Under the pieces are notes generated by a model. That model made no database searches and was not told where the DNA came from. It saw only the letters and a program-made list of their open reading frames with translations. The position numbers and the translations under genes were made by a program. Below are positions 1 through 64,000 of a stretch of DNA of 64,000 nucleotides, piece after piece. Position 1 is the first letter of the stretch, and each line of letters begins with the position of its first letter. The DNA is taken from positions 1 through 64,000 of the forward strand of contig JAFLTE010000007.1 of NCBI GenBank assembly GCA_022510565.1, given 5' to 3'. Origin of the DNA: Lachnospiraceae bacterium (lineage in GTDB: Bacteria; Bacillota; Clostridia; Lachnospirales; Lachnospiraceae).

Positions 1-13
1 TAGGTATTGTGGG

Positions 14-2176
14 ATGAAAATTATTAAGAGAAGCGGAGCGGAAGTAAACTTTGACTTGGAGAAAATCATAGCAGCAATCTGTAAGGCAAACAACAGTGTC
101 AAAGAGGAAGACAAATTAACAGAAGCAGAAATCGACGAGATTGCAGAAGTGGTAGCGAAGAACTGTGAAGAAATGAAGCGTTCTCCGAGTGTGGAGGAGA
201 TTCAGGATATGGTGGAAAACCAGCTGATGAAATACCGTGCTTACACGATGGCGCGTAACTATATCACTTATCGCTATAAGAGGGCACTTGTCAGAAAATC
301 AAATTCTACGGACGAGCAGATTTTAACTTTGCTGGAATGTAATAACGAGGAAGTAAAACAGGAAAATTCCAATAAAAACCCTACAGTCAACAGTGTACAG
401 CGAGATTATATGGCGGGCGAGGTCAGCAAGGATATCACGAAACGTTTTCTGCTGCCTCCGGATATTGTAGAAGCCCACGAGCAGGGGATTCTGCATTTCC
501 ATGATGCGGATTATTTTGCACAGCATATGCATAACTGCTGTCTGGTGAATCTGGAAGATATGCTGCAGAACGGAACAGTAGTCAGTGAGACTATGATTGA
601 TACGCCTAAGAGCTTCTCCACGGCGTGTAATGTGGCTACACAGAGCATCGCACAGATAGCCAGCTGTCAGTACGGTGGGCAGAGTGTTTCCTTATCTCAT
701 TTGGCGCCTTTCGTAGATGTCAGCCGTCAGAAGTTCCGCAGAGAGATTCGGCTTGAGATGGAAGAAAACGGAATCGAAGCGACCGACGAGCAAATCAATC
801 GGATTGCGGAGAGACGCGTTAAAGATGAGATAAAGAGAGGTGTGCAGATTATCCAGTATCAGGTCATAACGCTTATGACGACCAACGGACAGGCACCTTT
901 TATCACGGTGTTTATGTACATCGACGAGGCGCCTGAGGGACAGCTTCGGGATGACCTTGCCATGATTATCGAAGAAATGCTCAATCAGCGAATTAAAGGT
1001 GTTAAGAATGAGAAAGGTGTCTACATCACACCGGCATTTCCGAAACTCATTTATGTGTTGGAGGAAGACAATATTCGTGAGGGCAGTAAGTACTGGTATC
1101 TGACTAAACTGGCGGCACAGTGTACTGCGAAGCGTATGGTGCCCGACTATATTTCCGAGAAAGTGATGAAGAAACTCAAAGACGGTAATTGTTATACTTG
1201 CATGGGATGCCGTTCTTTCCTATCGGTCTATCATGATGAGGACGACAAACCGCAATTTTACGGCAGGTTTAATCAGGGCGTTGTCACTTTAAACCTGGTG
1301 GATGTGGCCTGTTCCTCCGGAAAAGATATGGATAGGTTCTGGGAGATTCTGGACGAACGTCTGGATATGTGTAAGAGGGCACTGATGTGCCGGCATAACA
1401 GACTTAAGGGTACGCCCTCCGATGTGGCACCTATTCTGTGGCAGAACGGTGCGCTTGCCAGACTGAAGAAAGGCGAAAAGATTGACAAGCTTCTATATGG
1501 CGGATATTCTACGATTTCGCTCGGTTATGCGGGACTGTGCGAGTGTACCAGATATATGACGGGCAAGAGCCATACGGATCCGGAAGCAACACCGTTTGCG
1601 TTAAAAGTGATGCAGTATTTAAATAATGCATGTAAAGAGTGGTTTGAGGAGACCAACATTGGTTTCAGCCTATATGGTACGCCGCTTGAATCCACGACCT
1701 ATAAGTTCGCTAAATGTCTGCAGAAGCGTTTTGGTATCATCGAAGGCGTAACGGATAAAAACTATATCACCAACAGCTATCATGTGCATGTGACGGAAGA
1801 AATCAATGCTTTTGATAAATTGAAATTTGAGGCGCAGTTTCAGGAATTGTCTCCCGGCGGTGCCATCAGCTATGTGGAAGTGCCGAACATGGAGAACAAT
1901 CTGGATGCGGTGTTGTCCGTAATGCAGTATATTTATGAGAATATTATGTATGCGGAGTTAAACACCAAGAGCGATTACTGCCAACAGTGTGATTATCACG
2001 GGGAGATACAGATAGTTACGGATACGGACGGTAAACTCGTCTGGAAATGTCCCAACTGCGGCAACACAGACCAGGACAAGATGAATGTGGCGAGACGTAC
2101 CTGCGGATATATCGGGACCCAATTCTGGAATCAAGGGCGCACACAGGAAATCAAAGAGCGGGTATTGCATTTATGA
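14..2176 (+). CDS. nrdD: Anaerobic ribonucleoside-triphosphate reductase (first copy)
   Basis: Class III ribonucleotide reductase, which makes dNTPs from NTPs without oxygen using a glycyl radical. The N-terminal ~95 residues form an ATP-cone allosteric domain (IIKRSGAEVNFDLEKI). The C-terminus carries a zinc site of two Cys pairs (CQQC and CPNC) and the glycyl-radical motif RRTCGYIG, with Gly698 as the expected radical residue. At 720 aa it is full length. The activase NrdG follows after 57 bases, so the two probably form an operon. Only 13 bases lie upstream, so its promoter and any NrdR boxes are outside the window. A second, clearly different nrdD lies near 40 kb; this copy has the E. coli-like radical-site context (CGYIG...FWNQGR). 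Confidence 0.96.
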   Translation: MKIIKRSGAEVNFDLEKIIAAICKANNSVKEEDKLTEAEIDEIAEVVAKNCEEMKRSPSVEEIQDMVENQLMKYRAYTMARNYITYRYKRALVRKSNSTDEQILTLLECNNEEVKQENSNKNPTVNSVQRDYMAGEVSKDITKRFLLPPDIVEAHEQGILHFHDADYFAQHMHNCCLVNLEDMLQNGTVVSETMIDTPKSFSTACNVATQSIAQIASCQYGGQSVSLSHLAPFVDVSRQKFRREIRLEMEENGIEATDEQINRIAERRVKDEIKRGVQIIQYQVITLMTTNGQAPFITVFMYIDEAPEGQLRDDLAMIIEEMLNQRIKGVKNEKGVYITPAFPKLIYVLEEDNIREGSKYWYLTKLAAQCTAKRMVPDYISEKVMKKLKDGNCYTCMGCRSFLSVYHDEDDKPQFYGRFNQGVVTLNLVDVACSSGKDMDRFWEILDERLDMCKRALMCRHNRLKGTPSDVAPILWQNGALARLKKGEKIDKLLYGGYSTISLGYAGLCECTRYMTGKSHTDPEATPFALKVMQYLNNACKEWFEETNIGFSLYGTPLESTTYKFAKCLQKRFGIIEGVTDKNYITNSYHVHVTEEINAFDKLKFEAQFQELSPGGAISYVEVPNMENNLDAVLSVMQYIYENIMYAELNTKSDYCQQCDYHGEIQIVTDTDGKLVWKCPNCGNTDQDKMNVARRTCGYIGTQFWNQGRTQEIKERVLHL

Positions 2177-2179
2177 ACA

Positions 2180-2220
2180 AAACGAGCAAGCTCGTTTGCG
2201 AGATTTACTTCGTAAACTCG
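2180..2220 (+). repeat. Tandem hairpins between nrdD and nrdG
   Basis: Two adjacent inverted repeats fill the nrdD-nrdG gap. The first pairs AAACGAG (2180-2186) with CTCGTTT (2191-2197) around a 4-nt loop. The second pairs 2199-2208 with 2212-2220, with one bulged A and a 3-nt loop. There is no T-run, so a terminator is unlikely. It may be a dispersed palindromic repeat or an RNA processing/stability element between the two cistrons. Confidence 0.6.
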
Positions 2221-2233
2221 GAAAAGGTGACAA

Positions 2234-2758
2234 ATGAACTATGCTGAGATAAAAAATATTGACATCGCCAACGGACCGGGCGTACGTGTGACGCTTTTTG
2301 TGAGTGGGTGTACACACCGTTGTGAGGGGTGCTTTAACGAGGTGACATGGGACTTTAATTACGGCAGACCCTTTGATGAGGATGTGGAGAAACTGCTTTT
2401 GACTTATTTGGAACCGGACTATATTGCGGGACTTACGCTTCTTGGCGGAGAACCCCTTGAATATGTGAATTGGCAGGCTCTATTGCCTTTTGTGCGCAGA
2501 GTAAAAGAGAAGTATCCGGAGAAGAACATCTGGTGCTATACGGGGTATCGTTTTGAGGAGGATGTTTTGGATAAGTTCTGTTCTCGGTGGGAGGAGATGA
2601 GAGAATTTCTTTCCCATATTGATGTACTTGTGGACGGAGAATTTATTTCGGCACAGAAGGATATCAGTTTACCATTTCGAGGCTCAGCCAATCAACGCAT
2701 TATTCAGGTGCAGGAATCGTTAAAATGCGGCGAGACGGTACTGTGGACAGGAAAATGA
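2234..2758 (+). CDS. nrdG: Anaerobic ribonucleoside-triphosphate reductase activating protein (first copy)
   Basis: Radical SAM activase that installs the glycyl radical on NrdD. The CxxxCxxC cluster motif is seen early as CTHRCEGC, and the fold continues with TLLGGEP, the SAM-binding glycine-rich motif. At 174 aa it matches the usual NrdG length. An AAAGGTG Shine-Dalgarno lies just upstream of the ATG. It sits directly behind the first nrdD, separated by the tandem hairpins at 2180-2220, and is presumably its dedicated partner. A second nrdG at 42.2 kb has a different sequence and follows the second nrdD. Confidence 0.95.
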   Translation: MNYAEIKNIDIANGPGVRVTLFVSGCTHRCEGCFNEVTWDFNYGRPFDEDVEKLLLTYLEPDYIAGLTLLGGEPLEYVNWQALLPFVRRVKEKYPEKNIWCYTGYRFEEDVLDKFCSRWEEMREFLSHIDVLVDGEFISAQKDISLPFRGSANQRIIQVQESLKCGETVLWTGK

Positions 2759-2774
2759 ATATATGATAGAAGAG

Positions 2775-2816
2775 GAATCCGCGGAATGAAGCATTTTGTC
2801 CCGCGGATTCATGTTT
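2775..2816. terminator. Terminator between nrdG and the convergent ABC permease
   Basis: A perfect 10-bp stem, GAATCCGCGG (2775-2784) with CCGCGGATTC (2801-2810), has a 16-nt loop and is followed by ATGTTTT. It lies between two convergent genes and probably ends the nrdDG transcript. Confidence 0.8.
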
Positions 2817-2826
2817 TCAAGCAATA

Positions 2827-3648
2827 TTAATACTTTTTACGATAGTAATGCTCCAAACTCTGAATCAGCTTATAGAATGCCATGGCGATGGCACACAGGA
2901 TGATGATGGATGTGATTACCATGCTTAACTGAAAGACTTGCGAGCCATAGATAATCAGATATCCCAGACCGCGTCTGGCAGCAAGAAATTCACCGATAAT
3001 CACACCCACAAGCGACAGCCCGATGTTTACCTTCATATTGCTTAATATCAGCGGAATTGAGCTTGGTAGGATTACTTTCAGGAGAGCATCACGTCGATTC
3101 CCGCCCAGTGTGTATATGAGCTTTAACATCTCGGAATCCGCCTGACAAAATCCGGTGTATAGGTTAATGATAGAGCCGAAGATTGCCACGGATATACCGG
3201 CAACGATAATCGTGTTTGTTCCGGTACCCAGCCAGACAATCAGAAGCGGTGCAAGCGCTGATTTTGGCAGGGAGTTGAGGGTGACAAGATAAGGCTCTAA
3301 AACTTCAGCCAGGCCATGCACATACCACAGAATTGTTGCGGTGAGAAGACTTAATAGTGTGACAAGCAGGAAGCTTACTATTATTTCAAGCAGTGTTATT
3401 CCTGTATGCGTAAAGAATGAGTGGTCTGCCAACATATGATACAGATAAGTAACAATGCCGCTTGGGCTGCTGAAAAAGAAGACATCAATCCATTTAAATC
3501 TTGCAGCCAGTTCCCATATGCCCAAGAATGCAACAGTCAGAAGAATCCTGAGCAGACTGATAATATGATGATGGTGCCTGTGTGCCTTCAAATACAGACG
3601 TTGGTTGGCGGATATGCCGTCAGATTGGTTGCGTAATTGGCTGTTCAT
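2827..3648 (-). CDS. ABC transporter permease, NitT/TauT (SsuC/ThiX-like) family
   Basis: Integral membrane permease of a small-molecule importer. The 273-aa protein has a His-rich cytosolic N-terminus (HRHHHH) followed by about six membrane segments. The coupling-helix region typical of the SsuC/TauC family is seen (TLGGNRRDALLKVILPSSIP). The ATG has a GGGAGG Shine-Dalgarno 9 bases upstream and overlaps the end of the ATPase gene by 29 bases, so the two are translationally linked. No substrate-binding protein is next to the pair. The substrate cannot be read from the sequence; sulfonate, thiamine-precursor and riboflavin-like importers share this architecture. Confidence 0.85.
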   Translation of the reverse strand: MNSQLRNQSDGISANQRLYLKAHRHHHHIISLLRILLTVAFLGIWELAARFKWIDVFFFSSPSGIVTYLYHMLADHSFFTHTGITLLEIIVSFLLVTLLSLLTATILWYVHGLAEVLEPYLVTLNSLPKSALAPLLIVWLGTGTNTIIVAGISVAIFGSIINLYTGFCQADSEMLKLIYTLGGNRRDALLKVILPSSIPLILSNMKVNIGLSLVGVIIGEFLAARRGLGYLIIYGSQVFQLSMVITSIIILCAIAMAFYKLIQSLEHYYRKKY

Positions 3649-4417
3649 TCGTCAACACCTCCCATAGTTGGTTAAAGTAGAGTTGATATTCTGCTGTATT
3701 TCTGACTTTCATGGGGTCATGACGCTCTACGGAGAACTGAATCGGCATCTCATATATGATACTTGCAGGCCTTTTTGATAATACCAGAACGCGATCCGCA
3801 AGAGTGATTGCCTCTGATAGGTCATGTGTGATTAGTATGGCCGTTTTATTAGTTTTACGGATAATCTGAGCGATGTCTGCGGAGACATTGAGCCGTGTCT
3901 GAGAATCCAGCGCACTGAACGGCTCATCCAATAACAGCAAATCGGGATGCGTGGCCAGAGTGCGTATCAGGGCTGCCCGCTGACGCATACCGCCGGACAA
4001 TTCGGAAGGCTTCTTGTCCTTAAAAGCATAAAGCTCATAGTCTATGAGAAGTTGTGTGACGTAATCAATATTTTCCTGCGTCAGTGTGTGATTAAGCTCT
4101 AATCCCAGAATGACATTCTTGTAGACGCTGCGCCATTCAAACAGATGGTCTCGCTGAAGCATATAGCCGATTTGCTTTATTTCGCCGGGACCGCAGTCGG
4201 TGATGTACTCACCTTTGTAGAAGAGATCTCCTTTTTCCGGTGTAAGCAGTCCGGCAATAATGGACAGAAGCGTGGATTTGCCGCATCCACTGGGACCTAC
4301 GATGGCGAGAAATTCTCCTTGGAATACTTCAAAAGATATATGAGAAAGAGCAGGCGTTTCCCCTTTTAAGTTGTGATATGCATAGGAGATATCCTGTAAT
4401 GATAATATTAACTGCAT
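3620..4417 (-). CDS. ABC transporter ATP-binding protein, NitT/TauT family
   Basis: Cytoplasmic ATPase that drives the permease encoded just downstream. Walker A is GPSGCGKST, the ABC signature is LSGGMRQR, Walker B is LLLLDEPFSALD, and the H-loop is ITHDLSEA, all intact. The length of 265 aa is normal for the family. AAGGAGTTGCTATTC precedes the ATG. The gene is divergent from argH across a 126-base spacer. With no binding-protein gene in either direction, the importer must use a protein encoded elsewhere or be incomplete. Confidence 0.88.
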   Translation of the reverse strand: MQLILSLQDISYAYHNLKGETPALSHISFEVFQGEFLAIVGPSGCGKSTLLSIIAGLLTPEKGDLFYKGEYITDCGPGEIKQIGYMLQRDHLFEWRSVYKNVILGLELNHTLTQENIDYVTQLLIDYELYAFKDKKPSELSGGMRQRAALIRTLATHPDLLLLDEPFSALDSQTRLNVSADIAQIIRKTNKTAILITHDLSEAITLADRVLVLSKRPASIIYEMPIQFSVERHDPMKVRNTAEYQLYFNQLWEVLTNEQPITQPI

Positions 4418-4479
4418 AGAATAGCAACTCCTTATGGTTATAAATTATTGTATGAATTAGAAGAAAATATGTGTTTTGA

Positions 4480-4508
4480 TTGAAAAGAAAAGTATTTTGT
4501 GGTATCAT
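4480..4508 (+). promoter_or_regulatory. Sigma-A promoter of argH
   Basis: TTGAAA (4480-4485), a 17-base spacer and TATCAT (4503-4508), 35 bases ahead of the argH ATG. Confidence 0.6.
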
Positions 4509-4543
4509 CAAATTCAGATTTAATTATAGTGGAGGAATAGCGC

Positions 4544-5965
4544 ATGGCACAGTTATGGGGCGGCCGCTTTACAAAAGAGACGGATAAGCTTGTATATAAC
4601 TTTAACGCATCAATTTCTTTTGACCAAAAATTTTTCGGACAGGACATTGAAGGCAGTATTACGCACGTGGTCATGCTTGCCAAGCAGGGTATTCTGACTA
4701 AGGATGAGAAAGATGTTATCCTGAAAGGTCTTACCGGAATCCGCAAGGATGTGGAGGAAGGACGACTTCAGATTACCGAGGAGTACGAAGATATCCACAG
4801 TTTTGTGGAGGCTAATTTGATTGACCGTATCGGGGATGCAGGCAAGAAGCTGCATACCGGCAGAAGTCGTAATGATCAAGTGGCACTCGATATGAGATTA
4901 TATACGAGATTGGAAGTACTTCATGTGGACGAGCTTATTAAAGAGCTGCTCGTCACATTGCTTCACATTATGGAAGAGAATACAGACACATATATGCCCG
5001 GGTTTACCCATCTGCAAAAAGCCCAGCCGGTGACGCTGGCGCATCATGTAGGTGCATACTTTGAGATGTTTAAGAGAGACCGCTCAAGGCTTAAAGACAT
5101 ATATTACCGAATGAATTATTGTCCGCTTGGCGCAGGAGCGTTGGCAGGGACAACCTATCCGCTTGACAGAAATTATTCGGCTTCATTGCTGGGCTTTGAA
5201 GGTCCTACTTTGAACAGTATGGATTCTGTGGCGGACAGAGACTACGTTATTGAATTCTTGTCGGCATTATCCATGATTATGATGCATTTGAGTCGTTTCT
5301 GCGAGGAAATTATTATTTGGAACAGCGATGAGTACCGTTTCGTAGAAATTGATGATGCCTATTCCACAGGAAGCAGTATCATGCCGCAGAAAAAGAATCC
5401 GGATATCGCCGAATTAATCCGCGGAAAGACAGGCAGAGTGTACGGAGCGCTCATCTCGATTCTAACCACTATGAAGGGACTTCCGCTTGCATACAATAAA
5501 GATATGCAGGAGGACAAGGAGCTGACATTTGATGCCATTGATACGGCGAAGGGATGTCTGGCATTGTTTGAGGGTATGGTTCGCACCATGAAATTCCGCA
5601 AAGATATCATGGAGCGAAGTGCCATGAACGGATTTACCAACGCTACTGATGCAGCGGATTATTTGGTAGTACGCGGTGTGCCGTTTAGAGATGCACACAG
5701 CATTATCGGGAAACTGGTGCTTTATTGTATTGATAAGCAGTGTAGTATTGAAGATCTGACTATAGAGGAGCTTAAGGAAATCAGTCCTGTTTTTGAAGAG
5801 GATGTCTATGATGCAATCAGTCTTAAAACATGTGTGGAGAAGAGGCTGACTACCGGAGGACCGGGGCCGGAGGCAATGAGAAAGGTGATTGCTTTGGAAA
5901 AAGATTATCTCCAGAAAAATTGGCAGGACGAAGAAGATATAAAAATGCCGGTTATGGGTGAGTGA
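4544..5965 (+). CDS. argH: Argininosuccinate lyase
   Basis: Catalyses the last step of arginine synthesis, splitting argininosuccinate to arginine and fumarate. The fumarase/aspartase superfamily signature GSSIMPQKKNPD carries the catalytic serine loop. TGRSRNDQ near residue 110 is a substrate-binding motif typical of ArgH. At 473 aa it is full length. A GGAGG Shine-Dalgarno precedes the ATG. No argG is adjacent, so it stands alone here. It is followed by asd after 40 bases; the two may be cotranscribed since no terminator is seen between them. Confidence 0.96.
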   Translation: MAQLWGGRFTKETDKLVYNFNASISFDQKFFGQDIEGSITHVVMLAKQGILTKDEKDVILKGLTGIRKDVEEGRLQITEEYEDIHSFVEANLIDRIGDAGKKLHTGRSRNDQVALDMRLYTRLEVLHVDELIKELLVTLLHIMEENTDTYMPGFTHLQKAQPVTLAHHVGAYFEMFKRDRSRLKDIYYRMNYCPLGAGALAGTTYPLDRNYSASLLGFEGPTLNSMDSVADRDYVIEFLSALSMIMMHLSRFCEEIIIWNSDEYRFVEIDDAYSTGSSIMPQKKNPDIAELIRGKTGRVYGALISILTTMKGLPLAYNKDMQEDKELTFDAIDTAKGCLALFEGMVRTMKFRKDIMERSAMNGFTNATDAADYLVVRGVPFRDAHSIIGKLVLYCIDKQCSIEDLTIEELKEISPVFEEDVYDAISLKTCVEKRLTTGGPGPEAMRKVIALEKDYLQKNWQDEEDIKMPVMGE

Positions 5966-6005
5966 GATATAAAAAAGACACATTTAGAAAGGAGTATACA
6001 TAGAT

Positions 6006-7091
6006 ATGAGTGACAAATTAAGAGTAGGAATTTTAGGAGGAACCGGTATGGTTGGGCAGCGGTTTATCGCTCTGCTTGAGAATCATCCGTGGTTTGAAGT
6101 GACGACGATTGCGGCAAGTCCGCGTTCGGCAGGCAAGACTTATGCCGAGGCGGTAGGCGACAGATGGAAAATGACTACTCCTATGCCTGAAGCGGTTAAG
6201 AGTATTATTGTGAAAAATGTCAATGAAGTGAACGAAGTGGCGGCAGAAGTGGATTTCGTATTCTCCGCAGTGGACATGACTAAAGATGAAATCAAGAAAA
6301 TCGAAGAGGAGTATGCGAAGACGGAAACTCCTGTAGTGTCCAATAACAGTGCACACCGTTGGACACCGGATGTGCCGATGGTTGTACCGGAAATCAATGC
6401 GGACCATTTTTCGGTCATTGATGCGCAGAAGAAACGTCTCGGCACGACCAGAGGTTTTATCGCCGTAAAACCGAACTGCTCTATTCAGAGTTATGCGCCG
6501 GTACTTACCGCTTGGAAGGAGTTTGAACCCTATGAAGTGGTTGCTACGACCTACCAGGCAATTTCCGGAGCAGGCAAGACTTTTAAGGATTGGCCGGAGA
6601 TGGTAGAGAATGTGATTCCCTATATCGGTGGTGAGGAGGAAAAGAGCGAGAAAGAACCTCTTAGGATTTGGGGTAAGGTAGAAAACGGTGAAATTGTTCC
6701 GGCAACCAGCCCGGTTATCACCTGCCAGTGTATTCGTATTCCGGTATTAAACGGGCATACCGCTGCGGTGTTTGTAAAGTTCAGAAAGCAGCCTACCAAA
6801 GAACAGCTTGTGGAAAAACTGGTGAACTTTAAGGGACTTCCGCAGGAACTTAAACTTCCAAGTGCACCGAAACAGTTTATTCAGGTGATGGAGGAGGATA
6901 ACAGACCTCAGGTTACGCTGGATGTAGATTATGAGAACGGCATGGGAATCAGTGTGGGACGTATCAGACCGGACAGTGTCTATGACTGGAAATTCGTCGG
7001 ACTTTCACACAATACGGTGCGCGGAGCAGCCGGAGGTGCGGTACTCTGTGCCGAGACATTGAAAGCACAAGGTTACATTACGAAAAAGTAG
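6006..7091 (+). CDS. asd: Aspartate-semialdehyde dehydrogenase
   Basis: Reduces aspartyl phosphate to aspartate semialdehyde, the branch point to lysine/diaminopimelate, threonine and methionine. The N-terminal NADP-binding motif GGTGMVGQRF starts at residue 10. The catalytic cysteine is in KPNCSIQS, and the substrate-handling histidine is in LNGHTAAVF. The 361-aa length and the VSNNSAHRW segment fit the archaeal/fungal-type branch that is also common in Clostridia, rather than the E. coli-type enzyme. GAAAGGAG precedes the ATG. Confidence 0.95.
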   Translation: MSDKLRVGILGGTGMVGQRFIALLENHPWFEVTTIAASPRSAGKTYAEAVGDRWKMTTPMPEAVKSIIVKNVNEVNEVAAEVDFVFSAVDMTKDEIKKIEEEYAKTETPVVSNNSAHRWTPDVPMVVPEINADHFSVIDAQKKRLGTTRGFIAVKPNCSIQSYAPVLTAWKEFEPYEVVATTYQAISGAGKTFKDWPEMVENVIPYIGGEEEKSEKEPLRIWGKVENGEIVPATSPVITCQCIRIPVLNGHTAAVFVKFRKQPTKEQLVEKLVNFKGLPQELKLPSAPKQFIQVMEEDNRPQVTLDVDYENGMGISVGRIRPDSVYDWKFVGLSHNTVRGAAGGAVLCAETLKAQGYITKK

Positions 7092-7109
7092 AGAAAATAT
7101 AATGGGGTT

Positions 7110-7140
7110 ATTCGTCCGTATTTGGGGAATTCGGACGAGT
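7110..7140 (+). other. Hairpin between asd and the GGDEF/EAL gene
   Basis: A 9-bp stem with one G-T pair joins 7110-7118 to 7132-7140 around a 13-nt loop. No T-run follows, so termination would be weak. It sits just upstream of the preferred start at 7156, so it could affect readthrough or translation of the next gene. Confidence 0.4.
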
Positions 7141-7155
7141 ATAAGGGTATGGCAT

Positions 7156-8880
7156 ATGGATGAATTGAAATACCAAGTAGATTTGTTAAATGCAATGAAC
7201 GAGAAGCTGAGCAGGGAAGAGAAGATGCTGCGGCTTATTTGCGAGACATCTAACAGTGCGTTTCTGTATTACAATTTTGCCGACGATAAATTTCAGACTG
7301 TTGCCAACTGGGAACATTTTTTTGGATTTACGGTTGCGGATGCTCGTGATTTGAACAGGCTGTATGACTGTGTGGAGGAACAGTGCGTTATTCCACTCAG
7401 GGAGGTGCTGTTTATTGAACAGCAGAAATTACAGAGCCAATCCATTGAGGTGAAATTACGGGATAAGCATATATGCGTACAAGTGGAGGTCAACGTTGTC
7501 TATGACGAGGCGGAAAATCCAACGGATAAAATTGTCCGTTTTAGGGATGTGACCAAATTAAACGCACAGAATGATGAGTTGACATATTTGGCGTATTATG
7601 ATGTGCTGACGGGACTGTATAACCGTAACTATTTTGTCAGGCTGATGAGTGACTTTGTCAGAAAAGCGCAGGAGGAAAATACTACTGTAGCGGTTATGTT
7701 TATGGATTTCGACGATTTCCGCAGAATCAATGACGGTATGGGGATTATTGTCGGGGATGAACTCGTGCAGGTGTTCGGACAATTTTTATCGGAGTTGATG
7801 GGAGATCATATTGTCGTATCCCACTTTAACGGAGATGTTTTTTGCATCGGTATCTATGATCCGTGCGGGGCAAGAAGTGTGGAAACACTTTATAAGACAA
7901 TCAGAGAACGGCTCAAACGTCCGTTCAGATTGTCCGGCGGACAGGAAATATTTATTACGGTAAGTGTAGGTGTGGCGGAATGTCCTGAGGCGGCGACGAG
8001 CACTTTGGAGTTAATCAATTGCGCTGAGATTGTCATGTTTAAGGCTAAAGCCATGGGTAAAGATAAGGTGCTGTATTATGAAGGCACGATTTTGGACGAG
8101 TTTCTTAAGAACGCAAATATAGAGAATCAGTTGAAAACTGCTGCTTTCCAGCAGAGTTTTACCATGTACTATCAACCGCAGTTTAGAACAAACGACAGAA
8201 AGCTCAGAGGTGTGGAAGCTCTGATTCGTTGGAAAAACGATGACGGAAAGATGATCAGTCCCGCTGTATTTATTCCAATCGCGGAAAAGAGTGGAACGAT
8301 TGTGCCCATCGGTGCGTGGGTAATTGAGGAGAGTCTGCAGGCATATGCGGAATGGAAACGCAAATATCATTATCCGTTGGTTATGTCGTTGAATATTTCG
8401 GCTATTCAGTACAGGCAGCCGGATTTTATAGAACAAATGCTGCATTTAATGGAAAAGTATGATGTAGCGCCTTCGGAAATTGAATTGGAGATAACGGAGT
8501 CTGTTCTGATAGATGATTTTACTGAAGTGACGGAGAAACTTGCAGTACTCAGGGATATCGGCATTAAGATTTCTCTGGATGATTTCGGAACAGGCTATTC
8601 GTCGTTGTCCTATTTAAAAGGGCTGCCCATTGATACACTCAAGATAGATAAGTCTTTTATCGATACGGTAGTGACGGATGAAAATACAAGAATTATAACA
8701 GAGTCCATTATTTACATGGTAAAGAAGTTAGGATATGAGACAATTGCCGAAGGTGTTGAAACGGAAGAGCAGTATCGCTATCTGAATGAGATTGATTGTG
8801 ATAATATACAGGGATATTTGTTGGGGAGACCGATGCCGTCGGAGAAGATAGAGAGCCTGTTGGCTGATATGACTGCATAA
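7156..8880 (+). CDS. PAS-GGDEF-EAL protein, probable c-di-GMP phosphodiesterase
   Basis: Cytoplasmic c-di-GMP signalling protein of 574 aa: a PAS-like sensor (~20-140), a GGDEF domain (~150-310) and an EAL domain (~325-570). The GGDEF signature is degenerate (HFNGDVF), so cyclase activity is unlikely. The EAL domain keeps the residues expected for activity: EALIRW, LEITES, DDFGTGYS, KIDKSF and AEGVE. It therefore most likely degrades c-di-GMP, with the dead GGDEF as a GTP-sensing or regulatory module. I chose ATG 7156 over 7102 because AAGGG at 7143-7147 is well spaced and the PAS coiled-coil lead begins there. Confidence 0.88.
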   Translation: MDELKYQVDLLNAMNEKLSREEKMLRLICETSNSAFLYYNFADDKFQTVANWEHFFGFTVADARDLNRLYDCVEEQCVIPLREVLFIEQQKLQSQSIEVKLRDKHICVQVEVNVVYDEAENPTDKIVRFRDVTKLNAQNDELTYLAYYDVLTGLYNRNYFVRLMSDFVRKAQEENTTVAVMFMDFDDFRRINDGMGIIVGDELVQVFGQFLSELMGDHIVVSHFNGDVFCIGIYDPCGARSVETLYKTIRERLKRPFRLSGGQEIFITVSVGVAECPEAATSTLELINCAEIVMFKAKAMGKDKVLYYEGTILDEFLKNANIENQLKTAAFQQSFTMYYQPQFRTNDRKLRGVEALIRWKNDDGKMISPAVFIPIAEKSGTIVPIGAWVIEESLQAYAEWKRKYHYPLVMSLNISAIQYRQPDFIEQMLHLMEKYDVAPSEIELEITESVLIDDFTEVTEKLAVLRDIGIKISLDDFGTGYSSLSYLKGLPIDTLKIDKSFIDTVVTDENTRIITESIIYMVKKLGYETIAEGVETEEQYRYLNEIDCDNIQGYLLGRPMPSEKIESLLADMTA

Positions 8881-8897
8881 AATATGTGAGGTAATAT

Positions 8898-10259
8898 ATG
8901 TTACTTGGCAGAACATCCGAATTAAAGTATTTGAATAATTATTTCGACAGAGAAGGCAGTCAGATTTTGGTCGTATACGGACAGAAGTATATCGGCAAGA
9001 CAGCCCTTGTCAGAGAGTTTATGGCGGACAAAAACGGCTACTATTATCTTGCGAAAGCGTGCTCCGAGAGAGAGCAGGTGTATCAATGGAGCAGGCAGCT
9101 TGTACGGGATGGGTATGAGCTGGATGATTTTCCGTCCTTCCACGATATTTTTGCGAAAATTACCCGTCGCAGCAGCGGCAAGAAGGTGCTTGTAATTGAC
9201 GAGTTCCAGAATATTGTCAGGGCCAGCGAACAGTTTATGAAAGAATTGGTTGCCTTCGTACACAATCAGTGGAACCGTGATGAGGTTATGGTAGTGTTAT
9301 GCAGTTCCTCCATCGGCTGGATTGAGAACAGCATGATTACACGAATCGGTGAAGCTGCCTATGAACTGTCGGGATTTCTCAAAATCAGAGAGATGCCTTT
9401 TGAAGATATTGTGCAGAGGTTTCCTAATTTCCGAATTGAAGAGTGTGTCGAGGCGTACGCGATATTGGGTGGATTCCCGGGATTATGGAATCGGTTTGAC
9501 GACAGACTGACAATACAACAGAATATATGCCGGAATATTTTAGATGCCAACAGCTTTCTCTTCGAGGAGGGAGAACGTATGCTGACGGATCAATTGCGGG
9601 AGCCGGGTGTATACAATACAATTATGGCATCGATTGCGGCGGGAAATCATAAGCTCAATAATCTGTATCTGCATACGGAGTTTTCCCGCGCGAAAATTAG
9701 CGTGTATTTGAAAAATCTTATAGAGTTGGAGCTGGTAGAGAAAGTATTCTCCTACGACACAGCGGGCAAAGAGAATGTGCAGAAGGGTATTTACAGGATT
9801 AGTCATCCTTTCGTGGATTTCTATTACACATATATGTACCCGTACCTGAGTGATTTACAGAGACTTTCCGTGGGAGAGTTTTATAACCGCTATGTTATGC
9901 TTGATTTCAGAAGATACGTGTCGGGTTATTTCAAGAAAATATGCAGACAGCATTTGACTAAGTTAAACAAGAGGAACAAACTTCCTATTCTTCCGGATGT
10001 TGTAGGTGAGTGGGTTGGCAAGGACGGTGCACTGGATATCATCGCGCAGGATGAAGAAGGTCATACGCTGATTGGACTGTGCAGCTGGGAGAAACCGTTG
10101 GCTTATGAGGATTATGAGGAGCTGCTGGCATATGCGAAAAGGTCTAAAATCGGCACAGACTATGTCTATATGTTCACGGCTTATCGGTTTGACGAGCGTC
10201 TGAATCTGGAGGCGAAGATGAAACCCAACTTGAAATTAGTACAGATTTCGGATTTATAG
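8898..10259 (+). CDS. AAA ATPase with DUF234-like C-terminus
   Basis: Resembles the archaeal-ATPase/DUF234 family. The N-terminal AAA domain has Walker A GQKYIGKT and Walker B KVLVIDEFQNI, followed by sensor-like CSSS. A winged-helix-like segment (~240-320) precedes a C-terminal DUF234-type nuclease-like region (GEWVGKDGALDIIA...) with a PD-(D/E)xK-like spacing of Asp and Glu. Members occur widely in anaerobes and their role is unknown; mobile-element and defence associations have been suggested for the wider family. No mobile-element genes adjoin it here; it sits 17 bases after the EAL gene and 27 before topB. Confidence 0.75.
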   Translation: MLLGRTSELKYLNNYFDREGSQILVVYGQKYIGKTALVREFMADKNGYYYLAKACSEREQVYQWSRQLVRDGYELDDFPSFHDIFAKITRRSSGKKVLVIDEFQNIVRASEQFMKELVAFVHNQWNRDEVMVVLCSSSIGWIENSMITRIGEAAYELSGFLKIREMPFEDIVQRFPNFRIEECVEAYAILGGFPGLWNRFDDRLTIQQNICRNILDANSFLFEEGERMLTDQLREPGVYNTIMASIAAGNHKLNNLYLHTEFSRAKISVYLKNLIELELVEKVFSYDTAGKENVQKGIYRISHPFVDFYYTYMYPYLSDLQRLSVGEFYNRYVMLDFRRYVSGYFKKICRQHLTKLNKRNKLPILPDVVGEWVGKDGALDIIAQDEEGHTLIGLCSWEKPLAYEDYEELLAYAKRSKIGTDYVYMFTAYRFDERLNLEAKMKPNLKLVQISDL

Positions 10260-10286
10260 CGTTAACGGATTGACAATGAGGAATCT

Positions 10287-12335
10287 ATGGGAAAAAGTAT
10301 TTATATTGCGGAAAAGCCCAGTGTTGCAAAGGAATTTGCCAAGGCGTTGAAATATAATATGAAGAATAAAGACGGTTACATGGAATCCGACGAAGCGGTT
10401 GTCACATGGTGTGTCGGTCATCTTGTAACCATGAGCTATCCGGAGGCATATGATGAGAAGTACAGAAGATGGTCACTTGACACGATACCGTTTATTCCGG
10501 ATGAATTTAAGTATGAAGTAATTGATGGTGTTAAAAAACAGTTTCAAATTGTAAGCGGACTGCTGAATCGTGAGGATGTGGACACGATTTATGTCTGCAC
10601 CGACTCGGGGCGCGAGGGAGAATACATATATCGTTTGGTGGAACAACAGGCGAATGTACACGGCAAGGCAAGAAAGCGCGTCTGGATTGACTCCCAGACG
10701 GAGGAAGAGATTCTTCGGGGAATCAGAGAAGCTAAAGATTTGTCGGCGTATGATAATCTTTCCAGTGCTGCGTATTTACGCGCCAAGGAAGATTATCTTA
10801 TGGGAATTAATTTTTCCCGTGTGTTGACTTTAAAATACAGTAATCCGATTAAATCGTATCTGAAGGCGGACAGAGCAGTGGTGTCCGTAGGGCGCGTGAT
10901 GACCTGCGTGCTGGGGATGGTAGTAAACAGAGAGAGAGAGATTCGCGAGTTTGTCAAAATACCTTTTTACAGAGTGCTTTTACAGGTCGACATAGATGGA
11001 CGTGAATGCGTCTGCGAGTGGAAAGCGGTGGAGGATTCACGCTATTATCGATCGCCGTTACTCTATAAGGACAACGGTTTTCTTCAGGAGAAGGATGCGG
11101 ATGAGTTTATACATTATCTGCGTGAAGATGAGACGGTTGCGCCCGTTGTGGAGAAAATAGAGAAGAAGAAAGAGACAAAGAATCCGCCGTTATTGTACAA
11201 TCTGGCGGAACTGCAGAACGATTGTTCCAAACTGTTTAAAATCAGTCCGGACGAGACGCTTCGGATTGCGCAGGAACTCTACGAGAAGAAACTTACTACT
11301 TATCCCAGAACGGATGCCAGAGTATTATCCTCGGCGGTGGCGAAGGAAATACATAAAAATATAGGAGGACTCCGAGGTTATCCTATTGCGGCATCCTACG
11401 CGTCGGAAGTATTGGACAGCGGCAGTTATAAGACGATTGCCAAGTCCAGATATGTCAATGACAAGCAGATTACTGACCATTATGCGATTATTCCCACAGG
11501 GCAGGGATTAAATGCCCTGAACGGCCTGCACCCCACCTCGGCTAAAGTGTATGAAATTATTGTCAGACGTTTTTTAAGTATTTTTTATTCGGCTGCGGTA
11601 TACCAGAAAATCAATCTTGGTGTCACGATGAAGGGAGAATACTTCTCCACGGGATTTAAGGTGTTGGCACAGGAAGGATATCTGCCGGTGACAAAGTACT
11701 CTTTTGCCAAGAAAAAGGCGGAGGGTGATGAGGGCGAAGAGAAAGCTGACGAGCAGGAAACAACCTGCGACGAGACTTTCATGGAGACGATTCAGTCGTT
11801 AAAAAAGGGTAAGGAACTGCGTATGACCGGTGTTGATAAGAAAGAGGGAGAAACTTCCCCACCGAAACGGTACAACTCCGGCACGATGATTTTAACAATG
11901 GAGAATGCCGGTCAGTTTATAGAGGACGAGGAACTGCGGGCGCAGATTAAGGGAAGCGGCATCGGCACCTCCGCCACAAGGGCCGAGATACTTAAGAAAC
12001 TGGTGAATATCAAATATCTGTCGTTGAATAAGAAGACACAGATAATTACGCCGACGCTTCTTGGTGAGATGATTTACGAGGTGGTAGCAGGCTCTATCAA
12101 GCCGTTGTTGGATCCGAGACTGACTGCCAGCTGGGAGAAAGGTCTTACTTTAGTGGCTGACGGAGAAATCTCCGAGGATGAATATATGGTGAAGTTAGAT
12201 GATTTTGTGACAAGAAGAACCAATACGGTAAAACAGATGAATAATCAGACCGCACTTTACAATCGGTTCCGCTATGTGGCACAATTTTATCAGAAACATA
12301 CACAGCAGAATATGAAAACCGTAGAAAGCAGGTAA
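10287..12335 (+). CDS. topB: DNA topoisomerase III
   Basis: Type IA topoisomerase that relaxes or decatenates DNA by single-strand passage. The Toprim domain opens with IYIAEKPSVAKEFA and holds CTDSGREGEY. The catalytic tyrosine is Tyr339 in TTYPRTDARVL, and the conserved SGIGTSATRAEI follows. At 682 aa it covers the core but ends without the C-terminal zinc fingers found in some relatives. It is close to the preceding ATPase gene and only 3-6 bases ahead of the acyltransferase-like gene, suggesting one transcript. Confidence 0.94.
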   Translation: MGKSIYIAEKPSVAKEFAKALKYNMKNKDGYMESDEAVVTWCVGHLVTMSYPEAYDEKYRRWSLDTIPFIPDEFKYEVIDGVKKQFQIVSGLLNREDVDTIYVCTDSGREGEYIYRLVEQQANVHGKARKRVWIDSQTEEEILRGIREAKDLSAYDNLSSAAYLRAKEDYLMGINFSRVLTLKYSNPIKSYLKADRAVVSVGRVMTCVLGMVVNREREIREFVKIPFYRVLLQVDIDGRECVCEWKAVEDSRYYRSPLLYKDNGFLQEKDADEFIHYLREDETVAPVVEKIEKKKETKNPPLLYNLAELQNDCSKLFKISPDETLRIAQELYEKKLTTYPRTDARVLSSAVAKEIHKNIGGLRGYPIAASYASEVLDSGSYKTIAKSRYVNDKQITDHYAIIPTGQGLNALNGLHPTSAKVYEIIVRRFLSIFYSAAVYQKINLGVTMKGEYFSTGFKVLAQEGYLPVTKYSFAKKKAEGDEGEEKADEQETTCDETFMETIQSLKKGKELRMTGVDKKEGETSPPKRYNSGTMILTMENAGQFIEDEELRAQIKGSGIGTSATRAEILKKLVNIKYLSLNKKTQIITPTLLGEMIYEVVAGSIKPLLDPRLTASWEKGLTLVADGEISEDEYMVKLDDFVTRRTNTVKQMNNQTALYNRFRYVAQFYQKHTQQNMKTVESR

Positions 12336-12341
12336 AATGTG

Positions 12342-13016
12342 ATGGCAAGTTTGCGGGATACCGAAATCGGAGCGCTTTACACACTTGACGAAACGATTGC
12401 AAAAGATATTTTTCACGAAGCAATCTATCCGTGGGAAGTGCTCTCTAAGATTGGTGAATTCATTGTAGAACTGGGAAATACGCTTCCCGAGGAACGATAT
12501 GAGAGGAAAGGCGATAACGTGTGGATTGCAAAATCCGCGAAAGTTTATCCCAGCGCTTGTATCAATGGACCGGCGATTATCGACGAGGAAGCGGAAATCA
12601 GACATTGTGCTTTTATCAGAGGCAATGCTATCGTGGGCAAGGGCGCAGTCGTGGGAAATTCCACGGAGCTTAAGAATGTGATTCTCTTTAATAAAGTACA
12701 GGTGCCGCATTACAACTATGTCGGTGACAGCATTCTCGGTTTCAAGGCACATATGGGGGCCGGCTCCATTACATCGAATGTCAAAAGTGATAAAACATTG
12801 GTAGTGGTTAGAGCCGGCGAGGAGCAGCTTGAGACCGGTTTAAAAAAATTCGGTGCCATGCTGGGTGATCACGTAGAGGTGGGATGTAATTCCGTTCTAA
12901 ACCCCGGAACGGTTATCGGCAGACAGGCAAATGTTTATCCGACCTCCATGGTAAGAGGATTTATACCGGCAAACAGCATCTATAAGAAACAGGGAGAGAT
13001 AGCAGAAAAACATTAG
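12342..13016 (+). CDS. Left-handed beta-helix (GlmU/LpxA-like) protein
   Basis: A 224-aa protein dominated by hexapeptide repeats (for example AKVYPSACINGPAII, CAFIRGNAIVG, VEVGCNSVLNPGTVIG), as in UDP-N-acetylglucosamine pyrophosphorylase/acetyltransferase C-termini. It lacks the GlmU N-terminal nucleotidyltransferase domain. An N-terminal helical segment precedes the helix, as in a group annotated as UDP-GlcNAc pyrophosphorylase-related proteins in Clostridia. HYNYVGDS and GSITSNVKSD resemble the GlmU acetyl-CoA-side motifs. The acceptor substrate is unknown. GTG 12339 is an alternative start directly before the chosen ATG. Confidence 0.72.
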   Translation: MASLRDTEIGALYTLDETIAKDIFHEAIYPWEVLSKIGEFIVELGNTLPEERYERKGDNVWIAKSAKVYPSACINGPAIIDEEAEIRHCAFIRGNAIVGKGAVVGNSTELKNVILFNKVQVPHYNYVGDSILGFKAHMGAGSITSNVKSDKTLVVVRAGEEQLETGLKKFGAMLGDHVEVGCNSVLNPGTVIGRQANVYPTSMVRGFIPANSIYKKQGEIAEKH

Positions 13017-13063
13017 AGTTTAATATAAATAATACTTTACAATAATGCATTTGGAGAGAAAAT

Positions 13064-15265
13064 ATGGCGATGGATCTAATGATGGAAAATTTTGAGTCTA
13101 TGATTGACAACGTGATAGCGGGCATCTGTTTCTTTGAGTATGAGAACGGAGCGCTGAATCCTTTCTATGTCAATGAAGGAATGTTCCGTATGTTGGGATA
13201 TTCCAGGGCACAGGGAATGAAATTTATTAATAAAGTTGAGAGGAGTATCATCCCGGATGACCTGCCGATTTTTCAGCAGGGAATTGAAGATGTGTTAAAG
13301 GATGACGGCGCTGTCGATGTGGAATTCCGTACGGTAACGGGAAGCGGTGGCCTGCGTTGGCTGTACGCCAGAGCAAATCTGTATTCCAGGGAAGGCAGTA
13401 AGTATATTATTGTAGCTGTCGTTGAGGATATTACCGATAGGAAAAATGTGGAGGAGGAGTTGTACCAGCAGGCAGAACGACTGCATATTCTTTCCGAGGC
13501 GGTAGGAGGCAAAATCATAGATTATAACGCCAGAACGGATGTTATGGTCATTAAAGCTTCCAGAGAACATGAAATCTCAGGCGAAAAGATGATAAAAAAT
13601 TATCTGCAGCATTTTGATGAATCCATGATTTATGAGGAAGATATAGCGTATTATAAGTCCATTTTCCGAGGCCTTCTTACTTCACCGAAGAATGAGACAA
13701 TTGAGTACAGAACCAAACGATTCGAAAGTGATTATACATGGTATCAGGTTAATCTGACATCGCTGCTCGGACCGGAAGGCTATGTGACGAGAATTGTCGG
13801 ACGTATGATTAATATCCATGAGAAAAAGTTAAAAGAATTGGACTTGCTTCTTCGTGCCGAGAAAGATGCCTTGACAGGTTTGTATAACAAAGGCGCTACC
13901 ATGCAGTTAATCCAAAATGCAATTGAAGACAGCAAGGAGGACACGCTGAATGCATTGATGATTATCGATTTGGATAACTTTAAGGAGGTAAACGACCTCT
14001 TGGGACATGCTCAGGGCGACCAGGTTCTTGTGGATACGGCGACCGCCTTAAATGAAATCTTTAAGGGCGGAGATATTGTCGGTCGTATCGGCGGTGATGA
14101 ATTCGTAGTGTTTATGAAGAACTTAAATGCAATTTCCAACGCAGACATTTTGGCGGGAAAGGTTGTTCGTAATGTCAATTTTTCATTTGAATACGAAGAT
14201 AGACAGATTAATGTGACCTGCAGTGTGGGTGTTGCTATTTTCCCTTATCACGGCAATGATTATGAGGAACTCTTTAATAAGGCGGACAAAGCGGTATACA
14301 CGGCAAAAGCCAACGGTAAATGCGGATACCGTATCTATGACGCTGCCACGACCATGGTCTACCATGCAACCAGAAGAAATACGGAGTATAATCCGGAAAA
14401 AGGCATGGAGATGAACCGTGGTATTGAAGATCTGGTAATGCAGGTTTTATTTGAAGATAAAAACATGGAGTCCGCTCTGAAATCGGCAATCGAGTTGATT
14501 ACGGCAGAATATAATTTCCACAGAGGATATGTGTGCGGCAACGATACGCTGCCTATTTCCAGGACAGTGCATTTTGCGGCGGCAGGTTATGAGACCGGCA
14601 AGGAAACGGAAGAACAGTATGAACTCAAGAGAGTGGTCAGTGAAATATTGTTTGAATCTTTCCATAAGGTATCGATTATCCATGACTATGATTTGACGGC
14701 TGCAGAAATGCACGATTATTTCCACTCGGAGGGCATTAAGAGTATGCTCTATTATCCGATTACGACTCATGGCGAATTCCAGGGGGCTGTTATCTTTGAG
14801 AATCATGAGGATGTGCAGCTGGAGTTTAAAGACAGTGAAATGGAGGAGATTCGTTCTCTGATGCGTATTCTGGAAGCGCATATCTTACAGATTGGCCTTA
14901 TGGATCGACTGCAGGATTTTGTGACCCAGATTGCTATCTTTGATAATCTGGACAGTTATGTGTACGTCGTGAATCCTGATACATATGAGCTATGTTTTAT
15001 CAATAAGAAAGTGCTTATGAGTACACCGGAAGTTAAAATCGGCAATATCTGTTATAAAGCACTGCAGAACAGGGATACGCCCTGTGACAACTGTATCATT
15101 AAAAACCTGAATAAAGAAGACCCTCACAGCAGGTGTACGGCGGAATTGTTTAATTTCTCCCTGCGCTGCTGGAACAGGTGTAGTGCCAGCTGGCTGGAAT
15201 GCAAGGAAGAAAACGGACTTGTATTGTTAAACAGCATAGATATTTCAGAATATTTCATAGGCTAG
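13064..15265 (+). CDS. PAS-PAS-GGDEF-GAF diguanylate cyclase with Cys-rich C-terminal domain
   Basis: A 733-aa cytoplasmic signalling protein. Two PAS-like domains (~10-125 and ~145-260, the first ending VVEDITDRKN) lead into a GGDEF domain (~275-430) with an intact GRIGGDEFVVF signature, so it should make c-di-GMP. The RxxD inhibitory site upstream of GGDEF is absent (FKGGD instead). A GAF-like segment (~450-615) follows. The end is a PAS-like domain with many cysteines (CYKALQNRDTPCDNC...C...C..C....C), a pattern seen in clostridial signalling proteins that could bind metal or sense redox. GGAGAG precedes the ATG. Confidence 0.85.
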   Translation: MAMDLMMENFESMIDNVIAGICFFEYENGALNPFYVNEGMFRMLGYSRAQGMKFINKVERSIIPDDLPIFQQGIEDVLKDDGAVDVEFRTVTGSGGLRWLYARANLYSREGSKYIIVAVVEDITDRKNVEEELYQQAERLHILSEAVGGKIIDYNARTDVMVIKASREHEISGEKMIKNYLQHFDESMIYEEDIAYYKSIFRGLLTSPKNETIEYRTKRFESDYTWYQVNLTSLLGPEGYVTRIVGRMINIHEKKLKELDLLLRAEKDALTGLYNKGATMQLIQNAIEDSKEDTLNALMIIDLDNFKEVNDLLGHAQGDQVLVDTATALNEIFKGGDIVGRIGGDEFVVFMKNLNAISNADILAGKVVRNVNFSFEYEDRQINVTCSVGVAIFPYHGNDYEELFNKADKAVYTAKANGKCGYRIYDAATTMVYHATRRNTEYNPEKGMEMNRGIEDLVMQVLFEDKNMESALKSAIELITAEYNFHRGYVCGNDTLPISRTVHFAAAGYETGKETEEQYELKRVVSEILFESFHKVSIIHDYDLTAAEMHDYFHSEGIKSMLYYPITTHGEFQGAVIFENHEDVQLEFKDSEMEEIRSLMRILEAHILQIGLMDRLQDFVTQIAIFDNLDSYVYVVNPDTYELCFINKKVLMSTPEVKIGNICYKALQNRDTPCDNCIIKNLNKEDPHSRCTAELFNFSLRCWNRCSASWLECKEENGLVLLNSIDISEYFIG

Positions 15266-15266
15266 G

Positions 15267-15295
15267 TTGACTAATTGTAGCTTTTCGTGTATATT
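15267..15295 (+). promoter_or_regulatory. Sigma-A promoter of the ABC importer operon
   Basis: TTGACT (15267-15272), a 17-base spacer and TATATT (15290-15295), 62 bases before the start codon of the binding protein. Confidence 0.65.
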
Positions 15296-15357
15296 TTCAT
15301 AGGAAACTATGTGCTTTACTGTACATGAATATTAGTGTTTTTAAGGAGGAGATTATT

Positions 15358-16419
15358 ATGAGAAAGAAAGCATTGGCGTTGCTTGCGGCAACTGCAATGA
15401 CTGCAGCTATGCTTGCCGGATGCGGTTCTGACGGAGGTAATACTACCTCAGGCAGTACAGCATCTGCGGATAATACGACAGCAGACACAACGCAGGCGGG
15501 CGGTGAGACTTCCACAGGTGGAGACTCTTCTACAGATAGGGTATACAATATCGGTATCTGCCAGTTAGTGGAGCATCCGGCTTTGGACGAGGCTACAAGA
15601 GGATTTCAGGAGGCCCTTACAGAACTCTTAGGTGAGGATCACGTTAAGTTTGATTTCCAGAACGCACAGGGTGAGCAGACCAACTGCGTAACCATTACAA
15701 CACAGTTCGTAACAGATAATGTTGATTTGATTATGGCGAACGCGACAGCACCTTTACAGGCGGCTGCAGCTGCAACCAACACGATTCCGATTCTCGGAAC
15801 TTCCATCACGGATTATGCGACAGCGCTTGATATTGCTGACTGGACAGGCGCAACGGGCACGAACATTTCGGGAACTTCCGATCTGGCCCCGATTGATGAG
15901 CAGGAGAAGATGCTGGTTGAGTTGTTTCCGGATGTACAGAAGGTGGGTATTCTGTATTGTTCCGCCGAGGCGAACTCCAAATATCAGGCGGATTTGTTTA
16001 TCGCTTGCCTGGAGGAAGATGGTATCGCATATGAAGTATATACAGTGGCTGATTCCAACGAGATTTCTGCGGTAGTTACTGATGCATGTGATGCCTGCGA
16101 TGTTCTCTATATTCCTACAGATAATACGTTGGCTTCTTCGACAGAGTTAATTAGCAATATTGCGCTTCCCGCTGGTGTGCCGATTATCGCCGGTGAGGAA
16201 GGCATCTGCGCAGGCTGCGGTGTCGCAACCTTATCTATCAGCTACTATGATATCGGTTACTCGGCAGGTATCTTGGCGTATGAGATCTTAGTCGGTGGTG
16301 CGGACATTTCCACGATGCCGATTATGTACGCGCCTAAGGTTACTAAAGAGTATAATGCATCTATCTGTGAGCAGTTGGGTATTTCTGTTCCCAGTGATTA
16401 TGTAGCGATTGAAGAATAA
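15358..16419 (+). CDS. ABC transporter substrate-binding lipoprotein (TrpX-like)
   Basis: Extracytoplasmic binding protein, 353 aa, with a lipoprotein signal peptide ending in LAGC, then a Ser/Thr/Gly-rich linker. The mature part belongs to the ABC_sub_bind type I periplasmic-binding fold (IGICQLVEHPALDEATRGF), the group that includes streptococcal TrpX. ATG 15358 was chosen because AAGGAGGA lies 7 bases upstream; the upstream in-frame ATG 15325 lacks a ribosome site and would spoil the signal peptide. It heads a three-gene importer. Aromatic amino acids are a plausible substrate by family, but the sequence does not prove this. Confidence 0.9.
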   Translation: MRKKALALLAATAMTAAMLAGCGSDGGNTTSGSTASADNTTADTTQAGGETSTGGDSSTDRVYNIGICQLVEHPALDEATRGFQEALTELLGEDHVKFDFQNAQGEQTNCVTITTQFVTDNVDLIMANATAPLQAAAAATNTIPILGTSITDYATALDIADWTGATGTNISGTSDLAPIDEQEKMLVELFPDVQKVGILYCSAEANSKYQADLFIACLEEDGIAYEVYTVADSNEISAVVTDACDACDVLYIPTDNTLASSTELISNIALPAGVPIIAGEEGICAGCGVATLSISYYDIGYSAGILAYEILVGGADISTMPIMYAPKVTKEYNASICEQLGISVPSDYVAIEE

Positions 16420-16430
16420 TTTATGGGATA

Positions 16431-16468
16431 TATGTGGGGATGACAGATATGCCATCCCCATATTTTCT
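16431..16468 (+). terminator. Attenuating hairpin between binding protein and permease genes
   Basis: TGGGGATG (16435-16442) pairs with CATCCCCA (16453-16460), extended by weak pairs, and is followed by TATTTTCT. Placed inside the operon, it would lower expression of permease and ATPase relative to the binding protein. Confidence 0.7.
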
Positions 16469-16487
16469 ATATGACGGAGGTTATAAG

Positions 16488-17444
16488 ATGATTTTATCCT
16501 ACTTTGCATCCCTTAGTCTGACTTCCCTGCTCAATAAGATGCCAAATGCACTTGGACAGGGGCTTATATGGGGAATCATGGCGCTTGGTGTCTATATTAC
16601 CTATAGGCTGCTTGATTTTCCGGATCTTACGGTAGACGGAACACTTGCGACAGGCGGAGCGGTAGCGGTCATGTTGGTTCGCGGAGCGGGTATGGAGCCG
16701 TGGATGGCGCTGATTTTTGCGTTTGCGGCAGGTATGCTTGCGGGCATGGTGACGGGACTGTTACATACGTCGTTGGGGATTCCGGGAATTTTGGCAGGTA
16801 TCCTGACGCAGTTGTCGCTGTATTCCATTAACTTGCATATTATGGGTAAATCCAATCAGCCGATTAATGTAGATCAGTACAGGCTGGTAGTTTCTGCCCG
16901 ATATATATCCGGAGATGCGCTTACGAAATTTAAATTTTACGGCGGAGTGATTCTCGGTTGTTTGATTTTGGTTGCAATCTTATATTGTTATTTTGGAACG
17001 GAGCAGGGGCAGGCAATCCGCGCTACGGGATGCAATAAGAATATGGCAAGGGCACAGGGCATTAACACCAATTTCCACACGGTGCTCGCACTGATGATCT
17101 CCAACGGTCTGGTGGGTCTGTCCGGCGGACTCTTTGCACAATATCAAGGGTCATCTGACATCAATATGGGAAGAGGCGCTATTGTAATCGGTCTTGCATC
17201 CGTGATTATCGGCGAGGTGTTGTTCGGTAAATTCTGTGAGAAACGGAAGATGGCTTTTGCATTTACAATGGTTGCCGTGATCATCGGTTCGGTAATTTAC
17301 TATGTTGTCATCAACTTTGTATTGTGGCTGAAGATGCCTTCTGAGGACCTGAAGCTGTTCTCGGCAATTGTTGTGGCGGTCTTCCTGGCAATCCCTTATC
17401 TGAAAGGAAAGTACGGCAAGAAGAAGGGGGTGGCTAAACAATGA
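16488..17444 (+). CDS. ABC transporter permease (TrpY-like, branched-chain type)
   Basis: Integral membrane permease, 318 aa, with about eight hydrophobic segments, partner of the preceding binding lipoprotein. The segment RATGCNKNMARAQGIN is the conserved cytoplasmic loop of the LivH-like permease family, contacting the ATPase. ATG 16488 is preferred because CGGAGG (16475-16480) is spaced 7 bases from it. The longer reading from 16434 runs through the attenuating hairpin. The gene overlaps the ATPase start by four bases (ATGA), indicating coupled translation. Confidence 0.88.
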   Translation: MILSYFASLSLTSLLNKMPNALGQGLIWGIMALGVYITYRLLDFPDLTVDGTLATGGAVAVMLVRGAGMEPWMALIFAFAAGMLAGMVTGLLHTSLGIPGILAGILTQLSLYSINLHIMGKSNQPINVDQYRLVVSARYISGDALTKFKFYGGVILGCLILVAILYCYFGTEQGQAIRATGCNKNMARAQGINTNFHTVLALMISNGLVGLSGGLFAQYQGSSDINMGRGAIVIGLASVIIGEVLFGKFCEKRKMAFAFTMVAVIIGSVIYYVVINFVLWLKMPSEDLKLFSAIVVAVFLAIPYLKGKYGKKKGVAKQ

Positions 17445-18259
17445 GTAGTGAGACAAAGAACTATGCCTTAGAATTACGAGATATCCATAAGGTTTTTAAT
17501 CAGGGAACCATCAATGAGAAGGTGGCTCTTGACGGAGTGGATTTGCAGTTGGAGGACGGTGATTTTGTTACGGTCATCGGCGGTAACGGTGCAGGCAAAT
17601 CTACGATGCTCAATGCCATTGCGGGTATGTGGCCGGTAGACAGCGGGTCCATTATAGTCGGCGGAGCGGATGTCACATCCCTGCCGGAGCATAAGAGAGC
17701 AAAATTTCTCGGACGTGTTTTTCAGGATCCTATGACCGGAACGGCTGCTACCATGTCCATAGATGAGAATATGGCAATCGCCGCAAGGCGTGGCAAACAT
17801 CACACGTTAAGATGGGGTGTGACGAAGGCGGAAAGAGAGCAGTATAAGGAAATGTTAAGGGAATTGGATCTTGGATTGGAGGAGCGTTTGACTACCAAGG
17901 TCGGTCTTTTATCCGGAGGACAGCGTCAGGCGGTCACCTTGCTGATGGCATCTTTAGAGAAACCCAATCTGCTTCTTCTGGATGAGCACACGGCGGCACT
18001 TGACCCTAAGACTGCGGCGACAGTGCTTGCATTGTCCGATAAGATTATTGAAGAACATCATCTGACGGCTATGATGGTTACTCACAATATGAAAGATGCC
18101 ATAAGTCATGGAAATCGTTTGGTTATGATGCATGAAGGTAAGATTATCTACGATGTACGAGGCGAAGAGAAGAAGAACCTGCACGTATCCGACCTGATGG
18201 CAAAATTTGAGGAAGTAAGCGGCGGAGAGTTCGCAAATGACCGTATGATTCTGTCATAA
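17441..18259 (+). CDS. ABC transporter ATP-binding protein (TrpZ-like)
   Basis: ATPase of the importer, 272 aa. Walker A is GGNGAGKST, the signature is LSGGQRQA, the H-loop is VTHNMKDA, and Walker B is LLLLDEHTAALD, with His replacing the usual Pro after the catalytic Glu, a substitution common in this subfamily. It overlaps the permease gene by four bases and ends the operon at the terminator at 18283. Together with the two preceding genes it forms a complete importer. Confidence 0.9.
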   Translation: MSSETKNYALELRDIHKVFNQGTINEKVALDGVDLQLEDGDFVTVIGGNGAGKSTMLNAIAGMWPVDSGSIIVGGADVTSLPEHKRAKFLGRVFQDPMTGTAATMSIDENMAIAARRGKHHTLRWGVTKAEREQYKEMLRELDLGLEERLTTKVGLLSGGQRQAVTLLMASLEKPNLLLLDEHTAALDPKTAATVLALSDKIIEEHHLTAMMVTHNMKDAISHGNRLVMMHEGKIIYDVRGEEKKNLHVSDLMAKFEEVSGGEFANDRMILS

Positions 18260-18282
18260 AACAGGGGGCAGAGGAATATATA

Positions 18283-18324
18283 AAATCCAGTCATAAATTC
18301 TTTTAGAAATGACTGGATTTTTTG
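18283..18324 (+). terminator. Terminator of the ABC importer operon
   Basis: An 11-bp stem, AAATCCAGTCA (18283-18293) with TGACTGGATTT (18310-18320), has a 16-nt loop and continues into a T-run. Confidence 0.88.
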
Positions 18325-18353
18325 TCGGCAATGTGCGAAAATAGGTGTAGCGG

Positions 18354-18381
18354 TTATGACAGACGTGTGAGTCTGTTATGA
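18354..18381 (+). promoter_or_regulatory. Inverted repeat upstream of the NifU-like gene
   Basis: Arms 18354-18364 and 18371-18381 pair over 11 positions with two G-T pairs around GTGTGA; the core is ACAGAC/GTCTGT. It lies 33 bases before the start codon and could be an operator or an RNA hairpin in the leader. Confidence 0.45.
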
Positions 18382-18413
18382 ATAAATTTTACATAATCGA
18401 AAGGAGTTATCAC

Positions 18414-19106
18414 ATGATTTATTCAAAAGAAGTTGAAGAAATGTGTACAGTGGCACAGGGTGTTCACCATGGCTGTGCTCCTATCCCAGAAGAAGCGAAA
18501 TGGGTTCAGGCGAAAGAAGTAAAAGATATTTCCGGTTTGACACACGGTGTAGGCTGGTGTGCTCCGCAGCAGGGGGCATGTAAGCTGACGCTGAATGTGA
18601 AAGAGGGTATCATTCAGGAAGCGCTTGTTGAGACGATCGGATGCTCCGGAATGACACACTCCGCAGCTATGGCATCTGAGATTCTGCCGGGCTTAACCGT
18701 TATGGAGGCATTGAATACTGACCTTGTCTGTGACGCTATCAATACGGCGATGAGAGAACTGTTCTTGCAGATTGTATACGGTCGTACACAATCCGCTTTC
18801 TCCGAAGACGGACTTCCGGTAGGTGCAGGTCTTGAAGATTTGGGTAAAGGTTTAAGAAGTCAGGTTGGCACCATGTATGGCACACTTAAGAAAGGTCCTC
18901 GTTACCTTGAGATGGCTGAAGGTTATGTAACAGGTATCGCACTGGATGCCAATGACGAGATTATCGGTTACAAGTTCGTAAGTCTTGGTAAGATGACAGA
19001 CTTCATCAAGAAGGGTGACGACCCGAACACCGCTTATGAGAAAGCGTGCGGACAGTACGGACGTGTTGATGATGCTGTTAAGATTATTGACCCCAGATGC
19101 GAATAA
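18414..19106 (+). CDS. Iron-sulfur cluster scaffold-like (NifU_N/IscU-like) protein
   Basis: A 230-aa protein of the NifU N-terminal-like type found with GGGtGRT proteins in anaerobic Firmicutes. VETIGCSGMTHSAAMASEIL resembles the scaffold Cys region of IscU-like proteins, and further cysteines lie in HHGCAP and GWCAPQQGACK. The C-terminal part (~170-230) has no domain I can name. ATG 18414 is favoured by GAAAGGAG 7 bases upstream. The GGGtGRT gene follows 22 bases later. The two are likely one functional unit, but their biochemical role is not established. Confidence 0.75.
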   Translation: MIYSKEVEEMCTVAQGVHHGCAPIPEEAKWVQAKEVKDISGLTHGVGWCAPQQGACKLTLNVKEGIIQEALVETIGCSGMTHSAAMASEILPGLTVMEALNTDLVCDAINTAMRELFLQIVYGRTQSAFSEDGLPVGAGLEDLGKGLRSQVGTMYGTLKKGPRYLEMAEGYVTGIALDANDEIIGYKFVSLGKMTDFIKKGDDPNTAYEKACGQYGRVDDAVKIIDPRCE

Positions 19107-19128
19107 TAAACAGGAGGAATAGAATAAG

Positions 19129-20139
19129 ATGGCTTTATTTGAATCATATGAAAGAAGAATTGACAAGATCAATTCCGTATTAAACAGTTATGGCATTTCT
19201 TCCATCGAAGAAGCTGAGAAAATTACAAAAGATGCCGGTCTGGATGTCTATGAGCAGGTTAAGAAAATCCAGCCGATCTGTTTTGAGAACGCTTGCTGGG
19301 CTTACACAGTAGGTGCTGCAATCGCAATTAAGAAAGACTGTAAGAAAGCGGCTGATGCAGCGGCAGCAATCGGTGAGGGTCTTCAGGCATTCTGTATTCC
19401 CGGTTCCGTTGCAGACACACGTAAGGTAGGTCTTGGTCACGGTAATCTGGGCAAGATGTTATTGGAAGAGGAGACAGACTGCTTTGCATTCCTTGCAGGC
19501 CACGAGTCCTTTGCGGCGGCAGAAGGTGCAATCGGTATTGCCGAGAAAGCTAATAAGGTTCGTCAGAAACCTCTTCGTGTAATCTTGAACGGTCTGGGTA
19601 AAGATGCTGCCAAGATTATTTCCAGAATCAATGGTTTCACATTTGTTGAGACAGAGTACGATCCGTATACAAACGAGGTGAAAGAGATCGACAGAATCGC
19701 ATACTCCGACGGACTTCGTTCTAAAGTAAACTGCTACGGCGCAAATTCCGTTCCAGAAGGCGTTGCGATTATGTGGAAAGAGAACGTAGATGTTTCTATT
19801 ACAGGTAACTCTACGAACCCGACCAGATTCCAGCATCCGGTAGCAGGTACATATAAGAAGGAGAGAACAGAGGCAGGCAAGAAATACTTCTCGGTTGCAT
19901 CCGGCGGCGGTACAGGACGTACTCTGCATCCCGATAACATGGCTGCAGGTCCTGCATCATACGGTTTCACAGATACATTAGGCCGTATGCACTCAGATGC
20001 ACAGTTTGCAGGTTCTTCTTCCGTTCCGGCTCACGTTGAGATGATGGGTCTGATCGGTATGGGTAATAACCCGATGGTAGGCGCTACCGTTGCGGTTGCT
20101 GTATCTATCGAGGAAGCTGCTAAGGCAGGCAAATTCTAA
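19129..20139 (+). CDS. GGGtGRT family protein
   Basis: A 336-aa cytoplasmic protein carrying the family's namesake motif GGGTGRT (in SVASGGGTGRTLHPDNM). The family is conserved in bacteria and archaea, often next to a NifU-like gene as here, and its function is unknown. A strong AGGAGG ribosome site precedes the ATG. The codon use is highly regular, suggesting good expression. The protein ends VSIEEAAKAGKF; a diverged copy of this last stretch is repeated 1.28 kb downstream (see 21376-21417), beyond the NYN gene. Confidence 0.85.
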   Translation: MALFESYERRIDKINSVLNSYGISSIEEAEKITKDAGLDVYEQVKKIQPICFENACWAYTVGAAIAIKKDCKKAADAAAAIGEGLQAFCIPGSVADTRKVGLGHGNLGKMLLEEETDCFAFLAGHESFAAAEGAIGIAEKANKVRQKPLRVILNGLGKDAAKIISRINGFTFVETEYDPYTNEVKEIDRIAYSDGLRSKVNCYGANSVPEGVAIMWKENVDVSITGNSTNPTRFQHPVAGTYKKERTEAGKKYFSVASGGGTGRTLHPDNMAAGPASYGFTDTLGRMHSDAQFAGSSSVPAHVEMMGLIGMGNNPMVGATVAVAVSIEEAAKAGKF

Positions 20140-20187
20140 GAAATAGCACATAGATATTCATAATTAATTGTTTTTATGAATTTGAAT

Positions 20188-20224
20188 AAAGTGCCGCAAA
20201 TGCTTGAATTTGCGGCACTTTTAC
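20188..20224 (+). terminator. Terminator after the GGGtGRT gene
   Basis: AAAGTGCCGCAAA (20188-20200) pairs with TTTGCGGCACTTT (20209-20221) around an 8-nt loop and runs into T residues, a strong intrinsic terminator. Confidence 0.88.
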
Positions 20225-20538
20225 GCATAATATGTAAAATTAGAAATGTATATTTATTTGTTTTAATACTGACAGTTTCCAATTTGTGTTGCTCGGTGCG
20301 CCAACCATTTACGCAAGATGATGAAAGCACCGAAATATCAGGATGTTTTATAATTTGAACACCAGAAAATTGAAGTTCGTAGATACCCTATAGATACCCC
20401 GTAGATACCACTTATAGATACCATTTTGCATAGTTGTTGTATTTTGTATGAAATTAAATACTGGATCACGTAGCAAAAAGTGTTGTGCATATTTGACATA
20501 AAATGTTTAACATAATTTACAATAATTTGTAAAATCTC
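20225..20538. other. AT-rich gene-free stretch before the NYN gene
   Basis: Together with flanking sites this is the longest gene-free part of the window. It holds the GATACC direct repeats (20380-20423), a TTTACA/TGTAAA inverted repeat (20516-20533) just upstream of the NYN promoter, and no reading frame with a convincing ribosome site. Base composition is visibly richer in A and T than the flanking genes. Confidence 0.6.
20380..20423 (+). repeat. Four TAGATACC direct repeats
   Basis: TAGATACC occurs at 20380, 20391, 20402 and 20415, spaced 11, 11 and 13 bases. The same unit reappears twice downstream of the NYN gene (21324 and 21335). About one helical turn per unit suggests a protein-binding array, or the edges of an inserted segment. 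Confidence 0.75.
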
Positions 20539-20567
20539 TTGATTTTTTTCTGCAAAGTGCGTATAAT
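20539..20567 (+). promoter_or_regulatory. Sigma-A promoter of the NYN gene
   Basis: TTGATT (20539-20544), a 17-base spacer and TATAAT (20562-20567). It leaves a leader of about 100 bases before the start codon. Confidence 0.7.
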
Positions 20568-20619
20568 AAATAAAGCAATGAGGTGGTTTTTCGAAACTGC
20601 CTTTTGCTAGATAACGAAT

Positions 20620-20648
20620 GGGCTTGTGTGTATTATACATGCAAGCCT
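20620..20648 (+). other. Leader hairpin upstream of the NYN gene
   Basis: A 12- to 13-bp stem pairs 20621-20632 with 20636-20647 around a TTA loop, with two wobble pairs. It ends shortly before the AAAGGAG ribosome site (20661-20667) and is not followed by a T-run, so it looks like a structured 5' leader rather than a terminator. Confidence 0.55.
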
Positions 20649-20674
20649 TTAGATTTAAGTAAAGGAGATACAAA

Positions 20675-21283
20675 ATGTTAAGAGGAATGATTTTTATTGA
20701 TCATATGAATTTTGATATAGCTTTGCAAAAATATTACAAAAGCCTCAATAAACCAACGATAAAGCTGGATTACAATAAATTATTTCAAAATATATGTGCA
20801 GAAATTCCAAATGTAGATTTTTTAAAAGGATTTATATTTATACCTAAACCGGATGACTTTTTGATGAAAGATACAAATCTTGAGAGTTATTATAATTGGG
20901 TTACAGGAATGAAAAATGCACCATATACAGATGTAATAGAAGGCAGATATGTTGCACGTCCAGTTGATGAAACAATTCCTATGGAGATAGATAAAAAGAA
21001 TACATATTATAAGGTGGAGAAAGGAACTGACATAAATTTAGCTGTTCATGCAATAAGTAAAGCATTTTACAATTCATATGACATCGCTTTCTTTTTAAGT
21101 GCGGATACTGACTATATCAAAGTGTATGAGATATTAAAAAACATAGGAAAAATTGCTGTTGTAGTTGGAGTAAAAGGGCAGAATGTAAATAAAATTAGAA
21201 GTGTGGTTGACAATACTATTATTTTAGATGAAAGTTTCTTTGATAAGTGTAAAAGAGAGACACAGTCAAGGCGTTCCGTATAG
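20675..21283 (+). CDS. NYN domain protein (PIN-like ribonuclease fold)
   Basis: A 202-aa single-domain protein of the NYN/LabA-like family, a PIN-fold group of metal-dependent nucleases. Acidic positions expected for the metal site are present: Asp9 and Asn12 in FIDHMNFD, Asp119 in KGTDINLAVHAI, and Asp144 and Asp146 in FFLSADTDY. The ADTD replaces the usual GDSD. It is AT-rich relative to its neighbours, has its own promoter and structured leader, and lies alone between GATACC repeats inside the duplicated GGGtGRT gene end. No antitoxin-like partner is visible. It is probably horizontally acquired; the RNA or DNA target is unknown. Confidence 0.8.
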   Translation: MLRGMIFIDHMNFDIALQKYYKSLNKPTIKLDYNKLFQNICAEIPNVDFLKGFIFIPKPDDFLMKDTNLESYYNWVTGMKNAPYTDVIEGRYVARPVDETIPMEIDKKNTYYKVEKGTDINLAVHAISKAFYNSYDIAFFLSADTDYIKVYEILKNIGKIAVVVGVKGQNVNKIRSVVDNTIILDESFFDKCKRETQSRRSV

Positions 21284-21300
21284 ATTTTTGAGTTTAAGTA

Positions 21301-21343
21301 TATCTATGGGAGCATTAAGTTAATAGATACCCCATAGATACCC
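21301..21343 (+). repeat. Two TAGATACC repeats and an inverted copy
   Basis: TAGATACCCC at 21324 and TAGATACCC at 21335 repeat the unit seen before the NYN gene. TATCTATGGG (21301-21310) is the exact reverse complement of CCCATAGATA (21331-21340), so the stretch can also fold into a 10-bp stem. Confidence 0.7.
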
Positions 21344-21375
21344 AAACCGTCAATAACCTTAAAAAAGCGGCACTT

Positions 21376-21417
21376 ACAGTAAGTGTTGAGGAAGCGGCTA
21401 AGGCAGGCAAGTTCTAA
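21376..21417 (+). pseudogene. Relic 3' end of a second GGGtGRT gene
   Basis: In frame this reads TVSVEEAAKAGKF followed by TAA, against VSIEEAAKAGKF plus stop at the end of the intact gene at 20139. Over the last 39 bases 33 are identical, and most differences are silent or conservative (GCT/GCG, AAA/AAG, ATC/GTT), as expected for a copy that diverged under coding selection. It retains a downstream terminator at 21436. The upstream part of the gene is missing. It marks the far edge of the NYN segment. Confidence 0.75.
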
Positions 21418-21435
21418 AGAAATGGCGTAAATATG

Positions 21436-21482
21436 GGACTTCTTAAGCCGTGATTCGGTTTGAGAAGTCCTTATTTTTTTAT
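21436..21482 (+). terminator. Terminator after the relic GGGtGRT end
   Basis: A 15-bp stem with two wobble pairs joins 21436-21450 to 21456-21470 around TGATT, followed by TTATTTTTTT. Confidence 0.88.
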
Positions 21483-21514
21483 AATCACCTTTGGCTTCTT
21501 AATAAATTCTTTTG

Positions 21515-21543
21515 TTGAGGATATCCAATGATTACAGTATAAT
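21515..21543 (+). promoter_or_regulatory. Sigma-A promoter of the DUF4153 gene
   Basis: TTGAGG (21515-21520), a 17-base spacer and TATAAT (21538-21543), 28 bases before the ATG. Confidence 0.65.
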
Positions 21544-21571
21544 ATTCCTAGCTGTAAACGGAGGTTAGGAT

Positions 21572-23350
21572 ATGAAATACCTTAAAGATAAATTAGCCTT
21601 ATTTTTTAATATAATAAAACAGTCGTGTTATAACTACAGAGTGGCTGTAGCCAGTGTAGTGGCAGCGACCGTATTTGAGACAATCTGCTGTATTTTGAAT
21701 GCTATGACTCCTTACGGCGAATCTTCCGTAAGAAGCTTCTTGCGTTATGAATCGGATGTGTTGAGATTCCTGATTCTTTTTATACTGGCGGTCATGTTTA
21801 CGGAGAGTATTCTTTCTTATGAGAAGAAGGAACGACGAATAAAAATCATTAGAATTCTGTGTTTTGTGTTTGCGGCAGTGATATCGGCAGTGTTTGTTGC
21901 GGTGCAGGAGGCAACGGGGTCTGTCTCTAATATTATCAGTGCATGGGCAGTACGTTATTATATTATCTGCATTCTCCTTCTTGTGCTTGGAATCATTTAT
22001 TTTTCCCACAAGAAGAGCGGTATAGGATTCATAGAGTACATGATGCATGTGGCTGTCAACTTCTGTGTCACGACAGCAATATACATTATATTATGCATAG
22101 GTGTATCGCTCATTCTTTTAATATTGGATTTACTGTTTTTTGACGGCTTTTCTTTGATGTTACAATGCTGCTATATTTTGCTGACAGGATTATATTATGT
22201 TCCCGGATGTATTGCGGCACTTAGCAATATGGACAGCAACATAGATGATGAAATCACCAGAGTTTTAACGACAAAAGTACTTACAAGCATGACGGTCTGC
22301 GCGATGGGAATTGTGTATGCTTATCTTCTTAAGATTCTTGTGACATGGCAGATGCCTTCCAACGAAATATTCGGTATTGTCTCGGGTTTGTTCTGTATCG
22401 GTATGTTTATCTGGGTAATAGATTATTATTATCGTGACGATACGAAATATGCACTTTTTCTTCAGAGGCTTCCCTACGGTATGATACCGATGATTCCTGT
22501 GCAGGCATATTCTATGTGTGTGAGAATCTATAATTACGGCATGACGACCGGCAGATATATGGGTATGCTATTGGTTGTCTTCGAGATTTTCATGCTGCTT
22601 ATCTGTCGATTCCGGCGGGATAAAATAGAGAATGTGATTCTTGTATTGTGCATATGCGTGGTTGTAGCCGGATGTGTACCGGGCGTAAACATGTTTAGTG
22701 TGTCCAACAGATGGCAGCGCTCAATGCTTGTATCTGTTTATGATAAGATTGCATCCGGGCAGGAAATTACGCAGAATGAGTATGACCGCATGGAAGGTGC
22801 ATACAAATATCTGCGGTGGAAGCCCGAAATGAAGGATATAGTAGAGAAGTATGACATCTATGCCGAAGACTTTGTACAGATGCTTTCAATTTCCGATTTA
22901 GACACGACCAACTTGACCAGTTTGAATTCTCACTATATACATTGCTGTCAGCTTGTCGGTGAACTGGATGTAGATGATTATAGCAGGTTTGATATGATAA
23001 ATCAGGACCCGTTGTATGAAGATTCGCATTATAAAACGGAAGCGGGTGAGTCTGCCGTGGACTTTTCGGCATTCCGATTTTATAGGAGGAGTGATGCGGA
23101 AGAGAAAATATTTGAGGTGGATATAAGTGATTTCGCAGATAAATGTTTTACGTATAAGGAGGAGCACCCCGATGCTGCGCAGGAGGAAGTAAGTGATGCT
23201 ATGAGACCATATCAACAGATTGTGATTGACGATGAAACGGTTTTGTATCTCAACCATTTTGAAGTTGGATATGATGATGGTGTCAAGGACGGAGAAGAAT
23301 ATTTCAAGTGGACGACAGTTAATATTTCAGGTATGCTGTTAAGCAGATAA
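21572..23350 (+). CDS. DUF4153 family membrane protein
   Basis: A 592-aa integral membrane protein. About ten hydrophobic segments cover residues ~20-375, and a soluble, acidic C-terminal region (~385-592) follows. The topology, with a paired-helix start and an extracytoplasmic tail, matches DUF4153 proteins of Firmicutes and Bacteroidetes, whose role is unknown. CGGAGGTTAGGAT precedes the ATG. It has its own promoter immediately after the relic terminator. A YkgJ-like gene and a lipoprotein gene follow. Confidence 0.72.
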   Translation: MKYLKDKLALFFNIIKQSCYNYRVAVASVVAATVFETICCILNAMTPYGESSVRSFLRYESDVLRFLILFILAVMFTESILSYEKKERRIKIIRILCFVFAAVISAVFVAVQEATGSVSNIISAWAVRYYIICILLLVLGIIYFSHKKSGIGFIEYMMHVAVNFCVTTAIYIILCIGVSLILLILDLLFFDGFSLMLQCCYILLTGLYYVPGCIAALSNMDSNIDDEITRVLTTKVLTSMTVCAMGIVYAYLLKILVTWQMPSNEIFGIVSGLFCIGMFIWVIDYYYRDDTKYALFLQRLPYGMIPMIPVQAYSMCVRIYNYGMTTGRYMGMLLVVFEIFMLLICRFRRDKIENVILVLCICVVVAGCVPGVNMFSVSNRWQRSMLVSVYDKIASGQEITQNEYDRMEGAYKYLRWKPEMKDIVEKYDIYAEDFVQMLSISDLDTTNLTSLNSHYIHCCQLVGELDVDDYSRFDMINQDPLYEDSHYKTEAGESAVDFSAFRFYRRSDAEEKIFEVDISDFADKCFTYKEEHPDAAQEEVSDAMRPYQQIVIDDETVLYLNHFEVGYDDGVKDGEEYFKWTTVNISGMLLSR

Positions 23351-23404
23351 GCTTGTTTACAGTGGTGTTTCTGAGCAAATGAGTACTTTGTCGGAGAATC
23401 GGAC

Positions 23405-24016
23405 ATGATATTATACAGTAATAATGAAATGGCAAGATTGGGCTGTAATGAATGCAGCGGATGCAGTTCATGCTGTCGGGGAATGGGACAATCTATTATA
23501 TTGGATCCCTATGACATTTATCAATTACAGGTAGCTACAGGGCAGACGTTTGCACAGCTTATGCAGGATATGATTGAACTTCATGTGGAAGATGGTCTGA
23601 TTCTGCCGTCTGTCAGAATGCAGGATGATACGGATGCCTGCGGGTTTCTAAATCGGGAGAACAGATGCAGCATTCACACGCACAGACCGGGATTGTGCAG
23701 GTTGTTCCCGCTGGGAAGAAATTATGATGAAAACGGACTGCGGTATTTTCTGTTGGAAGATGCCTGTCGGATACAGAATCGTACCAAAGTCAAAATCAAA
23801 AAGTGGCTGGGCGTAGATTCTCTCTCAAAATACGAGGAGTTTCTGATTGTATGGCATGACTTGAGAAAGAAAGTACGGTCGCAGATCATGGAGCGGCAGT
23901 CGGATGATTATACCCAGGAAGTCAATGTAAAGTTATTGGAAACATTTTATCAAAAACCATATGATATAGAACGAGATTTCTACACTCAGTTCGAAGAAAG
24001 GAATAAAACCATATGA
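23405..24016 (+). CDS. YkgJ family cysteine-cluster protein
   Basis: A 203-aa protein with the YkgJ/UPF0153 cysteine pattern: an N-terminal CNECSGCSSCC, then CGFLNRENRCSIHTHRPGLCRLFP. This arrangement is thought to bind zinc or an iron-sulfur cluster. A helical C-terminal region (~125-203) follows. The stop overlaps the ATG of the next lipoprotein gene by four bases, so the two are coupled. The function of the family is not settled. Confidence 0.82.
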   Translation: MILYSNNEMARLGCNECSGCSSCCRGMGQSIILDPYDIYQLQVATGQTFAQLMQDMIELHVEDGLILPSVRMQDDTDACGFLNRENRCSIHTHRPGLCRLFPLGRNYDENGLRYFLLEDACRIQNRTKVKIKKWLGVDSLSKYEEFLIVWHDLRKKVRSQIMERQSDDYTQEVNVKLLETFYQKPYDIERDFYTQFEERNKTI

Positions 24017-24501
24017 AAACAAAAGTCAGAACAACATTACTTGCACTATTAATGATTACCTTGTTCCTCTGTACCGCTTGTGGTGCGGGGGAGGAGAGTA
24101 CCGATAAGCTGGAGGGCAGCTTAAGCGATATTATGGCATCACTCTATGAAAATGCGGAACTTTCGGAAGATTTCAGGGAGGGCATGGGTAATCTTGAAAC
24201 GCTCGAATTGACAGAGGATTTTGAGGTTATGTTCTTAGGCACGGATGAAATTGAGTATACGGAAGGTGTTGTATCCGCTCCGATGATGTCATCGATAGCA
24301 TATCAATGTGTACTGCTCAGAGTGCCGGAAGATGACGTTGAGACAGTAAAACAGCAGATAAAAGATAACACAGACCTCAATAAATGGGTCTGTGTCAGCG
24401 CTGAAACCATGCTCATCGAGAGCAGGGGTGATGTCATTTTCTTCGTGATGGGCGACAACGATACGGCATATGCCCTCAATGCAGCTTTTCAAGCGTACTA
24501 A
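24013..24501 (+). CDS. Small lipoprotein, DUF4358-like
   Basis: A 162-aa secreted lipoprotein. The signal peptide ends in the lipobox CTAC, and the rest is acidic and soluble, with an alpha/beta appearance. It resembles DUF4358 lipoproteins of Lachnospiraceae by size and overall layout, but I cannot confirm the family by eye. It overlaps the YkgJ-like gene by four bases (ATGA) and ends 30 bases from the convergent potD, with no terminator hairpin visible between them. Confidence 0.65.
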   Translation: MKTKVRTTLLALLMITLFLCTACGAGEESTDKLEGSLSDIMASLYENAELSEDFREGMGNLETLELTEDFEVMFLGTDEIEYTEGVVSAPMMSSIAYQCVLLRVPEDDVETVKQQIKDNTDLNKWVCVSAETMLIESRGDVIFFVMGDNDTAYALNAAFQAY

Positions 24502-24531
24502 AGTGTCACATCGTTATATTTCGCCGGATGT

Positions 24532-25617
24532 TTAGTTAGACTTTACTTCCTTCCATAATTCGTTATACAGAGTGTCACCTTCCTCACCGAGATAAGTAAA
24601 TGTCTCCAAATTGCTATATTGAGACAGGTCGGGGAAGGCGATCTCCGAATTGCGGATTTCTTCGTCCTCAATCAGCTCCCGTGCCGCCTTGTTGGGCGTG
24701 GAGTAGGTGATATAATCAAAGTTCATCAGTGCAATATCGGGACGGCACATGAAATCAATAAATTTCTCGGCATTTTCTTTATTGGGAGCATTCTTTAAAA
24801 TAACCCATGAATCAATCCATACGTTGGTTCCCTCATCAGGTATTACATATACCAGATCCGGATTCTCACGTTGAGTATAGATTGCCTCGCCGGAGTAGAT
24901 GACACCCATTGCAGCCTCGCCGCCTATCATTTTGTCTCGCACCTGATCTATAACATACGCCTGAACCAAAGGCTTCTGTTCAATCAGAGAATTCTTGGTA
25001 ATTTCCAACTCATCGGGATCTAAAGTATTCATGGAGAATCCGTTCAACTTTTCGGCTACCATGAAAGCGTCCCGAACAGAATCCTGCATCAGAATATTGT
25101 CGGCATATTTTTCATCCCATAACTGTGCCCAGCTTGTGATCGGCTCCTCCACCATGGTCTTGTTATAGAGGATGCCCACGGTACCCCAGCAGTAGGGGAC
25201 AGAGTACTTGTTCTCCGGGTCGAAACCTTTAGACTGTTCGAAATACTGTGCGTCAATGTTTGCTTTGGCATTGGGAATATTGTCAAAATTAATCTCAGCG
25301 AGCAGGTCGCCTGAAATCATTTTGCTGATCATATAATCGGAAGGGCAGACCACATCGTAGGATGCGGCACCTGATTCCACCTTCGGATACATGATTTCAT
25401 TTGTCTCATATTCGTCGTATATAACCTTAATGCCGGTCTCTTCCTCAAACATTTCAATTGCATCGGGGTCTATATATTCACCCCAGTTATAGACGATGAC
25501 CTGACCGTTTGCACCGTCCGATGAAGAACCGCATCCGGACAGCAGCGCAGCGGGTAAAAGCATAAGAGCGCTTGTTGCAAGAGCCTTTTTGGCAAGTGAT
25601 AAATCAAACTTTTTCAT
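24532..25617 (-). CDS. potD: Spermidine/putrescine-binding lipoprotein
   Basis: Extracytoplasmic polyamine-binding protein of an ABC importer, 361 aa. The signal peptide has the lipobox LSGC (Cys29). The mature part has the PotD features VYNWGEYIDPD near its start and YDVVCPSDYMI for ligand contacts. It is the last gene of the minus-strand regulator-potABCD set, 23 bases after potC, with AGAGGAG before its ATG. Specificity between spermidine and putrescine cannot be set by inspection. Confidence 0.93.
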   Translation of the reverse strand: MKKFDLSLAKKALATSALMLLPAALLSGCGSSSDGANGQVIVYNWGEYIDPDAIEMFEEETGIKVIYDEYETNEIMYPKVESGAASYDVVCPSDYMISKMISGDLLAEINFDNIPNAKANIDAQYFEQSKGFDPENKYSVPYCWGTVGILYNKTMVEEPITSWAQLWDEKYADNILMQDSVRDAFMVAEKLNGFSMNTLDPDELEITKNSLIEQKPLVQAYVIDQVRDKMIGGEAAMGVIYSGEAIYTQRENPDLVYVIPDEGTNVWIDSWVILKNAPNKENAEKFIDFMCRPDIALMNFDYITYSTPNKAARELIEDEEIRNSEIAFPDLSQYSNLETFTYLGEEGDTLYNELWKEVKSN

Positions 25618-25640
25618 TTTCGTATCTCCTCTGTAACATA

Positions 25641-26426
25641 TTATTCAATCTTATCTTTAGCGCTTTTTTTGGAAGGTGAAAAATTAACCAGGAAAAGCAG
25701 CACAAGCACTGTCATAAAAATAATCGTGGACAGCGCATACATTTCCGGCTTGATTCCCTTTTTAACTTCTGTATAAATCTTAGTGGACAGTGTATCCACA
25801 CCGGCTCCTTTGGTAAAGTGAGTGATGATGAAATCGTCTAAGGACATCGTGAATGCCATAAGGAAACCTGAGAGAACACCGGGAAGCAGGTCGGGAAATA
25901 CTACCTGAAAAAAAGCCGTCAGTTCTGAGGCGCCTAAATCAAGTGCCGCCTCGTAGGTACTTGGATTGAGTTGTTTCATTCGAGGCATTACACTTAAAAT
26001 AACATAGGGTATGTTAAATGTGATATGTGCCAGCAGGATTGTACCCAAGCCGAATTTAAATCCAAAACTGATAAAAAGCAGCATCAGGGAAATGCCTGTC
26101 ACAATCTCTGCATTTAACATGGGGATATTGGTAATACCCAATATCACCGCTTTTGTTCTGCGATGCATACCGCTCATGGCAACACAGGCAATCGTCCCGA
26201 TTACGGTAGCAATCAGAGCGGAGCAGAATGCAATCAACAGAGTGTTGTAAAGTGCCTTTAAAATCACCTCATTTCTAAAGAGAGAAGCATACCATTTAAA
26301 AGTAAAGCCGCCCCATTTAGATCTTGTCTTGCTGGCGTTAAAGGACAGTACCATCAGCGTGGCGATGGGGGCATACAGAAACACAAAAATCAGAGCAACA
26401 TAGATTTTCTTTGCAATATTTTTCAT
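25641..26426 (-). CDS. potC: Spermidine/putrescine ABC transporter permease
   Basis: Second membrane permease of the polyamine importer, 261 aa, with about six membrane helices. The EAA-type cytoplasmic loop reads YEAALDLGASELTAFFQVVFPDLLPG, the contact for PotA. Its ATG overlaps the potB stop as ATGA, so translation is coupled. The location and sequence match PotC rather than PotB, which is encoded just upstream. Confidence 0.92.
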   Translation of the reverse strand: MKNIAKKIYVALIFVFLYAPIATLMVLSFNASKTRSKWGGFTFKWYASLFRNEVILKALYNTLLIAFCSALIATVIGTIACVAMSGMHRRTKAVILGITNIPMLNAEIVTGISLMLLFISFGFKFGLGTILLAHITFNIPYVILSVMPRMKQLNPSTYEAALDLGASELTAFFQVVFPDLLPGVLSGFLMAFTMSLDDFIITHFTKGAGVDTLSTKIYTEVKKGIKPEMYALSTIIFMTVLVLLFLVNFSPSKKSAKDKIE

Positions 26427-27247
26427 AGCATGGAACCCTCCCCATCTTTATCAAAAACGGCCGATATAATCATATTCAATATAATAAAAATCATCAACAC
26501 GACGGAAAGGCCGCTTCCCAGATTCCAGTTTGATGTCTGTGTAAATTCCTGCTCAATGATATTGCCAATCAGAAGAATCTTGCTTCCGCCGAGCAGCGTA
26601 CTGATTACGAAAGTAGTCAGCGCCGGAACAAATACCATCGTGATTCCGCTTATAATGCCCGGTACGGAGAGGGGCAGTATAATACGGAAAAATGTATGGA
26701 TACCGTTAGCTCCAAGATCGTGTGCTGCATTAATCACATTCTCGTCCATCTTTGACAACACGTTATAAAGCGGAAGCACCATAAAGGGCAGGAAATTGTA
26801 TACCATACCCAGCACGATGGCATAAGGCGTATTGATGATATTCATATTCGGCAGGTGGAAGAAAGAAAGGATACTGTTGATTACACCGCTTTTTTCCAAT
26901 AAAGTCTGCCATGCCAGCGTGCGCAGAAGAAAATTCATCCACATCGGCAATATGAATATTAATATGATAAAACTGTGCTGACCGACTTTCATGTTTGCCA
27001 GAATCATTGCAAGCGGATAGGCGAGCAGAAAGCAGATCAACGTGCTGACCAGTGAGAGCAGAATGGAAAGGCGCAGTGCCTTGGCATGTTCCATTGTAGC
27101 AATCGCTGTGATGTTATCTAAAGTAAATGCTCCTGTCTTATCCGTCAGTCCATAGTAGAAAATCATACAAAGCGGAATGATAATAAAAACTACGGACCAG
27201 AGCAAATAGGGAGCGGACAGCCATTTGTTCTTAGATGTCAATTGCAA
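26423..27247 (-). CDS. potB: Spermidine/putrescine ABC transporter permease
   Basis: First membrane permease of the polyamine importer, 274 aa, with six membrane helices and the loop [25 protein letters not shown]. It appears to start with TTG. AGGAGG lies 4 bases before TTG 27247 and 10 bases before a second TTG at 27241, both within the potA end, and no ATG is suitably placed. The overlap with potA is about 17 bases. Confidence 0.9.
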
Positions 27248-28304
27248 CCGCCTCCTCGTCTTCAGATTCCGGTTTATTCATAATCTGGATGTTAAAGGGA
27301 TCAACTTTGATTCCTACTTTCTGACCTACCGGGAACATGGTGGTAGAGTGCACAAGCCATTCAAAACCGTTTGCCATGACTTCCATCTCATAGTGCACAC
27401 CCTTGAAAATTAAGTGTGTTACCACGCCCTGTAAAATGCCTTCAGAAGGGTCTGTCAGTTCCACATCCTCGGGACGAATCACTACGTCCACCGGTTTATT
27501 ATGTCCAAAGCCTGTATCCACACAAGCAAAACGCGTGTCCAGAATATTTACCAGCTTATCCTCAATCATGATTGCCGGAATAATGTTGCTGTCACCGATA
27601 AAATCTGCGACAAACGCATTCTCGGGCTCATTGTAAATGGATTCCGGCGTTCCGATCTGCTGAATATATCCCTGATTCATAACCACGATAGTATCAGACA
27701 TAGTAAGCGCCTCTTCCTGATCATGAGTTACATATACAAAAGTGATGCCCAACTCATTCTTCATACGAATTAATTCGTACTGCATCTCTTGGCGAAGCTT
27801 TAAATCGAGAGCGCCAAGAGGTTCATCCAATAAAAGCACTTTGGGCTCGTTGACAATGGCGCGGGCAATGGCAATACGCTGCTGTTGCCCACCGCTTAGG
27901 GAGTCCGGCATACGGTTTTCATATCCGTCCAAGTTGACAAGTTTAAGCGCATATTTAATCTTATCGTTTATATATTGCTTGGATTTTTTCTTGATTTTCA
28001 ATCCGAAAGCAATATTTTCGGCTATCGTCATATGAGTAAAAAGTGCATATTTTTGGAATACCGTATTCAGAGCCCTCTTATTGGGCGGCATATTGGTAAT
28101 ATCTTGGCCGTCAAAAAAGACATTGCCTGTATCCGGAGTTGTAAATCCGCCCAAAATGCGCAGGGTAGTAGTCTTGCCACATCCGCTGGGTCCGAGCAGC
28201 GTCACGAATTCATTCTCATGTATTTTCAGGTTTAATTCATCCAACACCATCTGTCCGTCAAAGGATTTGGAGATGTTGCTTAAGTGTATCAATTCTTTTG
28301 ACAT
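27231..28304 (-). CDS. potA: Spermidine/putrescine ABC transporter ATP-binding protein
   Basis: ATPase of the polyamine importer, 357 aa. Walker A is GPSGCGKTT, the signature is LSGGQQQR, Walker B is [12 protein letters not shown], and the switch is [10 protein letters not shown]-terminal TOBE-like domain (~265-345) follows. ATG 28304 is preferred to 28319 because GGAGG at 28313-28317 is spaced 8 bases from it and would otherwise overlap the coding start. It lies 23 bases after the XRE-cupin regulator in the same direction. Confidence 0.94.
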
Positions 28305-28327
28305 AGGTAGCGCCTCCATATAATAGT

Positions 28328-28888
28328 CTAGAAATTAGGCGGTGTGCTAATCCACAAAAATACCGCACCGGTTTTGCCGCACGCTTTGATATAGTGCTCC
28401 GAATCGGGGGTATAGTAGAAAGCTTCCCCCTTTTTGGCTTTCAGACTGCGGTTTCCGATCATAATCGTGATAGCACCTGAGAGTACATATCCGAACTCCT
28501 CGCCTTCATGGGGTTGGTCAGGATAAGTGGAGCCGCCGGATTCTAAAGTGACACGAATGGGCTCCATCATATTTCTCTGCGCGTTGGGAATAATCCACTC
28601 TATTTTGTTATTAAGCTCTGTGTCGATTTTTTCAAAAAAATCTTCATTGCTAAAAACAATCTGTTCATCTGCGGTATCATTAAAGAAATCTTTTAAGCTG
28701 GTACCCAGGCATTGCAGAATATCAACCAGGGTTGCAATTGACGGAGAAGTCAAATCGTTTTCCAACTGGCTGATAAATCCCTTGGATAATTCACTGCGGT
28801 CTGCCAGTTCCTCCTGTGTCAGTCCTTTCTGAATGCGCAGTTTCTTAATTTTACTGCCGATTTCCACTCGGGTTAAATTACTGTCCAT
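28328..28888 (-). CDS. XRE-cupin transcriptional regulator of the pot operon
   Basis: A 186-aa regulator. The helix-turn-helix (~10-65) reads [20 protein letters not shown]...ISQLEN, and a C-terminal cupin domain (~115-182) holds [11 protein letters not shown] and PDSEHY. This PuuR-like architecture commonly controls polyamine transport and use. It is the first gene of the potABCD transcript, so it probably represses or tunes its own operon in response to polyamine. An inverted repeat just upstream is a candidate operator. Confidence 0.9.
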
Positions 28889-28910
28889 GTTATGTACACA
28901 CTTTCTTTGC

Positions 28911-28937
28911 TAAACTTTAAGTTTAATAAAACTAAAC
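28911..28937 (-). promoter_or_regulatory. Candidate operator for the XRE-cupin regulator
   Basis: AAACTT-T-AAGTTT (28912-28924) is a 6-bp inverted repeat with a single central base. It is followed by further half-sites (AAACT, TAAAC) to 28937. It lies between the operon promoter and the regulator start, where binding would block transcription. Confidence 0.45.
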
Positions 28938-28951
28938 AAACGCTGAAATCC

Positions 28952-28979
28952 ATTATACAAGAAAGTAGTATTATGTCAA
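28952..28979 (-). promoter_or_regulatory. Sigma-A promoter of the regulator-potABCD operon
   Basis: On the minus strand: TTGACA (28979-28974), a 16-base spacer and TATAAT (28957-28952). Both hexamers match consensus. Confidence 0.8.
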
Positions 28980-28997
28980 TGGGAATTTGAAAAATAA

Positions 28998-29020
28998 AAT
29001 CATTTTTTGTGAAAATGATT
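28998..29020 (+). promoter_or_regulatory. Palindrome overlapping the lactonase promoter
   Basis: AATCATTTT and AAAATGATT form a perfect 9-bp inverted repeat around TTGTG, ending in the -35 element of the lactonase promoter. It is a candidate operator. Confidence 0.45.
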
Positions 29021-29047
29021 AACAAAGCATTTGATTTGTGATATAAT
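29019..29047 (+). promoter_or_regulatory. Sigma-A promoter of the lactonase gene
   Basis: TTAACA (29019-29024), a 17-base spacer and TATAAT (29042-29047), 58 bases before the ATG. Confidence 0.7.
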
Positions 29048-29105
29048 CAGCGCAAAAGAAAAACAAGCGACGCCGGAGCCGGCAAAGGAAAGGGTATAGT
29101 TTGTT

Positions 29106-30167
29106 ATGAGTCAGGGCAAATATGTGGCATATGTTTCTACCTATACGTCAGGAAGAGAAGAAACTTACGGCATCAAAATCTACGATGTGGATATGAAGAA
29201 TGGCAGGATGACAGAGAAGAATCAGGTCAAAATCACGAATTCTTCCTATATTACGATTTCACATAACGGTAAATTTCTGTATTCTATTACAGATTTTGGT
29301 GTGGAGGCATATAAGATTATGCCCGGCGGTGATTTGCGAGTTATCAGTGCGAGCAGCATTAACGGTATGAGAGGATGTTATCTGTCTACGGATTACGAAG
29401 ATAAGTTCCTCTTTGTAGGCGGCTACCATGACGGTAAGATTACGGTCCTTCGTCTTCTTGACGACGGAAGCATCGGTGAAATCACGGATGAGGTATATCA
29501 CAAAGGGTTGGGAAGTATTGCCGAGCGTAATTTCAGACCTCATGTGAATTGCGTGAAGATGACACGGGATAACCATTATTTATGTGCTGCAGACTTAGGC
29601 CTGGACCACGTAAATGTTTATCGTTTAGACCATACAAACGGTCAACTCAAGCCGATTGATATGATTAGAAGCGAGCAGGAATCGGCGCCCCGCCACATGA
29701 AATTCTCCAAAGACGGAAAGTTCTTGTATATCGTACATGAGCTAAAGAACTACATTGATGTATATACATATGAAGAAGTGAACGGTAATCCGGAATTTGA
29801 GAAGATTCAGACGATTTCAACATTGAATGATTATCACGCAGGCGGTTCTGCGGCAAGCGCGTTAAATATTTCGGCTGATTTTAAATATATGGTTAGTTCC
29901 AATGCCGGCGATAACAGTGCTGTCGTTTATAGGATTGATCAGAAGACCGGAATGCTTGAGAAAATTCTCTGTCTTCCAATCAGCGGAGATTATCCGAAGG
30001 ATGCAAATCTGTTCCCTGACAATAGGCATCTGGTCTCCCTGAACCATGAGTCCAATACGATGACCTTCTTCACGGTAGACTTGAAGAACGGGCTGTTAGT
30101 TATGAACGGCAAGGAGATTGAAGTGAACCAGCCCAACTGTATTATTTTCCATAAAATTGAAGATTGA
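29106..30167 (+). CDS. Lactonase family (6-phosphogluconolactonase/YbhE-like) beta-propeller
   Basis: A 353-aa cytoplasmic seven-bladed beta-propeller of the Lactonase family (YbhE/Pgl type). Repeated blade signatures are visible, for example DDHY-like RDNHYLCAADLGLDHVNVYRLD, GKFLYIVHE and FPDNRHLVSLNHESNT. Characterised members hydrolyse 6-phosphogluconolactone, but many Firmicutes paralogues have unknown substrates, and no pentose-phosphate gene is adjacent. It has its own promoter, and its 3' end is followed at once by a terminator-like hairpin that overlaps the spoIVA ribosome site. Confidence 0.8.
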   Translation: MSQGKYVAYVSTYTSGREETYGIKIYDVDMKNGRMTEKNQVKITNSSYITISHNGKFLYSITDFGVEAYKIMPGGDLRVISASSINGMRGCYLSTDYEDKFLFVGGYHDGKITVLRLLDDGSIGEITDEVYHKGLGSIAERNFRPHVNCVKMTRDNHYLCAADLGLDHVNVYRLDHTNGQLKPIDMIRSEQESAPRHMKFSKDGKFLYIVHELKNYIDVYTYEEVNGNPEFEKIQTISTLNDYHAGGSAASALNISADFKYMVSSNAGDNSAVVYRIDQKTGMLEKILCLPISGDYPKDANLFPDNRHLVSLNHESNTMTFFTVDLKNGLLVMNGKEIEVNQPNCIIFHKIED

Positions 30168-30170
30168 GCA

Positions 30171-30199
30171 GAATAGATGCCATACCTCCTGCATATACA
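30171..30199 (+). promoter_or_regulatory. Candidate sigma-E promoter of spoIVA
   Basis: GAATAGA (30171-30177), a 14-base spacer and CATATACA (30192-30199) compare with the published sigma-E consensus KMATATT-N14/15-CATACAHT, matching 5 of 7 and 6 of 8 positions. spoIVA is a sigma-E gene in Bacillus. The predicted start point near 30207 falls in the loop of the hairpin at 30185-30220. Confidence 0.4.
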
Positions 30200-30226
30200 T
30201 TTACCAGTATAAGCAGGAGGATTTTT
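30185..30226 (+). terminator. Terminator-like hairpin that contains the spoIVA ribosome site
   Basis: CCTCCTGC (30185-30192) pairs perfectly with GCAGGAGG (30213-30220), and inner pairs 30194-30198/30207-30211 extend it past one A/A mismatch. ATTTTTAT follows. It can end the lactonase transcript, and its 3' arm is the spoIVA Shine-Dalgarno, so readthrough RNA would have that site paired. Confidence 0.7.
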
Positions 30227-30228
30227 AT

Positions 30229-31716
30229 ATGGATTTTTTGCAGAACAGTACATATGACCTGTATAAAGATATACAGTTGCGCACAGGAGGAGAAATCTAT
30301 CTGGGCGTAGTCGGGCCCGTCAGAACAGGCAAGTCCACTTTCATTAAACGTTTTATGAACCTGCTCGTGCTTCCCTTTATGGAGGACGAGAATGAAAAGG
30401 AACGGGCACAGGATGAAATGCCCCAGAGTGCGGGAGGCAAGACTATAACAACCACGGAGCCTAAATTCATCCCGAAGGAAGCTGCACACATCAAGCTGGG
30501 AACAGATATTGATGTGGACGTTAGGCTGATTGACTGTGTGGGGTATATGGTGGACGGCGCTACGGGGCATATGGAGGAAGATATGGAGCGCATGGTGAAA
30601 ACACCATGGTCCGTGGAAGAGATTCCTTTTACAAAAGCAGCGGAAATCGGCACCAGAAAAGTCATTAAGGATCATTCCACCATCGGTATCGTGGTAACTT
30701 GTGACGGCTCCTTCGGGGAATTGGACAGGAATAGCTTCCTGGAGGCGGAGGAACGCACAATCAGTGAGCTGCAGTCTCTCGGGAAACCCTTTATTGTACT
30801 TTTAAATTCCGCAAAACCGTATGCTGAGGAGACCGGCGTATTGGCGGATGAAATCAGTGAGAAATATCAGGTGACTGTAATGCCGGTCAACTGCGAACAG
30901 CTAAAGAGGGAAGATATCAATCATATTATGGAGAACATCCTCTATGAATTTCCGCTTACGATGATAGAGTTTTATATGCCTAAGTGGGTGGAGATGCTGC
31001 CTTACGAGCACAAGATGAAGCAGGATATCATTGCACAGATTAAGCAGTTGATGACAAGCTTAAGTAATATACGGGATATCACGACAAGTAATTTCATGCC
31101 GGAGAGCGAGTATATTAAAAAATGCAAACTGGACGGCATCAATATGTCTGACGGCAGTGTACGTGTGGTTCTTGACGTGGATGACGCATATTATTATGAG
31201 ATGATAAGCGATTTGGTGGGAGAGCCTATCGGCAGTGAGTATCAAATGCTGGCGACCCTGAAAGAGATGGCGAAGATGAAACGGGAGTACGTGAAAGTGC
31301 TTCATGCATTGGAAGCCGTTCGTTATAAGGGTTATGGCGTAGTCATGCCGGATCGTGAAGAAATCATGTTAGAGACACCGGAATTGATAAGGCAGGGCAA
31401 TAAGTTCGGTGTGAAAATCAAGGCGGAAAGTCCCAGTATCCATATGATCAAGGCAAGCATTGAGACAGAGATTTCTCCGATTGTGGGAACGGAAGAGCAG
31501 GCCAGAGATTTAATTCAGTATATATCGGATACGGGAACCAGCGAGGAGGGTATCTGGGAGACTAACATATTCGGTAAGACGGTAGAGCAGCTTGTCAACG
31601 ACGGCATTACCGGCAAGATTTCCATGATTAACGAGGAGAGTCAGGTAAAACTGCAGGAGACGATGCAGAAAATCGTCAATGACAGCAACGGTGGAATGGT
31701 TTGTATTATTATTTAA
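30229..31716 (+). CDS. spoIVA: Stage IV sporulation protein A
   Basis: Coat morphogenetic ATPase that polymerises on the forespore surface to form the basement layer of the spore coat. At 495 aa it is close to the B. subtilis protein. The P-loop GPVRTGKST lies near residue 25, the SpoIVA-type segment TTTEPKFIPKEA follows, and the conserved C-terminus NGGMVCIII is present. ATG 30229 has AGGAGG 8 bases upstream; the longer in-frame start at 30157 runs through the hairpin and is unlikely. Its presence supports a spore-forming host. Confidence 0.97.
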   Translation: MDFLQNSTYDLYKDIQLRTGGEIYLGVVGPVRTGKSTFIKRFMNLLVLPFMEDENEKERAQDEMPQSAGGKTITTTEPKFIPKEAAHIKLGTDIDVDVRLIDCVGYMVDGATGHMEEDMERMVKTPWSVEEIPFTKAAEIGTRKVIKDHSTIGIVVTCDGSFGELDRNSFLEAEERTISELQSLGKPFIVLLNSAKPYAEETGVLADEISEKYQVTVMPVNCEQLKREDINHIMENILYEFPLTMIEFYMPKWVEMLPYEHKMKQDIIAQIKQLMTSLSNIRDITTSNFMPESEYIKKCKLDGINMSDGSVRVVLDVDDAYYYEMISDLVGEPIGSEYQMLATLKEMAKMKREYVKVLHALEAVRYKGYGVVMPDREEIMLETPELIRQGNKFGVKIKAESPSIHMIKASIETEISPIVGTEEQARDLIQYISDTGTSEEGIWETNIFGKTVEQLVNDGITGKISMINEESQVKLQETMQKIVNDSNGGMVCIII

Positions 31717-31767
31717 AATCATCTAAAAGTTTTAAACAGATTGGCGGTGCAACCCGTTAATGTTAAG

Positions 31768-31800
31768 AGCAGGGCACATTCGGTGTGCTCTGCTTTTTTG
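31768..31800 (+). terminator. Terminator of spoIVA
   Basis: An 11-bp stem joins 31768-31778 to 31784-31794 with a TTCGG loop and is followed by TTTTTT. Confidence 0.88.
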
Positions 31801-31892
31801 TTTGCCCGTTGCGGCTTTTTCTAAATCATGGTAAAGTAAATAAATAGAATATTGGGGAGATTTCCCGGTTCGGAAAGGAGCGAGAACGTGAT

Positions 31893-32303
31893 ATGAAGGC
31901 ATTTATGACGGAGTTTAAAAAATTTGTTGCCAGAGGCAACGTGATGGATATGGCGGTTGGTATCATCATCGGCGGTGCGTTTACGGCAATCGTTACATCT
32001 TTGGTGAATGATATTCTGATGCCGATTTTATCCCTGCTTACGGGTGGCTTTGATTTCAGCGCACTGTGCATTGTACTTGGGGAAGGGGAGAATGCGGCAA
32101 CGCTGAATTACGGTTCTTTTATTGCGGCAATCATCAATTTCTTTCTGATATCTCTTGTAATCTTTATGTTGATTAAGACAATCAACAAACTGTCAATAAA
32201 GAAGGAAGAGGCCCCTGCCACAACCAAAGAGTGCCCTTTCTGCAAAGAACAGGTGTCGGTTTCGGCTGTCAGATGCCCGCATTGTACTTCGGAGTTGAAA
32301 TAA
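31893..32303 (+). CDS. mscL: Large-conductance mechanosensitive channel with C-terminal zinc ribbon
   Basis: Membrane channel that opens under osmotic downshock. The first helix holds the MscL pore signature GNVMDMAVGIIIGGAFTAIV (~15-35), and a second helix lies at ~80-105. In place of a plain cytoplasmic helix, the last ~25 residues form a zinc-ribbon-like CPFCKEQ...RCPHC. Similar tails occur in some Firmicutes MscL proteins. At 136 aa it has normal channel length. GGAAAGGAG lies upstream of the ATG. Confidence 0.93.
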   Translation: MKAFMTEFKKFVARGNVMDMAVGIIIGGAFTAIVTSLVNDILMPILSLLTGGFDFSALCIVLGEGENAATLNYGSFIAAIINFFLISLVIFMLIKTINKLSIKKEEAPATTKECPFCKEQVSVSAVRCPHCTSELK

Positions 32304-32370
32304 TGTCCCGCGGTATGGGATTGAAGATAAAATTTTGATGATATAAATTTAGGGAAAGGTGGTAATGAAA

Positions 32371-33204
32371 ATGAATCCTGTATATGAAAAACTTTTAAAA
32401 TGCTTTGATTGTTACAAGAGTAAAATTGATTTTGAGCCTAAGGTTGCGGTGGTTCTCGGATCGGGTCTTGGAAACTTTGCAAGAACGGTGGATGTGAGGG
32501 CGGAGCTTCCTTACAGCGAGATTGAAGGGTTTCCCGTGTCTACCGTGCCGGGGCATGCAGGCAAGTTTATTTTCGGTTATATAGGAGATGTTCCCGTTGT
32601 TCTGATGCAGGGGCGCGTACACTACTATGAAGGGTACCCCATTACCGACGTGGTTCTTCCGACGCGTCTGATGAAGATGATGGGAGCGAAGATTCTGTTT
32701 CTTACCAATGCGTCCGGCGGTATTAATCCGGCCTTTCATGCGGGCAGTCTGATGCTGATTCAGGATCATATATCCTGCTTTGCTCCCAATCCTTTAATCG
32801 GAGCGAATATCGACGAACTGGGTACAAGATTTCCGGATATGTCCCATGTTTATGATGAGGATTTGCAGGAAGTAATAAGAAGTACGGCGAAAGATAATGA
32901 TATTGAATTGTTCGAAGGCGTTTATGCGCAGTTGACGGGCCCTTCTTTCGAGTCTCCCGCAGAGATACAGATGCTTCACAAACTGGGTGTAAGCGCTGTG
33001 GGTATGAGTACAGTTGTGGAGGCGATTGCGGCTAACCATATGGGGATGAAGATATGCGGCGTGTCCTGCGTCAGCAATCTGGCGGCGGGTATGAACAGCG
33101 CACCGCTGACCCATGAGGAAGTGCAGGAGGCGGCCAATGCAGTTGCCCCCAAATTTGAAAAATTATTGACTGAGTCAGTCATTAAGTTTAAGGATTATAT
33201 TTAA
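32371..33204 (+). CDS. Purine nucleoside phosphorylase
   Basis: Splits purine nucleosides with phosphate to the base and (deoxy)ribose 1-phosphate. It belongs to the trimeric PNP/MTAP family (about 277 aa): VVLGSGLGNFA at the start, the phosphate-site QGRVHYYEG, NASGGINPAF, and the late MSTVVEAIAANHMG. ATG 32371 is chosen since AAAGGTGG (32355-32362) is spaced 8 bases from it. It starts a salvage run with cdd one base later and an amidohydrolase after that. Confidence 0.94.
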   Translation: MNPVYEKLLKCFDCYKSKIDFEPKVAVVLGSGLGNFARTVDVRAELPYSEIEGFPVSTVPGHAGKFIFGYIGDVPVVLMQGRVHYYEGYPITDVVLPTRLMKMMGAKILFLTNASGGINPAFHAGSLMLIQDHISCFAPNPLIGANIDELGTRFPDMSHVYDEDLQEVIRSTAKDNDIELFEGVYAQLTGPSFESPAEIQMLHKLGVSAVGMSTVVEAIAANHMGMKICGVSCVSNLAAGMNSAPLTHEEVQEAANAVAPKFEKLLTESVIKFKDYI

Positions 33205-33205
33205 T

Positions 33206-33661
33206 ATGGAAAAATTAGATGATAAAACAATACGGATGCTCATTACAGCAGCGATTCATGCGAGAAAAATGTCTTATTCGCCATATTCTCATTATCAGGT
33301 AGGCGCGGCGCTGCTTTCCGGAGACGGACAGGTGATTACAGGATGTAATATTGAAAATGCGGCGTATACGCCCACCAACTGTGCCGAGCGTACTGCTTTT
33401 TTCAAAGCGGTCAGTGAAGGATATAAAGATTTTCGGGCGATTGCCATTGTGGGAAGCCCGGAGGGTGATGTGTTGACACAGTATGCATATCCTTGCGGCG
33501 TGTGCAGACAGGTGATGATGGAATTTTGCAAGCCCTCCGATTTTCAAATTATCGTGGCAAAATCCGAGGACGACTACCTTGTCAAAACACTTCAGGAACT
33601 TTTGCCGGAAGGATTCGGACCGGACAACCTGAATAGTTACAATAATTTTACAGAAAGGTAG
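33206..33661 (+). CDS. cdd: Cytidine deaminase
   Basis: Zinc enzyme that deaminates cytidine and deoxycytidine to uridine and deoxyuridine. The catalytic motif is NCAERTAFF (zinc Cys and proton-shuttling Glu), and the second zinc motif is PCGVCRQVM. At 151 aa it is slightly longer than the usual 130-136 through its C-terminal tail. It begins one base after the phosphorylase stop, with the ribosome site inside that gene's end, so they are translationally coupled. Confidence 0.94.
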   Translation: MEKLDDKTIRMLITAAIHARKMSYSPYSHYQVGAALLSGDGQVITGCNIENAAYTPTNCAERTAFFKAVSEGYKDFRAIAIVGSPEGDVLTQYAYPCGVCRQVMMEFCKPSDFQIIVAKSEDDYLVKTLQELLPEGFGPDNLNSYNNFTER

Positions 33662-33672
33662 GTAGCAAGGCT

Positions 33673-34977
33673 ATGAATATCAGATTTTATAATGCGCGCA
33701 TATTGACAATGGAAAAAGCAGGCATATTCACGGGAGAACTCTGGGTGCAGAATGATAAGATTCTGTATGTCGGAGACGGAAGTAATGTGGATGAGGTTTA
33801 TACAAAACTCAGTTTAGGCAGCATTATATGGGACAGGGAAATCGACTGTGAGGGTAATCTGTTAATGCCCGGCTTTAAGGATGCCCACACCCATTCAGGT
33901 ATGACGCTTCTTCGGTCTTATGCGGATGATTTACCGCTGCAGGACTGGCTTTTCAAGCAGGTGTTTCCGATAGAAGCGAAAATGGACGGTGAGATGATAT
34001 ATCATTTGACGAAGCTGGCTATTTTGGAGTACTTGACCAGCGGCATCACAGCAATCTTTGATATGTACCTGACACCCGACACGGTTGCGAAGGCTTGTGT
34101 AGATATGGGGATGCGATGTGTGCAGGTGAGTGGAATGAGCGGTCAGGATGATTTTGCTCAGTCTCTGGAGAAGACGGAGCAGTGTTATTTGAAATATAAT
34201 CATGACGATCCGTTGCTCAGCTACTTTATCGGATTTCATGCGGAGTATACCTGTTCTAAGAAATTACTTGAGAGTGTGTCCGCGCTGGCCCATAAATATA
34301 AGGCTCCGGTCTATACCCATCTGTCCGAGACGAAGTCGGAGGTGGACGGATGTAGAGAGCGCTACGGTATGTCTCCGGTTAAGCTCTTTGATTCACTGGG
34401 AATCTTCGACTATGGCGGCGGCGGATATCACTGTGTCTGGATGGATGAAGAGGATATGGAGATTTTCCGTAAGAGAGACTTAAACGTGGTTACCAATCCG
34501 GGTTCAAATACGAAACTTGCCAGCGGTATTGCGCCGATATCGGATTATCTGGCTAAGGGAATTAACGTGGCAATCGGTACGGACGGACCTGCCAGCAACA
34601 ATTGCCTTGATATGTTTCGTGAGATGTTTCTTGTGACAGGACTCGCCAAACTGCGGGAGCAGGATGCTTCTGCGGTAGATGCGTGGGAAGTGCTGAAGAT
34701 GGCAACCGTCAACGGCTCTAAGGCGATGTGCCTGCCGGATACGGACATACTGGCAGAGGGGAAACAGGCTGATATGATTATGATTGATTTGCATCAGCCC
34801 AATATGCAGCCCATTAACAACATTCCTAAGAATATTGTTTACAGCGGAAGCAAGCAGAATGTAAAGATGACAATGATTCGGGGAAAGATTTTATATGAGA
34901 ACGGTAAATTTGCCGACAACTATGATGTGGAGGCAATTTACGGAAAGGCAAATGAGATTATAAACAGTCTCAAGTAA
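33673..34977 (+). CDS. Amidohydrolase (MtaD/SsnA-type deaminase)
   Basis: Metal-dependent hydrolase of the ATZ/TRZ group, 434 aa. Metal ligands are in DAHTHSG, FHAEYT, HLSETKSEV and GTDGPASNN, as in 5-methylthioadenosine/S-adenosylhomocysteine deaminases and related aminohydrolases. It lies in a nucleoside salvage run directly after the phosphorylase and cdd, which supports a purine-type substrate, but the exact one is not clear. It is followed after 2 bases by the MutS-like gene. Confidence 0.85.
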   Translation: MNIRFYNARILTMEKAGIFTGELWVQNDKILYVGDGSNVDEVYTKLSLGSIIWDREIDCEGNLLMPGFKDAHTHSGMTLLRSYADDLPLQDWLFKQVFPIEAKMDGEMIYHLTKLAILEYLTSGITAIFDMYLTPDTVAKACVDMGMRCVQVSGMSGQDDFAQSLEKTEQCYLKYNHDDPLLSYFIGFHAEYTCSKKLLESVSALAHKYKAPVYTHLSETKSEVDGCRERYGMSPVKLFDSLGIFDYGGGGYHCVWMDEEDMEIFRKRDLNVVTNPGSNTKLASGIAPISDYLAKGINVAIGTDGPASNNCLDMFREMFLVTGLAKLREQDASAVDAWEVLKMATVNGSKAMCLPDTDILAEGKQADMIMIDLHQPNMQPINNIPKNIVYSGSKQNVKMTMIRGKILYENGKFADNYDVEAIYGKANEIINSLK

Positions 34978-34979
34978 TT

Positions 34980-36686
34980 ATGGATTACATTATATTAGTG
35001 GGTGTACTGGTGCTTTTTATCGCGCTCTTTATGGGCAGTGAATATGTAAGCAACAGGAAATATCAAAAGAAATATTTGGAAAAAATCTATCAGAGCTACG
35101 GGGTGACTTCTGAGAGGAATTATAAGGCCGGTGAACTGGAGCATATCGCAATGTATTACCTCAAACATTCTGCGCCGCATCAGATTGATGATATCACGTG
35201 GAATGATTTGGACATGGACAGCCTTTACAAGAAGATGAATACATCCTGCAGTGCGGCGGGGGATGAATATCTTTATTACAGGCTGCGGACACCGATTTAT
35301 GATAAGTCCGAGATAGAGCATATGGAGTCTCGAATCGGCTATTTCATGGAGCATGAGAAAGAACGGCACGATGTACAGAAGATGCTCTTAAGTCTTGGCA
35401 GGACAGGTAAATACTCGATTTATGAATACTTAGACAATCTGGATACACTCGGGGAGCGTAGAAATGCAGGCTATTTTGTGAGTATTATTCTGTTGATTGC
35501 ATGTGTCGGACTTATGTTTGTGTCACTTCCGATAGGCATGGTGGCGCTGCTTGGAATGCTGTGTCACAATATGGTTGGCTATTATAAAGAGTATAAACAG
35601 ATTGACCCATATATTACCAGTTTCCGCTATATTAACAGACTGATTGACAGCGCGCAACAGTTGGGGCGTCGGGAAATAGCAGGCATTGCCGAGGAACAGA
35701 AAAGGCTGCGGGATTGCAGTCGGCAGATGAAAGGATTTGTCAGAAATACTTACCTGATTGTTTTTACAGAAAAGGGAAACGGCAATCCGCTCGGCGTTTT
35801 GATGGATTATCTTCGAATGATTTTTTATCTGGACCTGATACAGTTTAATAATGCGCTTCGTGCAGTGCGGGGGCATATGTCACAGATTGATGAGATGATT
35901 ACGCTGTTTGGGCAGATTGAGACGGCGGTGGTAATCGGTTCCTACCGAAACAGCCTTACAGACGGGTATTGCATACCGGAGCTTCATTATGAGCGGGATG
36001 CGGGCAGACATATAGAAATTGAAGACTTATACCACCCGTTGTTGACTAATGCAGTCAAAAATTCCGTTTCAACGGATAAGGGTGTACTCATAACGGGCTC
36101 CAATGCTTCCGGGAAATCCACGTTCTTACGTGCTGTGGCAATATGTTCACTGCTGGCGCAGACAACCCACACTTGTCCCGCTGAGCGTTATGAGGCACCA
36201 AGTCTTCGCATATATTCTTCCATGTCTCTTAAGGATGATTTGCTGGGCGGACAGAGTTATTACATGGTAGAAATCCGTTCCATCAAGAGAATACTGGAAC
36301 AGGTTCAGCAGGCGGAAAAAGAACGGTGTTATGTTCTGTGTTTTGTGGATGAGGTTCTTCGAGGAACCAATACAGTGGAGCGGATTGCGGCATCCACGCA
36401 GATTATGCGAATGCTGTCTGTGGAGCATGCATTTTGTTTTGCGGCAACCCATGATGTGGAATTAACTAAGCTTTTAGAAAAAGAATATAACAATTTCCAC
36501 TTTGAGGAACGCATTGAGGAGGATGATATTTTCTTCCCGTATAAATTATTGAAAGGACCTGCCACGACCAGGAATGCGATTGCGCTTCTCAAGATGTTGG
36601 GATATGATGCCCGGATTATCACGGAGGCGGAGCAGATGGCGGAAAGATTCCTTGAAAGTGGAAATTGGCAGAATAATTCGCAATAG
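34980..36686 (+). CDS. Membrane-anchored MutS-like ATPase
   Basis: A 568-aa protein with an N-terminal membrane helix (~3-20) and a further hydrophobic pair (~165-200). It ends in a MutS-type ATPase domain with Walker A GSNASGKST and Walker B CFVDEVLRGTN, followed by ATHDVELT. The mismatch-recognition and clamp domains of MutS are missing. It belongs to the short MutS-related family of Firmicutes and Bacteroidetes, whose function is unknown. The tight spacing to the amidohydrolase gene suggests cotranscription. Confidence 0.8.
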   Translation: MDYIILVGVLVLFIALFMGSEYVSNRKYQKKYLEKIYQSYGVTSERNYKAGELEHIAMYYLKHSAPHQIDDITWNDLDMDSLYKKMNTSCSAAGDEYLYYRLRTPIYDKSEIEHMESRIGYFMEHEKERHDVQKMLLSLGRTGKYSIYEYLDNLDTLGERRNAGYFVSIILLIACVGLMFVSLPIGMVALLGMLCHNMVGYYKEYKQIDPYITSFRYINRLIDSAQQLGRREIAGIAEEQKRLRDCSRQMKGFVRNTYLIVFTEKGNGNPLGVLMDYLRMIFYLDLIQFNNALRAVRGHMSQIDEMITLFGQIETAVVIGSYRNSLTDGYCIPELHYERDAGRHIEIEDLYHPLLTNAVKNSVSTDKGVLITGSNASGKSTFLRAVAICSLLAQTTHTCPAERYEAPSLRIYSSMSLKDDLLGGQSYYMVEIRSIKRILEQVQQAEKERCYVLCFVDEVLRGTNTVERIAASTQIMRMLSVEHAFCFAATHDVELTKLLEKEYNNFHFEERIEEDDIFFPYKLLKGPATTRNAIALLKMLGYDARIITEAEQMAERFLESGNWQNNSQ

Positions 36687-36731
36687 CTTGATGTTTTGAA
36701 GATTGTGAAATATAGAAGAAAGGTATTCCAT

Positions 36732-37202
36732 ATGAAAGTGACTATCTATACGGACGGGGCTGCGCGGGGCAATCCGGAGGGACCGGGCGGTTACGGGACG
36801 GTATTACAGTATATTGACGGGAAGGGAACATTGCATGAGCGTGAATATAGCGCCGGATACAAAAAGACCACCAACAACCGCATGGAACTGATGGCGGCAA
36901 TCGTAGGTCTGGAAGCGTTGACGAAGCCTTGCGAGGTGACACTTATTTCCGACTCCAAGTATGTGACGGATGCCTTTAATCAGCATTGGATAGAGGGATG
37001 GGTGAGTAAAAACTGGAAGACTGCGGGAAACAAGCCGGTCAAGAACATAGATTTATGGGAAAGGCTGCTGCGTGCGATGGAGCCTCATCGGGTAACTTTC
37101 CGGTGGGTTAAGGGGCACGACGGACATCCGGAGAATGAGCGCTGTGACAAATTAGCAACATCTGCGGCGGATGGTACAGACTTACTTGACGATACGTTCT
37201 GA
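36732..37202 (+). CDS. rnhA: Ribonuclease HI
   Basis: Degrades RNA in RNA-DNA hybrids. The four carboxylates expected for metal binding are visible in [29 protein letters not shown] and [12 protein letters not shown]; the basic-region HW motif ([14 protein letters not shown]) is also present. At 156 aa it matches the E. coli enzyme. ATG 36732 with GAAAGG upstream is favoured over an in-frame start at 36696. Confidence 0.95.
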
Positions 37203-37261
37203 TTAGTGGTATCATAGGTATATCTTGAGCACATATCTTTTAAAGGGAAGGATGGAGACAG

Positions 37262-37450
37262 ATGACAAATTTGGTTTTATTTATAAACTCATTTTTATCG
37301 TACTTGTTATTATTCGTATTGATTATTGCGTTGGTGATTGTTGCCTGCATTATCGGTGTGAAGTGGAGAAAGAGTAAGGATGCTAAGGCTGCTGCCAATG
37401 CGGATGTTGCCGCCGGAGCAGAGACGGCAGAGGGCAATACCACCGCATAG
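37262..37450 (+). CDS. Small single-pass membrane protein
   Basis: A 62-aa protein with one long hydrophobic helix (~8-36), then a short basic stretch (KWRKSKD) and an Ala-rich tail. The layout resembles small membrane anchor proteins, but no family is recognised. A GGGAAGGATGG ribosome site lies close upstream and a terminator follows at 37479, which supports its being a real gene. Confidence 0.6.
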   Translation: MTNLVLFINSFLSYLLLFVLIIALVIVACIIGVKWRKSKDAKAAANADVAAGAETAEGNTTA

Positions 37451-37478
37451 TAATGTGGAACTGCATATAAAGTGTGTA

Positions 37479-37507
37479 GGGGTGTTCGTTTATTGAACAC
37501 CCTTTTA
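37479..37507 (+). terminator. Terminator after the small membrane protein
   Basis: GGGTGTTC (37480-37487) pairs with GAACACCC (37495-37502), followed by TTTTA. Confidence 0.8.
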
Positions 37508-37524
37508 TGTGATAGGAGTGTGTG

Positions 37525-38517
37525 ATGGCGAAATCCGCGAATCAGAAACTTAAGTTGTTATACCTTTTGAAGATTCTCACGGAGCAGTCTGACGAGGAGC
37601 ACTGTATGAGTGCACAGGCATTGATTGATGCATTGGGCGTATACGACATCAAGGCGGAACGTAAGAGTATCTATGATGATATTGCGCAGCTTATCGATTT
37701 CGGCTATGATATCGTACTTGTGAAAGCCAAGAGCGGCGGTGGATACTATCTGGCTGGAAGGGAATTTGAACTGGCGGAGCTAAAACTTCTGGTGGAGACT
37801 GTTCAGGCATCCCGATTTCTGACTCTTAAGAAATCCAGAGAACTCATTGCTAAAATTGAAAAATTGGCATCCAAAGCGGAAGCGGGACAGTTACAGCGTC
37901 AGGTGTATGTCGCAAACCGCATTAAGACAGCCAATGAGAGTATTTATTACATTGTAGATGATATTCATCGGGCAATTCAGAATAATGAGCAGATTTCTTT
38001 TCAATATCTGGATTGGAATCTCAATAAGGAATTGGTGCCCCGCAAGGACGGTAAGATATACAGAATCAGTCCCTGGGCACTGACTTGTAAGGATGAAAAT
38101 TATTATTTGATTGCCCACGAAAACGAGAGTAATTCCATCAAACATTTTCGCGTGGACAAGTTGGGGCATATTCAGGTCCTTACAGGAGTTGCCAGACAAG
38201 GGGCAGAGATGTTTGACCGGTTTGATATCGCGGCCTATGCAAATAAGACATTTGGTATGTATGGCGGTAAAGAAGAAATCGTCACGCTGGAGTTTGAAAA
38301 TCGTTTCATCGGTGTTGTCTTAGATCGATTTGGTAAGGAAATTTCCGTCAGACCAAGAGATGCACAACATTTCTCCGTCAGAGTGCAAGTGGCATTGAGC
38401 GGTCAGTTCTTCGGATGGCTTACGGGACTTGGCGCAGGTGCGAAGATTACTGCACCGGCGGCGGTCGTGGAGGAGTACCGCAGCTATCTGCAGGGAGTGG
38501 TAGGTCAGTATATATAA
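37525..38517 (+). CDS. WYL-domain transcriptional regulator
   Basis: A 330-aa DeoR/YafY-like regulator. An N-terminal winged helix (~5-80; SANQKLKLLYLLKILTEQ...DDIAQLIDFGYDI) is followed by a WYL domain (~140-225) and a C-terminal WCX-like extension. The WYL core is seen as ISPWALTCKDENYYLIAHEN. WYL regulators sense small ligands or nucleic acids, and their targets often adjoin them; here the next gene is an aminotransferase. ATG 37525 follows a GTG at 37522; TAGGAG precedes it. Confidence 0.87.
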   Translation: MAKSANQKLKLLYLLKILTEQSDEEHCMSAQALIDALGVYDIKAERKSIYDDIAQLIDFGYDIVLVKAKSGGGYYLAGREFELAELKLLVETVQASRFLTLKKSRELIAKIEKLASKAEAGQLQRQVYVANRIKTANESIYYIVDDIHRAIQNNEQISFQYLDWNLNKELVPRKDGKIYRISPWALTCKDENYYLIAHENESNSIKHFRVDKLGHIQVLTGVARQGAEMFDRFDIAAYANKTFGMYGGKEEIVTLEFENRFIGVVLDRFGKEISVRPRDAQHFSVRVQVALSGQFFGWLTGLGAGAKITAPAAVVEEYRSYLQGVVGQYI

Positions 38518-38578
38518 GTTGTTATATTATTTCGCATGAATGATTGTATGAAAAAGTGATACGTAAAGGAGCAGCAAC

Positions 38579-39751
38579 ATGAGTATTCAATTCGCAGATC
38601 GCATGAAAGATTATGAGGCAGGGATTTTTCAAGTATTGAACGAGAAAAAGGACGCTGCCGAGAAGCAGGGGAAGAAGATATATAATCTGTCTGTGGGGAC
38701 ACCGGACTTTCCTCCTGCGGAGCATATTGTGAACGCGGTGGTTGAGGCGGCCAAAAAACCTGAGAACTATAAATATGCATTGGTTGATATACCGGAGCTG
38801 ATTGAGGCTGTGCAGAAGCGTTATGAGAAGCGATACGGCGTATCGCTTGAAACGGATGAAATTATGTCCGTATACGGCTCTCAGGAGGGCATCTCACATA
38901 TTTGCATGACTCTCTGTAATCCGGGAGATGTGGTGCTTGTACCCAATCCGGGATATCCTATTTTTGAAATCGGACCGTCATTGGCGGGAGCAGAGGTGGT
39001 TACTTACGATTTGACGGAAGAAAATCATTATCTGCCTGACTTTGACAGTATGGATGAAGAGATTCTTGCGAGAGCAAAATGTATGATTGTGTCCTATCCG
39101 TTAAATCCTGTGTGCAAGACAGCACCGGATGATTTCTATGAGAAGCTGATTCCTTGGGCGATAGAACATAATATTGTGATTATTCATGACAATGCGTACT
39201 CCGATATTATCTATGACGGCAGAGTAGGAAAATCAATCCTAAGGATTCCCGATGCGAAGAAGATTGCGGTAGAGTTCTATTCACTTTCCAAATCGTTCAA
39301 TTATACGGGTGCCAGAGTCAGCTTCTTAACGGGAAACAGAGACATAGTCGCAAACTTCAAGAGACTCCGCTCGCAGATAGACTACGGCACTTATCTGCCG
39401 GTACAGTACGGTGCGGTGGCGGCACTGACGGGTTCCGACCGGATGGTGAAAGAGCAATGCGCCGAGTACCAGAAGCGGCGTGATGCACTCTGCGGCGGTT
39501 TAAGAGCAATCGGCTGGCCGATGGAAGACAGTGAAGGTACGATGTTTGCATGGGCGAGGATTCCCGACGGTTACACGGATGATGTGGATTTTGTCATGGA
39601 ACTTGTGGAGAAGACAGGAGTGTTGTGCACACCGGGAAGCAGCTTCGGCACACTGGGTAAAGGGCATGTGCGATTTGCGCTTACCATGTCGGTCGAGATG
39701 ATAAAAGAAGCGGTTGATGCTATCGCACACTCGGGTATGATACACAAATAG
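38579..39751 (+). CDS. Class I/II pyridoxal-phosphate aminotransferase
   Basis: A 390-aa fold-type I aminotransferase related to LL-diaminopimelate and aspartate-type enzymes. The PLP-binding lysine is in YSLSKSFNYTGAR; the phosphate-binding region GSQEGISH and the aspartate in IHDNAYSDI are present. AAAGGAG precedes the ATG. The amino-acid substrate cannot be fixed from sequence alone. It follows the WYL regulator by 61 bases and ends at a terminator before nrdD2. Confidence 0.85.
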   Translation: MSIQFADRMKDYEAGIFQVLNEKKDAAEKQGKKIYNLSVGTPDFPPAEHIVNAVVEAAKKPENYKYALVDIPELIEAVQKRYEKRYGVSLETDEIMSVYGSQEGISHICMTLCNPGDVVLVPNPGYPIFEIGPSLAGAEVVTYDLTEENHYLPDFDSMDEEILARAKCMIVSYPLNPVCKTAPDDFYEKLIPWAIEHNIVIIHDNAYSDIIYDGRVGKSILRIPDAKKIAVEFYSLSKSFNYTGARVSFLTGNRDIVANFKRLRSQIDYGTYLPVQYGAVAALTGSDRMVKEQCAEYQKRRDALCGGLRAIGWPMEDSEGTMFAWARIPDGYTDDVDFVMELVEKTGVLCTPGSSFGTLGKGHVRFALTMSVEMIKEAVDAIAHSGMIHK

Positions 39752-39784
39752 TTGTATATTGTATAGTATATTTTTCTATATTTT

Positions 39785-39817
39785 GGGATATGTCACAAAA
39801 AGACATATCCCTTTTTG
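39785..39817 (+). terminator. Terminator after the aminotransferase gene
   Basis: GGGATATGTC (39785-39794) pairs with GACATATCCC (39802-39811) around a 7-nt loop, followed by TTTTT. Confidence 0.88.
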
Positions 39818-39841
39818 TTAGTTTTTCACTATGCTGAATCA

Positions 39842-39870
39842 TTGACATAATGGATTTCTTATCTTATACT
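39842..39870 (+). promoter_or_regulatory. Sigma-A promoter of the nrdD2 operon
   Basis: TTGACA (39842-39847), a 17-base spacer and TATACT (39865-39870), one of the strongest matches in the window. Confidence 0.85.
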
Positions 39871-39879
39871 AAATCTAAA

Positions 39880-39925
39880 CCACAAAATATAGTATTTTTA
39901 TGTCAACCGATACCATATTTTGTGC
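39880..39925 (+). promoter_or_regulatory. Two NrdR boxes upstream of nrdD2
   Basis: CCACAAAATATAGTAT (39880-39895) and ATACCATATTTTGTGC (39910-39925) each fit the 16-bp NrdR box pattern (acaCwATATaTwGtgt) with few mismatches. Their start-to-start distance is 30 bases, close to three helical turns, as expected for paired NrdR sites. They lie just downstream of the promoter, where NrdR would block transcription when dATP is high. Confidence 0.8.
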
Positions 39926-39982
39926 ATTTACTGCACCGAAAGATAAGCAGTACCTGCGTAAAATACCATGGAGGGGAAATGA

Positions 39983-42172
39983 ATGAGTAGTAAATTCGGG
40001 TCAGACAATGCAGTTGATGAAAATTACGGACTGGAATTTCAACCGGACAAGATTGTCAAGGTCGTCAAAAAAGACGGAAGTCTGGAGGCATTTAATGTTC
40101 AGAAAGTAATTGATGCCGTAGGAAAGAGTGCATACCGTGCGTTGACAAAGTTCACGGAGGAAGAGAAGCGTCATATATGTCAGACAGTTATTGATAAAGT
40201 CAACGATATGGGTGAGGAGCAGATTCCAATCCAGATCATGCACAATATTGTAGAAAGCGCGTTGGAGGATGTTAAACCCATCGTTGCCAAGAGCTACAGG
40301 GATTATCGAAATTACAAGCAGGATTTCGTCCGGATGATGGACGATGTCTACAAGAAAAGTCAATCAATTATGTACATAGGTGACAAGGAGAACGCTAATA
40401 CGGACAGCGCCCTTGTCTCTACGAAGAGAAGTTTGATTTTTAATCAATTTAATAAGGAATTATATCAGAAATTCTTTATGACGACGGAGGAGATTCAGGC
40501 ATGCCGTGACGGCTATCTGTATGTTCACGATATGTCGGCCAGGCGCGATACGATGAACTGCTGCCTTTTTAATGTGGCGGAAGTCTTAAGCGGCGGGTTT
40601 GAGATGGGTAATATCTGGTATAACGAGCCTAAGTCTCTGGACGTGGCGTTCGATGTCATCGGGGATATTGTTTTAAGTGCAGCAAGCCAGCAGTACGGCG
40701 GTTTCACCGTGCCTGAAGTGGATAAAATCCTGGAGCCGTATGCGGAGAAATCATACAAGCGCAATGTAGAAAAATATAAGAAATTAGGCGTAGACCAGGT
40801 GACTGCCGAAGCAGAGGCTTTGGCGGACGTGAAGCGCGAATTTGAACAGGGCTTTCAGGGATGGGAATACAAGTTTAACACAGTGGCCAGCAGCCGTGGC
40901 GACTATCCGTTCATTACCGTGACAGCGGGCATCGGAACCGGAAGATTTGCCAAGATGGCTACGATTATTATGTTGAATGTACGCCGCAAGGGACAGGGCA
41001 AGAAAGAGCATAAGAAACCGGTTCTTTTCCCGAAGATTGTATTTCTGTATGATGAGAATCTGCACGGAGAGGGTAAGGAACTTGAGGACGTATTTGAGGC
41101 GGGTGTTAAGTGCTCTGCCAAGACAATGTATCCTGACTGGCTGAGTCTTACCGGCAAAGGATATATTGCAAGTATGTATAAACAGTACGGCAAAGTAATC
41201 TCGCCGATGGGCTGCCGTGCATTCCTCTCACCGTGGTATGAGAGAGGTGGTATGCATCCTGCCGATGACGAGGATGTCCCCGTTTTCGTGGGAAGGTTCA
41301 ATATCGGTGTGGTATCATTGCATCTTCCGATGATTTTAGCGAAGTCCCGTCAGGAAAGCAGAGATTTCTATGAGGTATTGGATTATTATCTGAACCTGAT
41401 CCGGCAGCTTCATATCAGAACATATGCATATTTAGGTGAGATGCGTGCGTCCACGAATCCTCTTGCATACTGTGAAGGCGGTTTTTTGGGAGGGCATCTG
41501 CAGCTGCATGACAAGATTAAACCGATACTGAAAACAGCGACGGCTAGTTTCGGTATTACAGCTTTCAACGAGCTGCAGGAACTTTACAACGGTAAATCTC
41601 TTGTGGAGGACGGAGCTTTTGCGTTGGAAGTGCTGGAGCACATAAATAATAAAATTGCGGAATTTAAAGAGGAGGACGGCAACCTCTATGCCATTTACGG
41701 AACACCTGCGGAGAATCTGTGCGGATTACAGGTGAAGCAGTTCCGTGCGAAGTACGGTATTATCGAGGGTGTGTCCGACAGAGAATATGTCTCCAACAGC
41801 TTCCACTGTCATGTAACCGAAGATATTACCCCCATCGAGAAGCAGGATTTGGAGTATCGTTTCTGGGAGATGGCTAACGGCGGTAAGATTCAATATGTAA
41901 AATATCCGATTGATTATAACACGGACGCAATCAAGACTTTGATTCGCCGCGCTATGGACATGGGATTCTATGAGGGTGTCAACTTATCTTTGGCCTACTG
42001 TGATGACTGCGGACACCAGGAACTGGAAATGGATGTCTGCCCGGTATGCGGCAGCCGTAATCTTACGAAGATAGACCGTATGAACGGATATCTGGCTTAT
42101 TCCCGCGTGCACGGAGATACCAGATTGAGTGATGCAAAGATGGCAGAAATTGCAGAAAGGAAAAGTATGTAA
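39983..42172 (+). CDS. nrdD: Anaerobic ribonucleoside-triphosphate reductase (second copy)
   Basis: Second class III ribonucleotide reductase, 729 aa. It has an ATP-cone (~25-110), a catalytic barrel, a zinc site (CDDC...CPVC) and the glycyl-radical motif RMNGYLAYSRVHGDTR with Gly702. The radical-site context differs from the first copy (RTCGYIG), placing them in different NrdD subgroups. It is cotranscribed with its own nrdG, whose ATG overlaps its stop, and dut. NrdR boxes upstream indicate control by the dNTP-sensing repressor. Confidence 0.96.
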   Translation: MSSKFGSDNAVDENYGLEFQPDKIVKVVKKDGSLEAFNVQKVIDAVGKSAYRALTKFTEEEKRHICQTVIDKVNDMGEEQIPIQIMHNIVESALEDVKPIVAKSYRDYRNYKQDFVRMMDDVYKKSQSIMYIGDKENANTDSALVSTKRSLIFNQFNKELYQKFFMTTEEIQACRDGYLYVHDMSARRDTMNCCLFNVAEVLSGGFEMGNIWYNEPKSLDVAFDVIGDIVLSAASQQYGGFTVPEVDKILEPYAEKSYKRNVEKYKKLGVDQVTAEAEALADVKREFEQGFQGWEYKFNTVASSRGDYPFITVTAGIGTGRFAKMATIIMLNVRRKGQGKKEHKKPVLFPKIVFLYDENLHGEGKELEDVFEAGVKCSAKTMYPDWLSLTGKGYIASMYKQYGKVISPMGCRAFLSPWYERGGMHPADDEDVPVFVGRFNIGVVSLHLPMILAKSRQESRDFYEVLDYYLNLIRQLHIRTYAYLGEMRASTNPLAYCEGGFLGGHLQLHDKIKPILKTATASFGITAFNELQELYNGKSLVEDGAFALEVLEHINNKIAEFKEEDGNLYAIYGTPAENLCGLQVKQFRAKYGIIEGVSDREYVSNSFHCHVTEDITPIEKQDLEYRFWEMANGGKIQYVKYPIDYNTDAIKTLIRRAMDMGFYEGVNLSLAYCDDCGHQELEMDVCPVCGSRNLTKIDRMNGYLAYSRVHGDTRLSDAKMAEIAERKSM

Positions 42173-42681
42173 TGAGATACCACAATATTACCAAAGACGA
42201 CATGCTAAACGGCGATGGTCTGCGTGTGGTGCTTTGGCTGGCAGGCTGTACTCATTGCTGCAAGGAATGCCAAAACCCGATTACATGGGATCCTGATGGC
42301 GGACTGCCATTCGACGATGAGGCCAAGAAAGAAATTTTTGAGCAGTTGGAGAAGCCTTATATAAACGGCATTACTTTTTCCGGTGGAGATCCCCTACATG
42401 CAGCCAATCGTCTGGATGTGAGAGCGCTGATGAAAGAGATTAAGAAGAAATATCCGAAGAAGTCAATCTGGATGTATACCGGAGACAGTTGGGAAGATAT
42501 CTTGCATTATCCCCTTTTGAAGTATGTAGATGTGGTCGTGGACGGTGAGTTTAAGAATGAATTAAAAGACACCAAACTTCTATGGAAGGGAAGCAGCAAC
42601 CAGCGTGTGATTGACGTACAGGCAACTCTTAAACAGACAGACCCCGCCATTCCCATACTTTACTGCGGAGATTATGCGTAA
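42172..42681 (+). CDS. nrdG: Anaerobic ribonucleoside-triphosphate reductase activating protein (second copy)
   Basis: Radical SAM activase of the second NrdD, 169 aa. The cluster motif CxxxCxxC reads CTHCCKEC, followed by QNPITWDPDGG and FSGGDPL. The ATG shares its A with the nrdD2 stop, so translation is coupled. It differs clearly in sequence from the activase at 2234, consistent with two non-interchangeable enzyme pairs. Confidence 0.95.
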   Translation: MRYHNITKDDMLNGDGLRVVLWLAGCTHCCKECQNPITWDPDGGLPFDDEAKKEIFEQLEKPYINGITFSGGDPLHAANRLDVRALMKEIKKKYPKKSIWMYTGDSWEDILHYPLLKYVDVVVDGEFKNELKDTKLLWKGSSNQRVIDVQATLKQTDPAIPILYCGDYA

Positions 42682-42747
42682 GCAAACCGTAGGTTTTTCG
42701 AGGTTAGCATGCCCAAAAATTAACCGACAAAGAAAGAGGAACAGCGA

Positions 42748-43182
42748 TTGGAAACGATAAAGATTAAATATTTCTCGGATAAAATAGACAGACTGACTTA
42801 CATAGACGGGAAATCCGATTGGATCGATTTGCGCGCCGCAGAGGATGTCAGTTTGAAAGCGGGAGAGTTTAAACTGATTCCGTTGGGAGTCGGAATGGAA
42901 TTGCCGCAGGGTTATGAAGCGCATGTAGTGCCGAGAAGTTCAACCTTTAAGAATTTCGGTATCATTCAGACGAATCATCAGGGTGTAATTGATTCTTCAT
43001 ATTGCGGTGATAACGATCAGTGGTTTATGCCGGTGTACGCATTGAGAGACACACAGATTCACGTCAACGACAGAATCTGTCAGTTCCGTATTATGGAGAA
43101 TCAACCGAAGATTGTTTTTGATGAGGTAGAGCATTTAGGGAATGTCGATCGTGGTGGACACGGCAGTACAGGCAAGCAGTAA
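42748..43182 (+). CDS. dut: dUTP diphosphatase
   Basis: Trimeric dUTPase, 144 aa, which removes dUTP and supplies dUMP for thymidylate. Motifs in order: WIDLRAAED (motif 1), [12 protein letters not shown] (2), [10 protein letters not shown] (3, with the catalytic Asp), NDRICQFRI (4) and RGGHGSTG (5). The start is a TTG with AAAGAGGA 7 bases upstream; no ATG fits. It is the third gene of the NrdR-controlled nrdD2-nrdG2-dut unit, so dNTP synthesis and dUTP removal are coordinated. Its 3' end is followed by the hairpin/promoter arrangement of the spoVAF-like gene. Confidence 0.93.
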
Positions 43183-43204
43183 CCTTTTCTCTATCTCAGA
43201 AATA

Positions 43205-43235
43205 TGCATAAGAAAACTCCTTTCAAGACATACTA
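43205..43235 (+). promoter_or_regulatory. Candidate sigma-G promoter of the spoVAF-like gene
   Basis: TGCATA (43205-43210), an 18-base spacer and CATACTA (43229-43235) match the published sigma-G consensus TGAATA-N17/18-CATACTA with one mismatch in the -35 and a perfect -10. The predicted start point near 43242 lies in the loop of the terminator hairpin at 43213-43268. Confidence 0.6.
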
Positions 43236-43270
43236 GCAAAATAACTGTATAGTCTTGGAAGGAGTTTTTT
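43213..43270 (+). terminator. Terminator of the nrdD2-nrdG2-dut operon, containing the next gene's ribosome site
   Basis: A 17-bp stem with a single wobble pair joins 43213-43229 to 43252-43268 around a 22-nt loop and ends in TTTTTT. Its 3' arm includes AAGGAG (43259-43264), the Shine-Dalgarno of the spoVAF-like gene, so readthrough RNA would have this site paired. Confidence 0.9.
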
Positions 43271-44711
43271 GACAGTGGAGAAGAGAGAAGAAAACTATAG
43301 TGACAGGATGACGACATCCCTGCAGCAGACCATGTCATACATGAATGAGCATATGAAGCCGGATGCAAGCTTTGACATTGTATACCGTGTTATTGAGGTG
43401 GGCGGCAGGCAGGCGTGTATTTACTTTATCGACGGATTCTGCAAAGATGAGCTGATGATGAAAATCTTGCAGTACTTTATTGATTTAAAGCCTGCGGATA
43501 TGCCGGAGAACGTCCATGGGATGGCAAAGAAGGCAACCCCTTACGTGGAAGTGGATTTGAAAGATACATGGGACGATATTTTCTACAGCATTCTTTCCGG
43601 CGTGTTCGCTCTGTTTATCGACGGATATGACAGATGCATTTTGATTGATTCCAGAACCTATCCGGCCAGAGGTGTGGAGGAACCCGATAAAGACAAGGCG
43701 CTGCGCGGTTCCAAGGACGGGTTCGTTGAGACAATTGTTTTTAATACGGCGTTAATCAGACGCCGTATTCGCAGCACAGAGTTGCGTATGGAGATGATGA
43801 ATGCGGGAAAAAGTTCCCGTACAGATATTGTGTTGTGCTATATGGACAACAGAGTGGATCATGCTTTTCTGGATAAGGTCAAGAAGAGAATTGGGGAGGT
43901 ACAGGTGGACGCTCTGACAATGAATCAAGAGAGTCTGGCAGAGTGTTTGTACCAGCGTAGATGGTATAACCCCTTCCCGAAATTTAAATTTACCGAGAGA
44001 CCGGATGTGGCATCAGCGCAGGTGTTGGAGGGAGATATTGTGATTCTGGTGGATAATTCGCCTTCCGCTATGATTGTACCCACTTCTATTTTTGACATTG
44101 TGGAGGAGGCAGACGATTATTATTTTCCGCCCATTACGGGAACGTATTTACGGCTTACCAGATTTATTATCTCAATACTGACTTACATTATGACACCTAC
44201 GTTTTTGCTTCTCATGCAAAATCCTGACTGGGTTCCGGAGTCTTTCAAATTTATCATGCTGAAAGAGGAATCTAACATTCCGCTGATTGCCCAATTTCTC
44301 ATCTTGGAATTGGCCATTGACGGACTAAAGCTTGCGGCAATCAATACCCCGAACATGCTCAGCACACCTTTAAGTGTGATGGCGGCACTGGTTCTCGGTG
44401 AGTTTTCAGTCAACAGCGGCTGGTTTAATTCGGAAGTTATGCTCTACATGGCATTTGTTGCACTTGCCAACTATACACAGCAAAATTATGAGCTTGGATA
44501 TGCCTTGAAATTCATGCGAATCATCAATCTGATATTGACGGCGGCATTTGGACTGTACGGCTATATAGCGGCAATCATTCTCTTTGTCCTGGCGGTTGTG
44601 TGCAATAAGACACTGTCCGATAAGAGTTACATCTATCCGGTTCTTCCGTTCAACCCCAAACAGCTTGCAAAGCGTCTGTTTAGACTGCGTCTGCCGGAGT
44701 CAAAGAAATAA
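43269..44711 (+). CDS. GerA/SpoVAF-family spore germination protein
   Basis: A 480-aa membrane protein of the GerA superfamily. The cytosolic N-terminal half has LRGSKDGFVETIVFNTALIRRRIR and YNPFPKFKFTERPDVAS, sequences typical of SpoVAF rather than nutrient-receptor A subunits. Membrane helices follow at ~295-460. SpoVAF acts with SpoVA/FigP-type proteins in the spore inner membrane to enhance germination ion release. It is an orphan here, without spoVA or gerB/gerC genes. The start is TTG 43269 or GTG 43275; AAGGAG lies 4 or 10 bases upstream, inside the terminator stem. Confidence 0.87.
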   Translation: MTVEKREENYSDRMTTSLQQTMSYMNEHMKPDASFDIVYRVIEVGGRQACIYFIDGFCKDELMMKILQYFIDLKPADMPENVHGMAKKATPYVEVDLKDTWDDIFYSILSGVFALFIDGYDRCILIDSRTYPARGVEEPDKDKALRGSKDGFVETIVFNTALIRRRIRSTELRMEMMNAGKSSRTDIVLCYMDNRVDHAFLDKVKKRIGEVQVDALTMNQESLAECLYQRRWYNPFPKFKFTERPDVASAQVLEGDIVILVDNSPSAMIVPTSIFDIVEEADDYYFPPITGTYLRLTRFIISILTYIMTPTFLLLMQNPDWVPESFKFIMLKEESNIPLIAQFLILELAIDGLKLAAINTPNMLSTPLSVMAALVLGEFSVNSGWFNSEVMLYMAFVALANYTQQNYELGYALKFMRIINLILTAAFGLYGYIAAIILFVLAVVCNKTLSDKSYIYPVLPFNPKQLAKRLFRLRLPESKK

Positions 44712-44733
44712 TTCAAAAAAGAGTTGTTTTACT

Positions 44734-44762
44734 TGTTATTTTTACTGTGTGAGAGTAAAATA
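44734..44762 (+). promoter_or_regulatory. Candidate promoter of the SGNH hydrolase gene
   Basis: TTGTTA (44734-44739), a 17-base spacer and TAAAAT (44757-44762). The spacer holds an inverted repeat TTTTACT/AGTAAAA (44741-44747/44755-44761), which could be an operator. Confidence 0.45.
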
Positions 44763-44797
44763 AATTAGTATGATAACATGAAAGAGAGGGTGCCGTT

Positions 44798-45907
44798 ATG
44801 GGATACGAAGTACATTCAGAGAAAGGCTGGGTTAACAGAGGTAATCTGCATCGGATGAAGGAACTGATGCGGCGTGCCGAGCAGGGGGACAGAATGACAC
44901 TTGCATTCTTAGGCGGCTCAATTACGCAGGGCTCTGTGTCTACACAATATACGAATTGTTATGCCTATCGGGTTTTTGACTGGTTTGTGAAAAGGTTCCC
45001 GAAAACAGCGTTTACGTATGTAAATGCAGGCGTAGGCGGCACGACCTCGCAATTTGGTGTTGCGAGAGTAGATGAAGATGTGCTGTTATATAAACCGGAT
45101 TTTGTCATCATTGAATTTTCCGTGAATGATGATAATACGGACTTTTATCAGGAAACGTATGAAGGACTGGTGCGCAAGGTATACGGTAATGCCTATGCGC
45201 CTGCTGTCCTCTTGGTACATAATGTTTTTTATAATACAGGTGTCAGTGCAGAAGAGAAGCACCGTGCTGTGGGAGCGCACTATAAGCTGCCCAGTGTCAG
45301 CATGCGTTCTACTATTTATCAGGAAGTGGCATCCGGAGCCATTCCGAACCGCGAGATTACGCCGGACGATTTGCACCCGAATTCATCGGGACATGAGTTG
45401 GTTGCCGATGTAATTACGGACTGTCTGGATAAGATTTATATGCAAAGATGGGAGAACGAGGAGCCTTATTCTATGCCGGAGCCGCTGACGAGGAATGCCT
45501 ATGCCAACGCAAGACGGTATCAGAATCATAACAGTAATCCTGTCTGTGACGGCTTCACGGCTGATGGGACACTTAAGAAATATGTGAATGATATGTTCCG
45601 CTGCGGCTGGACGGCAGCTGCGAAAGGAGCAAGCATCACTTTTGAAGTGGAAGGAACGGAGATTGCTGTACAGTACCGTAAATCGGTAAACCTTCCGGCC
45701 CCTGTTGCGATAGCGGTTGTGGACGGAGATGAGGAGAATGCCGTTACGCTGGATGCCAATTTTGATGAAACATGGGGTGACTGCCTTTATATCGATACGG
45801 CGGCCCATCACATTGCAGCAGGCAAACATAAAGTGGAGATTCGCATAACACAGACACATGAAAACGACGCCGTACCCTTTTATCTTGTGTCGGTCATAGG
45901 TGCGTAA
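44798..45907 (+). CDS. SGNH/GDSL-family hydrolase, probable carbohydrate esterase
   Basis: A 369-aa esterase. The SGNH blocks are visible: FLGGSITQG (nucleophile Ser), the Gly in NAGVGGTTS, FSVNDDN (Asn) and DDLHPNSSGH (catalytic Asp and His). A C-terminal beta-rich domain (~245-369) follows, resembling carbohydrate-binding or acetyl-xylan-esterase accessory domains. No signal peptide is visible, so it likely acts on imported, acylated oligosaccharides. The GH1-ManA fusion gene follows 52 bases later, supporting a sugar-processing role. Confidence 0.82.
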   Translation: MGYEVHSEKGWVNRGNLHRMKELMRRAEQGDRMTLAFLGGSITQGSVSTQYTNCYAYRVFDWFVKRFPKTAFTYVNAGVGGTTSQFGVARVDEDVLLYKPDFVIIEFSVNDDNTDFYQETYEGLVRKVYGNAYAPAVLLVHNVFYNTGVSAEEKHRAVGAHYKLPSVSMRSTIYQEVASGAIPNREITPDDLHPNSSGHELVADVITDCLDKIYMQRWENEEPYSMPEPLTRNAYANARRYQNHNSNPVCDGFTADGTLKKYVNDMFRCGWTAAAKGASITFEVEGTEIAVQYRKSVNLPAPVAIAVVDGDEENAVTLDANFDETWGDCLYIDTAAHHIAAGKHKVEIRITQTHENDAVPFYLVSVIGA

Positions 45908-45959
45908 GCGTTTCCGAGTTGCGCACGGCGAAATAAGAACAGAAAAGGAGAATACATAA

Positions 45960-48263
45960 ATGTTTAGAGATGATTTCGTGTGGGGTGTTGCCAGCAGCGC
46001 ATACCAGATAGAAGGTAAAGAAGAGGGCGATGGCGCGGGCAGAATGATATGGGATGCATTCATCGAAGAAGGACGTATTGCCGACGGAAAGAATGCGGAG
46101 GTTACGTGCGACCATATGCACAGATATCCCGAGGACTTTAAGTTGATGCGCCTTTTAGGAATTAAGGCATATCGTTTTTCCGTGAATTGGAGCAGAATCA
46201 TGCCTGAAGGCACAGGAAGAGTCAATGAAAAAGCGATTACCTTATACCGAAGCATGATTATGTCAATGAAAGAGAACGGCATCACCCCTTATCTGACCAT
46301 GTATCACTGGGAGTTTCCGCAGGCACTGCAGGATCGCGGAGGCTGGCTGAATGAAGAGTCAATTCAGTGGTTCGCAGAGTACGCTAAGGTGATTGCCGAG
46401 AATTTCACCGATATATGTGAGTATATTATTACATTGAATGAGCCTGAGTGTTTTGTAGGTCTGGGACATTTAAGCGGTGTGCATGCACCGGGTAAAAAAA
46501 TGGAATATAAGGAGACATTCCAGATTGCACATAATGCACTTCGTGCTCACGGACAAGCGGTTATCACTTTAAGGAAATATGCGAAGCAACCGATTAAGAT
46601 TGGCTATGCGCCCACATGCAGTATGGCATATCCGGAGACGAATAAGCCTGAGGATATAGAAGCAGCCAGAAAAGTATTGTTCTCTTTCTACAATCCGATC
46701 AGCAATTGGACTTGGAACGTGGCCTGGTTCAACGATCCTGTTTTTCTGGGCAAATATCCGGAGGTGGGGCTTGAGCAGTTCAAGGAATATCTGCCGGAAA
46801 TTACCGAAGAAGATATGAAGTTGATTTCACAGCCTCTTGATTTTATGGGACAGAATATTTACAACGGATATATCATTCGCGCAGGTGCGGACGGAGAGCC
46901 GGAGTTTGTTCCTCTGCCGGAAGGTCTCCCCAAAACGGCTGCGGGATGGCCTGTGAATCCCGAATGTCTCTACTGGGGAATCAAATTTATTTATGATAGA
47001 TATAAGCTGCCGATTTATATTACGGAGAACGGTATGTCCTGTCACGATATCGTATCCCGCGACGGACAGGTACACGATCCCAACAGAATCACTTTTTTAG
47101 ATCGTTATTTGTCCGCGCTGCAGTGTGCAAGCGATGAGGGAGTGGATATACGAGGGTATTTTCTGTGGACATTCCTCGATAATTTCGAGTGGGAGAAAGG
47201 CTTTAGCGAGCGTTTCGGAATCATTCATGTGGATTTTGCAACACAGAAGCGTACTGCTAAGGATTCCGCTTTCTGGTATCAGAAAGTAATCGAGACTAAC
47301 GGCAAAACATTGTCCATTAATCAGCCTCCGGCGCCCATTCTGTACTTGAATCCGGTCTTCAAGCAGATGATTTGGGGAGGAGAACGTCTGGCTACGGATT
47401 GGCACTATGAGATTCCCGGCAATGATACCGGTGAATGTTGGGCTGTGAGCGCTCATCCTAACGGTGACTGTACGGTTAGAGAGGGCATCTACAAGGATAA
47501 AAAACTTTCCGAGTTGTGGAAAGAGCATCCGGAACTGTTCGGCAATATCGATTCGGACAGATTCCCGCTTCTCGTGAAAATTATTGATGCTAAGGCAGAC
47601 TTAAGCATCCAGGTACATCCTGACGATGCCTATGCCAAGGTGAATGAAGACGGATCACTTGGCAAGACAGAGTGTTGGTATGTGTTGGATTGTGACGAGG
47701 ATTCCGGTCTGGTTATCGGACACAATGCAGGGAGCAAGGACGAACTTACCGACATGATTCGAAACGGCAGATGGGGTGAATTTATCCGTGAAGTCCCGGT
47801 ACATAAGGGAGATTTTATTCAGATTGAGCCCGGCACCGTGCATGCAATCAAAGGCGGACTTATGATTCTTGAGACACAGCAGAACAGTGATATTACTTAT
47901 CGAGTCTACGATTATGACAGATTGACGAACGGTAAACCGAGAGAACTTCATATTGACAAGAGTATTGATGTAATTACCGTGCCGTCCAAATCGGAAAAAG
48001 AAAGTGTCGTGAATGTGGGTAAATTGCCGCCAAACAAGATGAATCAGCTTATTTCCTGTGATTATTACAAAGTATGGAAGCTGGATGTGACAGAACCTAT
48101 GACACTTTTGCAGGAGGAGCCTTTCCTGATTGTGAGTGTGATTGAAGGTGATGGCTTAATCAACGGTCAGATGATAGGTAAAGGTGACCATTTCATTCTG
48201 CCGAACGGTTATGGAACAGCAGCACTTCAAGGGAATATGCAGTTGATTTTATCCACCGTGTAG
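45960..48263 (+). CDS. Fusion of GH1 beta-glycosidase and mannose-6-phosphate isomerase
   Basis: One open frame of 767 aa holds two enzymes. Residues 1-~445 are a glycoside hydrolase family 1 beta-glycosidase: FVWGVASSAYQIEG, acid/base Glu161 in TLNEPE and nucleophile Glu356 in ITENGM. Residues ~458-767 are a class I mannose-6-phosphate isomerase: metal ligands are in IQVHPDDA, GKTECWY and EPGTVHAIKGG. The junction is a short linker (~447-458) without any stop or start signals. Both sets of catalytic residues are intact, so a bifunctional cytosolic enzyme that releases and channels a hexose is plausible. AAAAGGAG precedes the ATG. Confidence 0.9.
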   Translation: MFRDDFVWGVASSAYQIEGKEEGDGAGRMIWDAFIEEGRIADGKNAEVTCDHMHRYPEDFKLMRLLGIKAYRFSVNWSRIMPEGTGRVNEKAITLYRSMIMSMKENGITPYLTMYHWEFPQALQDRGGWLNEESIQWFAEYAKVIAENFTDICEYIITLNEPECFVGLGHLSGVHAPGKKMEYKETFQIAHNALRAHGQAVITLRKYAKQPIKIGYAPTCSMAYPETNKPEDIEAARKVLFSFYNPISNWTWNVAWFNDPVFLGKYPEVGLEQFKEYLPEITEEDMKLISQPLDFMGQNIYNGYIIRAGADGEPEFVPLPEGLPKTAAGWPVNPECLYWGIKFIYDRYKLPIYITENGMSCHDIVSRDGQVHDPNRITFLDRYLSALQCASDEGVDIRGYFLWTFLDNFEWEKGFSERFGIIHVDFATQKRTAKDSAFWYQKVIETNGKTLSINQPPAPILYLNPVFKQMIWGGERLATDWHYEIPGNDTGECWAVSAHPNGDCTVREGIYKDKKLSELWKEHPELFGNIDSDRFPLLVKIIDAKADLSIQVHPDDAYAKVNEDGSLGKTECWYVLDCDEDSGLVIGHNAGSKDELTDMIRNGRWGEFIREVPVHKGDFIQIEPGTVHAIKGGLMILETQQNSDITYRVYDYDRLTNGKPRELHIDKSIDVITVPSKSEKESVVNVGKLPPNKMNQLISCDYYKVWKLDVTEPMTLLQEEPFLIVSVIEGDGLINGQMIGKGDHFILPNGYGTAALQGNMQLILSTV

Positions 48264-48293
48264 TTGACTTTTGCAGGTCGGGTTTGATATGAT
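48264..48293 (+). promoter_or_regulatory. Candidate promoter of the membrane EAL gene
   Basis: TTGACT (48264-48269), an 18-base spacer and TATGAT (48288-48293), directly after the fusion gene's stop codon. Confidence 0.55.
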
Positions 48294-48339
48294 AAATAAA
48301 CAGAGAATTATTGGAACATCTATGTAGAGGAAGAGCGTT

Positions 48340-50271
48340 ATGGGAAAAAGTATCAGCCTTGACATTGCTGCGCTTGTCTTGCTTCTTATCCTGCTGAATT
48401 CGTGTTATGTCAGGAAAATGACAAGCGGTATATCAAACCGCATATTTATGATTATCGTGCTGGTTTCGATAGCCTCAACGCTATTTGATATTGCGGCAGT
48501 TACGCTGGACAATGCGCAGAGTAACAATATCGCTGCACTCTATACGGCTCATTCGGGATATTTGATTACCCATTTTCTATGCGTACCGCTGCATCTGCTG
48601 TTTGTCATCAGTCTGACAGATACATGGCATATACTGCGCAAGCGTATTGGGATGCAGATTTTGCTGGGGCTACCCCTTGTGGTAATGTTTGTTGCCCTTG
48701 TGGTCAATGCGGGTAATCAGATAGTTTTCTCGGTTGAGAGCGGTTATACACGGGGACCGTTGTTTGGTCTGATGTATGTTGCTACAGTCTTGTATATTGT
48801 TTTTGATATTGTTTATATCGTCCGATACCGCGACCTATTTAGTTTCAGCAGACTTGTGGCTATCGCTACGGTGATACCGGTCGGTTTGGTGGCAATGCTT
48901 ATACAGATGTTTAATCCGCGTACGCTGGTTGAAATGTTCTGTGGGTCCATCAGTCTATTGATTATCAGCATCGGTATACAGCGCCCTGAGGATTATATAG
49001 ACTCTTTTACGCAACTTACGAAATACAGTGCCTATGTCTATGATATGAAACGTGCTTCCCGCAATGATAAGCACGTGAAAATTATTATGCTCAATATAGG
49101 TAACTTCAGGTCGGTTCAGGCTATGGTAGGATTTGATTCCGCTATGGATGTGCTCAAAGAGGTCGCCGGCAAGATACGTGAGATTAATAAAAAGATGGGC
49201 GGAAACGCCGACTTATATTATCTTGACAATGGTCGTTTTCGGATAGTTTTCTGCGGAAAATACCGTGAGAAAGCAGAGAGCATGGCGGAGGCGTTAAATC
49301 AGGAACTTAAGAAAAAAATTGAGCTCAACGAATTGGATATAAATTTAACGCCCTATATTGTGCTTGCAAATTATCCCGAAGAGCTTACGGATTTCAGAAC
49401 GCTGATGGCATTCGGAGCGGACTTCCATCAGAGAACTCCTTATACCGGTCAAATTATTCGGGCCGGCGAGATGTATAATCAGAATCAGCTTGATATTCAG
49501 AATAATATTGATGAGATTATCGAGCGTGCACTTGAACATGGCAGTTTTGAAGTGTATTATCAGCCGATTTATTCTGTTGCACAGGGAAAATTCGTGTCTG
49601 CGGAGGCTTTGATACGCCTGTTTGACCCTCAGCATGGCTTTATTTCGCCGGAGACACTTATTGTGTCGGCTGAGCAGAACGGTGCTATTCACAGAATAGG
49701 CGAGTTTGTCTTTGAGAAGGTCTGTCAGTTCATAGCAAGTGATGAGTTTGCCAGATTAGGACTTGATTATATTGAGATTAATCTGTCTGTGGCGCAGATT
49801 ATGAATGGGGATCTTCCCGATACCTATCTTGCCATTATGAATAAATATCATGTCACTCCGGATAAGATTAATTTGGAGATTACAGAGACGGCGGCGGCTT
49901 ATGCGCAGAATGTTATGACGGATAATCTGGAGAGGCTTACACAGGCCGGAATCAGTTTCTCGCTGGATGATTACGGAACAGGTTACTCCAATATGCAGCG
50001 AGTAATTCAACTGCCGCTTAAGATTATTAAGCTTGACAAATCCTTTGTGGATACGAAAAATAACCCAAAAGTGTGGATTTTCTTAAGAAATACGGTTAAA
50101 ATGCTGAAAGACATGGATATGGAGATTGTTGTGGAGGGCGTTGAGACGCAGGAAATGTTGGATGCATTTTCTGACCTAAAATGTGATTTTATTCAGGGAT
50201 ATTTCTTTTCGAAACCGATTCCGAGAAATGATTTTGTAGCATTTATTACCGAAGCGAATAAAGCATCGTGA
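48340..50271 (+). CDS. Membrane protein with degenerate GGDEF and EAL domain
   Basis: A 643-aa protein with about seven N-terminal membrane helices (~5-225), a GGDEF-like domain whose signature is lost (DNGRFRIVF, ~240-380) and an EAL domain (~395-640). The EAL residues needed for c-di-GMP hydrolysis appear intact: EALIRL, INLSVAQ, LEITET, DDYGTGYS, KLDKSF and VVEGVE. It is therefore a probable c-di-GMP phosphodiesterase reading a membrane or extracellular cue. It is followed 20-45 bases later by a methyl-accepting protein, which suggests linked control of motility or chemotaxis. Confidence 0.85.
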   Translation: MGKSISLDIAALVLLLILLNSCYVRKMTSGISNRIFMIIVLVSIASTLFDIAAVTLDNAQSNNIAALYTAHSGYLITHFLCVPLHLLFVISLTDTWHILRKRIGMQILLGLPLVVMFVALVVNAGNQIVFSVESGYTRGPLFGLMYVATVLYIVFDIVYIVRYRDLFSFSRLVAIATVIPVGLVAMLIQMFNPRTLVEMFCGSISLLIISIGIQRPEDYIDSFTQLTKYSAYVYDMKRASRNDKHVKIIMLNIGNFRSVQAMVGFDSAMDVLKEVAGKIREINKKMGGNADLYYLDNGRFRIVFCGKYREKAESMAEALNQELKKKIELNELDINLTPYIVLANYPEELTDFRTLMAFGADFHQRTPYTGQIIRAGEMYNQNQLDIQNNIDEIIERALEHGSFEVYYQPIYSVAQGKFVSAEALIRLFDPQHGFISPETLIVSAEQNGAIHRIGEFVFEKVCQFIASDEFARLGLDYIEINLSVAQIMNGDLPDTYLAIMNKYHVTPDKINLEITETAAAYAQNVMTDNLERLTQAGISFSLDDYGTGYSNMQRVIQLPLKIIKLDKSFVDTKNNPKVWIFLRNTVKMLKDMDMEIVVEGVETQEMLDAFSDLKCDFIQGYFFSKPIPRNDFVAFITEANKAS

Positions 50272-50314
50272 TATAGAAAACTATGAATCAATGTGTGGAA
50301 GGAGATACATAAAG

Positions 50315-51802
50315 ATGAGAATGTCAGAAGTTCAAAGGTGCAACAAGGTGACTATATTATGTCACGGCATCATCGGTGCAATTATCAGTGCGGCATATCT
50401 GATTGAAGTGCTTAAGGGAAGCAGAACTATACTATATTTAGTTATGCTTATGCTGTTGGCGGTGGGACCTGTTTTGGTAGAAGTAGCGATGTATAAGAAG
50501 AATCCCGAGAGTCAGATACTCAGGAAGGTGATCGCCTACAGCTATGCGGTGATGTATGCTGTGGTTGTGTTTACTACCACCAGCAAGCTGCCGTTTACCT
50601 ATATTGTGCCCATGCTTATTATCATCACTCTGTACGGAGACATTTCCTATTGCTTGAAGATTGGCGTGGGAGGCGTACTAATCAATGTGGCGGATGTTGC
50701 ATACAAGGCATTCATTGCGGAACTTGCCCGGGAAGACCTTCCGGATATAGAAATCCGCGTGATTGTTATGGTTATCATTGTTATTTATCTGTGTCTGACA
50801 GCTAAGGTGTTAAAGCAGATTAATGAAGATAAGCAGCAGGAACTTGCAGAGGAGAAAGATAAAATTGAACGTCTGTTAAATCAGGTAATGCGTCTTTCCG
50901 GAGAATTGTCAGGCGGCGTCGAGCGGGTGGATGACCATATGAGCCGTCTGGATAAATCTGTGGACGAGATGAGCGCGGCAATGGAAGATGTGGCTACCGG
51001 AACGCAGGAGACTGCAGAGTCTGTTCAGAATCAGTTGACCCGCACACAAGAAATACAGAAGCTGATTGATGATGTTGGGGAGGTGGGCATTTATATTAAA
51101 GAGCGTATGGATACCGCCACCGTTGAGATGGAAAGTGGCGTTGCCGATATGGCATTATTGACTAAGCAGTCCAAGCAATCCAGGGAGGCCAATGCCACCG
51201 TTGTGAACTTGATGAACGAACTGCATATTCAGGCTGAGAAGATGAATGAGATTGTCGGTCTGATTACCAGTATTGCCAATAGGACCAGTATGTTGGCGCT
51301 CAATGCCAGCATTGAGGCAGCTCGTGCGGGAGGAGATGCCGGAGCAAGCTTCTCTGTGGTTGCTAAGCAGGTAACCGATTTGGCAGACCAGACTAAAGAG
51401 GCTACTGTAAATATTGCAGAGTTAATCGGAACCGTAACAGGTGAGTTGAGGCAGGTAACAGATGCGGTCAGAGTTGTAGAAGAAAATGCGGAGGCACAGG
51501 ATGAGAAGACAGAGAATTTAAGCAAGAGCTTAAATAATCTTATGGATATGACTATTACGATTGCCGAAAAGACTTCGGGTCTGGAGCAGATGATAGAAAA
51601 ATTAGCTACGGCAAATGAGAATATTGTGCAGGATATTCAGACCATCTCTGCAATAACGCAGGAAGTTACGGCTCATTCCAACGAAACACTGAATACTTGT
51701 AAAGAGAATCAAGAGATTGTTGATGAGGTCAGCCGAATAACTGCTAAGCTGAATGAGAATGCGCGGGAGCTAAAAAGCGGGCACGCACAGTCAACGGTTT
51801 AA
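50315..51802 (+). CDS. Methyl-accepting chemotaxis protein
   Basis: A 495-aa chemoreceptor-like protein. Five or six membrane helices (~12-175) replace the usual periplasmic sensor, and no HAMP domain is obvious. A long coiled-coil signalling domain (~190-495) carries the hairpin tip MLALNASIEAARAGGDAG. ATG 50315 is chosen because GGAAGGAG (50297-50304) is spaced 10 bases from it. It likely senses an intracellular or membrane cue and signals through CheA/CheW encoded elsewhere. A terminator follows at 51818. Confidence 0.88.
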   Translation: MRMSEVQRCNKVTILCHGIIGAIISAAYLIEVLKGSRTILYLVMLMLLAVGPVLVEVAMYKKNPESQILRKVIAYSYAVMYAVVVFTTTSKLPFTYIVPMLIIITLYGDISYCLKIGVGGVLINVADVAYKAFIAELAREDLPDIEIRVIVMVIIVIYLCLTAKVLKQINEDKQQELAEEKDKIERLLNQVMRLSGELSGGVERVDDHMSRLDKSVDEMSAAMEDVATGTQETAESVQNQLTRTQEIQKLIDDVGEVGIYIKERMDTATVEMESGVADMALLTKQSKQSREANATVVNLMNELHIQAEKMNEIVGLITSIANRTSMLALNASIEAARAGGDAGASFSVVAKQVTDLADQTKEATVNIAELIGTVTGELRQVTDAVRVVEENAEAQDEKTENLSKSLNNLMDMTITIAEKTSGLEQMIEKLATANENIVQDIQTISAITQEVTAHSNETLNTCKENQEIVDEVSRITAKLNENARELKSGHAQSTV

Positions 51803-51817
51803 CAATAAAACAAACGT

Positions 51818-51848
51818 AAACCCCGGAAGTATTATCCGGGGTTTTGGT
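51818..51848 (+). terminator. Terminator after the chemoreceptor gene
   Basis: AAACCCCGGA (51818-51827) pairs with TCCGGGGTTT (51835-51844) around a 7-nt loop. Confidence 0.85.
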
Positions 51849-51900
51849 ATATTGCCTTTTGCCATGTGTCTGAGAGATTAGATAATAGAGGAGAATATAT

Positions 51901-54561
51901 ATGTATGATTGGATCTTAGTGGTAGATGATGATGCGGCAAATCTTCGAATGGCAAACCACATTTTGGGTGAAGAGAAAATGCGTGTGAGTTGTATGAAAT
52001 CGGGAGAGGATGCCGTAGTTTTTTTGCAGGAGAACAGACCGGATCTTATTCTCCTTAATATCCATATGCAGGGAATGGACGGTTTCAAGACCATGGAGGC
52101 TATCAAGAGAAATAAGGCCACAGCGAATATACCTGTTATTTTTTTGACGGAGAATGATGACAACAGTGCGGAAGCCAAAGGATTGGAGGCCGGAGCCATG
52201 GATTTTATCAAAAAGCCGTTTGTTCCGGAGGTGCTTTTGCTTCGTGTCAGGCACACGCTTGACCTGGTTCGTTTTCAAGAGGATCTGTCACGTGAAGTGG
52301 AATTCAAGACACAGGATGAGCATCTGTATAAAGAGGTCGTAACAAATATGATCGAAGGCGTTATGGTGATCAGCATGAACGGAAAGATCACCATGCTCAA
52401 TCCGGCGGCGGAACACATGCTGGGGCTGACCCAGGATGATATAGGCAGCTCTTACGGAAGTATCTTCATGATGCGAGAAGGCACGGATGCATTCAACGAG
52501 GTGATTTTTGACACCATCCAGGAAAGAAGTAAAGCAAACAATGTGTCTGTAGATTTTGCGTGTGATGGAGAAATACGAAATCTTACCTTAGCTACGAGCT
52601 ATATACATGATAAAGGTGAAAAAGCGGTAGTAGTTGTGATGAGCGATATGACAGAGTTGAATGAACTCCGCGATGCCCAGACCGCTTTGGAAAAAATACA
52701 GAAACTGAACGTGGAATATGAGAAAGCAAAAAATGAGGCGATTATGGCGAATGAAGCCAAAAGTCTTTTCCTTTCGAATATGTCTCATGAGATCAGAACG
52801 CCGATCAATGCAGTACTTGGCATGAACGAGATGATCTTAAGGGAATGTACGGATGAACAACTTTTGACTTATGCCGCTAACATTCAAAGTTCGGGCAAGA
52901 CATTATTGTTTCTGATCAACGACATATTGGATATGTCAAAGATTGAGTCCGGCAAGATGGAAATCATTCGTGTGGATTATAATCCCGCATCCCTTATTAT
53001 GGACCTGTGGAACGTTATCTTTCTGCGGGCACAGGAGAAAGACCTTTCGGTCAAGTTCTCACTGGATGAGACGCTTCCTAAGACGCTATACGGGGATGAT
53101 GTGAGAATCAAACAGATTGTGACCAACCTGCTGACCAATGCGGTAAAATATACGCCTCAGGGCGGTCTGGAGATGCACGTGGCATATGAAAGACACGGGG
53201 AAGAGCAGCTATCCCTTATCATATCCGTAAAGGACACAGGTATGGGAATCAAAAAAGAAGATATGGGTAAACTGTTCGAGAGCTTCCAGAGACTGGACGA
53301 AGAGAAGAATAGGAATATCGAAGGAACCGGACTGGGAATGAATATCACCATGTCGCTGTTAAAATTGATGGACGGTGACATGAAGGTGGAGAGCGAATAC
53401 GGCAAAGGCTCTACTTTCACAGTCACAATACCGCAGAGAATCGTATGTGACGAACCCACGGGAGATTTTGAATCCATTAAGAGCATGCAGGAAAAGAACC
53501 ATAGAGACAGACAGCAGAGCTTCGAAGCCCCTGATGCAAATGTGCTTGTGGTGGACGATAACGCCATGAATCTGACGGTATTCAAGTCACTTCTTAAACG
53601 TACCAAGATGAATATTGTGACGGCAGATTCCGGAAAGAAGTGTCTGGAACTTGTACAAAAGGAACATTTCCACATCATTTTTATGGATCATATGATGCCG
53701 GAGATGGACGGTATCGAGACGTTGCATGAGATACAGAAGATGAAAGATTTCCCCAATGCGGATACACCTATCATAGTGTTGACAGCAAACGCACTTTCCG
53801 GAGCACGGGAAGGATACCTGAAAGAGGGATTTGCGGATTTCCTGACAAAGCCGATTGACGGAGACTTGTTGGAACAGACTGTTGCCGATTTCCTTCCGAA
53901 AGATCTGCTTAGGAGCAAAGAAGCAGGAGCAAAGGACGAAGAGAAGGAATCATCGAATTTCAAAATCGATTATGAAGGTTTTATGCAGTACGGCATCTCT
54001 ATAGAAAACGGATTGTCCCTTGCAAAAGGTGATATGGACATCTATCTTGATCTGGTGGATATGTTCCTTCGGGAGCATGAAAAGCAGGATGCCATGGAGC
54101 AGTTCATTCTGGATAGGAACATGAAGGATTATGCAATCTGGGTACACGGGCTGAAAGGCAATGCAAGGACGCTCGGGGCGGATAAACTGGCGGATATCGC
54201 ATATGAACATGAGATGAAGAGTAAGGCGGATGACATTGCCTATGTGGAATCTCACTGGGATGAACTTATTGCCGTATGGGATGAGACACAAGAAGGTTTT
54301 AAGGAATTCCGAGGCGAAGACGGCGATAAATATGGTGCGGTCGAAAGTGTTGACGGAGAAGTATTGCAATTGTCACAGGATGATTTGGAGCAGGTTGCAG
54401 CACTTCTGGACAATTTTGAGACCAGTCAGGCGATCGAACAATTAAAAGAATGGATAAGTCAGCCGTTGGAGCAGGATATGCATTCTCTGGTTAAAGATGT
54501 ATTGATCGCTTTGGAAGACGAGTTTGATGAGGATAAGGCAATAGGATTGTTAAGAGGATAG
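51901..54561 (+). CDS. Hybrid histidine kinase (REC-PAS-HisKA-HATPase-REC-Hpt)
   Basis: An 886-aa soluble phosphorelay protein. Domains: REC1 (~1-120), PAS (~140-255), a coiled coil, HisKA with His296 in SNMSHEIRTPIN, HATPase (~400-515), REC2 (~545-670) with Asp596 in FMDHMMPEMDG, and Hpt (~690-800) with His749 in WVHGLKGNA. REC1 has Asn53 where the phospho-accepting Asp is expected (LILLNIHMQGMDG), so it probably cannot be phosphorylated and may act as a dimerisation or sensing module. No separate response regulator is adjacent, so the final output is unknown. It lies after the EAL and chemoreceptor genes. Confidence 0.9.
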   Translation: MYDWILVVDDDAANLRMANHILGEEKMRVSCMKSGEDAVVFLQENRPDLILLNIHMQGMDGFKTMEAIKRNKATANIPVIFLTENDDNSAEAKGLEAGAMDFIKKPFVPEVLLLRVRHTLDLVRFQEDLSREVEFKTQDEHLYKEVVTNMIEGVMVISMNGKITMLNPAAEHMLGLTQDDIGSSYGSIFMMREGTDAFNEVIFDTIQERSKANNVSVDFACDGEIRNLTLATSYIHDKGEKAVVVVMSDMTELNELRDAQTALEKIQKLNVEYEKAKNEAIMANEAKSLFLSNMSHEIRTPINAVLGMNEMILRECTDEQLLTYAANIQSSGKTLLFLINDILDMSKIESGKMEIIRVDYNPASLIMDLWNVIFLRAQEKDLSVKFSLDETLPKTLYGDDVRIKQIVTNLLTNAVKYTPQGGLEMHVAYERHGEEQLSLIISVKDTGMGIKKEDMGKLFESFQRLDEEKNRNIEGTGLGMNITMSLLKLMDGDMKVESEYGKGSTFTVTIPQRIVCDEPTGDFESIKSMQEKNHRDRQQSFEAPDANVLVVDDNAMNLTVFKSLLKRTKMNIVTADSGKKCLELVQKEHFHIIFMDHMMPEMDGIETLHEIQKMKDFPNADTPIIVLTANALSGAREGYLKEGFADFLTKPIDGDLLEQTVADFLPKDLLRSKEAGAKDEEKESSNFKIDYEGFMQYGISIENGLSLAKGDMDIYLDLVDMFLREHEKQDAMEQFILDRNMKDYAIWVHGLKGNARTLGADKLADIAYEHEMKSKADDIAYVESHWDELIAVWDETQEGFKEFRGEDGDKYGAVESVDGEVLQLSQDDLEQVAALLDNFETSQAIEQLKEWISQPLEQDMHSLVKDVLIALEDEFDEDKAIGLLRG

Positions 54562-54594
54562 AAGTATTAATAATAATTATAGGAGAGAATAGAT

Positions 54595-55770
54595 ATGAAA
54601 TACAGACTTGATCGATACGGAAATCAAATTTCCCAGCTGGGTTATGGCTGTATGAGATTCAGTAAGAAGGGCAACGCCATCGACTACGAAAAAGCCGAGA
54701 AGGAAGTTATGCTCGCTATCGAACAAGGTGTCAATTATTTTGATACCGCTTACATATACCCGGGAAGTGAAGAATGTCTCGGCCGGATTCTGGATGAGAA
54801 CAAATACCGTGATAAGGTTTATATTGCGACCAAGCTTCCGCAGTATATTATTCGTTCTTCTGCGGCAATTAACAAAACCTTTAATGAAGAACTTTCCCGT
54901 CTCCGCACAGACTATATTGACTACTATCTGATGCATATGTTTACAGATTATGCAGAATGGGAACACCTTCAGGCGCTGGGGATTGAGGACTGGATTAAGC
55001 GGCAGAAAGAAGAAGGTCGTATCCGTAACATTGGCTTTTCTTATCACGGTGATACAGAAATGTTCCTGAGCATTCTGAATGCCTATGATTGGGATTTCTG
55101 TCAGATTCAATATAACTATCTGGATGAACATACCCAGGCGGGAAAGAGAGGTCTTCAAGCAGCGGCTGAAAAAAATATTCCGGTTATTATTATGGAACCT
55201 CTTCGGGGCGGCAAGCTGGTCAATCTGCCGGACAAAGCAAAGGAGGTGCTGGCATCTGACAGCCATGGCTATACACCCGCTGAACTGGGGCTGCGTTGGC
55301 TGTGGAATCAGCCGGAAGTCAGCTGTGTGCTTTCAGGTATGAATTCTGAGGACATGGTGAATGAGAACATCCGCATTGCGTCAGAGGCTGAGCCGGGGCA
55401 TTTTACAGAAGAAGACTTGAAGGTTGTCGAGCAAATCAAGCAAATCATTCGTGAACGTGAAAAGGTAGGCTGTACAGGATGCAGGTATTGTATGCCTTGC
55501 CCTAAGGGAGTGGATATTCCGGGGAATTTCTATTATTATAATCTGATGTATATGGAGAAAAAGGCTCCGGCTCGCTTTGAGTTTGCACAGAATATGGGAA
55601 TGCGCAAGGAGCCCGGGTTTGCATCGCAGTGCATTGGATGTGGAAAGTGTGAACAGCATTGCCCTCAGCATCTCAATATTCGTGAAAAACTAAAGGAGGC
55701 CGATCGTAATCTCAGACCTCTGCCGTATAAGGTTGGCATTGATGTTGCACGTAAGATAATAATTCGATAA
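54595..55770 (+). CDS. Aldo/keto reductase with two [4Fe-4S] clusters
   Basis: A 391-aa oxidoreductase. The aldo/keto reductase barrel (~1-280) shows FDTAYIYPGSE (Asp and Tyr), IATKLP (Lys) and YYLMHMF (His), the expected tetrad. The C-terminus adds ferredoxin-like cysteines CTGCRYCMPCP and CIGCGKCEQHCP for two clusters. This AKR-ferredoxin family is common in anaerobic Firmicutes; the substrate is unknown. It ends four bases from the convergent HIT gene. AGGAGAG lies upstream of the ATG. Confidence 0.9.
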   Translation: MKYRLDRYGNQISQLGYGCMRFSKKGNAIDYEKAEKEVMLAIEQGVNYFDTAYIYPGSEECLGRILDENKYRDKVYIATKLPQYIIRSSAAINKTFNEELSRLRTDYIDYYLMHMFTDYAEWEHLQALGIEDWIKRQKEEGRIRNIGFSYHGDTEMFLSILNAYDWDFCQIQYNYLDEHTQAGKRGLQAAAEKNIPVIIMEPLRGGKLVNLPDKAKEVLASDSHGYTPAELGLRWLWNQPEVSCVLSGMNSEDMVNENIRIASEAEPGHFTEEDLKVVEQIKQIIREREKVGCTGCRYCMPCPKGVDIPGNFYYYNLMYMEKKAPARFEFAQNMGMRKEPGFASQCIGCGKCEQHCPQHLNIREKLKEADRNLRPLPYKVGIDVARKIIIR

Positions 55771-55774
55771 ATGA

Positions 55775-56194
55775 TTACAACGCAGCTTTGATCTTTTGAA
55801 TCATGTCGTTATAGTCCGCTTCGCTGAGCAGTGTCTTGCCGGGGTTCATCTGGAACACGCCGCCCCATTCAAATTCTTCCTTGTACTTAGGCACCAGGTG
55901 AAAATGCAGGTGACAGCCACCGTCACCGTAGGCACCATAGTTTACCTTATCAGGATGGAACGCTGTGTGTATTGCGCGGGCAGCGCGGGCCACATCGGCG
56001 AAGAATGCATTGCGCTCTTCATCACTGATGTCCACCAGTTCACTGACGTGGTCTTTATAAGCCACAATGCAGCGGCCGGGGTGACTCTGTTCCTTGAACA
56101 GGATTAACGAGCTGACGCTCAGATCGCAGATAAAAATGCCGAACGCATCCAGCAGTTCTCCGCGCATACAGTAACCACAATTTTGATCTTTCAT
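55775..56194 (-). CDS. HIT family nucleotide-binding protein
   Basis: A 139-aa histidine-triad protein; members hydrolyse or transfer nucleoside monophosphates from dinucleotides and related conjugates. The triad motif is HLHFHLVP. An N-terminal CGYC suggests a zinc site shared with Hint-like relatives. ATG 56194 is chosen because AGGAGG is spaced well upstream; the longer start at 56272 would overlap the dus gene, which ends at 56266. It is transcribed with the upstream dus gene. Confidence 0.9.
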   Translation of the reverse strand: MKDQNCGYCMRGELLDAFGIFICDLSVSSLILFKEQSHPGRCIVAYKDHVSELVDISDEERNAFFADVARAARAIHTAFHPDKVNYGAYGDGGCHLHFHLVPKYKEEFEWGGVFQMNPGKTLLSEADYNDMIQKIKAAL

Positions 56195-56265
56195 TAATTT
56201 ATACCTCCTGTCTGGCATTTCAAATCTCTTTTCTTGTGCCATGATTATAGCATGGACAGATACAT

Positions 56266-57204
56266 TCAGCAACAGCCGAGGACAGTGGCGATGATACTCC
56301 GATACTCGTCTATTCTTTTGGATTTTCGAATCTGCTTCATCTGCTTATCGCTCAGGTTCGGGTATTTTCGCATATAAGCCCATAGTTCTTTCATGCGGAA
56401 TAAAACCGGCTGATCACCGGACATAAGTTCTCTGTATCCTTCCAAAATTTCGTCGTGAAAAGCCAGAAATTTCTTTATGTCCTCTGCATTTGGTATGGAT
56501 TCAGGAGTTTGTGATTTCAACAATATTGGCAAAGTAGGGTTGGCAAGGACACCACGTCCCAGCATAATCCTGTCTACAGGCATAAGGCTGTCGGTAACTG
56601 CATCATATGAAGCTTTAGACACAATATCTCCGTTATAGCACAGAGGGAATGTGGAGAGCCTTTCCTGGGTCATTCTGAAAACCTCTACATGTGGAGTTCC
56701 CTCATAGAATTCCTTTTGCAGACGCGGATGAATAATCAGCTCTTTCAAGGGATATTTCCTATAAACGGTAAGAAGCTTCTCCCATTCATCCACAGAATTC
56801 ATACCGATTCTCGTCTTTATTGAAATCTCCAGAGAACATTTTTCAAATATTTCTTCTAAAAAAATCTCCAGAGCATCGGGAATACTCAGGAATCCTGCAC
56901 CACGCTTTTTGGCAACTACAGTACCGGAGGGACAGCCCAGATTAAGATTCACTTCCCGATATCCATAATCTGCCAGTTGTTTAGCGATTGACAGAAAGAC
57001 CTCCGACTGATTGGTTAATATCTGGGGAACAACAACAAGATTTTTATTATGCTCCGGAGATATCTCATTGACCTCTTTGTAGTTCAGATTTTTATTGGAT
57101 AAAAAGGGCGTGAAATACTTATCAACTCCACCATAATGACGGATAAATGCATTGCGGTATACAAATGTAGTAATTCCTTCCATGGGCGCCAAATAAATTT
57201 GCAT
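56266..57204 (-). CDS. tRNA-dihydrouridine synthase
   Basis: Flavoenzyme that reduces uridine to dihydrouridine in tRNA, 312 aa. LAPMEGITTFVYR marks the FMN-binding start, NLNLGCPSGTVVAKKRGAG carries the catalytic cysteine, and ISIKTRIGM and MLGRGVLANP complete the Dus pattern. The tRNA position it targets cannot be assigned. It has its own minus-strand promoter at 57239-57267 and is followed by the HIT gene. Confidence 0.9.
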   Translation of the reverse strand: MQIYLAPMEGITTFVYRNAFIRHYGGVDKYFTPFLSNKNLNYKEVNEISPEHNKNLVVVPQILTNQSEVFLSIAKQLADYGYREVNLNLGCPSGTVVAKKRGAGFLSIPDALEIFLEEIFEKCSLEISIKTRIGMNSVDEWEKLLTVYRKYPLKELIIHPRLQKEFYEGTPHVEVFRMTQERLSTFPLCYNGDIVSKASYDAVTDSLMPVDRIMLGRGVLANPTLPILLKSQTPESIPNAEDIKKFLAFHDEILEGYRELMSGDQPVLFRMKELWAYMRKYPNLSDKQMKQIRKSKRIDEYRSIIATVLGCC

Positions 57205-57238
57205 AGGAGACCTCTTGTTCCATAAATTATTTTCATAT

Positions 57239-57267
57239 AGTATACACGTGTCATTGAGTCATTTCAA
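57239..57267 (-). promoter_or_regulatory. Sigma-A promoter of the dus gene
   Basis: On the minus strand: TTGAAA (57267-57262), a 17-base spacer and TATACT (57244-57239). Confidence 0.7.
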
Positions 57268-57314
57268 TGATTACAGGAGGTTCTTTTAGGTAATCAGCAA
57301 TCCGGGTAACTTTG

Positions 57315-57343
57315 TTGTGACTCAAGAGGGTGTATGCTATAAT
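57315..57343 (+). promoter_or_regulatory. Sigma-A promoter of the 57.4-kb membrane protein gene
   Basis: TTGTGA (57315-57320), a 17-base spacer and TATAAT (57338-57343), 58 bases before the ATG. Confidence 0.65.
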
Positions 57344-57401
57344 CCTAATATCGCAGTACAATTTTTAAAATAGCCATTTATAGCAAAAAGGAAACATAGA
57401 T

Positions 57402-58025
57402 ATGTCAGACACAAATATTCAGCAAAGCAAATATACACTGTCCAAGATGAGTATTGTCGCCTGCATTGTTATTGTTGCGGGTTTGATTGTCTCAGTACAA
57501 GGCGTGATCAATAGGTATCATCTGGCGCATATTCAAAGCTCATATCAGGAGTCGGAGATAAAAAGAGGGCGTTATATTGAATGTGATATTTCCAGAGGTC
57601 ATTTGGTAGGATTGTATTATACTGAGTTGAATGGAGAAGATATGTTTTCTCCTTATGGCATCATCAATACAGATACGAACACACTGACTTGTCTTGTTGC
57701 AGTAAATGATAGTATGGACTATTATGTGTCTTTGAAACTTCCAAGTGAGTATCAGGAAGATTTTGCGAAGATTATTCAAAGTGACACCGATACATTACAC
57801 ATAATCGGAAAATTTCAAAAGAAAAGTCCGATTTTGTTCTACGATAAGATCGCTTTATGTTTGGGCATCGACGACGAATCTGTAATCAGGGACATGGTAT
57901 CAAATCAATACCAGATAAAAACCGTTAATCCGAAAAAAGAGAAAAGCACATTATTGAAGGGGTTTTTATTGCTGGCTGGTGGTCTTGTGGTATTTTATAT
58001 AACTGTAAAGATAAATGAGGATTAG
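57402..58025 (+). CDS. Hypothetical two-helix membrane protein
   Basis: A 207-aa protein with hydrophobic helices at ~17-37 and ~187-203 and a soluble domain between them, rich in Asp, Glu, Tyr and Ile. It is probably an extracytoplasmic domain tethered at both ends. I do not recognise a family. It has a good promoter and an AAAAAGGAA ribosome site. The small lipoprotein and radical SAM genes follow, but a functional link is not shown. Confidence 0.65.
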   Translation: MSDTNIQQSKYTLSKMSIVACIVIVAGLIVSVQGVINRYHLAHIQSSYQESEIKRGRYIECDISRGHLVGLYYTELNGEDMFSPYGIINTDTNTLTCLVAVNDSMDYYVSLKLPSEYQEDFAKIIQSDTDTLHIIGKFQKKSPILFYDKIALCLGIDDESVIRDMVSNQYQIKTVNPKKEKSTLLKGFLLLAGGLVVFYITVKINED

Positions 58026-58090
58026 CAATTTGACGCAGCAATTTTCGATGTGATAAAATAGTGAAAACCTTATGGAAGGAGAGCGAAGAA

Positions 58091-58279
58091 ATGAAAATAA
58101 AGAAGAAGGCAGTGATAGCCGCGGCAGTATTTTCAGCGGCATTGAATTTGAGCGCATGTGCTTACGGTCCGCCGCCGGATGACTGGGATAATGGAAACAA
58201 TTCCTCTTTTTCGGATGAAAATTCTTACGAAACAGATTCGGAAAACGGCGATATGGGAGAATCTTTGGAGAATGAGTAA
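58091..58279 (+). CDS. Small acidic lipoprotein, possible radical SAM substrate
   Basis: A 62-aa precursor with a basic, hydrophobic signal sequence and the lipobox LSAC (Cys23). The remaining 39 residues are strongly acidic and Asn/Ser-rich, start with GPPPDDW, and hold three spaced aromatics (Trp32, Phe40, Tyr46). ATG 58091 is supported by GGAAGGAG upstream. Its stop overlaps the start of the radical SAM/SPASM gene (ATGAGTAA), as seen in peptide-maturase pairs. A modified lipopeptide is a hypothesis; it could also be a simple small lipoprotein. Confidence 0.7.
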   Translation: MKIKKKAVIAAAVFSAALNLSACAYGPPPDDWDNGNNSSFSDENSYETDSENGDMGESLENE

Positions 58280-59339
58280 CGAGGTAAAAATCGAACATAT
58301 GCGGGAACTTGCCGAATATCGACGCGGGCTTTGGAAGGCACCGAAACTAAAATTTCTGTTTCTGGAGCTTACGTTGCGCTGTAACGAAAGGTGCATTCAT
58401 TGCGGAAGTCGTTGCGGAGATTTACCGAGCGAAGAGTTGACGTTTGAGCAGTATAAAGATTTTCTCGACAAGATTAAGCGTGATTTCGGGACGGACGGAA
58501 TCCAATTGTGCATAACCGGCGGTGAGCCGCTGCTTCGAAAAGATTTTTTCGATATCGTAGGTTACGCGCATTCGCTCGGATTTCATTGGGGAATGACCTC
58601 AAACGGCACGCTTATCGACAGTGAGGTTGCCGCAAGACTTGAGGAATGTGGGATGGGTACGGTTTCAATCAGTCTTGACGGAATGAAAGAATCGCACGAT
58701 GCGTTTAGACAGACCCCCGGCGGCTGGGATATGGCGGTGCGGGGAATAAATGCGTTAATTGACAGAAATGCGTTTAAATCCGTTCAGGTGACAACCGTGG
58801 TACATAAGGGCAATTTGGACGAGCTGAATGAGTTGTATGATTATCTATGCGGTGTTGATATCGATTCATGGCGGCTTATCACGATTGAACCTATCGGAAG
58901 AGCGAAGGATGCAGGAATGAGCCTTGGCGCAGAGGATTACAGACGAGTGCTTGATTTTATCCGTGAGAAAAGACTGGAGAATGTGCCGATTCTCTACGGT
59001 TGTACGCACTATCTAGGGCTTGCGTATGAGCGAGAGGTGCGCGATTGGTATTTTCTCTGCAATGCAGGAATATACACGGCGGGGATACGCACCAACGGAG
59101 ACATCGGTGCTTGTCTGGATATAGAAATGCGTCCGGAACTTCTTGAAGGAAATATTCTGACGGACGATTTCACTTGGGTCTGGAAAAACGGATTCAGGAC
59201 GTATAGGACAGATTTGCATAACAGAAGCGCAAAATGCTCGGCCTGCGATGAGCGTGAACGCTGCGGAGGCGGCTCTTTCCACAGCTGGGATTTTGACAAA
59301 AACGAGCAGAGGGTATGCTTTAAAGGAATACTGTTTTAG
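58272..59339 (+). CDS. Radical SAM/SPASM protein
   Basis: A 355-aa radical SAM enzyme. The cluster motif CxxxCxxC reads CNERCIHC, with CITGGEPLLR for SAM binding. The C-terminal SPASM-like cysteines (CNAGIYTAG..., CSACDERERCGGG, then CFKG) would bind auxiliary clusters. Such enzymes modify peptides or proteins or mature quinone and heme cofactors. The start at 58272 overlaps the small lipoprotein stop, but its ribosome site is very close, so coupled translation or ATG 58299 is possible. The adjacent precursor-like gene is its most likely partner. Confidence 0.85.
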   Translation: MSNEVKIEHMRELAEYRRGLWKAPKLKFLFLELTLRCNERCIHCGSRCGDLPSEELTFEQYKDFLDKIKRDFGTDGIQLCITGGEPLLRKDFFDIVGYAHSLGFHWGMTSNGTLIDSEVAARLEECGMGTVSISLDGMKESHDAFRQTPGGWDMAVRGINALIDRNAFKSVQVTTVVHKGNLDELNELYDYLCGVDIDSWRLITIEPIGRAKDAGMSLGAEDYRRVLDFIREKRLENVPILYGCTHYLGLAYEREVRDWYFLCNAGIYTAGIRTNGDIGACLDIEMRPELLEGNILTDDFTWVWKNGFRTYRTDLHNRSAKCSACDERERCGGGSFHSWDFDKNEQRVCFKGILF

Positions 59340-59348
59340 GTGGTGTTG

Positions 59349-60089
59349 TTAATGAAACAGAAGCATACAGACAAGCATAGTTATGGGTTGATGAAATAAA
59401 TATATCCAAACAGTTTTTTGACCGATACATGAAAACATAGGAATCTTTTTAGATGCAACTTTTTTCCATAAATCCTGTTTTTGAAAAATCAAATAAAAGA
59501 AGTATCCGGCAAAAAACAAAAACAGCCACGGAAACATAGGGAAATAATCATAAGATATAAAACCCGGATACGGAAAGCCAAACGGTGCCAGAACTTTTAT
59601 GCGATACAAGCTTTTGGACAAGATCAGAAGTTTTGTTTCTCCAATACCCAAATAACCCCTCTGCACATTCTTAAAAAGTATAAATGCGATAAAACTGACA
59701 ATCATCCCGATGCTTGGTGGAACTTTGCACATCACCTTATGAAGTGGAATCATAAATAGAACGGCACATCCCATAAAATTCAAAACACCAAACCAAATTG
59801 GTTCCGTAGGAGCAAACACCAATGTGACCACAGAGATTGCAAGACCACACAAATTGAAAAACACTCCCCGTCGAAAATTATTTGCTTTCCCCAATTGCCA
59901 AACAAAACCGGCTATAAATACAAATGCCAGGCAAAGCGATTGCTGCCAAATACGAATATGGGGCTGTGAATACCAAGCCGGATTTTTCCCATATACGATA
60001 TGAACATCATATAAAAAATGTAATATAACCATATTGGTAATAGCCAATCCCCGAATACCGTCAATTAACAAATATCTTTTTTTATCCAT
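59349..60089 (-). CDS. DUF1624 (heparan-alpha-glucosaminide acetyltransferase-like) membrane protein
   Basis: A 246-aa membrane protein with about seven helices. It begins with DGIRGLAITNMVILHFLYD, the DUF1624/acyltransferase-3-like start with the conserved His, and has RIWQQSLCLAFVFIAG soon after. The family is related to lysosomal heparan acetyltransferase and may acylate cell-surface sugars. ATG 60089 has GGAGAGAAAG upstream; a longer in-frame start at 60140 runs over the promoter. It converges on the radical SAM gene. Confidence 0.8.
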   Translation of the reverse strand: MDKKRYLLIDGIRGLAITNMVILHFLYDVHIVYGKNPAWYSQPHIRIWQQSLCLAFVFIAGFVWQLGKANNFRRGVFFNLCGLAISVVTLVFAPTEPIWFGVLNFMGCAVLFMIPLHKVMCKVPPSIGMIVSFIAFILFKNVQRGYLGIGETKLLILSKSLYRIKVLAPFGFPYPGFISYDYFPMFPWLFLFFAGYFFYLIFQKQDLWKKVASKKIPMFSCIGQKTVWIYLFHQPITMLVCMLLFH

Positions 60090-60111
60090 AATCTTTCTCT
60101 CCATGAAAACG

Positions 60112-60140
60112 ATTATAGTGGGTTTAAAAGAATATTTCAA
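60112..60140 (-). promoter_or_regulatory. Promoter of the DUF1624 gene, overlapping the GH78 promoter
   Basis: On the minus strand: TTGAAA (60140-60135), a 17-base spacer and TATAAT (60117-60112). It overlaps the opposite promoter at 60123-60151. Confidence 0.7.
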
Positions 60141-60151
60141 TTGGGTATAAT
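60123..60151 (+). promoter_or_regulatory. Promoter of the GH78-like gene
   Basis: TTTAAA (60123-60128), a 17-base spacer and TATAAT (60146-60151), intertwined with the minus-strand promoter, so polymerase binding at one should exclude the other. Confidence 0.5.
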
Positions 60152-60188
60152 TCCTGTAGTTATGTTGTTAAAAAGGAGAAAACACACC

Positions 60189-62498
60189 ATGATACATACT
60201 GGAATTTCAAATTGGATATGGAGTCCCTCCTGGTATATTGAAGATAAAGAATATCCACAAGTTATGTTATTTCGTAAAACAATTGAGGTGAAAAGTAATC
60301 CGGTTAAAGGAACGATTCAAATATCTGCAGACACCAGATATAAATTATATATCAATGATGAACTTGTGGAAGTGGGTCCGAGCAAAGGGGATCATCACAT
60401 TTGGTTTTATGATACCATTCCTTTGTTACCGTGGATGAAACAGGGCATTAACGTATTGGCAGTCATAGTGCTTCGCTATCCGGAGGATCCGGAAAAAGGA
60501 AATCATGGAATGTTTCGGACTCCGATACCGGGTCTATATGTAAAAGGATGCTTAGAAGATAAAGAGGGAAATCAATATGATTTATCTGCAAATGCGTCAT
60601 GGAAGTGCAAAAAAGATATGTTGGTTTCTTTCGTGAGGGAGGAAATACAATTTGCTCCTTTAATTATTCATGAAAAAGCACAAGGAAATTCTGAGATATT
60701 CGGATGGAAAAAGAAAAAATATGATGATAGCGATTGGGAATCGGCAAAACTTTATACAAAAGAACATATAGCAAAAGTAAAATGTCTGGGGAATTTGCAT
60801 TCCCGTACCATTCCGTTCATGTACCGAAAAAAGAGATGTTTTATTGGTATTATGGATATCAAAAAATCTGTATATTCCAAAAAACATTGGTGTGCTTTTC
60901 TTCAAAGGCAAGAGCAACTTATCATTCCGGCGGAAAGTGAAGAGATTATAGAGATTGATGCTGGGGAAGAGATGACAGGATATCTAAAAGCTGTTTTTGT
61001 GGGAGGACGAGATTCCACTGTGCAGTTCCTTTATTCAGAGGCATATGTACAGGAAGGTGTCGTGGAACCGGTAAACGTTCCGAACAAAAATGATCGAATA
61101 GACACCATAAATGGTCATCTGCATGGATATGAGGATATATATTACGTCCAAGGTATGGGGAATCCTGATATGGCAGAAATCTATGAGCCATTTTGGTTTC
61201 GTACGTTTCGGTTTATAAAACTGCATATTATAACCGGAAAAGAACCGCTTGTATTTTGTTCTCTGGACTATGAAGAAACAGGATATCCGCTTAAAGTGGA
61301 AGCTGAAGTGACTGTGTCTGACAATAGTCTGAAAGATATTTGGGAAATCAGCGAGAGAACGCTTCGTCGTTGTATGCATGAGACATATGAAGATTGTCCG
61401 TTCTATGAACAGCTTCAGTATATCATGGATGCCAGACAACAGATTTTATATACCTATGCAGTCAGTGCAGATGACCGATTAGCAAGAAAGTGTATAGATG
61501 ATATGCGCCGTGCCCAGAGACATGACGGATTGTTGAACTGTAGTTATCCAAATTGCAATATAAATGTAATCCCCACATTTTCTATTTATTATATTTTAAT
61601 GATATATGACCATATGATGTATTTTGGCGACAGAGATTTAGTGGAAGAGCATATGCCGACTATTCATCGGATATTAGACTTCTTTGACAGACATCTGGCA
61701 CCGGAAGGTTATGTGGAAACCATCGGCAGTGTGAATCGAAAAGGTGAGTTTTGGTCTTTTATTGACTGGGCAAAGGAGTGGAACGATACAGATGGTATGC
61801 CTCCTGTAGGTCTTCATGGACCGCTTACGATGGAGAGCCTTTTATATATTTATGGTTTGCAGCATGCCGGTAAGCTGGCGGAATATGTTGGGCAAAAAGA
61901 CAATGCGCATAGGTATGTTGCGCGTGCGGAAAAGGTACAGGATGCAATCGTTAGATATTGCACGGGACAGGAGAATATGCTTCAAGATTCTCCTGGAGTT
62001 GAGGAATATAGCCAGCATTGTCAGGTGTTTGGGATTTTAACAGATACCATAGATGCTAAGTCGCAACAGAAAATCCTTCTTAAAACTGTACAGGATAAAG
62101 TTTACACACAGTGTACGGTTGCCATGAGCTTTTATCTCTTCCGTGCTTTGGAGAAGACGGGACTATATAAGTATACGGATCAGTATTGGAATGTTTGGAG
62201 AAAAATGATTGAGAATCATTGTACAACTTGCGTAGAGTCGGAAGCCTATGCTAGAAGTGAGTGTCATGGATGGGGTGCATTGGTACTGTATGAACTTCCC
62301 AGCATTATTCTGGGAGTAAGACCTGCTGAACCCGGGTATAGTAAAATCCGAATTGCGCCGGTAGTAGGGTATCTTACACATGCATCAGGAAAGGTAAGAA
62401 CTCCTATAGGAGATGTATCAGTATCTTGGAAAATAGAGAATGGTGCATTTCAGATGGAATATGAAGTTCCGGATGATGTTGAGGTTGTAAATTCATAG
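60189..62498 (+). CDS. GH78-like alpha-L-rhamnosidase
   Basis: A 769-aa glycosidase without a signal peptide, so probably intracellular. The N-terminal beta-domains (~1-380) contain YKLYINDELVEVGPSKGD, a galactose-binding-like region typical of GH78. The (alpha/alpha)6 catalytic domain (~390-690) holds DCPFYEQLQYIMDARQ, equivalent to the acid-rich motif of alpha-L-rhamnosidases, and a C-terminal beta-sandwich closes it (LGVRPAEPGYSKIRIAP). The exact sugar is inferred from the family. ATG 60189 has AAAAAGGAG upstream. Confidence 0.83.
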   Translation: MIHTGISNWIWSPSWYIEDKEYPQVMLFRKTIEVKSNPVKGTIQISADTRYKLYINDELVEVGPSKGDHHIWFYDTIPLLPWMKQGINVLAVIVLRYPEDPEKGNHGMFRTPIPGLYVKGCLEDKEGNQYDLSANASWKCKKDMLVSFVREEIQFAPLIIHEKAQGNSEIFGWKKKKYDDSDWESAKLYTKEHIAKVKCLGNLHSRTIPFMYRKKRCFIGIMDIKKSVYSKKHWCAFLQRQEQLIIPAESEEIIEIDAGEEMTGYLKAVFVGGRDSTVQFLYSEAYVQEGVVEPVNVPNKNDRIDTINGHLHGYEDIYYVQGMGNPDMAEIYEPFWFRTFRFIKLHIITGKEPLVFCSLDYEETGYPLKVEAEVTVSDNSLKDIWEISERTLRRCMHETYEDCPFYEQLQYIMDARQQILYTYAVSADDRLARKCIDDMRRAQRHDGLLNCSYPNCNINVIPTFSIYYILMIYDHMMYFGDRDLVEEHMPTIHRILDFFDRHLAPEGYVETIGSVNRKGEFWSFIDWAKEWNDTDGMPPVGLHGPLTMESLLYIYGLQHAGKLAEYVGQKDNAHRYVARAEKVQDAIVRYCTGQENMLQDSPGVEEYSQHCQVFGILTDTIDAKSQQKILLKTVQDKVYTQCTVAMSFYLFRALEKTGLYKYTDQYWNVWRKMIENHCTTCVESEAYARSECHGWGALVLYELPSIILGVRPAEPGYSKIRIAPVVGYLTHASGKVRTPIGDVSVSWKIENGAFQMEYEVPDDVEVVNS

Positions 62499-62555
62499 CT
62501 TTGCAAGATTCTTAGAAGATGTGTAGAAAGGTGCTTATTTTGGACGGAGGTAGCC

Positions 62556-63166
62556 ATGATAAAAATTAAATCGGCACTTTCTTATTTTTCAAAGAGTGAG
62601 ATCGTTTTATGGTCTTCCTCAATACTTCTTATTGTTGTTTCATTTGCGGTCTTTGACAGAGAAAATTATATGACTTTTATAGCTTCTGTTATGGGGCAAC
62701 CTCTTTAATTTTTAATGCGAAAGGAAACCCTATAGGACAAGTGCTTATGGTGGTGTTCAGTATTTTGTATGGGATTATATCCTATACTTTTTCATATTAT
62801 GGTGAAATGATAACGTATCTTGGTATGACAGCGCCTATGGCAATTGTTGCCTTGCTTTCATGGCTACGGAATCCATATAACGGAAACAGGGCGGAGGTTA
62901 AAGTCAATTCGATTAAGAGTCAAGAAGTAATTTTTATGTTCCTACTCACCGCCGTTATAACGTTTGTGTTTTATTTCATTCTGAAATTTTTCCATACGGC
63001 GAATTTGATACCAAGTACGCTTTCTGTAACAACGAGTTTTCTCGCAGCTTATTTGACATTCAGACGTAGTGCGTATTTTGCTCTTGCTTATGCAACGAAT
63101 GACATTATTCTGATTGTTTTATGGATTTATCAATTGGTTCAGGATGCAAAAAAGGCAATGGAATAG
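62556..63166 (+). pseudogene. Frameshifted nicotinamide riboside transporter (PnuC-like)
   Basis: From ATG 62556, with CGGAGG upstream, the frame reads MIKIKSALSYFSKSEIV and stops at TAA 62706-62708. The rest continues in another frame to 63166. One missing G in the GGGG run at 62693-62696 would restore GATSLIFNAKGNPIGQVLM and a continuous ~203-aa PnuC-like membrane protein, which imports nicotinamide riboside for NAD synthesis. The downstream part (FSYYGEMITYLGMTAPMA...) is conserved. Either a recent inactivation or a sequencing error at the homopolymer would explain it. Confidence 0.82.
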
Positions 63167-63227
63167 CAGTTAGGAGGAAATAGGTTAGCTATCTCACATC
63201 TGTATAAAACGAAAGGAGATTGAAACA

Positions 63228-63758
63228 ATGGACGAAATCTTTCATAGAGTCAGTATTAGAAAATACGAGAACAGACCGGTGGAGCATGAAAAGCTGATGA
63301 AGATATTACGCGCAGGTATGCAGGCACCCTCTGCGGGGAATCAGCAGCCTTGGGAATTTTATATCGTAACATGTCCTGAGTATATTCAAGCATTGTCAAA
63401 ATCACATATCTACGCGGGATGCGCTGCAGAGGCACCGGTGCTAATCGTTTCGGTTTATAGAAAGGAAGGGTTGTGGGTGCCGGAATATGCGCAGATCGAT
63501 ATGGCCATCGCCCAAGAAAATATGTGGCTGGAAACAGATGCACTTGGTCTTGGCGGTGTTTGGCTGGGCATTGCGCCTATCAGGGAGCGAATGGACACCG
63601 TAGCTAAAATTCTTGACTTGCCGGACAACGTAGAGGCATTTTCGATATTTGCACTGGGTTATCCGGCGGAACAAAAGCCCCAAGAGGATCGCTTTGACGA
63701 ATCAAGGATTCATTTTGTGAAAGGGGATAAATTCAATTCTGAATCGACACATATCTGA
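63228..63758 (+). CDS. Nitroreductase family protein
   Basis: A 176-aa FMN oxidoreductase. The family start reads RVSIRKYENRPVEHEKL, APSAGNQQPWEF is the FMN-binding segment, and GLGGVWLGIAP lies in the second half. It is on the short side of the family. GAAAGGAG precedes the ATG. The substrate is not clear; flavin or nitro/quinone reduction is typical. It follows pnuC by 61 bases, and both could serve NAD(P)/redox metabolism, though this is only suggested by position. Confidence 0.88.
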   Translation: MDEIFHRVSIRKYENRPVEHEKLMKILRAGMQAPSAGNQQPWEFYIVTCPEYIQALSKSHIYAGCAAEAPVLIVSVYRKEGLWVPEYAQIDMAIAQENMWLETDALGLGGVWLGIAPIRERMDTVAKILDLPDNVEAFSIFALGYPAEQKPQEDRFDESRIHFVKGDKFNSESTHI

Positions 63759-64000
63759 TTGCATAAATTCTGTTCCCATAATGAGAAAGCGGCTGTAACT
63801 CATCCTCCAAGGATCACTTTATTGCCACGAAATCGCACTAAAGTAAAAAAATATAGCTGTCATACAGAGAAAAATAAAAGAGCAAATAAAATTCTTTTCC
63901 TTTTCATAAATTATTTTTCTGTCATTTTTGTAATTACGGTTTAACGTTTTTTGATTATATCATACATGATTGCATTTCGGAAGTCACATCGACTTTTGCT

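Follow-up and report, generated by a model that had tools for sequence, protein, structure and literature searches.

Main

In the mobile elements IS10 and IS50, RNA that reads in from outside is translationally inactive, with its ribosome site paired, and the element's own promoter starts inside. In Bacillus subtilis, the spoIIGA–sigE unit upstream of the forespore gene sigG is itself a sporulation operon. The best-documented arrangement of this kind is that of phage T4, in which the structured long RNA of gene e gives 100-fold less lysozyme (PMC3014915, in its available part). For T4 genes e, soc, 49, I-TevI and segB and for Aeh1 mobE, the available parts of PMC3014915 and PMC2988022 describe long early transcripts that sequester the Shine–Dalgarno sequence, and a late promoter at the 5′ strand of the hairpin from which a late RNA without that strand is made and translated. 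At B. subtilis sigG, translation of spoIIGA–sigE read-through RNA is proposed to be blocked by a hairpin of 20+ bp that RNA started at the sigG promoter is unable to form; within the transcript from that promoter, sigG is dampened by another hairpin, of 5 bp (PMC5942855, in its available part).

Here we describe a hairpin between an operon and a germination gene of a Lachnospiraceae bacterium, in a 64,000-nucleotide stretch of DNA (the window) that is part of a 3.2-Mb draft genome (89.6% complete). We propose, with a probability of about 0.72, that this hairpin serves both as a terminator and as a translational lock, neither of which would form in forespore RNA. The layout resembles the T4-type genes in its sequestered long transcript and in its promoter at the 5′ strand, but would serve cell-type development rather than phage timing. 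It resembles IS10 and IS50 in the silent read-through RNA and the internal promoter start, but is not a mobile element. It is also like sigG in serving a forespore gene and in having a hairpin that would not form in the gene's own transcript, although sigG is another gene, lies behind a sporulation operon and has its second, dampening hairpin. A role as the upstream operon's terminator is absent from the descriptions in the available parts of PMC3014915 and PMC2988022 and from that of sigG in the available part of PMC5942855, whereas the present hairpin is a likely terminator. A promoter-nested Shine–Dalgarno lock is already known from T4 gene e and B. subtilis sigG; because the sequence-testable features are shared with those systems and the T-tract makes the hairpin a likely terminator, the combination of terminator and lock appears to be a variant. 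A partial search of the literature, covering titles and the openings of abstracts, returned no spoVAF promoter described as lying within a hairpin. If our reading is right, termination, translational silencing and a developmental start are packed into ~65 bases, in a conserved and testable example, and a mechanism best documented in T4 would extend to cell-type-specific bacterial development.

A predicted spore promoter nested in a hairpin

The upstream transcription unit is co-directional with the germination gene and has a predicted vegetative-type promoter with near-consensus elements (TTGACA-17-TATACT, 39842–39870) ahead of its first gene. It comprises, all on the forward strand, nrdD, encoding an anaerobic ribonucleoside-triphosphate reductase (39983–42172; TIGR02487, 569.8 bits, cut-off 326), nrdG, encoding the activating enzyme (42172–42681; TIGR02491, 186.8 bits, cut-off 126.1), and a dut-like gene (42748–43182; PF00692, E = 3.9e-13, above its cut-off) that scores under the NCBIfam dut cut-off and is the last gene before the hairpin. 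The germination gene follows on the same strand (43275–44711). Its probable start codon is GTG at 43275, with a Shine–Dalgarno spacing of 10, and TTG at 43269 is a possible in-frame alternative. The product is a membrane protein of the GerA family, matching PF03323 over nearly its full length (474 bits, E = 4.3e-142). It was the single match of the protein search in its own genome, and no member of the GerAC family (PF05504) was found in that 89.6% complete assembly, with a B. subtilis control matched; for these two reasons SpoVAF-like is a fair label. Its best relatives come from records of which most have Lachnospiraceae in the title and many are metagenome assemblies; one record titled Muribaculaceae (JAMPHJ010000053.1) has a Lachnospiraceae-type locus and is probably a binning error.

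One strong hairpin lies between the dut stop and the germination gene. RNA folding of 43190–43300 gave −35.9 kcal/mol, and none of 200 dinucleotide shuffles was as stable. The folded hairpin consists, on the forward strand, of a 5′ arm (43211–43236), a loop (43237–43244) and a 3′ arm (43245–43270). A reading made from the sequence alone had described 17 bp and a T-run at 43213–43270; hairpin and T-tract are indeed present, and the stem is slightly longer, with its outer 19 pairs unbroken across 43211–43270 (43211–43229 with 43252–43270, G–U pairs counted). The 3′ arm holds the Shine–Dalgarno sequence AAGGAG (43259–43264), as that reading had placed it, and the 5′ arm holds the matching anti-Shine–Dalgarno CTCCTT (43217–43222). 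Directly after the Shine–Dalgarno comes TTTTTT (43265–43270), a predicted terminator tail that is also part of the spacer to the start codon and is partly paired in the predicted fold. A stable stem (z = −6.8) followed by a U-tract has the sequence features of an intrinsic terminator. A simple scan for terminators passed over the hairpin; the scan's loop limit is 3–8, and the loop closed by the unbroken stem is larger.

Sigma-G promoters carry elements of the type GHATR-N17/18-CATWHTA. The sequence GCATA-N18-CATACTA (43206–43235, forward strand; −35 at 43206–43210, −10 at 43229–43235) fits this consensus; its −35 begins just 23 nt after the dut stop at 43182, and its spacer and −10 contain the 5′ arm. 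Geometry puts the transcription start near 43242, 7 nt past the −10 and in the loop. The near-consensus sigma-G promoter and loop start that had been proposed over the 5′ arm are thus upheld by consensus match and geometry, and relatives have similar elements at the equivalent position. A published comparison set exists in the C. difficile sigma-G promoters (PMC3789822, in its available part). The motif alone is not above chance, with 37 exact matches in the genome against 33 in the reversed control, and the sole gene found for a small acid-soluble spore protein (SASP) has no clear promoter of sigma-G type and was of no use as a promoter control. The genome's best SigG match scores 419.8 bits against a curated cut-off of 457 (next match, 223.9). 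A composite of the −10 with the anti-Shine–Dalgarno and the Shine–Dalgarno (CTCCTT-N2-9-CATANTA-N8-36-AAGGAG) occurs at two places in the 3.2-Mb genome, the present hairpin and a second locus whose gene is on the opposite strand, with no match in the reversed control. Across the genus, 47 of 77 genomes contain an exact match to this composite, with 2 reversed-control matches in all.

With its start in the loop, a sigma-G RNA would lack the 5′ arm. We folded RNAs with successive 5′ ends and a common 3′ end at 43310, and took the mean unpaired probability of the six Shine–Dalgarno bases. This was 0.00–0.01 for 5′ ends up to 43217, 0.05 at 43219, 0.42 at 43221, 0.69 at 43223 and 0.53–0.54 for 5′ ends from 43227 to 43251. 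The predicted opening therefore rises from ~0 to ~0.5 once the 5′ end is beyond ~43220; the start at 43242 is well within the open range, and for read-through RNA the predicted value is 0.00.

In the mechanism that we propose, read-through RNA from the upstream vegetative genes would have both arms, and hairpin and T-tract would terminate most of it; in any RNA that escaped, the Shine–Dalgarno would be paired, and growing cells would make no germination protein. Sigma-G RNA polymerase in the forespore would initiate between the arms, and its RNA, without the 5′ arm, would contain neither terminator nor lock and would be translated. We infer the sigma factor, start site, termination and translational effect from sequence and modelled folds. 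The sequence-only reading had envisaged these two fates for vegetative and sporulation RNA, and predicted folding, conservation and the decay of the stem at divergent neighbours support it.

Conservation of the nested layout

We compared the locus with 80 named loci (the best 80 of at least 584 confirmed relatives), 29 genus loci from genomes other than its own (the germination gene was found in 73 of the 77 genus genomes) and, for the family, 200 genomes sampled across 199 genera; 133 of these gave a match, and their orthologs with 47% identity or more supplied upstream DNA. From a panel of 198 loci we dropped five paralogs, L058 (which has almost no upstream DNA) and 28 duplicates; nine had no called Shine–Dalgarno, and 155 unique loci were left. 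L168, anchored inside the gene with its contig ending early, was left out of the family counts.

Loss of the promoter–stem overlap in close relatives had been named beforehand as evidence against the arrangement. The overlap is kept: by a looser criterion, 72 of the 78 unique own, named and genus loci with a called Shine–Dalgarno have a nested stem, the exceptions being L030, L044, L050, L051, L060 and L075. By a stricter criterion, so do 12 of 76 family-panel loci. Three of these (L160, L161 and L190) are without a T-tract, and at L160 and L190 the layout may be incidental. A quick-method protein tree with 163 rows places the trait mostly in one 96-row clade (SH-aLRT 98) with scattered others, and in its looser form it changes at least 14 times.

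Several loci depart from the common form. L015, L032, L063, L066 and L145 have extra sequence in the loop between −10 and Shine–Dalgarno, with both arms kept, and in L015, L032 and L066 the insert looks self-complementary. At L030 a rearrangement or insertion has replaced the −35 and the 5′ arm, with dut still upstream. At L169 a −10-like CATCCTT itself pairs with the Shine–Dalgarno (GCATCCTTTCC / GGAAAGGATGC), the same idea in a different register.

Loss of the stem beside most divergent neighbours

The orientation of the upstream neighbour offers a natural experiment that suggests the stem's purpose. Longest-ORF calling mislabelled many dut loci owing to long antisense ORFs, so dut was assigned by tblastn; 19 other clade loci were oriented by hand (6 divergent, 13 co-directional). 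Ten of their neighbours were scanned against Pfam, with matches for L044, L050, L075 and L152 (divergent) and for L017 and L023 (co-directional), and no match for L028, L029, L051 and L105. L068, L070 and L071, in which the script found no Shine–Dalgarno, were scored stem-bearing by eye, and L030 was scored stemless.

Within the clade, a strict stem is present at 78 of 86 co-directional loci but at 1 of 9 divergent ones, where the promoter remains (scores still 9.5–10.5) and most of the arms have become shorter or disappeared. Helix scores at divergent loci are 12 for L029, 6 for L044, 5 for L050, 7 for L051, 9 for L060 and 7 for L075, against a median of 16 (range 5–21) at 72 other loci. The nine divergent loci also take in L152, L156 and L186; L029 is the one counted as stem-bearing, through a slipped helix, and L156 has a helix score of 13 and drops out on predicted pairing. 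At L044 (1593–2702) and L050 (1700–2848) the divergent neighbour is a GDSL lipase, of the same family as the window's gene downstream of the germination gene (44798–45907), which points to rearrangement.

For the family panel, in which the longest ORF alone decided the neighbour, 11 of 12 loci with the stem have a co-directional ORF that ends no more than 150 nt away, versus 24 of 64 without (Fisher p = 8e-4, a test that ignores relatedness). A simple scan found a separate terminator at only 6 of these 24 stemless loci, so insulation is not universal. On the clade tree, orientation changes four or five times, too few independent changes for a paired test to reach significance: on well-supported branches there were 4 pairs, with on average 2.6–2.8 agreeing and 0.2–0.3 disagreeing (median p 0.25 or 0.5 in two runs of the test), and on the whole tree 11–12 pairs (median p 0.375).

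Together, these sequence comparisons give good but not conclusive evidence that the stem protects against read-through from any upstream gene. The sequence-only reading had seen an insulator between a dNTP operon and a germination gene. Its insulation half is favoured by the decay of the stem at divergent neighbours, but nothing ties the lock to dNTP metabolism, because the lock goes with co-directional neighbours generally: besides dut, the stem is kept at L023, whose neighbour has a chemotaxis receptor domain, and at L017, whose neighbour is of AIR-synthase type.

A proposed terminator and lock

That stem and T-tract occur together speaks for a terminator role. Among close loci, at least four of the five bases after the Shine–Dalgarno are T in 71 of the 72 stem-bearing cases; in the family panel a T-tract is found in 9 of 12 loci with the stem versus 3 of 64 without (p = 3e-7, again without regard to relatedness). 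The same association is expected if the hairpin is a plain terminator whose 3′ arm includes the Shine–Dalgarno because intergenic space is short, sequestration being an unselected side effect. Such a terminator would also decay beside divergent genes, and the gap from the dut stop to the −35 is indeed tight. We nevertheless consider this explanation unlikely, in view of two observations. First, the overlap is kept across longer gaps, with dut 435 nt upstream at L020 and the neighbouring gene 480 nt upstream at L017, although the helices there are shorter (9 and 8). Second, a hairpin without a direct T-tract occurs at another gene in the genus.

This is the second composite match (G000:C103:82589-82625; L142:1500-1560). 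Read on its gene's strand, it forms an anti-Shine–Dalgarno hairpin around CATAACATA, just after a DUF5662 gene and ahead of a gene for a small, Gly/Cys/Asn-rich, coat-like protein with no Pfam match. The pattern recurs in 32 of the 77 genus genomes (4 reversed-control matches in total). Of 30 such loci (our own and L265–L293), all except L277 lie between a co-directional open frame of 120 codons or more and a gene for such a Gly/Cys/Asn-rich protein. Predicted Shine–Dalgarno opening goes from at most 0.06 to 0.35–0.99. Directly after the Shine–Dalgarno there is no T-tract, which suggests that a lock is retained at this gene without a terminator. The −10 looks like that of mother-cell promoters. 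C. difficile sigma-K promoters have AC at −35 (PMC3789822, in its available part); AC is found at 15–17 nt in just 14 of 29 second-type loci, in part because a −10 further downstream was picked by the script at some of them. As a lead, the second locus suggests a translational role beyond termination.

Tentatively, and with somewhat more doubt than conviction, we propose that these Lachnospiraceae repeatedly carry an anti-Shine–Dalgarno within a developmental promoter's spacer, as a code for sporulation genes located behind growth-phase operons. Forespore and mother-cell promoters would both use it, in some cases with the upstream terminator built in, and it would last only as long as transcription enters from an upstream gene. 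Such a signature could help to find sporulation promoters in uncultured gut Firmicutes.

The two arms co-evolve

A duplex test on loci picked for having a stem proved circular and was replaced by one on unselected loci. In this register-free comparison of own and swapped arms, 15 dissimilar representatives of 83 co-directional clade loci, chosen without regard to the stem, gave a sum of −299 kcal/mol with their own arms against −204 (s.d. 15) when permuted; none of 20,000 permutations was as good, and own arms were better than the mean of swapped arms in 14 of 15. Divergent loci (seven representatives of the nine) showed no such difference (6,038 of 20,000). For family loci outside the clade, too, none of 20,000 permutations did as well (without L168, −500 versus −415, n = 62), but own arms exceeded the mean of swapped arms in just 34 of 62, and a few strong stems probably carry the sum.

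With the register fixed, a count of compensatory pairs gave 282 of 371 inner pairs in 53 unique stems versus 246 when shuffled (0 of 2,000 as high, largest 272), a count from which relatedness was not removed. Among 12 representatives the fixed-register covariation was not significant (52 of 84 pairs versus 49.5; 1,535 of 5,000), and the pairing register slips between these lineages. Different yet matched stems are seen at L073, L154, L161, L166 and L223. On the evidence of these sequences, the two arms co-evolve.

This bears on whether the spacer sequence is instead an element recognized by the sigma-G polymerase, or a regulator's site, whose complementarity to the Shine–Dalgarno is incidental. 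Its place in the promoter spacer and its strong conservation in close relatives would fit, but arms that vary between lineages yet match their own partners, and divergent loci that hold their promoter scores and mostly lose the arm, make this very improbable. We give as little credence to a hairpin that acts within the sporulation transcript (in stability, or as a thermosensor or riboswitch) from a real start upstream of the 5′ arm: the start site is placed by geometry, but the promoter found starts in the loop, and a start upstream of ~43217 would keep the Shine–Dalgarno fully paired.

Hairpins at other genes

At the genome's own sigG-like gene (L294, reverse strand), the Shine–Dalgarno region just upstream of the start is predicted to fold into a hairpin, CATCCTTTTTATGTG ... 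ATAGGAAAGGATG, which recalls the B. subtilis sigG case. Enolase-like genes follow a sigma-G-like −10 at L253 (genome G028) and L133, and at L253 an anti-Shine–Dalgarno hairpin is formed around that −10.
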